Source: Pseudomonadota bacterium (GTDB taxonomy: Bacteria > Pseudomonadota > Gammaproteobacteria > Burkholderiales > Thiobacillaceae). Taken from it: a DNA stretch of 37,904 nt. The translations under genes were made by a program, and so were the position numbers. The notes below the pieces were generated by a model that ran no database searches, was not told where the DNA came from, and was given only the letters and a program-made list of their open reading frames with translations. Shown here piece by piece: positions 1-37,904 of the stretch. The stretch covers positions 1 through 37,904 of the forward strand of contig JAJXTE010000011.1 of assembly GCA_021784115.1 (NCBI GenBank), in the 5' to 3' direction. Numbering within the stretch: position 1 is the first letter of the stretch; each line of letters opens with the position of its first letter.

Positions 1-157
1 TGTTCAGCAGCCGCGCCGCCTTTTCGGCATCGTCGAAGAACAGCTCGTAGAAGTCGCCCATGCGGTAGAACAGCAGCATGTCGGGATGCTGCGCCTTGAT
101 GCCCAGGTACTGCTGCATCATCGGCGTATGGGCAGTGGGCTCCTTGGCGATGGACAT
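1..157 (-). CDS. mutS: DNA mismatch repair protein MutS, N-terminal fragment (cut by window edge)
   Basis: Only the first 52 codons lie in the window; the gene continues past base 1. MutS recognises mismatches and small loops in DNA and recruits MutL. The visible protein starts [18 protein letters not shown] and contains [12 protein letters not shown]. This is the MutS domain I signature, including the Phe-x-Glu (FYE) that stacks on the mismatched base. It is transcribed after suhB on the same strand, with 19 bp between the suhB stop and this ATG, so the two are probably co-transcribed. No strong Shine-Dalgarno sequence is visible before the ATG at 155-157. The family identification is firm from the motif. 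Whether the rest of the gene is intact cannot be seen. Confidence 0.93.
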
Positions 158-176
158 GGGTGAACTGCTGTTCGGA

Positions 177-983
177 TCAGACCTTCAGTTCGGGCGGCAG
201 GTGCGGCGCGATGACCTGCAGCATCTGCCCGAAGATTTTCGGGGTGGCGGCGACGATGTTGCCGGACTCCAGGAAGCCTTCATCGCCCATGAAATTGCCG
301 ACCAGTGCGCCGGATTCCTGTGCGATCAGGCTGCCGGCGGCGAGGTCCCAGGGCTTCAGGTGCATTTCCCAGAATCCGTCGTAGCGGCCGCACGCCACAT
401 AGCACAGGTCGAGCGCCGCAGAACCCGGGCGGCGCAGGCCCGAGGTCGCCTTCATCATGTCGCGGAACATGTTGACGTAGGCCTCGGCGAAGCTGAAGTC
501 GCGGAAGGGGAAGCCGGTTCCGATCAGGCATTCACTCAACTTGGCGCGCTTGCTGGCGCGAATGCGGCGGTCGTTGAGCATCGCGCCACGGCCGCGGGTG
601 GCGGTGAAGAGTTCGTTGCGTGCGGGGTCGAACACGACGGCCTGGGTGATCTGGCCCTTGTGCTTCAAGGCGATGGACACCGAATACTGGGGCAGGCCAT
701 GGAGGAAGTTGGTGGTGCCGTCGAGCGGATCGATGATCCACTGGTAGTCCTCGCCGTTCTTGGCGTCGGCCGAGCCAGACTCCTCTGCTAAAATTCCGTG
801 ATTTGGATAGGCGTCGAGCAGGGTTTCGATGATGGCGCGTTCAGCCATCTGGTCAACCTCACTGACGTAATCGCGGTCCTGCTTGCTCCGCACGGTGAGC
901 TGGTCGAGGTCGAGCGAGGCGCGATTGATGATCGCCCCCGCCTTGCGAGCGGCTTTCACCGCCGTGTTGAGCATGGGATGCAT
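177..983 (-). CDS. suhB: Inositol-1-monophosphatase family protein SuhB
   Basis: 268 aa, the usual length for the family. These are Mg-dependent phosphatases; in E. coli SuhB also joins the rRNA transcription antitermination complex. The metal-binding motifs are present: LAEESG (about residues 65-70), [10 protein letters not shown] (about 84-93) and the C-terminal [15 protein letters not shown]. The start MHPMLN matches the start of E. coli SuhB, which supports the ATG at 981-983 rather than the internal ATG three codons later. It is divergent from trmJ across a 45-bp gap and followed by mutS. The suhB-trmJ-isc neighbourhood is also found in enterobacteria. Whether this copy acts as a phosphatase, in rRNA transcription, or both cannot be told from sequence. 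Confidence 0.95.
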
Positions 984-1028
984 GATGTCTGGCTACAAAT
1001 TCAAAGAACGAACTTGCTATTTTACTTG
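984..1028. promoter_or_regulatory. Divergent suhB / trmJ intergenic region
   Basis: This 45-bp AT-richer gap separates the start codons of suhB (leftward) and trmJ (rightward), so promoters for both must lie here or in the adjoining coding ends. AT-rich hexamers such as TAAAAT (leftward) could serve as a -10 element. I could not assign a convincing -35 for either direction, so this is a positional inference only. Confidence 0.4.
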
Positions 1029-1796
1029 ATGACGCAGCCAGACTCTAAACTTCTCGCCCACATTCGCATCGTGCTGACGCGCACCAGCCACCCGGGCAAT
1101 ATCGGCGCGGCGGCGCGGGCGATGAAGACGATGGGCTTGTCGGATCTCGTGCTGGTGGAGCCTGCGATATTCCCCAATAGCCAGGCCGATGCGATGGCGT
1201 CGGGGGCCACCGATCTGCTGGCGCAGGCGCGGGTGTGCGCCACGCTGGCCGAGGCGCTCGCCGACACCACGCTGGCGCTCGGCGTGTCGGCGCGCCGGCG
1301 CGACATCGTGTCCGAGGTGCTCACCCCGCCCGAGGCGGCCGGGCGGTTGCTGACCGAAGCACAGGCCGGCCGCGTCGCGCTGGTGTTCGGCAACGAGACC
1401 AGCGGGCTCTCCAACGAGGAGTTGAGCCTGTGCCAGGGGCTGGTGACGATCGCTGCCAACCCCGACTACAGCTCGCTCAACCTGGCGGCGGCGGTGCAGG
1501 TGCTGAGCTACGAAATCCGCCAGGCCTGGCTGGGACATGCTGCATGGCCGCAGCCGGAGATGGACGCGGCGGTGGGCGAGGAGGTCGAGCGGTTCTATGG
1601 CCACCTGGAAACCGCACTGGCCGACCTGGAATTCCTCAACCCTGGCTCGCCCGGAAAGCTGATGCTGAAGCTGAGGCGGCTGTTCGCACGCACCCGGCTG
1701 GCAAAGGAGGAGGTGAACATCCTGCGCGGCATCCTCACTGCTGCCCAGGAGGCGAAGCAGAGCGCGAACCGGGCGCGGAACCGCGACGCGGAATAG
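1029..1796 (+). CDS. trmJ: tRNA (cytidine/uridine-2'-O-)-methyltransferase TrmJ
   Basis: 255 aa, a SPOUT-fold (TrmH family, group 1) methyltransferase. TrmJ methylates the 2'-OH of nucleotide 32 in the tRNA anticodon loop using SAM. The three knot motifs are visible: NIGAAARAMK near the N terminus, LVFGNETSGLSNEE in the middle and NPDYSSLNLAAAVQ. A C-terminal helical extension follows, as is usual for TrmJ. The open frame extends upstream to 798, but homology begins at MTQPDSKLLAHIRIVLTRT, so ATG 1029 is chosen; the upstream part overlaps suhB antisense. The gene ends inside the first IscR-like site, whose ATAG contains the TAG stop codon. Confidence 0.94.
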   Translation: MTQPDSKLLAHIRIVLTRTSHPGNIGAAARAMKTMGLSDLVLVEPAIFPNSQADAMASGATDLLAQARVCATLAEALADTTLALGVSARRRDIVSEVLTPPEAAGRLLTEAQAGRVALVFGNETSGLSNEELSLCQGLVTIAANPDYSSLNLAAAVQVLSYEIRQAWLGHAAWPQPEMDAAVGEEVERFYGHLETALADLEFLNPGSPGKLMLKLRRLFARTRLAKEEVNILRGILTAAQEAKQSANRARNRDAE

Positions 1797-1825
1797 TTGA
1801 CTAAATTACTGGGAAATAGCATTCT
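1793..1825 (+). promoter_or_regulatory. IscR type 1-like site and probable promoter of cysE
   Basis: ATAGTTGACTAAATTACTGG begins a 25-bp element (1793-1817). It matches the left half of the E. coli type 1 IscR consensus (ATA-S-YY-GACT) well and its right half poorly. TTGACT at 1797-1802 is a near-perfect -35. A 17-bp spacing puts a weak -10 (CATTCT) at 1820-1825. The same 16-base start, ATAGTTGACTAAATT, recurs before iscR at 2580. The element overlaps the trmJ stop codon. IscR binding is inferred from similarity to the sites before iscR. Confidence 0.7.
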
Positions 1826-1832
1826 CAAACGC

Positions 1833-2591
1833 ATGAACCTGCTCAGCCAACTCAAGGAAGACATCGCGGTCGTGTTCGACCGCGACCCGGCAGCGCGCTC
1901 GACCTTCGAAGTCGTCACCACCTATCCCGGCTTTCACGCCATGCTCTTCCATCGTTTGGCCCACAAACTGTGGCGCATGGAGTGGAAATGGCTGGCGCGC
2001 TTCACCTCGCACATCGGCCGCTGGCTCACCGGCATCGAAATCCACCCGGGTGCCAGCATTGGCCGCCGCGTCTTCATCGACCACGGGATGGGCGTGGTGG
2101 TGGGGGAAACCGCCGAGATCGGCGACGACTGCACCCTCTATCATGGCGTAACGCTCGGCGGCACCTCGTGGAACAAGGGCAAGCGCCATCCCACCCTGAT
2201 GCCCGGCGTGGTGGTCGGGGCCGGCGCCAAGATCCTCGGCCCGATCACCATCGGCGCGGGCGCCCGGGTCGGCTCCAACGCCGTGGTGGTGAAGGATGTG
2301 CCGGACAATGCGACGGCGGTGGGCATTCCGGCACGCATTCTGGACAGCGCAGCCGAGAAACAGCGCAACCAGCAGGCGGAAAAGCTCGGCTTCTCGGCCT
2401 ACGCCATTTCGGCCGACATGAACGACCCGGTGGTGAAAGCGATCCATGGCCTGATCGACCATTCGGCCCACATCGACCACCGGCTCGACCTGATACTTGC
2501 GCAGCTGCAGAAGCTGGGCGCCGAGGTGCCCGCGGGGCAGGACAAACCCGACGATTTCGACCCGAACTATCTCAACAAAATAGTTGACTAA
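1833..2591 (+). CDS. cysE: Serine O-acetyltransferase CysE
   Basis: 252 aa. It transfers acetyl from acetyl-CoA to serine, the first committed step of cysteine synthesis in the cytoplasm. The C-terminal left-handed beta helix of hexapeptide repeats is clear: [54 protein letters not shown], then [16 protein letters not shown]. An N-terminal helical domain with [17 protein letters not shown] precedes it. The frame opens at a TTG (1797), but that lies in the -35 element, so ATG 1833 ([11 protein letters not shown]) is chosen. No Shine-Dalgarno sequence precedes it. Its stop codon is embedded in the first iscR promoter. Placement directly before isc under an IscR-like site suggests cysteine supply is co-regulated with Fe-S assembly. 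Confidence 0.93.
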
Positions 2592-2640
2592 ATTGCTAAG
2601 GTAAGCAATAGTTGACTGAATTGCTCGGGAATTTTATAGT
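2580..2640 (+). promoter_or_regulatory. Tandem IscR sites and overlapping iscR promoters
   Basis: Two copies of an IscR type 1-like element lie 28 bp apart. The first is 2580-2604, starting ATAGTTGACTAAATTGCT; the second is 2608-2632, starting ATAGTTGACTGAATTGCTCG. Each carries TTGACT as -35: 2584-2589 with AATAGT at 2607-2612, and 2612-2617 with TATAGT at 2635-2640. Both have exactly 17-bp spacing. The -10 of the upstream promoter is therefore part of the second IscR site. The first element overlaps the cysE stop. Together they would give iscR autoregulation by [2Fe-2S]-IscR, as in E. coli. The promoters are seen in sequence; IscR binding is inferred. Confidence 0.82.
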
Positions 2641-2667
2641 TCGAGCGAAATTTCAGGAGAACACGTC

Positions 2668-3129
2668 ATGAGATTGACCACAAAAGGCCGCTTCGCCGTC
2701 ACGGCCATGCTGGATCTGGCCCTGCGCGGCGGCAAGAATCCGGTCACGTTGGCCGGCATCAGCGAGCGCCAGGATATTTCCCTGTCGTATCTGGAGCAGC
2801 TATTCAGCCGCCTGCGCCGGCACGAGCTGGTCGAAAGCGTGCGCGGCCCCGGCGGCGGCTACTACCTCGCCCGCCCGCTCGAGCATGTCAGCGTGGCCGA
2901 CATTATCCGCGCGGTCGACGAACCCATCGATGCGACCCAGTGCGGCGGCAAGGAGAACTGCCACGACGAGCACCGCTGCCTGACGCACGACTTGTGGACG
3001 GGGCTCAACGCCCACATCTACGACTATCTGGACAACGTCACGCTGGCGACGCTGGTGGCCAAACAGGACGAGTGCAAGGACAAGGTGCTGCAGGACCGCC
3101 GTTCATCAAAGATGACGCTGGTCGCTTGA
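2668..3129 (+). CDS. iscR: Fe-S cluster regulator IscR (Rrf2 family)
   Basis: 153 aa. IscR is a winged-helix repressor/activator that senses Fe-S status by binding a [2Fe-2S] cluster. The N-terminal helix-turn-helix [19 protein letters not shown] is typical. The wing contains the [13 protein letters not shown] motif. The three cluster cysteines fall at C92, C98 and C104, the same numbers as in E. coli, followed by H107. ATG 2668 is preceded by AGGAGA at good spacing. It is the first gene of the isc operon, expressed from the tandem promoters just upstream, and is expected to repress them when loaded with cluster. The C-terminal tail is Lys/Arg-rich and variable. Confidence 0.96.
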
Positions 3130-3151
3130 ACGTTTCAATCAGGGCAAAACG

Positions 3152-4360
3152 ATGAAAACACTGTATTTCGATTACTCCGCCACCACCCCGGTCGATCCCC
3201 GCGTGGCGGCCAAGATGATCCCCTACCTGACCGAACACTTCGGCAACCCTGCCTCGCGCTCGCATCCCTATGGCTGGGAAGCCGAAGCAGCGGTTGAAGA
3301 GGCGCGCGGGCACATCGCCGCGCTGGTCGGTGCTGATCCGAAGGAAATCGTGTTCACCTCCGGCGCCACCGAATCGAACAACCTCGCCATCAAGGGCGCC
3401 GGTCACTTTTATTCCGGTACCAAGGGCAAGCACATCATCACCGTGCGCACCGAGCACAAGGCGGTGCTCGACACGGTGCGCGAAATGGAGCGCCAGGGCT
3501 TCGAGGCCACCTATCTGAACGTCAAGGAAAACGGCCTCATCGACCTCGACGCCTTCCGTGACGCGATCCGCCCCGACACCGTGCTGGCCTCGGTGATGGC
3601 GGTCAACAACGAAATCGGCGTGATCCAGGACCTCGACGCCATCGGCAAGATCTGCCGTGAGAAGGGCGTGATCTTCCACGTCGACGCAGCCCAGGCCACC
3701 GGCAAGATGCCGATCGACCTGACCAGGCTGCCGGTCGACCTGATGTCGTTCTCGGCGCACAAGACCTACGGCCCCAAGGGCATCGGCGCGCTGTACGTGC
3801 GCCGCAAGCCGCGCATCCGTCTCGAAGCGCAGATGCACGGTGGCGGCCACGAGCGCGGCATGCGCTCGGGCACCCTGGCGACGCACCAGATCGTCGGCAT
3901 GGGCGAGGCCTTCCGCATCGCCAAGGAAGAGATGGCAGTCGAGAACGAGCGCATCCGCATGCTGCGTGACCGCCTCTACAACGGCCTCAAGGACATCGAG
4001 GAAGTGCACCTGAACGGCGACATGGACCAGCGCGTTCCGCACAACCTCAACGTCAGCTTCAACTTCGTCGAAGGCGAATCGCTGATCATGGCGATCAAGG
4101 ATCTGGCGGTGTCGTCGGGTTCCGCCTGTACCTCGGCCAGCCTGGAGCCGTCCTACGTGCTGCGCGCACTGGGTCGCAGCGACGAACTGGCGCACAGCTC
4201 GATCCGCTTCTCGATCGGCCGCTTCACCACCGAGGAAGAAGTCGATTACGCCATCAAGCTCTTGCACGAGAAGATCGGCAAGCTGCGCGAGCTTTCCCCG
4301 CTGTGGGAAATGTTCAAGGAAGGCGTTGATCTGAATTCCGTGCAGTGGGCTGCACATTGA
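3152..4360 (+). CDS. iscS: Cysteine desulfurase IscS
   Basis: 402 aa, as expected for group I desulfurases. A PLP enzyme that takes sulfur from cysteine, releasing alanine, and passes it as persulfide to IscU and other acceptors. The PLP lysine is in [14 protein letters not shown] (K204, after H203). The flexible loop with the catalytic cysteine is [15 protein letters not shown] (C326). The N terminus [16 protein letters not shown] is canonical. It follows iscR by 22 bp and precedes iscU by 21 bp with AAGGAG upstream of iscU. It is intact, with no missing catalytic residue. Confidence 0.97.
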
Positions 4361-4381
4361 TCTGAAGTAAGGAGAACACAC

Positions 4382-4768
4382 ATGTCTTACAGCGAAAAAG
4401 TACTCGACCACTACGAGAACCCCCGCAACGTCGGTTCCTTCACCAAGGAAGACGAGGGCGTCGGCACCGGTATGGTCGGCGCGCCCGCGTGCGGCGACGT
4501 GATGAAGCTGCAGATCAAGGTCGGCGCCGACGGCCGCATCGAAGATGCCAAGTTCAAGACCTACGGCTGCGGCTCGGCGATTGCCTCGTCCTCGCTGGTG
4601 ACCGAGTGGGTCAAGGGCAAGACGCTCGACCAGGCGATGGAGATCAAGAACACGGCCATCGCCGAAGAACTCGCGCTGCCGCCGGTGAAGATCCACTGCT
4701 CGATCCTGGCCGAAGACGCGATCAAGGCCGCGGTTGCCGACTACAAGCAGAAGAAGGGTCTGGAGTAA
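4382..4768 (+). CDS. iscU: Fe-S cluster assembly scaffold IscU
   Basis: 128 aa. IscU is the scaffold on which new [2Fe-2S] clusters are built before chaperone-driven transfer. Cluster ligands are all present: C37 in APACGDV with D39, C63 in YGCGSA, and H105-C106 in KIHCSIL. The HscA recognition motif LPPVK is at residues 99-103, matching the hscB/hscA pair downstream. The Shine-Dalgarno AAGGAG lies before ATG 4382. It sits between iscS and iscA, 3 bp from iscA, and is surely co-transcribed with them. Confidence 0.97.
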   Translation: MSYSEKVLDHYENPRNVGSFTKEDEGVGTGMVGAPACGDVMKLQIKVGADGRIEDAKFKTYGCGSAIASSSLVTEWVKGKTLDQAMEIKNTAIAEELALPPVKIHCSILAEDAIKAAVADYKQKKGLE

Positions 4769-4771
4769 GCC

Positions 4772-5095
4772 ATGGCGGTGACATTGTCCGAGCGCGCAGC
4801 GCAACACGTCACCAGCTTCCTCGCCAAACGCGGCAAGGGCGTCGGCATCCGTCTCGGCGTTCGCACCACCGGCTGCTCCGGCATGGCCTACAAGCTGGAG
4901 TTCGCCGATGAAGTGCCCGAAGGCGACGAGGTCTTCACCAGCCATGGCGTGACCGTGTTCGTCGACCCGAAAAGCCTGGCCTACATTGACGGCACCGAGC
5001 TCGATTACGCCCGCGAGGGTCTCAACGAAGGCTTCAAGTTCAACAACCCGAACGTGAAGAACGAGTGCGGCTGCGGCGAGTCGTTCAACGTTTGA
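4772..5095 (+). CDS. iscA: A-type Fe-S carrier protein IscA
   Basis: 107 aa, a typical A-type carrier that receives or supplies iron and clusters, especially for [4Fe-4S] targets. The three conserved cysteines are C35 (TTGCSGMAY) and C99/C101 (ECGCGESF). The start [13 protein letters not shown] is canonical and overlaps no other gene. It ends 124 bp before hscB, and that gap is filled by a palindromic element described separately. This is the only break in an otherwise tightly packed isc operon. Confidence 0.97.
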
Positions 5096-5100
5096 TTGAT

Positions 5101-5214
5101 AGGGGTCGGGATTCAGGGGCCAGGGGTCAGGGCTTTTTGTGTGGCCTGCGGCCGCGCCGTTCAAGAAGGGTGTAGCGTCAGCGCCCTGATCCCTGAATCC
5201 TGACCCCTGGCCTC
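5101..5214. repeat. REP-like palindromic element between iscA and hscB
   Basis: The iscA-hscB gap holds an imperfect inverted repeat. The left arm AGGGGTCGGGATTCAGGGG (5101-5119) pairs with the right arm TCCCTGAATCCTGACCCCT (about 5190-5208), 17 of 19 positions. A second GGGGTCAGGGC block in the left arm adds further pairing with GCCCTGA at 5183. The centre contains GGCCTGCGGCCGCGCC, itself able to pair. The degenerate direct units (GGGGTCRGG, ATTCAGGG) resemble the short repeats often scattered in proteobacterial intergenic DNA. The right arm reaches to within 5 bases of the hscB start, and no Shine-Dalgarno sequence remains there. I saw no second copy in this window. Confidence 0.75.
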
Positions 5215-5219
5215 TAACA

Positions 5220-5747
5220 ATGGATTTTACCCAAACCCACTTCGAACTGTTCGGCCTGCCGCAATCGTATGCGCTGGATCGGGGCAAGCTCGACGCGGCC
5301 TACCGCGAACTGCAGAACACGGTGCATCCGGACCGGTTCGCCGCGCAGCCGGACGCCGAGCAGCGGGTGGCCATGCAGTGGGCGACGCAGGTGAACGAGG
5401 CCTACCAGACGCTCAAGCATCCGGTCAGCCGCGGCGTCTACCTGTTGAAGCTGCAGGGCATCGACGCGCTCGATGCCAACAACACGAAGATGGCACCGGC
5501 TTTCCTGATGCAGCAGATGGAATGGCGCGAAGCGATCGACGACGCGCGTGCAGGCAAGCGCATGGCGGCGCTGGACGCGTTGACCGACGACCTTCGCGCC
5601 GCGCATCGCCGCATCGAGGCACAACTGGCCGACCTGATCGATACCGCGCACGATTATGCGGCGGCCTCCGAAACTGTGCGCCAGCTGCGTTTCATGGACA
5701 AACTCATCGCCGAGGTTGGCGACGTGTACGAAGAACTCGAAAGTTAA
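5220..5747 (+). CDS. hscB: Fe-S assembly J-type co-chaperone HscB
   Basis: 175 aa. HscB delivers IscU to HscA and stimulates its ATPase. The N-terminal J domain carries HPD at residues 36-38 (NTVHPDRF) with the preceding YRELQ helix. A C-terminal three-helix IscU-binding domain follows (MQQMEWREAIDDA through LRFMDKLIAEV). The start MDFTQTHFELFGLP is typical. The ATG lies immediately after the palindromic element and has no visible Shine-Dalgarno sequence, so translation may be weak or depend on mRNA structure. The hscA ATG follows the stop codon by 3 bp. Confidence 0.95.
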   Translation: MDFTQTHFELFGLPQSYALDRGKLDAAYRELQNTVHPDRFAAQPDAEQRVAMQWATQVNEAYQTLKHPVSRGVYLLKLQGIDALDANNTKMAPAFLMQQMEWREAIDDARAGKRMAALDALTDDLRAAHRRIEAQLADLIDTAHDYAAASETVRQLRFMDKLIAEVGDVYEELES

Positions 5748-5750
5748 GAC

Positions 5751-7613
<1,863 letters not shown>

Positions 7614-7618
7614 TCCTG

Positions 7619-8392
7619 ATGTTGAACGACGATTTCATCGAATCCCTGCGGGCCAGGCTTGAAGCGCACCCGATCTACGCTGCGGTGCAGTCGCTGGACG
7701 ACCTGCGCGTATTCATGGAGCACCACGTCTATTCGGTGTGGGACTTCATGTCGCTGATCAAGTACCTGCAGCACGAGGTCGCCCCCGCGCGCTGGCCGTG
7801 GACGCCGAGCGGCGACGCCTCGGTGCAGCGCTTCATCAACGAGCTGGTGCTGGAAGAGGAAACCGATATCGCACTGCCGGGACAGGCAGGGCACACCAGC
7901 CACTTCATGCTGTACCTCGCGGCCATGCGTGAAATCGGCGCCGATGCCGACAAACCCGCGCGCTTCGTGCAGATGGCGGGCGAGCAGGGGATCGACGCCG
8001 CGCTCGCCTCGGGTCTGGCGCCCGCTCCGTCGGCCGCCTTCACCCGGACCACGTTCGATTTCATCGCCGGCGGCAAGCCGCATGCCATCGCCGCCGCACT
8101 GGCGCTCGGCCGCGAGCACGTCATCCCGTCGATGTTCCGTGCCTTCCTGGCACGCATGGCGGTGACCGAAGCGCAGGCGCCGAGCTTCCACTACTATCTC
8201 AACCGCCACATCCACCTGGACGAGGACTTTCATGCGCCATTGTCGCTGCGCCTGCTTGCCGCGCTCTGCCGCGGCGAGGCCGGCAAATGGCGCGAGGCCG
8301 AAGCCGCGGCCGAAGCGGCGGTGAATGCGCGACTGCAGTTCTGGGACGGGGTGTTGAAGGCATTGCCCAGCCAACACGCCCAGGCCGCCTGA
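7619..8392 (+). CDS. DUF3050 family protein (heme-oxygenase-like fold) inside the isc operon
   Basis: 257 aa from ATG 7619; a TTG at 7610 overlapping the hscA stop is an alternative start. I recognise the DUF3050 pattern: FMEHHVYSVWDFMSLIKYLQ near residues 32-51, LVLEEETDIALP near 77-87, REHVIPSMF near 165-173 and RHIHLDEDFHAPLS near 196-209. The family is predicted to be all-helical, related to heme-oxygenase-like proteins. The His/Glu/Asp residues at these positions (E34, H35, E79-81, E166, H197, D201, H205) could form a metal site; that is inference. No biochemical role is established to my knowledge. It replaces the usual hscA-fdx junction, overlapping neither gene, and is presumably co-transcribed with isc. 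Confidence 0.85.
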   Translation: MLNDDFIESLRARLEAHPIYAAVQSLDDLRVFMEHHVYSVWDFMSLIKYLQHEVAPARWPWTPSGDASVQRFINELVLEEETDIALPGQAGHTSHFMLYLAAMREIGADADKPARFVQMAGEQGIDAALASGLAPAPSAAFTRTTFDFIAGGKPHAIAAALALGREHVIPSMFRAFLARMAVTEAQAPSFHYYLNRHIHLDEDFHAPLSLRLLAALCRGEAGKWREAEAAAEAAVNARLQFWDGVLKALPSQHAQAA

Positions 8393-8427
8393 CTGACTTA
8401 CACACCTGAGCCCTATTCAAGAAATCC

Positions 8428-8766
8428 ATGCCCCAACTCATCGTACTGCCCCACGTCGAGCTCTGCCCCGAAGGCGCCGTCATCGAAGCCAAGCCGGGCG
8501 ACACCATTTGCGACACCCTGCTCGCCAACGGCGTCGAGATCGAGCACGCCTGCGAAAAGTCCTGTGCCTGCACCACCTGCCACGTCATCGTGCGCGAAGG
8601 CTTCAATTCGCTGGAATCGTCCACCGAAGAAGAGGATGATCTGCTGGACAAGGCTTGGGGCCTGGAACCGCAGTCGCGGCTGTCGTGCCAGGCACGCGTC
8701 AACAGCGAAGACCTGGTGATCGAAATCCCCAAGTACACGATCAACATGGTCAAGGAAGGGCATTGA
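8428..8766 (+). CDS. fdx: Isc-type [2Fe-2S] ferredoxin Fdx
   Basis: 112 aa. This adrenodoxin-type ferredoxin supplies electrons for cluster assembly on IscU. The cluster-binding pattern is present: CEKSCACTTC (Cys-x5-Cys-x2-Cys) and a fourth Cys in SRLSCQARV. HVIVREGFNSL and the acidic stretch STEEEDDLLDKA are typical of this subfamily. It lies 35 bp after the DUF3050 gene and 1 bp before iscX. The length agrees with E. coli Fdx. Confidence 0.95.
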   Translation: MPQLIVLPHVELCPEGAVIEAKPGDTICDTLLANGVEIEHACEKSCACTTCHVIVREGFNSLESSTEEEDDLLDKAWGLEPQSRLSCQARVNSEDLVIEIPKYTINMVKEGH

Positions 8767-8767
8767 A

Positions 8768-8962
8768 ATGAAGTGGACGGATTCCCTCGACATCGCGATC
8801 GAACTCGCCGAAGCGCACCCCGAAATCGATCCGCGCACCATCCGCTTCACCGACCTGCACAATTGGGTGATGGAACTGCCGGACTTCGACGATGACCCCA
8901 ATCATTCGGGCGAGAAGATCCTCGAGGCGATCCAGATGGCGTGGATTGACGAGATGAGCTGA
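8768..8962 (+). CDS. iscX: IscX family Fe-S assembly regulator
   Basis: 64 aa, as for E. coli IscX (YfhJ). A small acidic protein that binds IscS and iron and is thought to tune the desulfurase. Recognised from MKWTDSLDIAIELAE, the DLHNWVMELPDFDDDP segment and EKILEAIQMAWIDE. It is the last isc gene and starts one base after the fdx stop codon. A strong terminator follows 34 bp downstream. Confidence 0.94.
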   Translation: MKWTDSLDIAIELAEAHPEIDPRTIRFTDLHNWVMELPDFDDDPNHSGEKILEAIQMAWIDEMS

Positions 8963-8996
8963 AGGGAATGAGAAGATAGGCTGCCCGGGTGGCGCA

Positions 8997-9033
8997 CAAT
9001 GAAAAAGGGGGCTTGTCGCCCCCTTTTTCATTG
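8997..9033. terminator. Bidirectional Rho-independent terminator after iscX
   Basis: A perfect 16-bp stem: CAATGAAAAAGGGGGC (8997-9012) pairs with GCCCCCTTTTTCATTG (9018-9033) across the loop TTGTC. The A5 and T5 tracts flank the GC core, so it can stop transcription from both sides. It sits between the convergent iscX and the OmpA-like gene. Confidence 0.93.
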
Positions 9034-9047
9034 CGTTGGAAAAGGCG

Positions 9048-9641
9048 TCAGAACTTGTACACCATGCCGGCCGAGAGCAGGTCAACGTCCGCTTCGCCCG
9101 TGCCTCCATTGGCGGCCGGACTGCCCGTTTTGAAATAGCGTTCCCATTCCATGCGGAGCCCGACCGACTTGGTGAAATTGTATTGAGCGCCCAGACCCAA
9201 TGACCATACGACATCGGTATCTCCCGTGTTGTTGGTCGGGGTGCCGGCAATCGTGCCGTTGACTTCGGTATTCAGGATATTCATTCCGCCGCGGCCGATC
9301 AGGGTGAAGCTGGGATTGAGTGCATACGTTCCGACCAGTTGAAGGGTCATTCCGTTTGTTTCTCTAGAGCCGACCTTTGCGCCGGTGTACCCGACTTTGC
9401 CCAAGTCGATATAGCCAACTTCCATGGAAATGTATTCGTTCATTTCCAGGCCGCCGTATACCTTCCAGGCGGTGTCTTTATCGTCGCATGAGGTGCCGGC
9501 CGGACAGGAGGTGTCCGCGGTGGACTGGCCTACGTTCGCGCCGACGTAAGGCGCCAGGGTGAAATCGAAAAAGCCGGCGGACGCAGGGGTGGAAAGGGCC
9601 ATGGCCGAGGCGATGGCAGCGGCGAGACGCATTGTGCGCAT
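9048..9641 (-). CDS. OmpA-like outer-membrane beta-barrel protein
   Basis: 197 aa. A cleavable signal peptide is clear: MRTMRLAAAIASAMALSTPASA, then mature GFFDFTLAPYVGANVG. The mature part has alternating amphipathic strands (YISMEVGYIDLG, GMTLQLVGTYAL, FTLIGRGGMNI, VVWSLGLGAQYNF, VGLRMEWERYF) and ends in MVYKF, a C-terminal Phe typical of outer-membrane barrels. An eight-strand OmpA/OprF-type N domain is likely, without a peptidoglycan-binding domain. Two Cys in a loop (SCPAGTSC) may form a disulfide. GGAGGAG lies 6 bases before the ATG. It is transcribed alone and stops at the shared terminator. The ligand or role is unknown. Confidence 0.85.
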   Translation of the reverse strand: MRTMRLAAAIASAMALSTPASAGFFDFTLAPYVGANVGQSTADTSCPAGTSCDDKDTAWKVYGGLEMNEYISMEVGYIDLGKVGYTGAKVGSRETNGMTLQLVGTYALNPSFTLIGRGGMNILNTEVNGTIAGTPTNNTGDTDVVWSLGLGAQYNFTKSVGLRMEWERYFKTGSPAANGGTGEADVDLLSAGMVYKF

Positions 9642-9965
9642 TTGTAACTCCTCCAGATAATGAATTTATTGTGATGTTTGACGAGCCAGGTACCCGACGA
9701 AGCCCGAAACGGCCTGGATGGACAAGGCCAATGACAGATTAATGGATTTTGTTCATTTTAGGTAGTCGGCCGCGCACTGAATGAGGCAGGAACGCTCGGA
9801 AAAGCCGGGAACTGGACAGGGAGGGGGGATTGCCAGAATTCGACAAGCACGTGGGCAAGGCACACCCCATGGTCATTCAGGCAGAGCGGGACGGCGAGGG
9901 CAGGCGATCACATTCAAGCCGATCCTTGCGCGCATCCATGGGTTGACCAGATGGTTGCGGGGCAA
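9642..9965. other. Non-coding stretch upstream of the OmpA-like gene
   Basis: This 324-bp gap contains the leader of the OmpA-like gene, with its Shine-Dalgarno GGAGGAG, and an AT-richer patch around 9735-9765 that could hold the leftward promoter. I could not assign hexamers with confidence. An open frame running rightwards from 9781 has no recognisable protein features and runs antisense over the next gene. No repeat or RNA gene was seen. Confidence 0.5.
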
Positions 9966-10469
9966 CTATTTGAGCTTCGTGTCTTCGCGCTTGGCTTCCG
10001 CCATGGCCTCGGGCTCCAATTCCTCCGCGGAACGATTAAACCGAATGAAGATGCCCCAGCCAGCCAGGATGACGCCAACGGAGAGCAGGATGCTCGCCGC
10101 AAAGGGCAGTTGGGCGGGATCCTCGTGCAGGGCCTTGAACGTGGCAACAAGCCCTTCGATGGCGAGCGCGACCACGACGACGACGAAGAATCTGGACAGG
10201 AAGCGCCTGACCCGGGTCGGTGCGCTGATGTGGGCGGCGCGAATGACCTCTTCCTCGGCGATGGTCTGTGCGATCTGCAAGGCCACGACGGCGGCGGCAA
10301 GCAGACCTACCGCTTCGATGATCTCCTGGGCCGCGGACTGATCCAGCCCTGAGGTGAACGCGGTCCACCCCATATGCGCCGCGACCACCACGAGCATGAT
10401 TGCCGCGCAGGCAAAGAGCAGGGCCATGAGCCCATGGACGATTGCAAATGCGCGCATGATGGCTTTCAT
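9966..10469 (-). CDS. Unrecognised four-helix membrane protein
   Basis: 167 aa from ATG 10469 (MKAIMRAFAIVHGLM); the frame stays open 17 codons upstream. I do not recognise the family. Four hydrophobic segments are visible at about residues 8-34, 50-68, 91-112 and 120-142, so it is an inner-membrane protein. A charged segment (AEEEVIRAAHISAPTRVRRF) lies between helices 2 and 3, and an acidic-basic tail (EELEPEAMAEAKREDTK) ends it. It is monocistronic, between the OmpA-like gene and the divergent flhB. No function is proposed. Confidence 0.7.
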   Translation of the reverse strand: MKAIMRAFAIVHGLMALLFACAAIMLVVVAAHMGWTAFTSGLDQSAAQEIIEAVGLLAAAVVALQIAQTIAEEEVIRAAHISAPTRVRRFLSRFFVVVVVALAIEGLVATFKALHEDPAQLPFAASILLSVGVILAGWGIFIRFNRSAEELEPEAMAEAKREDTKLK

Positions 10470-10551
10470 CAAAACATCATGGCACATAAGCTTGCAGGGT
10501 GCGATGCCTTGCCGTGGCATTCCCGGGGGCGTCCAATCGGACTCCGCACTG

Positions 10552-10567
10552 GCACCCTCCGGGGTGC
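10552..10567. other. Small GC hairpin between the membrane protein and flhB
   Basis: GCACCC-TCCG-GGGTGC forms a 6-bp stem with a tetraloop in the 265-bp gap before flhB. There is no U tract, so it is not a convincing terminator. Closer to flhB, TAGACT (about 10708-10713) could be a -10 element, but no clear -35 was found. Nothing else is seen in the gap. Confidence 0.35.
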
Positions 10568-10734
10568 AGTGTTCTCGGGGCCGGGGTGCTCCGTCCTCAT
10601 CGACGTCATCGCGCCGCTTTGTTCAGGCAGCGCGGGCAATCAAACCGCGGTCCTCTCTGCAGCCATCTGCTGGCGTGAAGGGCTGAAGACCTGTCCCCGC
10701 CTCGTGCTAGACTCCTCCGAAAGTCGAGAGGAAC

Positions 10735-11499
10735 ATGGCCGAGGAGACAGATCTTTCGCGTACCGAGCCGGCGAGTCCGCGGCGCCTCCAGCAGGCGCGC
10801 AGCGCGGGCGACGTGCCGCGTTCTGCCGAGTTCGCGTCATGGGTCGTGTTGCTGTCCGCGCTGGGCATGCTGGGCTGGCTGGCGCCACGCCTGCTCGGCG
10901 CCCTGCAGGCGCTCAGCGAGGCGGCATTCATCCATGCTGCGAAGCCGTTTTCCCCGGCTTTTCTCCAAGCGGCATGGTCGGCACTGTGGGCTGTGTTGCC
11001 GGTACTGGCCGTCATCTTTGTCGCGACCCTGGTGGCGCCGATCCTGCTGTCCGGCTGGGTGTTTGCGCCCCAGGTCAGCCAGGTCGACCTCACACGCGCC
11101 AATCCCTTCAAACCTCTTTCCAGGCTGTTTACGGTCGAGTCTTTGTTCGATGGATCGCTGATGTTACTGAAACTGGCGCTTGCTGCCGCAGCAGTCGGCT
11201 GGGCACTGGCGAGCGGCTGGCCGGGGCTGCAAAGCCTGACCCGAAGCGGAATGAGCGTCGCGCTGGACATGACGGCCGCCTGGGTGGGACGCGGCGTCCT
11301 GGTGCTGGCGGCGGCGCTGACGCTGGCGGCGGCAATGGATGCCGGCTGGCGCTGGTGGCGCTATCTGCGCCGCCACGCAATGACCTGGCAGGACATGCAG
11401 GCTGAGGCCCGCGAATCCGAGGTCAACCCCGAAGTGCGTGCACAGTTGCGCGGCCGCCAGCAACGGGCCGGCCAGCGTGTTGACGAGGTGATCGGGTGA
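10735..11499 (+). CDS. flhB: Flagellar export protein FlhB, C-terminal domain missing
   Basis: 254 aa, against roughly 350-380 for complete FlhB. FlhB is an inner-membrane part of the flagellar type III export gate; its cytosolic domain cleaves itself at NPTH to switch substrate class. The membrane half is clear: TEPASPRRLQQARSAGDVPRS at the start, four hydrophobic segments, then the PFKPLSRLFTVESLFDG loop. The connector AMTWQDMQAEARESEVNPEVRA is present, and the protein stops at RQQRAGQRVDEVIG. The NPTH site and everything after it are absent. The stop codon overlaps the flhA start, so there is no room for the lost domain here. It may be split, defective or complemented elsewhere. Confidence 0.9.
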   Translation: MAEETDLSRTEPASPRRLQQARSAGDVPRSAEFASWVVLLSALGMLGWLAPRLLGALQALSEAAFIHAAKPFSPAFLQAAWSALWAVLPVLAVIFVATLVAPILLSGWVFAPQVSQVDLTRANPFKPLSRLFTVESLFDGSLMLLKLALAAAAVGWALASGWPGLQSLTRSGMSVALDMTAAWVGRGVLVLAAALTLAAAMDAGWRWWRYLRRHAMTWQDMQAEARESEVNPEVRAQLRGRQQRAGQRVDEVIG

Positions 11500-13574
11500 G
11501 CGCGCAGGGCGTGATGGTGATGGGCCTGCCGGCAAACCGGCTGGCGGTTCCGGGGTTGGTCCTGCTGATTCTGGCGATGATGGTTCTGCCGTTACCCACC
11601 TTCATGCTCGACGTCCTGTTCACGCTCAACATTGCGCTGGCGATGATCGTGATGCTGGTGAGCCTGAACGCGCGGCGCCCGCTGGATTTTTCGGTTTTCC
11701 CCACGGTGCTGCTGCTGACGACGCTGCTGCGCCTGTCGCTCAACGTCGCGTCAACCCGCATCATCCTGATGCAGGGCCACACCGGACCGGAGGCGGCGGG
11801 CAAGGTAATCGAGTCGTTCGGCAATTTCCTGGTCGGCGGCAACATTGCGGTCGGCTTCGTGGTGTTCCTGATCCTGGTAATCATCAATTTCGTCGTCATC
11901 ACCAAGGGCGCCGGCCGCATTGCCGAGGTGGCGGCGCGCTTCACGCTCGATTCGATGCCGGGCAAGCAACTGGCGGTCGATGCCGATCTGAACGCAGGCT
12001 TCATCAACGAGTCCGAGGCACGCACACGACGCGGCGAGATCGGACGGGAAGCCGATTTCTACGGCGCGATGGACGGCGCCTCCAAGTTCGTGCGCGGCGA
12101 TGCCATCGCCGGCATGATCATCCTCGTGGTCAACCTGATCGGCGGCATCGCGGTGGGCATGCTGCAACACAACCTCGGGGTCTCGGAAGCGCTCGGACGC
12201 TATGCCTTGCTGACCGTGGGCGATGGGTTGGTAACGCAGATTCCCGCGCTGATCATCTCGACTGCGGCGGGCATCGTGGTAAGCCGCGCGTCGAGCGAAC
12301 AGGATCTGTCGCGCGAGTTTTCCACCCAGATATTCGGCCGTCCGCAAACGCTGTACGTGGCCGCCGCGGTGCTGGGTGCGCTCGGCGTGATTCCAGGAAC
12401 GCCGCACCTGGCGTTCCTGACCATCGCCGCGGTGCTGGGCGGACTGGGATTCTGGCTGATGCGCCGTCAGCGCACGACGGCATTTGCCGTCGCACCCATG
12501 GAACTGATCGAAACGGAGACCGCACCGGCCGACGTCACTTGGGACGACATCCCGCCGGTCGACGTGCTGGCGCTCGAGGTCGGCTACCGGCTGATTCCGC
12601 TGGTCGACCGCAACCAGGGCGGGGCCGCGCTGAACAAGATCACCGAGGCGCGGCGGCGTTTCGCCACCGACATGGGCCTGGTGGTGCCGCTCATCCGCGT
12701 GCGCGACAACCTCGATCTGAAGCCCAGCAGCTATCGGATCACGCTCAAGGGCGTCGACGTGGCGCATGGCGAATTGCCCAGCGGCCAGGTGCTGGCAGTG
12801 GACATGGGCGACGTGCTCGGCCGCCTCGATGGCGCGCCTGGATCGGATCCACTGACCGGGCTGGGCGGGGTCTGGATTGACGCCGGCCGCGTGGAGGAGG
12901 CCGAACTGCGGGGCTTTGTCGTGCTGGAACCTGCCGAGCTGATCGCGCGTCAGGTCGAAGCCGTATTCCGCCAGCATGCACCGGAACTGCTCGGGCGCAC
13001 CGAAGTGCAGCAGTTGCTCGACACGCTGGCGCGCAGCCATCCGGGGCTGGTCGAGGACGTGACGCCGCGCCACCTACCACTGACCAGCGTGCAGGCCGTT
13101 CTGCAGCAGCTCATCGCGGAAAACGTCTCGATCCGCGATACCCGCACCCTGTTTGAAACGCTGGCTGCACGCGCACCGAAAAGCCAGGCGATCGACGAAC
13201 TGGTGGAGACCGTGCGCGCGGCGCTCGGGCGCAGCATCGTCGACCGTTTGTTTGAAGGAGGCGACACGTTGCAAGTGATTGGCCTGGCGGCTGCGACCGA
13301 AACCCGCTTGCTGAACGAGATGGGCGAGGAGGGGGAGGCGCTGCTGTCGCCCGCCACCCTGGATGCCCTGAACGACGCGGCCGAGCGCGCACTGGCGGAG
13401 CAGGAAGGCGCTGGCAATCCGCCGGTGCTGTTGACCTCGCCGGGTCTGCGCGCCATTCTGTCGCGACTGTTGCGGCGCAACCTGCCGCGGCTTGCGGTGA
13501 TTGCCTACGCCGAGGTGCCTGCCGATAAGGTCGTGCAGGTGAATACGGAACTGTCTATCGGGGAGGGCGCATGA
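11496..13574 (+). CDS. flhA: Flagellar export gate protein FlhA
   Basis: 692 aa, full length. FlhA forms the nonameric ring of the export gate and binds chaperone-substrate complexes. The N-terminal half has about eight membrane helices. The signature region is RRGEIGREADFYGAMDGASKFVRGDAIAG, and NVASTRIIL is also conserved. A long cytosolic domain follows from about residue 330 (DVLALEVGYRLIPLVD, then VLQQLIAENVSIRDTRTLFE). The GTG at 11496 overlaps the flhB TGA (GTGA), indicating translational coupling; ATG 11514 is an alternative start. The stop overlaps the flhF ATG. Unlike FlhB it shows no domain loss. Confidence 0.94.
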   Translation: MSAQGVMVMGLPANRLAVPGLVLLILAMMVLPLPTFMLDVLFTLNIALAMIVMLVSLNARRPLDFSVFPTVLLLTTLLRLSLNVASTRIILMQGHTGPEAAGKVIESFGNFLVGGNIAVGFVVFLILVIINFVVITKGAGRIAEVAARFTLDSMPGKQLAVDADLNAGFINESEARTRRGEIGREADFYGAMDGASKFVRGDAIAGMIILVVNLIGGIAVGMLQHNLGVSEALGRYALLTVGDGLVTQIPALIISTAAGIVVSRASSEQDLSREFSTQIFGRPQTLYVAAAVLGALGVIPGTPHLAFLTIAAVLGGLGFWLMRRQRTTAFAVAPMELIETETAPADVTWDDIPPVDVLALEVGYRLIPLVDRNQGGAALNKITEARRRFATDMGLVVPLIRVRDNLDLKPSSYRITLKGVDVAHGELPSGQVLAVDMGDVLGRLDGAPGSDPLTGLGGVWIDAGRVEEAELRGFVVLEPAELIARQVEAVFRQHAPELLGRTEVQQLLDTLARSHPGLVEDVTPRHLPLTSVQAVLQQLIAENVSIRDTRTLFETLAARAPKSQAIDELVETVRAALGRSIVDRLFEGGDTLQVIGLAAATETRLLNEMGEEGEALLSPATLDALNDAAERALAEQEGAGNPPVLLTSPGLRAILSRLLRRNLPRLAVIAYAEVPADKVVQVNTELSIGEGA

Positions 13575-14743
13575 GCGTGCAGGTATTCGTGGCAGCGAAT
13601 GCGCGCGAAGGCTTGGCTCGCATCCGGCGAGAATTGGGTGACGACGCCGTGGTGCTGTCCACTCGGTCGCATCCGCACGGCGTTGAACTGCTCGCCAGTG
13701 CCTACGGGGATTTGGCGGTGCCGGCTGTCAGCGAAGCGCCGGACCCAGCGGGCGGTTCGCGCATTTTGAATGAATTGTCGCGCCTGCGCGGCATGCTGCA
13801 GAACCAGCTGGCTGGCTTTGCCTGGGGGAGCGCGCGGCGCCGCGACCCGGTCAGGGTCGAACTGATGCAAACGCTGTTCGCGGCCGGTTTCGGCAGTTCG
13901 CTGGCCCGTACGCTGGCAGCGCGCCTGCCGCGGGGGCTCGACGCCGAGGCCGCCCAGCGCTGGCTGCGCCAGGTATTGATCCGCAACTTGCCGGTACTGG
14001 GGCGCGAAGCCGATCTGCTGGTCAGCGGAGGCCGCTACGCTCTGGTTGGCTCCACTGGCTCGGGCAAGACGACCACGCTTGCCAAGCTTGCCGCGCGTGG
14101 GGTGGACGTGCACGGCGCGACGCAGGTGGCGCTGGTGGCGGCGGATGCGTACCGAATCGGTGCGGCGGCGCAGTTGACGGCGTACGCCGATCTGCTGGGG
14201 GTGCCGGTGCATGTTGCCGAAGACCAGGCCAGGCTGGCCCAGGTGTTGCCGCAACTGGCGGCTAAAAAACTGGTGCTGATCGACACCGCGGGATTTGCAC
14301 CGTCCGACCCTCGCACCCGAGAGGGCGCGGCGCTCGATGCGCTGGGGGTGCGCCGCGTCGCGGTGATTTCGGCCAGCCAGCAAGGGGCCGCGATCGAGCA
14401 GGCGATGACGCGTTTTGGCCAGGGGGCGGCCGCCTGCATCCTCACCAAGCTCGACGAAACCCCGCAGCCGGGGGCGGCGCTCGACAGCCTGATCCGCCAT
14501 CGGCTGCCGCTGGCTTATGTCAGCGGCGGGCAGCGCGTGCCGGAAGACCTGCACGCACCCAGCGCGGCCTATCTCATCGACCGCGCGCTGAAAGGAGGCC
14601 ACCTCGCCACCCCCTACGCGCTGGAGGCCGAAGACTGGCCGCTGTTCGCCGGCGTCGAGGCCGAACGCGCGGAGCACCGCACCGAGCAGGGTACAAGCAC
14701 CGCGAAGGGCATGCCTGCCCAAAAGGGCACACGTGCCGGCTGA
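13571..14743 (+). CDS. flhF: Flagellar SRP-like GTPase FlhF
   Basis: 390 aa. FlhF is the SRP-family GTPase that sets the site and number of polar flagella. The N-terminal B domain starts VQVFVAANAREGLARIRRELG. The NG domain has the P-loop GSTGSGKTTT (about 160-169), ADAYRIGAAAQL, the DTAGF switch (about 238-242) and TKLDE (about 292-296). All GTPase motifs look functional. ATG 13571 overlaps the flhA stop by 4 bp, and the gene overlaps the next by 11 bp. A short Lys/Gly-rich tail ends the protein. Confidence 0.93.
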   Translation: MSVQVFVAANAREGLARIRRELGDDAVVLSTRSHPHGVELLASAYGDLAVPAVSEAPDPAGGSRILNELSRLRGMLQNQLAGFAWGSARRRDPVRVELMQTLFAAGFGSSLARTLAARLPRGLDAEAAQRWLRQVLIRNLPVLGREADLLVSGGRYALVGSTGSGKTTTLAKLAARGVDVHGATQVALVAADAYRIGAAAQLTAYADLLGVPVHVAEDQARLAQVLPQLAAKKLVLIDTAGFAPSDPRTREGAALDALGVRRVAVISASQQGAAIEQAMTRFGQGAAACILTKLDETPQPGAALDSLIRHRLPLAYVSGGQRVPEDLHAPSAAYLIDRALKGGHLATPYALEAEDWPLFAGVEAERAEHRTEQGTSTAKGMPAQKGTRAG

Positions 14744-15395
14744 CCAGGCCGCCGGGTTACGACGGCGCACCGTTCCGCAGCGGCTACGCTGCATCTGCTG
14801 TCTTTCAGACGCCACTGATTCGAGCCTTCGTTTGGCGCACGCGCTCCATCAAGTCGGTCGGGTCAGTCTTCTGATCGATACGCAGGGCCGTCTGTTTTCC
14901 GCTTCGTCCCCCCGCGCCCTGTTCGACTGGAAGCATCAGCTCGAACGCAGACATCTGCATACGCTGCCGCAGGAATACGGCGAGGGGTGGCATGCGCCCG
15001 GCGTGCAGGCGGATGAGCCTGCCTTGTTCGGCATGGTGGACGGATACGACTATGTGATGTTCGATTCCGCGTGGGGCAACGCAGACCTTGTGCTGCTGCC
15101 GGCCGCGACGCACACCATGGTCATGGACGTACGCCTGACCGGCGAATCGATGCTGCACGCCTACGCGGTGCTCAAGACCCTGTCCCGATCCGGAGCAGCA
15201 TTCAGCGCGGGTCTGCTGGGCGACGCTGCCGCCTGCGAGCGCCTGCAGGAAGCATGCACGCAGTTTCTCGATCCCTCGTGTTTTCAGGCCGTATACAGCG
15301 TCGCACGCGAGGATGATGCATTTGCCGCGCTTGCCGTTAGAATGACGGGCGAGGAGACGGGCCTGACCGCTCGTTATAAAACAGGAAACACCTGA
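14733..15395 (+). CDS. FlhG/FleN-like protein without a P-loop
   Basis: 220 aa from GTG 14733, in the position of flhG between flhF and fliA. FlhG is a MinD-type ATPase that limits flagellar number and stimulates FlhF GTPase through an N-terminal DQAxxLR motif. That motif is present (DQAAGLRR, residues 4-11). The expected GKGGVGKT P-loop is replaced by CLSDATDSSLRL, so ATP binding is unlikely. Weak MinD-like traces remain: VSLLIDTQG, DYVMFDSAWGNADLV (Walker B-like), and AYAVLKTLSRSG, which resembles the FlhG helix after the second switch. The homology is my inference from motif order and position. It overlaps flhF by 11 bp and is 3 bp from fliA. Confidence 0.75.
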   Translation: MPADQAAGLRRRTVPQRLRCICCLSDATDSSLRLAHALHQVGRVSLLIDTQGRLFSASSPRALFDWKHQLERRHLHTLPQEYGEGWHAPGVQADEPALFGMVDGYDYVMFDSAWGNADLVLLPAATHTMVMDVRLTGESMLHAYAVLKTLSRSGAAFSAGLLGDAAACERLQEACTQFLDPSCFQAVYSVAREDDAFAALAVRMTGEETGLTARYKTGNT

Positions 15396-15398
15396 AAC

Positions 15399-16109
15399 AT
15401 GGCTGGCAAACCCTCGTCACAAGACGAACAGATCACCAAATATGCGCCGCTGGTCAAGCGCATTGCGTATCACATGATGGCTCGCCTGCCCGCCAGCGTC
15501 GAAGTCGACGACCTTATCCAGGTCGGTCTGATCGGCCTGATGGACGCGGTCGGGCGCTTCGACGGCACCCAGGGTGCGCAATTCGAATCCTATGCGACCC
15601 AGCGCATCCGCGGCGCCATGCTGGACGAACTGCGTGAGGCGGACTGGCTGCCGCGCCACGTGCGGCAAAAATCGCGGCAGATCGAATCCGCCATCCACCG
15701 GCTGGAACAGCGCAACGGCAAGTCGCCGTCCGAGCAGGAGATTTCCGCCGAGCTGGGCATGCCGATCGACCAGTATCAGTCGATGCTGGGGGACGTGAAG
15801 TGCTCCCAGCTACTGTATTACGAAGATTTTTCGGATGAAGACAGCGCCAGCTTCCTGGAGCGCTATCTGGTCGACGGCAGCAACGACCCGCTCGCCGTGC
15901 TGGAGGATGAGGGTTTCCGTGAAAGCCTGATCGCCGCGATCCACCATCTGCCCGAGCGCGAGCGCAGCATGATGGGCATGTACTACGAGCAGGACATGAA
16001 CCTGAAGGAAATCGGCGCAGTGCTCGGCGTATCCGAGTCGCGCGTGTGCCAACTGCATTCGCAGGCTGTGGCCCGCCTGCGCGCCCAGCTCAAGATCTGG
16101 AAAGACTGA
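15399..16109 (+). CDS. fliA: Flagellar sigma factor FliA (sigma-28)
   Basis: 236 aa, the usual FliA length. It directs RNA polymerase to late flagellar and chemotaxis promoters. Region 2 is seen in YAPLVKRIAYHMMARLPASVEVDDLIQ, followed by GLIGLMDAVGRFD and FESYATQRIRGAMLDELRE. Region 3 runs through KSPSEQEISAELGM. Region 4 with the helix-turn-helix is LKEIGAVLGVSESRVCQLHSQAVARLR. AGGAAA lies upstream of ATG 15399. It closes the flagellar cluster; no flagellar structural or motor genes follow. Confidence 0.95.
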   Translation: MAGKPSSQDEQITKYAPLVKRIAYHMMARLPASVEVDDLIQVGLIGLMDAVGRFDGTQGAQFESYATQRIRGAMLDELREADWLPRHVRQKSRQIESAIHRLEQRNGKSPSEQEISAELGMPIDQYQSMLGDVKCSQLLYYEDFSDEDSASFLERYLVDGSNDPLAVLEDEGFRESLIAAIHHLPERERSMMGMYYEQDMNLKEIGAVLGVSESRVCQLHSQAVARLRAQLKIWKD

Positions 16110-16136
16110 GCGGCACAGCCTGCCAGGCCGCGGCGG

Positions 16137-16159
16137 ATCGCGGATAAATCCGCGATAAT
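16137..16159 (+). promoter_or_regulatory. Palindrome overlapping a -10-like element before the malic enzyme gene
   Basis: ATCGCGGA-TAAA-TCCGCGAT (16137-16156) is a perfect 8-bp inverted repeat with a 4-base centre. GATAAT (16154-16159) at its right end could be a -10 box, though no good -35 is visible 17 bp upstream. The placement, 36 bp before the malic enzyme ATG and at the head of the TCA operon, suggests an operator or leader hairpin. The pairing is seen; the role is inference. Confidence 0.45.
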
Positions 16160-16191
16160 GACGGCTTGTTCAATCCGCTCGCGTGTCTTCC

Positions 16192-17415
<1,224 letters not shown>

Positions 17416-17446
17416 GTTGATTCCTGGGCAAGCAAGGACCTGTGCC

Positions 17447-17827
17447 ATGAAGCCGATCGCGCGTCCGGTTTACCTCGATCTGTTGCGCATCCGTTTGCCG
17501 CTCACCGGCTGGGTGTCGATCCTGCATCGGGTGTCGGGCGCGTTGCTGTTTCTGGCTGTGCCGCTTGGCGTGTGGGCCTTGTCGGTTTCGTTGTCGGGCG
17601 AGGTAGCCTTTCGGCGCATGGCCGATTGGGCGGCCCACCCGCTGAGCAAGCTGCTTCTGCTGCTAGGCGTGTGGGCGTTCACGCATCATCTATTTGCCGG
17701 CTTGCGCCACCTGGCGCTCGACGCCCACCTGGGCGTGGGCCTGAAGCGGGCACAGCAGAGCAGCCTCGCGGTCATGCTGGCAGCCGGCCTGATGACTCTT
17801 TTCGCTGCCTTGAGGCTGTTTGCATGA
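17447..17827 (+). CDS. sdhC: Succinate dehydrogenase cytochrome b556 subunit SdhC
   Basis: 126 aa, three membrane helices. It anchors SdhAB, binds heme b and forms part of the quinone site. The N-terminal [29 protein letters not shown] holds the family signature SILHRVSG. The heme-ligand helix is [18 protein letters not shown]. The frame opens upstream at 17360 inside the malic enzyme gene, but homology starts at [12 protein letters not shown], so ATG 17447 is chosen. It overlaps sdhD by 4 bp. Confidence 0.93.
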
Positions 17828-18168
17828 AATCGGCCACCGGCGCGCATACCGGCACCGGCACGTGGCTGCTGCAGCGCGCCACGGCGCTGGTGCTGGCGGC
17901 GGCCTTGCCTGGACTGATGATCCATTTTCTGACCGCCCGGCCGGTCAATTTCCTTGCCTGGCAGACGCTGTTTGCGCCGCTCTGGGTACGCGTGCTGGGG
18001 CTGCTCGCGATGACGGCGCTGGCCCTGCATGCATGGGTGGGGATGCGCGACATCTTCATGGACTACGTTCGTCCAACGGGCCTGCGGCTGGCGCTGTATC
18101 TGGGCGTGATCATCATCCTGGCCGGCAGTGTGGCGTGGATGGCCGCCGTGTTGTGGAGCGCGACATGA
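17824..18168 (+). CDS. sdhD: Succinate dehydrogenase membrane anchor SdhD
   Basis: 114 aa with three predicted membrane helices (about residues 21-40, 52-75 and 85-110). The motif [12 protein letters not shown] at the N terminus and [16 protein letters not shown] in helix 2 identify SdhD; the latter holds the conserved His and the D-Y pair near the quinone site. ATG 17824 overlaps the sdhC stop (ATGA) and its own stop overlaps the sdhA ATG, so translation is coupled along sdhC-D-A. Confidence 0.92.
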
Positions 18169-19919
18169 ACGCGCGGCGCTTCGACGCCCTCATTATCGGC
18201 GGCGGCGGTGCCGGCCTGCGCGCAGCGCTGCAGCTGGCACGCTCGGATTACAAGGTTGCGGTGGTCTCGAAGGTTTTTCCGACCCGCTCCCACACGGTAT
18301 CGGCGCAGGGCGGCATCACCGCCGCGCTCGGCAACGTCGACGACGACCGCTGGGAATGGCACATGTACGACACGGTCAAGGGCGGCGACTGGCTGGGCGA
18401 CCAGGACGCGATCGAATTCATGTGCCGCGAGGCGGCCTCGGCCGTGTACGAGCTTGAACACATGGGGCTGCCGTTCTCGCGCCTCGACAATGGCAAGATC
18501 TACCAGCGTCCCTTCGGCGGCCAGTCCAAGAACTTCGGTGGCGCGCAGGCCACCCGCACCTGCGCTGCCGCCGACCGCACCGGCCACGCGCTGCTGCATA
18601 CGCTGTACCAGCAGAACATCGCCTGCCGTACGCAATTTTTCGACGAATACTTCGCGCTCGACGTGCTGCGCGACGCCGAGGGCTATTGCCTCGGCGTTAC
18701 CGCGATGAGCATCGAAACCGGCGAACCGCTCCTGATCGAGGCGCGCGCGACGCTGCTCGCCACCGGCGGGGCAGGGCGGGTATTCGGCAACAGCAGCAAC
18801 GCCATGATCAACACCGGCGACGGCCTCGGCATGGTGCTGCGCGCCGGCCTGCCGCTACAGGACATGGAATTCTGGCAGTTCCACCCCACCGGCATTGCCG
18901 GCGTCGGCTGCCTCATCACCGAAGGCGTACGCGGCGAGGGCGGGTGCCTTCTCAACAAGCACGGCGAGCGCTTCATGGAACGCTACGCGCCGCATGCGAA
19001 GGATCTCGCCGGGCGCGACGTGGTGGCGCGCGCGATCGCCCTCGAGATCGCCGAGGGCCGCGGCTGCGGACCGCGCGGCGATTACGTCGACCTCAAGCTC
19101 GACCATCTGGGCGAGAAGCGCATTGCGGAGAAGCTCCCCGGCATCCGCGATCTGTCGATCCGCTTTGCCGGCGTCGATCCGGTCGAGAAACCCATACCCG
19201 TCGCCCCCACCGCGCACTACATGATGGGCGGCATTCCCACCAACCTGCACGGCCAGGTTGTCGCCCCCGCGCGATTCGGACCCGAGGAACCGGTGCCGGG
19301 CCTCTACGCCGTCGGCGAATGCGCCTGCGTATCCGTGCACGGCGCCAACCGCCTCGGCGGCAACTCGCTGCTCGACCTGATCGTGTTCGGCCGCGCCGCC
19401 GGCGGACACATGCTGGAATACCTGCGCGACAATCCCTATCCGCGCCCGCTGCCTGAACACGCGGCCGAAGCCAGCCAGGCCCGGCTCGCGCGCTGGGACC
19501 GCCCTGGAAGCGAACGCGCGGCGGCGATCACCGACGATTTGCGGCGCATGATGCAGACGCACGCCGGCGTGTTCCGCACCGACGCCGTGCTGCGCGAGGG
19601 GCTGGATAAACTGACCCAGCTGGACGACCGTCTGGCGCACGCCGGACTGCAGGACACCAGCCGCGTCTTCAACACCGCGCGCATCGAGGCACTGGAACTG
19701 GAGAACCTGATCGGCGTGGCGCGCGCGACCCTGGTGTCGGCGATCCATCGCACCGAAAGTCGCGGTGCGCACACGCGGGAGGATTTTCCCGCGCGTGACG
19801 ACGAGCACTGGCTCAGGCACACGCTGTATTCGCGCGAGGGTGACCAGATGGATGCCAAGCCGGTACGCCTGAAACCGCTGACGGTGGAGTCGATCCGGCC
19901 CAAGGAGAGGGTGTACTGA
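18165..19919 (+). CDS. sdhA: Succinate dehydrogenase flavoprotein subunit SdhA
   Basis: 584 aa, the catalytic FAD subunit that oxidises succinate to fumarate. The N-terminal FAD fold is [19 protein letters not shown]. The covalent flavin His lies in [18 protein letters not shown]. Substrate and active-site motifs are [20 protein letters not shown] and [19 protein letters not shown]. The C-terminal domain ends [22 protein letters not shown] 18165 is chosen because the family starts [12 protein letters not shown]; the frame runs open through sdhD in another reading. It overlaps sdhD by 4 bp and sdhB by 1 bp. Confidence 0.96.
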
Positions 19920-20614
19920 TGAAATTCCGCATCTACCGCTACCACCCCGAATCCGGCGAAAGACCCCACATGCAGGACGTCGGGCTCGACATCGACCCCG
20001 CCGGCAAGATGCTGCTCGACGCGCTGCTGGCGATCAAGGCAGAGGACGAGACGCTGTCCTTGCGCCGCTCCTGCCGCGAAGGCGTGTGCGGCTCGGATGC
20101 GGTGAACGTGAATGGCAAGAACCGGCTGGCGTGCATCACGCCGCTCACCGAGCTGAAGGAACCCATCGAAGTGCGGCCGCTGCCGGGACTGCCGGTGATC
20201 CGCGACCTGATCGTCGACATGGAGCCGTTCTACAAACAGTACCGCTCGATCAAGCCCTGGCTCATCAACGACGAGCCCGAACCCGAGGTGGAGCGCCTGC
20301 AGAGTCCGGAAGATCGCGCGCGGCTCGACGGCGCCTACGAGTGCATCCTGTGCGCGTGCTGCACCACTGCGTGCCCGTCGTACTGGTGGAACCCGGACAC
20401 CTTCGTCGGCCCGGCAGGCCTCTTGCAGGCCTACCGCTTCATCGCCGATTCGCGCGACGAGGCCACGGCCGCACGGCTCGACAACCTGGAGGACCCGTAC
20501 CGGCTGTACCGCTGCCGCGGCATCATGAGCTGCGTGGATGCCTGCCCCAAGGGGCTGAATCCGACCGAAGCGATCGGGCGCATCAAATCCTTGCTGGTGA
20601 AGCGGCGTGTCTGA
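19919..20614 (+). CDS. sdhB: Succinate dehydrogenase iron-sulfur subunit SdhB
   Basis: 231 aa. It carries electrons from FAD to quinone through three clusters. The [2Fe-2S] ligands are in SCREGVCGSDAVNVNGKNRLAC. The [4Fe-4S] and [3Fe-4S] ligands are in CILCACCTTACPSYWW and CRGIMSCVDACPKGLNP. The start [19 protein letters not shown] is typical. ATG 19919 overlaps the last base of the sdhA stop, and the sdhB end overlaps the sdhE GTG by 8 bp. Cluster loading would depend on the Isc system upstream in this window. Confidence 0.96.
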   Translation: MKFRIYRYHPESGERPHMQDVGLDIDPAGKMLLDALLAIKAEDETLSLRRSCREGVCGSDAVNVNGKNRLACITPLTELKEPIEVRPLPGLPVIRDLIVDMEPFYKQYRSIKPWLINDEPEPEVERLQSPEDRARLDGAYECILCACCTTACPSYWWNPDTFVGPAGLLQAYRFIADSRDEATAARLDNLEDPYRLYRCRGIMSCVDACPKGLNPTEAIGRIKSLLVKRRV

Positions 20615-20861
20615 CGCACTCGCCTGGCGCTGCCGGCGAGGCCTGCTGGAACTGGATCTCTGGCTGGGTGGCTTTCTACAGGCGCACCGCGCTACACTTC
20701 AGCCTTGCGAGACAGCCGCGCTGGAGCGGCTGCTGGGCCTGTCGGACATGGAGATTGTCGACCGGCTGCAAGGCCGGTCGACCGCGGGCGATGCCGAGCT
20801 TGAAATGCTTGTTCAACGCCTGCAACACTTTCGGGCAGCAACACTTTTGGAATCACAATGA
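20607..20861 (+). CDS. sdhE: FAD assembly factor SdhE
   Basis: 84 aa. SdhE helps attach FAD covalently to SdhA. The conserved RGxxE motif appears as [14 protein letters not shown] near residues 10-23, followed by [20 protein letters not shown]. It starts at GTG 20607 ([15 protein letters not shown]), overlapping sdhB by 8 bp. Its stop overlaps the gltA ATG by 4 bp. The position between sdhB and gltA is common in betaproteobacteria. Confidence 0.92.
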
Positions 20862-22153
20862 AAAAAACCGTCACCCTCACCTTCAGCGACGGCAGCCCTT
20901 CGATTGAACTGCCGATCGAACAGGGCACCTACGGCAAGCCGGTGATCGACATCCGCGCGCTGGGCGCACACGGCTATTTCACCCACGACCCCGGCTTCAC
21001 GGCCACGTCGAGCTGCACCTCGGCCATCACCTACATCGACGGCGACGAAGGCCTGCTGTACTACCGCGGCTACCCGATCGACCAGTTGGCCTACCAGTCG
21101 GATTACATGGAAGTCTGTTATCTGCTGCTGCATGGCGAACTGCCGACCGCCGAGCAGAAAATGGCGTTTGAAGAGTCGATCCGCCACCATACCCTGCTGC
21201 ATGACCAGATGGAGAACGTGTTCCGCGGCTTTCGCCGCAGCGCGCATCCAATGGCGGTGATGATCGGTGTGACCGGTGCGATGTCGGCGTTCTACCACAG
21301 CGGACTCGACAACTTCAATCCGCAGCATCGCGAGATCGTCGCCCACCGCCTGATTGCCAAGGTGCCGACGGTGGCAGCCTGGGCCTACAAGTTCAACGAA
21401 GGCCAGCCTTTTGTCTATCCGCAGAACCGCCTGAGCTACGCGGAAAATTTCATGCACATGATGTTTTCCAGCCCCTGCGAGCCTTATGAGCCGAACCCGG
21501 TGCTGGCGCGCGCGCTCGACCGCATCTTCATCCTGCACGCCGACCACGAGCAGAATGCGTCGACCTCGACCGTACGCCTCGCTGGCTCCAGCGGCGCCAA
21601 CCCCTACGCCTGCATCGCCAGCGGCATGGCGTCGCTGTGGGGGCCGCTGCATGGCGGTGCCAACGAGGCGGTGCTGCGAATGCTGGAAGAGATCGACCAC
21701 GTCTCGAAGATCCCGGAATACATCAATCGCGCCAAGGACAAGTCGGATTCCTTCCGCCTGATGGGCTTCGGCCATCGCATCTACAAGAACATCGACCCGC
21801 GTGCCGCGATCATCCGCCAGACCTGCTACGAGGTGCTCGATGAACTCGACCTGCGTGACGATCCGCAGTTCAAGATCGCGCTCGAACTCGAGCGCATCGC
21901 GCTGGAAGACGAGTACTTCATCGCCAGGAAGCTCTACCCCAATGTCGATTTCTATTCCGGCATCATCTTCCGGGCCATGGGCATCCCCACCAGCATGTTC
22001 ACCGCGCTGTTCGCGATGGCGCGGACAGCGGGCTGGGTCGCGCAGTGGCACGAGATGCTGTCCGACCCCGCGCACAAGATCGGGCGTCCGCGCCAGCTCT
22101 ACGTCGGTTCGGCGCGACGCGAATTCGTGCCGCTGGACCAGCGCGGCGCGTAA
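20858..22153 (+). CDS. gltA: Citrate synthase GltA (type II)
   Basis: 431 aa, the size of the hexameric Gram-negative enzyme that condenses acetyl-CoA and oxaloacetate. An N-terminal beta domain ([19 protein letters not shown]) is present. Active-site regions are [35 protein letters not shown] (catalytic His) and [15 protein letters not shown] (His). The catalytic Asp lies in [17 protein letters not shown]. It overlaps sdhE by 4 bp and precedes sucA by 27 bp. Nothing unusual. Confidence 0.96.
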
Positions 22154-22180
22154 GGAGGCAGCCCGGCCCGCTGAATCCAG

Positions 22181-24877
22181 ATGAGCGCACCTGACTGGCA
22201 TCTGACTTCGCCGCTGTATGGCGGCAACGCGGCGTATCTGGAGCAGTTCGGCGACGACGCGCTTGCGCCTTGGCTGACGCAGCCGCTGCCGTCAGCGGAT
22301 GGCGGGTCGGACGCCGCGCAGATCGCTGTGCTGCGGCTGATCAATGCCTATCGCTACCTGGGCGTGAGGAAGGCGGAACTGGATCCCCTGCGGCGTTTCG
22401 AGCCGCCGCCGACGCCGGAACTCGATCCCGAGCACTACGGCCTGACCGAGGCCGATTTGTCGCGCGAATTCGAAACCGGCTCGCTGTTCGGCGTGGAGCG
22501 CACCACGCTGGCCGAGATTCTTCACCGCCTGAACAACGCCTATTGTGGCCATGTCGGCGTGGAATACATGCACATCACCGATGTCGCGCGCAAACGCTGG
22601 CTGCAGGAACGCATCGAGTCGGCGCAGGGGCGATTCGGCGTATCAACGGACCTCAAGAAGCAGCTGCTCAAACGGCTGACCGATGCCGAGACGCTTGAGA
22701 AATTCCTGCACACGCGCCACGTCGGGCAAAAGCGCTTCTCGCTCGAAGGCGCCGAGTCCCTGATCCCGCTGCTCGATCAGGTGATCGCGCGCTGCGCGCG
22801 CCACGGCGCCAAGGAAATCGTGATGGGCATGGCGCATCGCGGGCGCATCAACGTGCTGGCCAACATCATGGGATGTTCGCTGGAAAGCCTGTACGAAGAA
22901 CCGCGCAACGGTTACCCGGATTCGCCGCTGTCGGGCGATGTCAAATACCACCAGGGATTTTCCACCGACATCTCCACGCCCTATGGCCCGGTGCACCTGG
23001 CGTTGGCGTTCAACCCCTCGCATCTCGAGATCGTGCATCCGGTGGTGCGCGGCTCGGTGCGGGCACGGCAGGACCGGCGTGGCGACGTGCTCGGCTACGA
23101 GGTGGTGCCGGTGATCCTGCACGGCGACGCTGCGCTGTCAGGGCAGGGCGTGGTGATGGAAAGTCTCAACATGTCGCAGACGCGCGGCTTCCGGAATGGC
23201 GGTGCGATCCATGTGGTGATCAACAACCAGATCGGCTTCACCACGTCCGACCCGCGCGACGTGCGCTCGACGTTGTATTGCACCGATGTCGCGAAGATGG
23301 TCGAGGCGCCGGTGCTCCACGTCAACGGCGACGACCCCGAGGCGGTGGCCTTCGCGGTGCAGACCGCGGTCGATTACCGCTATACCTTTCACAAGAACTG
23401 CTTCATTGACCTGGTGTGCTATCGCCGTCACGGCCACAACGAGCAGGACGAACCGCTCGCCACCCAGCCGCTGATGTACCGCCGCATCCAGGCGCACCCC
23501 AGCACGCGCATCCTGTACGCGCAGCGGCTGGTCGACGAGGGCGTGCTGACGCAGGCGCAGGCCGACGACTTGGTCGACGTGTGTCGCGAGCGGCTGGAGC
23601 ACGGCGAGTTGCTGAGTTCGCCTGCCTTGTCGGATTTCAAGGCGACCTACGGCATGGATTGGGGGCGCTTCAAGCGCGGCACGGTCAGCGACGTGCCGAC
23701 TGCCGTTTCCGCCACGCGACTGGATTTTCTGGGCGAACGCATCACCACGCTGCAACACGAGATCGAACTGCATTCACGGGTGCAGAAGGTGCTCGATGAC
23801 CGTCGCCGGATGCGCGCGGGCGAATTGCCGGTGGATTGGGGGTATGCCGAGAACCTGGCCTACGCCAGCCTGCTCGATGCCGGCTACAACGTGCGGATAT
23901 CGGGCCAGGATTCGGCGCGCGGCACCTTTTTCCATCGCCATGCCGTATGGCACGACCAGAAGCGCGAGCGCCGCCAGAGCGGGGTGTATGTTCCGCTTGA
24001 ACACATCCACGACCGGCAGGGTGATTTCACCATCATCGATTCGCTGCTGTCGGAAGAAGCGGTGCTGGCGTTCGAATACGGCTATGCCACCGCCGACCCT
24101 GACACGCTGGTGGTGTGGGAGGCGCAGTTCGGGGATTTCGCCAACGGCGCGCAGGTGGTGATCGACCAGTTCATCACCAGCGGCGAAGCCAAATGGGGAC
24201 GTCTGTGCGGTCTTACGCTGATGCTGCCGCACGGGCTGGAGGGGCAGGGGCCCGAGCATTCGTCGGCACGGCTCGAACGCTATCTGCAGCTGTGCGCACA
24301 GGAGAACATCCAGGTCTGTGTGCCGACGCTGCCGGCGCAGATCTTCCACCTCCTGCGACGGCAACTCGTGCGCCCGGCGAGAAAGCCGCTGGTGATCATG
24401 AGCCCCAAGAGCCTGCTGCGCCACCCGGCGTCGACTTCATCGCTGGCGGACCTGAGCGGCGAATCGTTCCTGCCGGTCATCGACGATCCGCGTGCACCGC
24501 GTGACGCCACGCGCGTGGTGGCGTGCAGCGGGCGCGTGTGGTTCGATCTCGAAGCGGCGCGTGAGTCACGCGGGCTGGACGATGTCGCGCTGGTGCGCGT
24601 CGAGCAACTCTATCCGTTTCCCGAAGCGGCGTTCCGTGTCGTCCTCAATGCCTATCCGCAGGCCGAGACGTTCGTCTGGGCGCAGGAAGAACCGATGAAC
24701 CAGGGCGCGTGGTACCAGACCCTGCACCACCTCAACCACTGCGCGCCCGGCGGGCGCCGTTTCCATTATGCTGGCCGCCCCGCAGCTGCCGCGCCTGCGT
24801 CGGGCTACGTATCCCGCCATCGGGCGGAACTGGAAGCGATGCTGAACGACGCGCTGGAGACACCCTATGAAGCTTGA
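22181..24877 (+). CDS. sucA: 2-oxoglutarate dehydrogenase E1 component SucA
   Basis: 898 aa, slightly shorter than the usual 930-950. A thiamine-diphosphate enzyme that decarboxylates 2-oxoglutarate. Motifs: [43 protein letters not shown], the ThDP site [14 protein letters not shown] with [21 protein letters not shown], and late [13 protein letters not shown] and [16 protein letters not shown]. The N-terminal segment before residue 110, which helps bind E2 in related enzymes, is compact ([19 protein letters not shown]). The ATG 22181 has no strong ribosome site. The stop overlaps sucB by 11 bp. No E3 gene is in the window. Confidence 0.95.
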
Positions 24878-25946
24878 GGTGCGCGTGCCCTCCCTCTCCG
24901 ATTCGGTTGCCAGCGGCACCCTGCTGCCGTGGCGCAGGCAGGTCGGCGAGACGGTCGCGCGTGACGAAACCCTGGTCGACCTGGAAACCGACAAGGTGAT
25001 CCTGGAGATCCCCGCACCGGCATCCGGCACCCTGGTCGAAGTGCGCCAGCCCGAGGGGGCCGTGGTCAAGGCCGACGAAGTGGTGGCGGTGATCGAGACT
25101 GGCGAGCATGTCGTGCCGCCAGCAGCCGCGGAAAAGCCGGTGCAGCCGGCCGCTGCCGCGACATCCGTGCCGGCGCCAACTGTGGTGTCGCCGCTGCCAG
25201 TCATGCCGCTGCCCGGTGCGGCAGCCGCCCTGCCGGCTGCCGCACCGGGCGAAAGCCGCCGCGAGCCGATGTCGCGCCTGCGCAGCCGCGTGGCCGAGCG
25301 CCTGGTCGCCGCGCAACACACCGCCGCGATGCTCACCACCTTCAACGAGGTGAACGTGCAGCCGGTGAACGAATTGCGCCAGCGCTTCAAGGCCGAATTC
25401 GAGGTCAGGCACGGCGTGAAGCTCGGCTACATGTCGTTCTTCGTGCGGGCGGTGTGTCAGGGGCTGCAGCAGTTCCCCGTCGTCAACGCCGCCATCGACG
25501 GCAACGACATCGTGTGGCAGGGCGATGCCGACATCGGCATCGCGATCTCGAGTCCGCGCGGACTGGTGGTGCCGATCCTGCGACGCGCGCAGACGCTGTC
25601 GTCAGCCCAAATCGAAGCGGCCATCGCGGACTTTGCCCGCCGCGCGCGCGAGGCGAGGCTCACCCTGGAGGAATTGAGTGGCGGCACGTTCTCGATCACC
25701 AACGGTGGGGTGTTCGGTTCGCTGCTCTCCACTCCCATCCTCAATCCGCCGCAGTCCGCGATTCTCGGCATGCATACCATCCAGGAGCGACCCGTCGCGG
25801 AAAACGGCCAGGTCGTCATCCGCCCGATGATGTATCTGGCGCTGACCTACGACCACCGCCTGATCGACGGGCGGGACGCGGTGCAGTTCCTGGTGGCGGT
25901 GAAGGCGGCGCTGGAAGCGCCCGAGCGGCTGCTGGAGGAAATGTGA
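24867..25946 (+). CDS. sucB: 2-oxoglutarate dehydrogenase E2 (dihydrolipoyl succinyltransferase) lacking the E3-binding domain
   Basis: 359 aa, about 40-60 shorter than usual SucB. The lipoyl domain (1-77) has [12 protein letters not shown] with lipoyl Lys K43. The catalytic domain begins near residue 130 ([16 protein letters not shown]) and holds [13 protein letters not shown], with H330 and D334 in the active site. Between them lies only an Ala/Pro linker of about 50 residues ([16 protein letters not shown] and similar). The peripheral subunit-binding domain, normally about 35 residues with a GTGxxGRI motif, is absent. Human DLST also lacks it. It overlaps sucA by 11 bp and the following ATPase gene by 4 bp. 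How E3 is recruited is open. Confidence 0.93.
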
Positions 25947-26758
25947 GCGTGGCGGAAAACCTGGTCGAGGTGCGCGACCTGCATTTCTCGTACGACAGCA
26001 ATGCCGTTCTGAAGGGCATCAATCTCGCGATTCCCCGCGGCAAGGTCGTCGCCATCCTGGGCGTCAGCGGCTGCGGCAAGACCACGCTCTTGCGCCACGT
26101 CGGCGGCCAGTTGAGGCCGCTACGCGGCAGCGTCAAGTTCGACGGCCAGGTGGTGCACGAGCTCAACAGCACCGAGCTCTACGCAATACGGCGCAAGATG
26201 GGAATGATGTTCCAGGTCAGCGGCCTGTTCAGCGACCTGTCGGTGTTCGACAACATCGCCTACCCGATGCGCGAGCATACCGACCTGCCGGAAGACGTCA
26301 TCCATGACCTGGTGCTGATGAAGCTGCACGCCGTCGGCCTGCGTGGCGCCCACGCCCTGCGGACCAGCGAACTGTCGGGTGGCATGGAGCGCCGGGTGGC
26401 GCTGGCCCGGGCGATCGCGCTCGACCCCATGCTGATCATGTACGACGAGCCCTTCGCCGGCCTCGACCCGATCTCGCTCAACACCATCGCCAGCCTGATC
26501 CGGCGGCTCAACGACGCACTCGGGCTGACCTCGATTGTGGTGACGTACGATGTCTCGGAGTCGCTGAAGGTCGCAGACTACGTCTATTTCATCCACAACG
26601 GCGTGGTCGTGGCCGAAGGCGACGCGTCCGCGATGGTCGACTCGCCCGATCCCTTCGTGTATCAGTTTGTCCACGCCAAGCCCGATGGCCCGGTGGCGTT
26701 CCAGTACCCGAGCCGGCCTTATCCGGAAGAACTGGAGATCACGCCCGCCGCCAAATAA
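25943..26758 (+). CDS. MlaF-like ABC transporter ATP-binding protein
   Basis: 271 aa from GTG 25943, overlapping the sucB stop by 4 bp; GTG 25949 is an alternative. Resembles MlaF, the ATPase of the phospholipid-transport Mla complex. Walker A is GVSGCGKTT (40-48); the Q-loop is [26 protein letters not shown]; the signature is [14 protein letters not shown] (144 on); Walker B is [12 protein letters not shown] with E169. The switch (H-loop) position reads VVTYDVSES: Tyr202 instead of His. The codon is TAC, so this is a real substitution in the sequence given. A C-terminal tail ([20 protein letters not shown]) is typical of betaproteobacterial MlaF. No permease or MlaD gene is nearby. Confidence 0.85.
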
Positions 26759-26783
26759 GGCAATCCGCGCCTGTGCCGCTCGC

Positions 26784-27128
26784 CTATTCGTCCAGCAGCG
26801 TCACCGTGGTGTCGGCCGTGGCCAGGTCGATGTCCAGCTGCACCACGCAGTATTCGTTCAGTTCGTCGATCGGCGTGGGGTCGTCGGCGCAGCTGCAGCC
26901 GGCGATGATTCCCGTGTAGAAAATCCCGGCCTTCACCCGGATCAGCCCGGGCTCCTCATGCGCGCCGATGACCATCGCCTGGAAGGGCCGGTCCGTGACG
27001 TGGCTGCTGCGGGCCAGCCCCTGTTGCAGCGGCAGCGCAGTGGCATCCTGTTGTTCGATTTCGCCCTTGAGAACGTCCCCGAATGCGGGGGTGTCCCAGG
27101 CATTCAATGATTCCGGCAGTCGCAGCAT
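26784..27128 (-). CDS. Conserved-looking protein of unknown function with Cys-Ser-Cys motif
   Basis: 114 aa from ATG 27128 (MLRLPESLNAWDTPAFGDV); the frame is open 24 codons further upstream. GGAGG lies 11 bases before this ATG. I do not recognise the family. Features: an Ala/Leu-rich N part, a beta-strand-rich middle (FQAMVIGAHEEPGLIRVKAGIFYTGIIAGCSCADDPTP) with a CSC pair, a third Cys (NEYC), and an acidic end (DIDLATADTTVTLLDE). It is soluble with no signal peptide. It converges with the MlaF-like gene, 25 bp apart, and follows the methyltransferase gene on the minus strand by about 100 bp. Confidence 0.7.
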   Translation of the reverse strand: MLRLPESLNAWDTPAFGDVLKGEIEQQDATALPLQQGLARSSHVTDRPFQAMVIGAHEEPGLIRVKAGIFYTGIIAGCSCADDPTPIDELNEYCVVQLDIDLATADTTVTLLDE

Positions 27129-27228
27129 GGCAGCGTGTTCCTCCTCGGGTGACAGGTCGGACAGATTGCCAGATCGGCCGCCAAAAAGCAGCCCTGGCAT
27201 TCCGGGCGAACAGGTGGATGAGGCCGCT

Positions 27229-27885
27229 TCACGCCGCGACTGCCTCGCCCCAGTAGTTGAAGGTCAGCAGCCGCGGACCGGGCAGGTAACGGGTCTGCAG
27301 GCTATCGCAGCGGAACCCCGCTTCGTCCAGCAGGGCCGGCACGTCCCGGTCCAGATGGCAGCCGCCGGCGATCTTCTGCCAGTGCGGCTGCAGCCTGCTT
27401 TGCCAGCGCCGCACGTTTTCGTCGGGCGCGCGGCCGTGCTCGCAGAACAGCAGCCGGCCACCCGGCACGAGCACGCGACGCATTTCCCGCAGTGCCACGA
27501 CGGGATCGGCGATCGTGCAGAGCGTGTAGGTGGTGACGACCGTGTCGATGCTGGCCTCCTCGAGCGGGATTGTCTCGGCCGTCACCCCGACGAGCTCGAC
27601 GTCGAGCCCCGCCCGGGCGATGCGCTTCGATGCCAGCCGGTGCATCTGCAATGCAGGGTCGACGCCGATGATGTAGCTGACCCGGGAGGTGTCGTAGAAG
27701 GGCATGTTGAGCCCGATGCCGACCTCGAGGACGCGGCCGTGCGCCAGCGGCACGATCATCGCGCGCTGGCGGCGGATCGGCTTCATGCCGCAGGCGAAAT
27801 CCAGAAGGTGGGGGAGCACGTGGCGGTCGTACCAGCTTGCGTTCGTGCGGGCGCCTTGTTCAGGTTGTCGGGAAAAGTTCTTCAT
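27229..27885 (-). CDS. Class I SAM-dependent methyltransferase
   Basis: 218 aa. The SAM-binding fold is visible: motif I VLEVGIGLNMPFY (about residues 52-64), the acidic loop IIGVDPALQMH, IDTVVTTYTLCTIAD and VLVPGGRLLFCEHG. This pattern resembles the methyltransferase-11 / METTL7-like group. The N-terminal NASWYDRHVLPHLLDFACG is also typical. Substrate is unknown. Its ATG directly follows the stop codon of the upstream glyoxalase-fold gene (TGAATG), so the two are in one operon. Confidence 0.85.
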   Translation of the reverse strand: MKNFSRQPEQGARTNASWYDRHVLPHLLDFACGMKPIRRQRAMIVPLAHGRVLEVGIGLNMPFYDTSRVSYIIGVDPALQMHRLASKRIARAGLDVELVGVTAETIPLEEASIDTVVTTYTLCTIADPVVALREMRRVLVPGGRLLFCEHGRAPDENVRRWQSRLQPHWQKIAGGCHLDRDVPALLDEAGFRCDSLQTRYLPGPRLLTFNYWGEAVAA

Positions 27886-28284
27886 TCAGACATGGGGGAA
27901 GTCCGGATTGTGCGCAACCTCCCACAGGAAGCCGTCGGGGTCACTGAAATAGCCGGCGTAGCCGCCCCAGTCGGTGGGCTGCCCGGGCCTGGTCACGGTG
28001 CCGCCGCAGGCCGCGGCGCGGGCCAGCAGCGCATCCACTTCCGCTGGCGAGCGCACGTTGTGCGCCAGCGCGAAGCCCCGAAAACCGGCGCCCTCCGGCG
28101 CAAGGCCGGCATCCGCGGCGAGGCTTTCCCATGGCCAGAGCGCAAGCCAGGTTTTCCCAAGCTCGAAGAAAGTGATCGAGGGTGGCGTCTGCAGCCGCGG
28201 CAGGCCGAGGCATTCCTGGTAGAAGCGGGTGGCACGCGCGAGGTCAGCGACGCCGAGGGTGATGAGGCTGATGCGGGGTTCCAT
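27886..28284 (-). CDS. VOC (glyoxalase/bleomycin-resistance fold) family protein
   Basis: 132 aa. Two betaalphabetabetabeta units are seen: RISLITLGVADLARATRFYQECLGLP and, in the second half, GYAGYFSDPDGFLWEVAHNPDFP. These are typical vicinal-oxygen-chelate motifs; YFSDPDGFLWEVA contains the metal-ligand Glu. The first metal position, near the start, is Thr rather than His, so metal use is uncertain. AGGAGA lies 5 bases before the ATG. It is the upstream partner of the methyltransferase. Confidence 0.85.
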   Translation of the reverse strand: MEPRISLITLGVADLARATRFYQECLGLPRLQTPPSITFFELGKTWLALWPWESLAADAGLAPEGAGFRGFALAHNVRSPAEVDALLARAAACGGTVTRPGQPTDWGGYAGYFSDPDGFLWEVAHNPDFPHV

Positions 28285-28305
28285 GGCGGTCTCCTGGCGG
28301 TGCGT

Positions 28306-28929
28306 TCAACGGGGTCGGCCCCGCCGATCGAGGAAGCCGGCGATGTCGGCGGCAACGCGTTTCGAGTGCATGATGAAAGTGTGAATCGAGGGCATCTCGA
28401 CGACGTCGCCTGCAAAGGACCCTGTGGCTTCTGACACGCTGAGGATGCCGTCGTTGGCCTCCATGCCGAAGGGCAGCCAGGCTGCGCGCGGCCCGCCGAC
28501 GCCCGCATAGATCCGGGTCGGCGACGCCGGCATCGGCAGGTGCCGCATAAAGGTGTCGTCCGCCAGCAACTGGCCCATTTCACCCGTCAATAACCGGTAT
28601 AGCCGGAATCGGGAAAAAAACCGGGCGGCCTGGCACGCGACCATCGGCGGCGCAAGGAAGAAGCAGGCGGCGGGCATGCGGTTTTCCAGCTGGCCGAGCG
28701 CCGTGCGGATAATCACCGTGCCGAGCGAATGGCCCACGAGCGCGTAGTCTCCCGTATCCACCCGGCGGTCGATCAGCTCCACCAGACGGCCGCTTGCGCC
28801 CTGCAGGGTTTCGAAGGTCGGCGAATAGCCGAACAGGATCGGACGGTGGCCAGCCCGTCGCAGGCGTCGCCGCAAGCGCCACATGGAGAAGGGTGTCCGT
28901 CCCATTCCATGGATTAGGACCAGATCCAT
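28306..28929 (-). CDS. Alpha/beta hydrolase (lipase/esterase-like)
   Basis: 207 aa from ATG 28929 (MDLVLIHGMGRTPFSMWRL); the frame stays open upstream into the FUSC gene region but homology starts here, with GAGAGG just before it. The oxyanion region HGMGRTP and the nucleophile elbow LVGHSLGTVI (GHSLG, catalytic Ser) are clear. A late SIHTFIMHSKRV probably carries the catalytic His. No signal peptide, so cytoplasmic. Substrate is unknown. It lies 50 bp after the FUSC gene and 21 bp before the VOC gene. Confidence 0.85.
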   Translation of the reverse strand: MDLVLIHGMGRTPFSMWRLRRRLRRAGHRPILFGYSPTFETLQGASGRLVELIDRRVDTGDYALVGHSLGTVIIRTALGQLENRMPAACFFLAPPMVACQAARFFSRFRLYRLLTGEMGQLLADDTFMRHLPMPASPTRIYAGVGGPRAAWLPFGMEANDGILSVSEATGSFAGDVVEMPSIHTFIMHSKRVAADIAGFLDRRGRPR

Positions 28930-28979
28930 AGGCCTCTCGTGATTTGACTCGACTGGTGATGACGGGAGCCGGCTCCGGT

Positions 28980-30077
28980 CTACCGCTTTCCTCGCAAAGC
29001 AGGCTGCCCTTTCGCCCCCTTTCTTGCTTCGAGATGGGCGAGTATTTCCGGGTGGTGAAGAATGACGCCGCCGACAAAGCCGATGACACTGCCCAGCACA
29101 ATGTCGAACATGCGGGCCAGCACAAGCTGATCGGGCGGAAGGGCGACCGTGGAGGCCTCGGCGAGCAGCACGGTCAGGGGCGTGATGAAGATGACCGCGA
29201 GGCCGTAATTGCGCACGACGAGAAATTCGACCATGAAGTTGAGCGCCATGATCAGCCCCACCAGTTCCCATGGGCTGAACGGCAGCGAGAAAATGACCCA
29301 GGCCAGTCCCATCCCGATTGCCGTGCCGACAATGCGGTGGATTTTCCGGTGCCACACCGCGCGAAAGCTTGCGCCCTGCATGATCGCCGCGCAGGAAATC
29401 GGCACCCAGTACGGATTGTCGAGGCCCAGAAGCTGGGCCAGCAGCAACGACCCGCCGACGAACAGGCCGATCACGATCGAGTCCGGAAGGATGGCAGCGG
29501 CGCGCTGTCCAGGCGGCGGGGGCGGGGCTCTTGGGGCCGCCTTGCGCGCAACCAGCAGGCTGTAGAGGAACGCCAGCAGGCAGGCCTGGATGCCACCGAG
29601 CACGAACAGTCCCACATGTGCCGGCATCAATCCCGGATCGAAGGGCAGGGTGCCGGCCAGCGCCCCCACGAGAATGAAAAAGAAGCTCCCGGGCGGCGGC
29701 AGTGCATAAAAACGGGTGATGAGCGTCACCAGGGCGGTGGTCAGCCCGAGCGCGAGGGCGGATACATACGGACTGAAACTCGAGGCGACACCGAGGGCGA
29801 AACAGGCGGTGAGCCCGAGAGAGCAGACAGCCAGCGTCACCATCCGGTGCGGAATGGACGTGGCCGGCATGTACAGAATGCCCAGGGCGCCGATACTGGC
29901 CAGGACGCCTGCGTCAAAGCGGCCGAAATAGACCCCGAGCAGTGCCGGAAATCCGACGCAGAGGGAAGCGAGCAAGGGAATGTGCCAGGGGCGCGTGGAC
30001 GGTTTCCAGGCCAGCAGCGACACGACGTCCTGCAACAGCCTGCGGCCAAACGAGAGATCGCGCCGGTTCGCTTGCAT
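28980..30077 (-). CDS. FUSC-family inner-membrane protein (putative aromatic/organic acid exporter)
   Basis: 365 aa from ATG 30077 (MQANRRDLSFGRRLLQ); an earlier frame start seven codons upstream is less likely. Two hydrophobic blocks of several helices each are separated by a Pro-rich loop (AAPRAPPPPPGQRAAA). The second block contains LDNPYWVPISCAAIMQGASFRAVWHRKIHRIVGTAIG, the FUSC-like pattern. Related proteins (AaeB, FusC) export aromatic acids with an adaptor protein and an outer-membrane channel; no such partners are adjacent. Length is about half that of AaeB. The substrate is not known. Confidence 0.8.
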   Translation of the reverse strand: MQANRRDLSFGRRLLQDVVSLLAWKPSTRPWHIPLLASLCVGFPALLGVYFGRFDAGVLASIGALGILYMPATSIPHRMVTLAVCSLGLTACFALGVASSFSPYVSALALGLTTALVTLITRFYALPPPGSFFFILVGALAGTLPFDPGLMPAHVGLFVLGGIQACLLAFLYSLLVARKAAPRAPPPPPGQRAAAILPDSIVIGLFVGGSLLLAQLLGLDNPYWVPISCAAIMQGASFRAVWHRKIHRIVGTAIGMGLAWVIFSLPFSPWELVGLIMALNFMVEFLVVRNYGLAVIFITPLTVLLAEASTVALPPDQLVLARMFDIVLGSVIGFVGGVILHHPEILAHLEARKGAKGQPALRGKR

Positions 30078-30118
30078 GAATCCGGAGCATAACGCCATTT
30101 GGCCGGGCCGTTCAGGAA

Positions 30119-30637
30119 CTAGGCCGCGGCCTGGCCGAGCAGCCTTTCATAGATCGCCAGGCCATCGGCGGAATGGCAGCAGAAGATGACGTCCACGATC
30201 CCGGGGGACACGTAGGTGGCCGCGCGGACCGTGGCGATGGCGATTCGGGCGGCGGGTTCGTACGGGTAGCCGTAAACGCCCGTGCTGATGGCGGGAAAGG
30301 CCAGCGTGTGGATTCCGTGCGGTGCGGCAAGCCTGATCGCGCGGCGGTAGCACGATGCCAGCAGTTCGGGTTCACCGTGGTCGCCGCCGCGCCACACCGG
30401 GCCAACGGTATGGATCACGAATCGCGCCGGCAGACGGTAGCCTTGCGTGATTTTCGCTTCGCCGGTGGGGCAGCCGCCCAGCAGCCGGCATTCCTCCAGC
30501 AGCTCCGGCCCGGCCGCACGATGGATCGCGCCGTCGACCCCACCGCCGCCGAGCAGCGACGAGTTGGCCGCGTTGACGATCGCGTCGACCTGCAGTGTGG
30601 TGATGTCGGCGTGGACGGCGCGCAGCGTGGCGGGCAT
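30119..30637 (-). CDS. Macrodomain protein, O-acetyl-ADP-ribose deacetylase type (YmdB-like)
   Basis: 172 aa, close to E. coli YmdB. It would hydrolyse O-acetyl-ADP-ribose or remove ADP-ribose from proteins. Motifs: [53 protein letters not shown] and [12 protein letters not shown]; these form the ADP-ribose pocket with the catalytic Asn/Asp pair region. ATG 30637 is chosen over upstream in-frame codons that lie inside the lipocalin gene. It lies 16 bp after the lipocalin stop, so the two are probably co-transcribed. Confidence 0.9.
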
Positions 30638-30653
30638 GGTGGCTGCCTCGGCG

Positions 30654-31184
30654 TCACCGCCCCGCGCTGACCTGCGGGGTTCGGATGAACGCCTGCCGGT
30701 CGAACCCGAGCGCAGCGGCCCGCGCCAGCAACGCCTCCAGCGTCGCCTCGTCGAGCTTTGGCTCCCGCGCCAGAATCCACGCATACTTGCGGCCCGGTTC
30801 GCCGACCAGCACCCAGCGGTAGTCCGGATCGAGGTCCAGAATCCAGTAGTCGCCGTAGAAGGGGCGGAAGAAGCTCACCCGGAGCTTGGCGCCCTGGCTG
30901 CCTGGCACGACCTTGGCGACGCCGTCGGCCTGCTCGATCTTGCCGCTTGCGGTGCGACACCGGTTCACCACCGTGACCGCTTGCCCATCGGGGCGATACG
31001 TCGCCTGGGTGTCCGCAACGCACATCGCCTGAAAGCGGTTGGGGAGCCGCGCGATCTCGTACCACGCGCCGTAATAGCGATCCAGGTCGACCGCCTGGAC
31101 GGTCGGGAGCGGCGGGTGGGGCGTCGCGCACGCAACCAGGAAGACGGCGGCCCCCATGCTCACGAGATAAAGAAAGGATTTCAT
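30654..31184 (-). CDS. blc: Outer-membrane lipocalin, Blc type
   Basis: 176 aa lipoprotein. The signal peptide [19 protein letters not shown] has a lipobox (LVAC, Cys19); the residue at +2 is Ala, which favours outer-membrane sorting. The lipocalin signature [14 protein letters not shown] starts the mature domain. Further conserved parts are [34 protein letters not shown] and the closing helix [11 protein letters not shown]. Blc proteins bind lysophospholipids and help the envelope under stress. It precedes the macrodomain gene. Confidence 0.92.
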
Positions 31185-31290
31185 GATTCGATGCCTCGCA
31201 CGTGCTGGGAGCGACGGGGAAACGGCACGGGCAGGACCTTCCTCGGACAACCCGCGTCGACGTGTGTCAGGATGCGATCCAGACGCGTGC

Positions 31291-31488
31291 TCAGGCCCTG
31301 ACGAAATAGGGGAGAGCGATGAGCGTGATCCCGATTGCGACCAGAAGAACCGTGTTGGACACGAAATACGGAACGACCATGAGGGCCAGCCCGCAGAACA
31401 GCGGAACGAAGGCCTGCTGCTTCTTGCCGTACAGGAAGAAGCCGAGTCCGACCGAGCCGAAAAGCAATCCCCAAAGAAGTGCCGACAT
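31291..31488 (-). CDS. Small two-helix membrane protein
   Basis: 65 aa from ATG 31488 (MSALLWGLLFGSVGLGFFLYG). Two hydrophobic segments of about 18 residues (residues 3-20 and 27-62 with a turn at PYF) span it; the KKQQ loop lies between. I recognise a pattern seen in small inner-membrane proteins of proteobacteria but cannot name a family. A longer frame from 31584 adds Arg/Pro-rich residues not expected in the protein. Function is unknown. Confidence 0.7.
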   Translation of the reverse strand: MSALLWGLLFGSVGLGFFLYGKKQQAFVPLFCGLALMVVPYFVSNTVLLVAIGITLIALPYFVRA

Positions 31489-31564
31489 GTTCGCGGTCTC
31501 ACGTGTAAGCCAAGGGTGTTGATTCTGCCCCCACTCGCGTGCCGGGGGAAGGGGCAAGCGTGCT

Positions 31565-32029
31565 TCAGGCCGGGCGCCGGCCACCGAGTACGGCGAACAG
31601 CGTCAGACACAATGCGCCCAGCCCCAGGAACGTCCGCACGACGTGCCAATGCCACCACGTGTCCCGAAGTTCCATCCAGTTCGCGGCGGGGGCCTGCGCG
31701 CTCCACGTCATCACCTGGCTGTTGATGGGCTGGTTGGCGAATCGCGTGACGAGGGCGACGCCAAGCTGCATGACCACTGCGGCAATGAGCGGATAACGCG
31801 AACGGCCATCATCTTTGGTGCGTAAGGCGAGCACGGCGGTCAGGCCGATGCACACGCCCCCGGCTGCCGGCAGCACGGTGTTGAGCGCACGTATCGCGTG
31901 CTGCTGCTGTTCGATGTACGTTGCCGCCGAGAGCCCGGAGGGATTGAAGCCGAGCCAGATGCCGAACATGGTGCCCACCAGCAGGGACATGAGCAGCACG
32001 ACAACAAAGCGGACGAGATGGGCGATCAT
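31565..32029 (-). CDS. DUF1772-family membrane protein
   Basis: 154 aa with about four membrane helices. The DUF1772 pattern is present: FANQPINSQVMTW in the middle and ELRDTWWHWHVVRTFLGLGAL near the C terminus. This family includes fungal anthrone oxygenase relatives; bacterial roles are unknown. ATG 32029 is followed by a basic-poor N terminus (MIAHLVRFVVVLLMSLLVG) as expected for a first helix. A perfect palindrome lies about 82 bp upstream of the ATG on its promoter side. Confidence 0.78.
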   Translation of the reverse strand: MIAHLVRFVVVLLMSLLVGTMFGIWLGFNPSGLSAATYIEQQQHAIRALNTVLPAAGGVCIGLTAVLALRTKDDGRSRYPLIAAVVMQLGVALVTRFANQPINSQVMTWSAQAPAANWMELRDTWWHWHVVRTFLGLGALCLTLFAVLGGRRPA

Positions 32030-32110
32030 GGCTTTCCTCGAAACTGCACAGGCGGTCTTTTGGACAAGGCCCGCACAGACTGCAGGCCACGGATCGGTTG
32101 CATGAGTCAG

Positions 32111-32125
32111 ATAAATGTCATTTAT
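32111..32125. promoter_or_regulatory. Perfect AT-rich palindrome upstream of the DUF1772 gene
   Basis: ATAAATG-T-CATTTAT (32111-32125) is a perfect 7+1+7 inverted repeat in the 104-bp gap between the zinc-ribbon gene and the DUF1772 gene. Read leftwards it contains TATAAA-like sequence that could be a -10. An operator for a dimeric repressor is possible. It is seen in sequence; the function is inferred. Confidence 0.45.
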
Positions 32126-32133
32126 ACATGAGC

Positions 32134-32376
32134 TTATCGGACATTATTGATGCGTTGTGTTACGCGTTCGCGCGGTGCTTTCTTGCGCAGGTTTCCCTCC
32201 CACGCGCAGCCCGGCTGCGTGCAGCGAAAGCGGCGCTGACTGAGGAACACGCTCAGGATACGATCGATGAGGCGGCGCCGGACCCGGAGCAGGCCAGGTT
32301 GCCCGCACACCGGACATGCATATGAGCCGGGATATGCAGAGTAAGCATTCGACGTCGAGCGTGCCTCATGGCTCAT
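32134..32376 (-). CDS. Small Cys4 zinc-ribbon-like protein
   Basis: 80 aa. Four cysteines in a zinc-ribbon arrangement: CPVC (C21, C24) and RCTQPGCAW (C52, C57). A very basic segment (LLRVRRRLIDRILSVFLSQRRFR) lies between the two knuckles. This spacing supports a real protein rather than a chance frame. Similar small CPxCG...RRxRC...GCxWEG proteins occur in other beta- and gammaproteobacteria, but I know no function; nucleic acid or partner binding is a guess. It is transcribed leftwards, separated from mocA by 180 bp. Confidence 0.7.
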   Translation of the reverse strand: MSHEARSTSNAYSAYPGSYACPVCGQPGLLRVRRRLIDRILSVFLSQRRFRCTQPGCAWEGNLRKKAPRERVTQRINNVR

Positions 32377-32439
32377 GCAGTCTCCTTGTGAAGACCCCGG
32401 CTGATTTCAGGCAGCGCTGGCAAAAACCAATGCGTCAGC

Positions 32440-32480
32440 GCAGCGTGGCGGGTTGATGGCATTGACCCGCAACACGCTGC
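32440..32480. other. Long stem-loop in the gap downstream of mocA
   Basis: GCAGCGTGGCGGGT (32440-32453) pairs with ACCCGC-AA-CACGCTGC (32465-32480): a 14-bp stem with a 2-base bulge and an 11-base loop. It lies about 80 bases beyond the mocA stop in the leftward direction. A T5 tract comes 14 bases after the stem on that strand, too far for a textbook terminator. It may still mark the 3' end of the iorAB-xdhC-mocA transcript. Nothing else is seen in this 181-bp gap (32377-32557). Confidence 0.5.
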
Positions 32481-32557
32481 TCGGTTCCACCATCCATCCT
32501 GAGTCCCATCACCAGGTCACGCGGGGGCCGCATGGATTGCCGGCCGCCCATGCTGCA

Positions 32558-33151
32558 TCACCGGGCCTCGGCACAATCTTTCAGGTCCGTCACTTGATCG
32601 ACGTCCCGAACGATTCCGGGATCGTCCACCTCGCAATGCATGACTGCTTCGGGAAAGGCTGTGACGATCCGCCGTGCGCCTTCGTCGCCCGACAGCGCCG
32701 TGAGCTGTTCACCCCATTGCTTCGCGAAGCCCACCGGGTGCCCCCGGCGCCCCCTGTATTCGGGAACCACGATGCTTCCCCCGGCGCGCACGGCGGCTGC
32801 CACGCATCCATAGCTGGCGGGCGCGATGTAGGGCATATCCGCCAGCGCGACGATCCATCCGGCTGCATCTGCTGCGGCGCAAACCCCCGATGCCAGGCTG
32901 TGGCCCATGCCGTGGAGCGAGGCGGCGCTGATCACGACCTCATACCCTTCTGCAGCGAGCAGGTCGGCCAGCGTGTCGCTGCCCGGTCGCACCACCGCGA
33001 GCACGCGGTCGCAGGCCGGGCGCAGCCGGCGCGCGGCGACGAGGCCCAGGGGCGTTGCGTCGGCCAGCGGATGCAGCAGCTTGTCGCTGCCGAAGCGGGA
33101 GCCGTTGCCGGCCGCCAGCAGGATGCCGACGATGGGACGTGCGGGCGCCAT
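32558..33151 (-). CDS. MocA-like molybdenum cofactor nucleotidyltransferase
   Basis: 197 aa, MobA/MocA family. These enzymes attach CMP (or GMP) to molybdopterin, forming the dinucleotide cofactor used by the xanthine-oxidase family. The nucleotide-binding motif is GILLAAGNGSRFGSDKLLHPL at the N terminus; WIVALADMPYIAPASY and YRGRRGHPVGFAKQWG follow. The CMP form is expected because the neighbouring oxidoreductase is of the xanthine-oxidase family; that is inference. It is the last gene of the iorA-iorB-xdhC-mocA set, separated from xdhC by 5 bp. Confidence 0.88.
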   Translation of the reverse strand: MAPARPIVGILLAAGNGSRFGSDKLLHPLADATPLGLVAARRLRPACDRVLAVVRPGSDTLADLLAAEGYEVVISAASLHGMGHSLASGVCAAADAAGWIVALADMPYIAPASYGCVAAAVRAGGSIVVPEYRGRRGHPVGFAKQWGEQLTALSGDEGARRIVTAFPEAVMHCEVDDPGIVRDVDQVTDLKDCAEAR

Positions 33152-33156
33152 CCGCG

Positions 33157-34161
33157 TCAGTCGACGTGGCAGCCGGAACGATCCGCCATGGCGTTCCAGT
33201 CCGCTGCCGTGGGTGGGCGGGCGCCATTCTTGGTCGCGGTAATCTCGGCGAGGATGGAGACGGCGATTTCCGGCGGCGTGTGGCTGCCGATGGGCAGCCC
33301 CACCGGGCCATGCAGCCGCGCCACCTCGGCTTCCGAAAGGTCGAAGTGCTGCCGCAGTCGTTCCCGGCGCCGGGCGTTGTTGGCGCGCGAGCCCAGCGCG
33401 CCCACATAGAAAGCCGGCGACTTGAGGGCTTCCAGCAGCGCCATGTCGTCCAGCTTGGGATCATGGGTCAGCGCCACCACGGCGCTGCGCGGATCGAGTC
33501 CCAGCTCCACCACCGCGTTGTCCGGCATGCCCGCCACCAGGGTGGCGCCGGGGACGTCCCAGCCGGCGCTGTATTCGATCCGCGGGTCGCAGATCAGCAC
33601 CTGGTAGTCCAACGCCTGGGCCATCGAGGCCAGGTAGCGGGAAATCTGCCCGGCGCCGATGATCAAGAGTCGCCACGCAGGGCCGTGCAGCGTGGTCAGG
33701 CGCCGACCGTCCCAGGTGAGCTGGTCGCTGCGGCAGCCGTCGCGGATCGTCACCGTGCCGGCGTCGAGGTCGACGCTGCGCAGCGCCAGCTGGCCCGCGG
33801 CAATGCGTTGCGCCAGTTCGTTCAACGCGGCGACATCGGGGGTTGGTTCGACCACCAGTTCGACCACGCCGCCGCAGGGCAGGCCGAAGCGTCGCGCCTC
33901 ATCCGGCGTGACGCCGTAGCGCTGGATGAAGGGACGCGTGCCGCGCAGTTCGCCGGCGCCCATACGGGCGATCAGGTCATCCTCGATGCAGCCGCCGGAC
34001 ACCGAGCCCTGCACCTGGCCGTCGTCGCGCAGCGCCATCCAGGCGCCGGGTGGCCGCGGCGCCGAGCCCCAGGTGCGGGCCACGGTAACGAGGGCGAAGC
34101 GGTGCCCGGCGGTTGCCCAGCGGCGGACCGCCACCAGCACCTCGCTGTCCTGGCTGTCCAT
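33157..34161 (-). CDS. XdhC/CoxI-family molybdenum hydroxylase maturation protein
   Basis: 334 aa from ATG 34161 ([19 protein letters not shown]). XdhC-type proteins bind Moco, help add the terminal sulfido ligand and insert the cofactor into molybdenum hydroxylases. The N-terminal domain has [26 protein letters not shown] and [14 protein letters not shown]. The C-terminal Rossmann domain has [17 protein letters not shown] and [17 protein letters not shown], then [16 protein letters not shown] frame continues upstream into iorB but the start is clear. It is 2 bp after the iorB stop and is translated in the same operon. Confidence 0.92.
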
Positions 34162-34163
34162 GC

Positions 34164-36365
34164 TCAGGCGACCAGTTCGGCGGGATTGAAGGGCAGGCGG
34201 GTGAGACGCTTGCCGGTCGCGGCGGCGATGGCGTTGGCCACCGCCGGCGCCGCGGGCGGCACGCCGGGTTCGCCGATTCCGGTGGGCGGTGCGACAGACG
34301 GCACGATGTGCACCTCCACCTGCGGCATCTCGCTGATGCGCAGCGGCGGATAGCCGTCGAAGTTGCCCTGTTCGACGCGGCCTTCCTTGAGCGTGATTTC
34401 GCCGTGCAGGGCGGCCGACAGGGCGAAGCCGACGGCGCCCTCGACCTGGGCGCGGACATTGTCGGGGTTGACGGCAATGCCGCAATCCACCGCGCAGACC
34501 ATGCGGTCGACCTTGACGCTGCCGTCCCTGGCCACCGTCACCTCGGCCACTTCGGCGACGTAGGAGTTGAAGGATTCATGCACCGCCACGCCGCGGCCGC
34601 GGCGCTCGCCTGGCTTGCCGGACTTGAGCGGCGTGCCCCAGCCGGCCTTCTCGGCCGCCAGCTTCAGCACGCCGGCATGGCGAGGGTGCTTGGTGAGGAG
34701 TTCCAGGCGCAGCGCAACCGGATCCTTTCCCATTGCCGTGGCCACCTGGTCGATGAAGGTCTCGGTCGAGTAGGCCGTGTGCGAGGAACCCACCGAGCGC
34801 CACCACAGCACCGGCACCGGAATGTCCTGCGGCGTGTGCAGATCGACCGTCATGTTCGGGATCGCGTAGGGCAGGTTGGCCGCGCCTTCCACCGACACGA
34901 GGTCGATGCCGTCCTTGATCATGCCGGCGGCGAAGGGCGAGCCGGCGATGATCGACTGGCCGACCAGACGGTGGCGCCAGCCGGTCAGCCTGCCGTTGCC
35001 GTCCACCGCCGCTTCCAGCGCATGGTGGAACAGCGGCCGGTAGTAGCCGGCGCGCATGTCGTCCTCGCGCATCCACACCAGTTTCACCGGCGCGCGGCCG
35101 TCGATCGCCTTGACGATGTGGGCAGCCTCCAGCACGTAGTCGGAATCCTTGGAGGCGCGGCGACCGAAGCTGCCGCCGGCGTAAAGCATGTGGATGGTCA
35201 CCTGCTCCGGCTTGAGGCCGAACAGACCGGCCAGCGCGTATTGGTCGCCGGTCTGCATCTGCTCGCCGTTCCATACCTCGCAGCCGCCGTCGCCGAGCCG
35301 GATCACGCAGTTGAGCGGTTCCATCGCGGCATGCGCCAGATAGGGGAAGTCGTAGCTCGCGCGGACGACCTTGGTGGCCTTGCCGAAGGCCTGCTCCGTG
35401 TCCCCGCTCTGGTGCGCGACGAGACCCGGCTTCTTGGCCAGTTCCCTGTAGCGCGCGAGGATTTCCTCGCTGCCGAGCTTGAACGCGGCGCGTTCGTCCC
35501 AGTTCACCGCGAGCGCGTCGCGTCCCTTCTTCGCACTCCAGGTGTCGGTCGCCAGCACGGCCACCCCCTGCGGGATCTGTACCACGTCGACGACGCCTTT
35601 CACCGCCCTGGCGGGGCTCGCGTCGAAGGACTTGACGGTGGCGCCGAAGCGGGGCGGGTGGGCCACCACCGCCACCAGCATGCCCGGCAGCTGCACGTCC
35701 TGGGTGAAGCGGGCCTGGCCGCTGGTCTTGTCGACGCTGTCCTTGCGCTTCACCTGCTTGCCGATCAGGCGGAAATCCTTTGGGTCCTTCAGCTTCAATA
35801 CGGTCGGCACGGGTTGCTTCGCGGCCAGTTCGGCCAGTTCGCCGAACGTGGCCCTGCGTTTCGACTTCGCGTGGCTGACCACGCCATCGCGCACCGCGAT
35901 TTCGGCAGCGGGCACGCTCCACCGCTTCGCCGCGGCGCCGACGAGCATGGCACGCCCGGCGGCGCCGGCGCGACGCAGCTGCTCCCAGGAGTTGGCGATG
36001 GCGGTGCTGCCGCCGGTTCCCTGGGCCGGACCCCAGAACAGGTTGTTGTAGCGCCGGGCGTCAGCCGGCGCGCCTTCGACGCGCAGCATCTTCCAGTCAG
36101 CATCCAGTTCCTCCGCCAGGATGGTGGCGAGCCCGGTGTAGGTGCCCTGGCCCATTTCCAGATGTTTGGAGATCACCGTCACGCTGTTGTCGGTGCCGAT
36201 GCGGAGGAAGGCATTGGGTTCAAACGGAATCGGTCCGACCGCGTCTTCGCCCGCCTTGCCGGGGCCGGCGGCCGGGGCGGCGACGGCAGGCAGCCAGAAA
36301 CCGAGCGTAAGGCCGGCGCTGCCCTGCAGGAAACGACGGCGGCTGAGGTTTTCGATTGTGCTCAT
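34164..36365 (-). CDS. Molybdenum hydroxylase large subunit (IorB-like, isoquinoline 1-oxidoreductase beta family)
   Basis: 733 aa. The N terminus [19 protein letters not shown] is a Tat signal, so the folded enzyme would be exported. Moco-binding parts follow: [34 protein letters not shown], and the late [18 protein letters not shown] with the Glu expected to act as active-site base. Such large subunits pair with a [2Fe-2S] small subunit and no flavin subunit, passing electrons to cytochromes. Substrate (N-heterocycle or aldehyde) cannot be told from sequence. It is 9 bp downstream of iorA and 2 bp upstream of xdhC. Confidence 0.92.
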
Positions 36366-36374
36366 CGCGCGCTC

Positions 36375-36833
36375 CTAGACGAGTGCCCTGGCGGCTTCGT
36401 GGATCGCCGCCCGGATGCGGACATAGGTCGCGCACCGGCACAGGTTGCCGGACATGGCGCCGTCGATCTCTTCATCACTGGGCTTGCGGTTCTGGCTCAG
36501 GAGCGCCACCGCGCTCATGATCTGGCCGGACTGGCAGTAGCCGCACTGGACCACGTCCAGCTTGCGCCAGGCGTCCTGCACCACCTTGCCGATGCGGTTC
36601 TTGTCCACCGCCTCGATGGTGGTGATCTTGCGGCCGGCCACGGCCGACACCGGCACCGAGCAGGATCGCATCGGCGAGCCATCCACGTGCACCGTGCAGG
36701 CGCCGCAGAGCGCCTGGCCACAGCCGTATTTGGTGCCGGTCAGATGCAGCGTATCGCGCAGCGCCCAGAGCAGCGGCGTGTCGGACGCCACGTCGAGTTG
36801 CTGCGGCGTGCCATTCACATTGAGTTCGATCAT
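36375..36833 (-). CDS. Molybdenum hydroxylase [2Fe-2S] small subunit (IorA-like)
   Basis: 152 aa from ATG 36833 (MIELNVNGTPQQLDV), with GGAG 8 bases upstream; the frame also opens two codons earlier at a TTG. Two [2Fe-2S] sites are seen: plant-ferredoxin type C38, C43, C46, C58 (GCGQALCGACTVHVDGS) and the helical site C97, C100, C132, C134 (QCGYCQSGQI, GNLCRCATY). It passes electrons from Moco in the large subunit. No signal peptide, so it is probably carried out with IorB through the Tat system. No FAD subunit gene is next to it. Confidence 0.94.
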   Translation of the reverse strand: MIELNVNGTPQQLDVASDTPLLWALRDTLHLTGTKYGCGQALCGACTVHVDGSPMRSCSVPVSAVAGRKITTIEAVDKNRIGKVVQDAWRKLDVVQCGYCQSGQIMSAVALLSQNRKPSDEEIDGAMSGNLCRCATYVRIRAAIHEAARALV

Positions 36834-36874
36834 GGGCAAGACTCCTCGGAGGATTGACAGGTTGGACGACCGCT

Positions 36875-36913
36875 CCCGAAAAAATCCCTCGGGACATCCT
36901 CTCCTTCAGGATG
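36875..36913 (-). terminator. Possible hairpins between fccB and iorA
   Basis: Two small stems lie in the 111-bp gap after the fccB stop. On the minus strand these are CATCCT-GAAGGAG-AGGATG (36895-36913) and CCCGA/TCGGG (36875-36893), with a T6 run inside the second loop. They could attenuate or end fccB transcription before iorA. The stems are short and the T run is not ideally placed, so this is tentative. Confidence 0.35.
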
Positions 36914-36944
36914 GGACGGCGATCAGCACGCGGAGCGGGAGATT

Positions 36945-37904
36945 TCAGGTAAACGAATCGGCGACGATGTTCTGGTACCAGCCGTCGGCGTCTCGCGCTT
37001 CCTTCGCCCGATACGCCGCAGGTGTCTTCAAGGGGCTCACGCCGAGGGCGCCGGGCAGAGGGGCGATGCTGTCGGCCGCACGGCCGTAGACGCCGGCGAC
37101 GGACAGGCCGTGGGTCGGGCTGGCCAGGGCGTAGCAGGCGTTGACGAAGGAGGGGTCGCCGACCGGCCGTCCGGCCAGCAGACTGGCGATGGCGGCGGCG
37201 CAGACCTTGGCTTCGGAATTGGCGGCTGCGGCCGATTTGGGCAGCAGCCCGGCAATCGCGCTGTCGCCGATGACGTGAATGCCCTTCTGGCGGGTCGACT
37301 CGAAGCTGCCCGGATCAACCGGACACCAGCCGGTTTCATCGGTCAGGCCGGCCTTGTCGGCAATGTCGCCGGCTTTTTCCGGAGGAATCACGTTGATCAC
37401 GCTGCCACGGTGCCGCCCGGTGCCGGTGAAGACGGTCAGGCTCTGCGCGTCCACTTTGACGACCTTGCCGTCCTTGGAACCGGGTACCCATTCGATCATG
37501 TTCGGATAGAGGGTCTGCCAGGCTTCCATGAATCCTGCCTGGACAGCGAAGCTCTCGTTCGCGTCGAGGATCAGCACCTTGGACTTCGGCTTGTTCCGCT
37601 TGAGGTAGTAGGCAATGAGGCTGGCGCGCTCGTACGGGCCAGGCGGACAGCGGAAGGGCGCGGGCGGTACCGTGATGATCACGGTGCCGCCGTTGGCCAT
37701 CTGCTGCAGTTGCCGGCGCAGCAGTTCCGTCTGCGGTCCGGCCTTCCAGGCATGGGGCATGACGGTCGCCGCCTGTTCGCTGTAGCCCTCCAGGGTGGCG
37801 TCGTTGAAGTCGATGCCCGGCGCGACCACCAGCCGGTCGTAGGGCAGGGACGTGCCGTTTTCCAGCGCGACGGTTCTCGCTGCCGGGTCGATGGACACCG
37901 CGTT
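36945..37904 (-). CDS. fccB: Flavocytochrome c sulfide dehydrogenase flavoprotein (FccB/SoxF type), N terminus outside window
   Basis: 319 residues are visible, open to the window edge. FccB is a periplasmic FAD protein that oxidises sulfide and passes electrons to its cytochrome subunit. Conserved parts: [36 protein letters not shown] (one redox Cys), [43 protein letters not shown] and [18 protein letters not shown] (second redox Cys). The C terminus [12 protein letters not shown] is typical. The signal peptide and FAD-binding GxGxxG lie beyond 37904, as would any fccA. This is the main hint of sulfur oxidation here. Confidence 0.9.

Follow-up and report, generated by a model that had tools for sequence, protein, structure and literature searches.

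The short FlhB protein encoded in the window (the whole stretch of 37,904 nucleotides analysed here) is not the flagellar FlhB but belongs to a second, reduced paralogous flagellar-type system, which is nearly genus-wide in Thiobacillus. The two operons of this system are conserved in syntenic places and the system is under purifying selection, although the export machine that it encodes seems to make no flagellum. Judging from gene content and conserved promoter-like footprints, we lean slightly towards the view that it is a checkpoint that would export FlgM2 and control type IV pilus genes, with the naturally truncated gate serving as a stand-alone switch.

The short flhB (hereafter flhBt) lies in an operon with the order flhB(short)-flhA-flhF-degenerate flhG-fliA, which ends at position 16109. 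The features of the window are as follows:

9966-10520, minus strand: membrane-like protein of 184 aa, divergent from the short flhB; no Pfam/NCBIfam match
10705..10713, plus strand: TGCTAGACT, extended -10 promoter element of sigma70 type, ahead of the short-flhB operon
10735..11499, plus strand: flhBt, 254 aa; membrane domain and connector helix, without the NPTH/C domain
11496..13574, plus strand: flhA2, complete export-gate protein with C-terminal domain (FlhA equivalog, 813 bits; cut-off 772)
13571..14743, plus strand: flhF2, SRP-type GTPase (TIGR03499, 221 bits; cut-off 174)
14733..15395, plus strand: orfX, degenerate flhG (220 aa); DQAxGLRR kept, Walker A P-loop lost
15399..16109, plus strand: fliA2, second sigma28 factor, that of the reduced system (FliA subfamily, 307 bits; cut-off 201)
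22181-25946: genes for proteins of 898 aa and 359 aa, beside sdh and a citrate-synthase-like gene

FlhBt covers positions 2-241 of the 335 in Pfam Bac_export_2 (PF01312; 169 bits), with the four-helix membrane domain present, and scores 129 bits against the flhB equivalog TIGR00328, the cut-off of which is 349. Alignment with full-length FlhB proteins of the same genus (reference rows L009, L017 and L015; L, G and C numbers denote loci, genomes and contigs) places the NPTH site ~17 residues beyond the end of FlhBt, which consists of a short linker followed by VDEVIG. The preliminary description had thus been right that the protein stops ahead of NPTH, although it had put the distance at about 15 residues, and right that the end is tidy and fused to the flhA start, given that the TGA stop overlaps the GTG start of flhA2 at position 11496. 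The search for the short flhB returned 52 loci, of which 50 contain a complete gene of this type; in L101, the flhB copy is cut by the contig end, and L106, an Oxalobacteraceae MAG, encodes a full-length FlhB of 389 aa, unlike the other loci returned. The same truncation, with both NPTH and the C domain absent, is shared by all 50 complete Thiobacillus-type loci, which settles whether relatives carry it and agrees with the earlier claim that this is not simple decay. The 50 copies are 251-304 aa long, with a linker of variable length, a C-terminus of the form [IVF][DN][EG]V plus two residues and a stop of the form [GAT]TGA where the gene meets flhA; part of the conservation here may stem from the ribosome-binding site of flhA (GAGGTGAT) and not from a constraint on the peptide. 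Most of these loci come from Thiobacillus or Hydrogenophilales, including T. thioparus DSM 505 and T. denitrificans RG, and some from MAGs otherwise named. Among the matches listed for 369 genomes of the class, all but that of the window's own genome sit in open frames of at least 373 aa. In several species, repeats reading PLPNPLPQAGEGANA or near it are inserted in the FlhBt linker (short flhB genes at L034 8019-8924, L042 about 9303-10124 and L044 9122-9991), as though a mobile palindromic element could be accommodated there without loss of frame.

The neighbouring flhA, flhF and fliA had been described as intact. This holds for flhA and fliA, which look so, and for the P-loop of flhF2 (GSTGSGKT), but the flhG between flhF and fliA is degenerate and without a P-loop. 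FlhA2 carries the GDAIAG motif and is 86-94% identical in the relatives gene-called; its match to the hrcV model (597 bits) lies below the cut-off of 692, and the protein is not of the SctV/SctU injectisome type. Pfam and NCBIfam searches with orfX gave no match, and its comparison with canonical Thiobacillus FlhG by hhalign returned a probability of 97% (E 5e-11). Across 47 copies of orfX from 59 loci, in which some genomes are represented twice, DQA.GLRR is invariably present (47/47), whereas GKT never occurs within the first 60 residues (0/47). The order flhB-flhA-flhF-x-fliA is identical in the seven gene-called relatives with a complete stretch. The TGCTAGACT box is found within 150 bp upstream of flhBt in 50 of 51 loci, among them the window, and TATAAT is present in all nine sequences printed for the region upstream of fliF2, suggesting that the reduced system is transcribed by the housekeeping sigma factor. 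The 184-aa membrane-like protein has a 93% identical relative in the same position in G016 and none called in the other loci of this operon. The 898-aa and 359-aa genes further downstream look like 2-oxoglutarate dehydrogenase E1 and E2, which is worthy of note because Thiobacillus is an obligate chemolithoautotroph.

A second operon, fliF-G-H-I-J-orfY-O-P-Q-R, is located on contig C155 of the window's genome (2.23 Mb in 155 contigs, 91.3% complete). The families identified in the two operons (FliF, FliG, FliHIJ, FliOQR, FliP, FlhA and FlhB) amount to an MS ring and an export gate. The fliF-to-fliR order is constant in the ten relatives gene-called, the exception being orfY of G003 (locus L051), which was overlooked by the gene caller. 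The nine best PDB matches to the predicted structure of OrfY (mean pLDDT 84) are all FliM chains (Foldseek probability 0.99-1.00, E 0.0016-0.015, none at or below 0.001), and the protein is probably a remnant that, according to this model, folds like the FliM middle domain. In two of the ten relatives gene-called, the stretch directly upstream of fliF2 encodes a CHASE2 histidine kinase, a LysM/FecR protein and a response regulator (L043 13668-17916 in G010 and L050 1284-5543 in G004, the family assignments being those of L043).

Across 36 genomes of the genus (the window's own and 35 others), full-length flhB is present in 30 and short flhB in 31; a fragment of the latter is found in G018, and four genomes show none. 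The short form was found in none of 24 genomes representing other families in the order. Short flhB without a full-length counterpart occurs in G000, G015, G029 and G035, and FliP and FliF each come in two types, canonical and reduced, among the 17 genomes searched. The reduced system stands alone in the window's genome and four relatives (together G000, G003, G015, G029 and G035), of which G000, G015 and G029 are 91-97% complete. In a tree of 43 FlhA rows based on the N-terminal part, the reduced system forms one clade (100/100, branch 0.85), its sister group not being fixed; canonical Thiobacillus FlhA and one Oxalobacteraceae row fall on the same side of the tree. In a plasmid collection searched with flhA, all matches had 60-80% identity and fell short of 80% query coverage. 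Contig C57 of G002 carries additional C-only FlhB, FliE and flagellin matches and contig C105 of G033 a second full-length flhB, both of which may represent further flagellar clusters. The G035 bin, with 6% contamination, holds two differing short flhB copies (contigs C91 and C50; L047 and L048) and may combine two species. A literature search, from which subscription journals were mostly excluded, turned up no description of the Thiobacillus reduced system, nor is it mentioned in the available portions of the Ferrovum genome paper, the T. thioparus genome paper and a survey of flagellar gene loss.

Several parts needed for a flagellum were not found. Among 17 genomes of the genus, no rod/hook match (PF06429) was obtained in seven (G000, G003, G004, G009, G015, G029 and G035), no flagellin (PF00669) in five (G000, G003, G009, G015 and G029), and neither FliM/N (PF01052) nor FliE (PF02049) in six (G000, G003, G009, G015, G029 and G035). 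For the five genomes with the reduced system only, this translates into 0/5 for PF06429, PF02049 and PF01052 alike and 1/5 for PF00669, the lone flagellin match coming from the contaminated G035 bin. The other 11 genomes encode one FliM, one FliN and one FliE each, except for two FliE in G002, suggesting that the reduced system is without its own. A single family missing in one draft genome proves little: as a case in point, G004 has canonical FlhB, FliP and FliM, yet no PF06429 match. Furthermore, the EHPQ, Arg and GPVR residues of FliG, which we take to have a role in FliM binding and torque, are lost from FliG2 in 11/11 rows and kept in 4/4 rows of canonical FliG. Overall, the gene set looks like an MS ring with an export gate and neither motor nor axis. 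The premise of hook-length switching, raised in the preliminary description, is inapplicable here because rod/hook, FliE and flagellin matches were not found in the window's own genome.

What a gate of this kind might do is suggested by Salmonella: where flk has been lost too, a stop at position 258 of flhB or a deletion of 270-383 fixes the gate in late mode, as described in the accessible part of the report (PMC13344023). In these mutants, FlgM-Bla reaches the periplasm without rod/hook genes or FliK, whereas the hook protein FlgE is not exported (PMC13344023, same part). The same text states that the lock required Flk loss and raised flhDC activity besides the FlhB truncation (PMC13344023), which is a point against reading the Thiobacillus system as a checkpoint. 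From the Salmonella late lock, the similar end of the Thiobacillus FlhB and the fact that no early substrate was found, an FlgM was predicted, and it was then found.

Both FlgM2 and FliA2 are present in all 12 reduced-system genomes among the 13 searched, FlgM2 being the sole FlgM in the five without a normal flagellum and accompanying a canonical FlgM in the seven with one. FlgM2 scores 68.6 against the FlgM equivalog TIGR03824 (cut-off 40.75) and is encoded at a third locus, apart from both operons. FliA2 proteins from the other 11 of these genomes are 93-99% identical to that of the window, whereas canonical FliA (55-56% identity) is restricted to the seven flagellated genomes of the 13. 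The remaining genome, G009, gave no match for FlhB, FliP, FliF or FliA2 and a weak one for FlgM, which proved to be a decayed gene:

L221 9144-9383, minus strand: decayed FlgM2 of G009, 79 aa, in the same place; part of the conserved region and the tail lost

The sigma28-type promoter of this decayed flgM2 is still there. The losses in G009 are uncertain, given that the genome is 75% complete.

A sigma28-type site, TAARG-N14-GCCGWW, precedes flgM2 in 12/12 loci. When eight genomes, all within the genus and all FliA2-bearing, were scanned with this pattern, sites were found at flgM2 (8/8), pilG (7/8) and before mshL (8/8). With 7-14 sites per genome, the pattern is outnumbered by its reversed control in all eight genomes, so raw site counts were rejected as evidence and only orthologous site positions were weighed. 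The first of the two pilus-associated sites lies ~60 bp upstream of pilG-pilH-pilI-pilJ-chpA in seven of the eight genomes and was not found in G035. In the alignment of these seven upstream regions, no other invariant block is as long as the two boxes, which span 8 and 9 columns; the spacer varies, and the next-longest block, GGAGAAA near the start codon, is likely the ribosome-binding site. The second site is embedded in the 3' end of the ATPase gene that precedes mshL; its distance from mshL is 210-254 bp in seven genomes, the exception being G010 with 411 bp. Synonymous sites are frozen there: the codons GCT AAA GAA ... GTA TTA end in A or T in at least seven of the eight genomes, and, of only 11 such columns among the 424 of the ATPase gene, six fall in or beside the site. 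Family searches identified MshL, a T2SSE/MshEN ATPase, T2SSF, two response regulators, CheW and PilJ in these operons, with an Hpt protein occupying the place of ChpA. Apart from the feedback on flgM2 itself, both putative target operons serve type IV pili, and flgM2, pilG and mshL constitute a putative FliA2 regulon, as indicated by the conserved footprints. A further site common to the eight genomes (TAAAGGTGCT...) was dropped, being part of a long open frame that reads KVLEEPPL in the six loci checked. A scan for TAAA/GCCGATAA with at most one mismatch, covering nine reduced-system loci (window included) and eight canonical loci, found nothing.

Taken together, we picture the short FlhB as the gate subunit in a second type III export machine of the flagellar kind, one that would no longer build anything. 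Deprived of the FlhB C domain, the gate would refuse early (rod/hook) substrates and remain permanently in late mode, and assembly and energisation of the machine would be followed by export of FlgM2, its substrate, to the periplasm. The departure of FlgM2 from the cytoplasm would free FliA2, which could then direct transcription of flgM2, as a feedback, of the pilGHIJ-chpA chemosensory operon and of the MSHA-type mshL operon, whereas FlhF2 and FlhG2 may position the machine at the pole. The truncation would thus be the adaptation by which a checkpoint on assembly became a free-standing regulatory switch. The more specific proposal, namely, an export machine without an appendage that serves regulation only, with a switch-less FlhB open for FlgM2 alone and a gate that, when assembled, energised and perhaps polar, activates pilus and surface-sensing genes via a private sigma28, is to us evenly balanced between right and wrong.

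Alternatively, the system could be a conserved reduced exporter held in late mode for another cargo, with FliA2 and FlgM2 forming an ordinary pair that is controlled otherwise. We regard this as unlikely, though worth keeping in mind. The engine does look intact, with the GDAIAG motif of FlhA and the GERGREV motif of FliI retained and mean pN/pS values, calculated from 10-15 pairs per gene, of 0.10 for fliI2 and 0.16 for flhA2, and in the loci gene-called no cargo gene was seen as a constant neighbour of the operons. However, the flagellin family was not found in 5/17 genomes, G000, G015 and G029 included, and FlgM2, a member of a known late-substrate family, accompanies the system in every system-bearing genome searched (12/12) and is decayed in G009, in which the system was not found.

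Rather improbable is a structural checkpoint without export, whereby the MS ring and gate would signal via a two-component system or single parts would act on the pilus. There are precedents for both variants, as far as the available parts of the respective papers go: the activity of the two-component systems FlrBC and FleSR of polar flagellates depends on the fT3SS, the MS ring and the rotor (PMC7064773), and FliI of Lysobacter, proposed to be a PilB-like ATPase, is needed for PilA secretion (PMC7277350). The CHASE2 kinase and response regulator upstream of fliF2 in G010 and G004 would suit the first variant, but the window's genome and the eight remaining gene-called relatives do not have the pair in that position, and neither variant explains the conservation of FliA2, the co-occurrence of FlgM2 or the sigma28 sites.

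That the genes are a decaying relic of a second flagellum, surviving by chance, is very improbable. Functional motifs have been lost from FliG2, FlhG and FliM, some genomes of the genus show no FlhBt or only a fragment (four and one of 36, respectively), and G009 shows only FlgM2 among the parts sought; nevertheless, FlhBt is kept in 31 of the 36 genomes, with no internal stop among the matches listed, and both operon order and truncation point are conserved. Mean pN/pS spans 0.05-0.51 across the system: besides the values given above, it is 0.05 for fliA2 (10 pairs), 0.13 for flgM2, 0.22 for fliG2, 0.33 for flhBt (15 pairs) and 0.51 for orfY.

The preliminary description had offered two ways out for a gate without its C domain, namely, supply of the domain by a separate gene or export without it. 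The window's genome, at 91.3% completeness, contains a single Bac_export_2 match and neither a second flhB nor a C-domain gene; the second full-length copy considered earlier was hence not found here, but a normal flhB does exist elsewhere in the genome of most relatives. C-only, FlhX-like genes are present in 29 of the 30 genus genomes with full-length flhB, in one of the six without (G003, 8% contamination) and in none of the four that have the short FlhB but no full-length one. The C-only gene thus tracks full-length flhB, and no gene seems to supply the C domain to the reduced system, so that separate supply finds no support and export without the domain fits better. An assembly or sequencing error, or a small separate gene for NPTH, has next to no probability: although C-only FlhB-like genes exist in 30/36 genus genomes, they follow full-length flhB and are not matched in the window's own genome, and an error is ruled against by the recurrence of the truncation in 50/50 complete copies.

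FlhX-type C-domain proteins provide a known example of the membrane and C parts of FlhB residing on separate chains. Unlike such pairs, the short FlhB occurs without a C-domain gene in the four genomes that lack full-length FlhB. The Lysobacter system, here compared from the available parts of the papers, is an independent parallel, alike in that a functional flagellar export gate operates in a non-flagellated bacterium, export in Thiobacillus being deduced from the genes. In L. enzymogenes OH11, which is non-flagellated, flhA, flhB, fliI and fliR are required for type IV pilus twitching, whereas fliP and fliQ are dispensable and FliI acted on PilA secretion (PMC7277350), so that the link to twitching need not run via FlgM. 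By contrast with Thiobacillus, the Lysobacter apparatus is what remained after flagellum loss, with FlgD still secreted and fliG and fliM among the lost genes (PMC9927559). FliA and FlgM are absent from the main texts of both papers, and the parts available to us mention no FlhB truncation (PMC7277350; PMC9927559). The Thiobacillus system is instead a second one, mostly found beside a normal flagellar system, and has FliG, its own sigma28/FlgM pair and a short FlhB. If our preferred reading is true, FlgM export would offer a testable mechanism for the control of twitching by retained flagellar export genes in Lysobacter, and, more generally, the system would show that a type III export gate can persist after the loss of its appendage in a purely regulatory role.

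Other close parallels are the canonical flagellar checkpoint and the Salmonella mutants. The sigma28, anti-sigma factor and export gate of the canonical FliA-FlgM-fT3SS checkpoint are homologous to those of the Thiobacillus set, but the former senses the hook-basal body, whereas the latter is without one and likely targets type IV pilus genes and not flagellin. With the Salmonella flhB delta-CCD and stop-258 mutants, as portrayed in the accessible part of the report, the Thiobacillus system shares nearly the same cut residue and a lack of rod or hook (PMC13344023). These mutants send FlgM to the periplasm and export no early substrates, a behaviour that the Thiobacillus gate would be expected to mirror (PMC13344023). 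The Salmonella lock, on that account, is a laboratory construct, whereas truncation is the normal, conserved state in Thiobacillus; the short FlhB is apparently a natural counterpart of the C-domain deletion and, as such, would provide an evolutionary test of the late-lock model.
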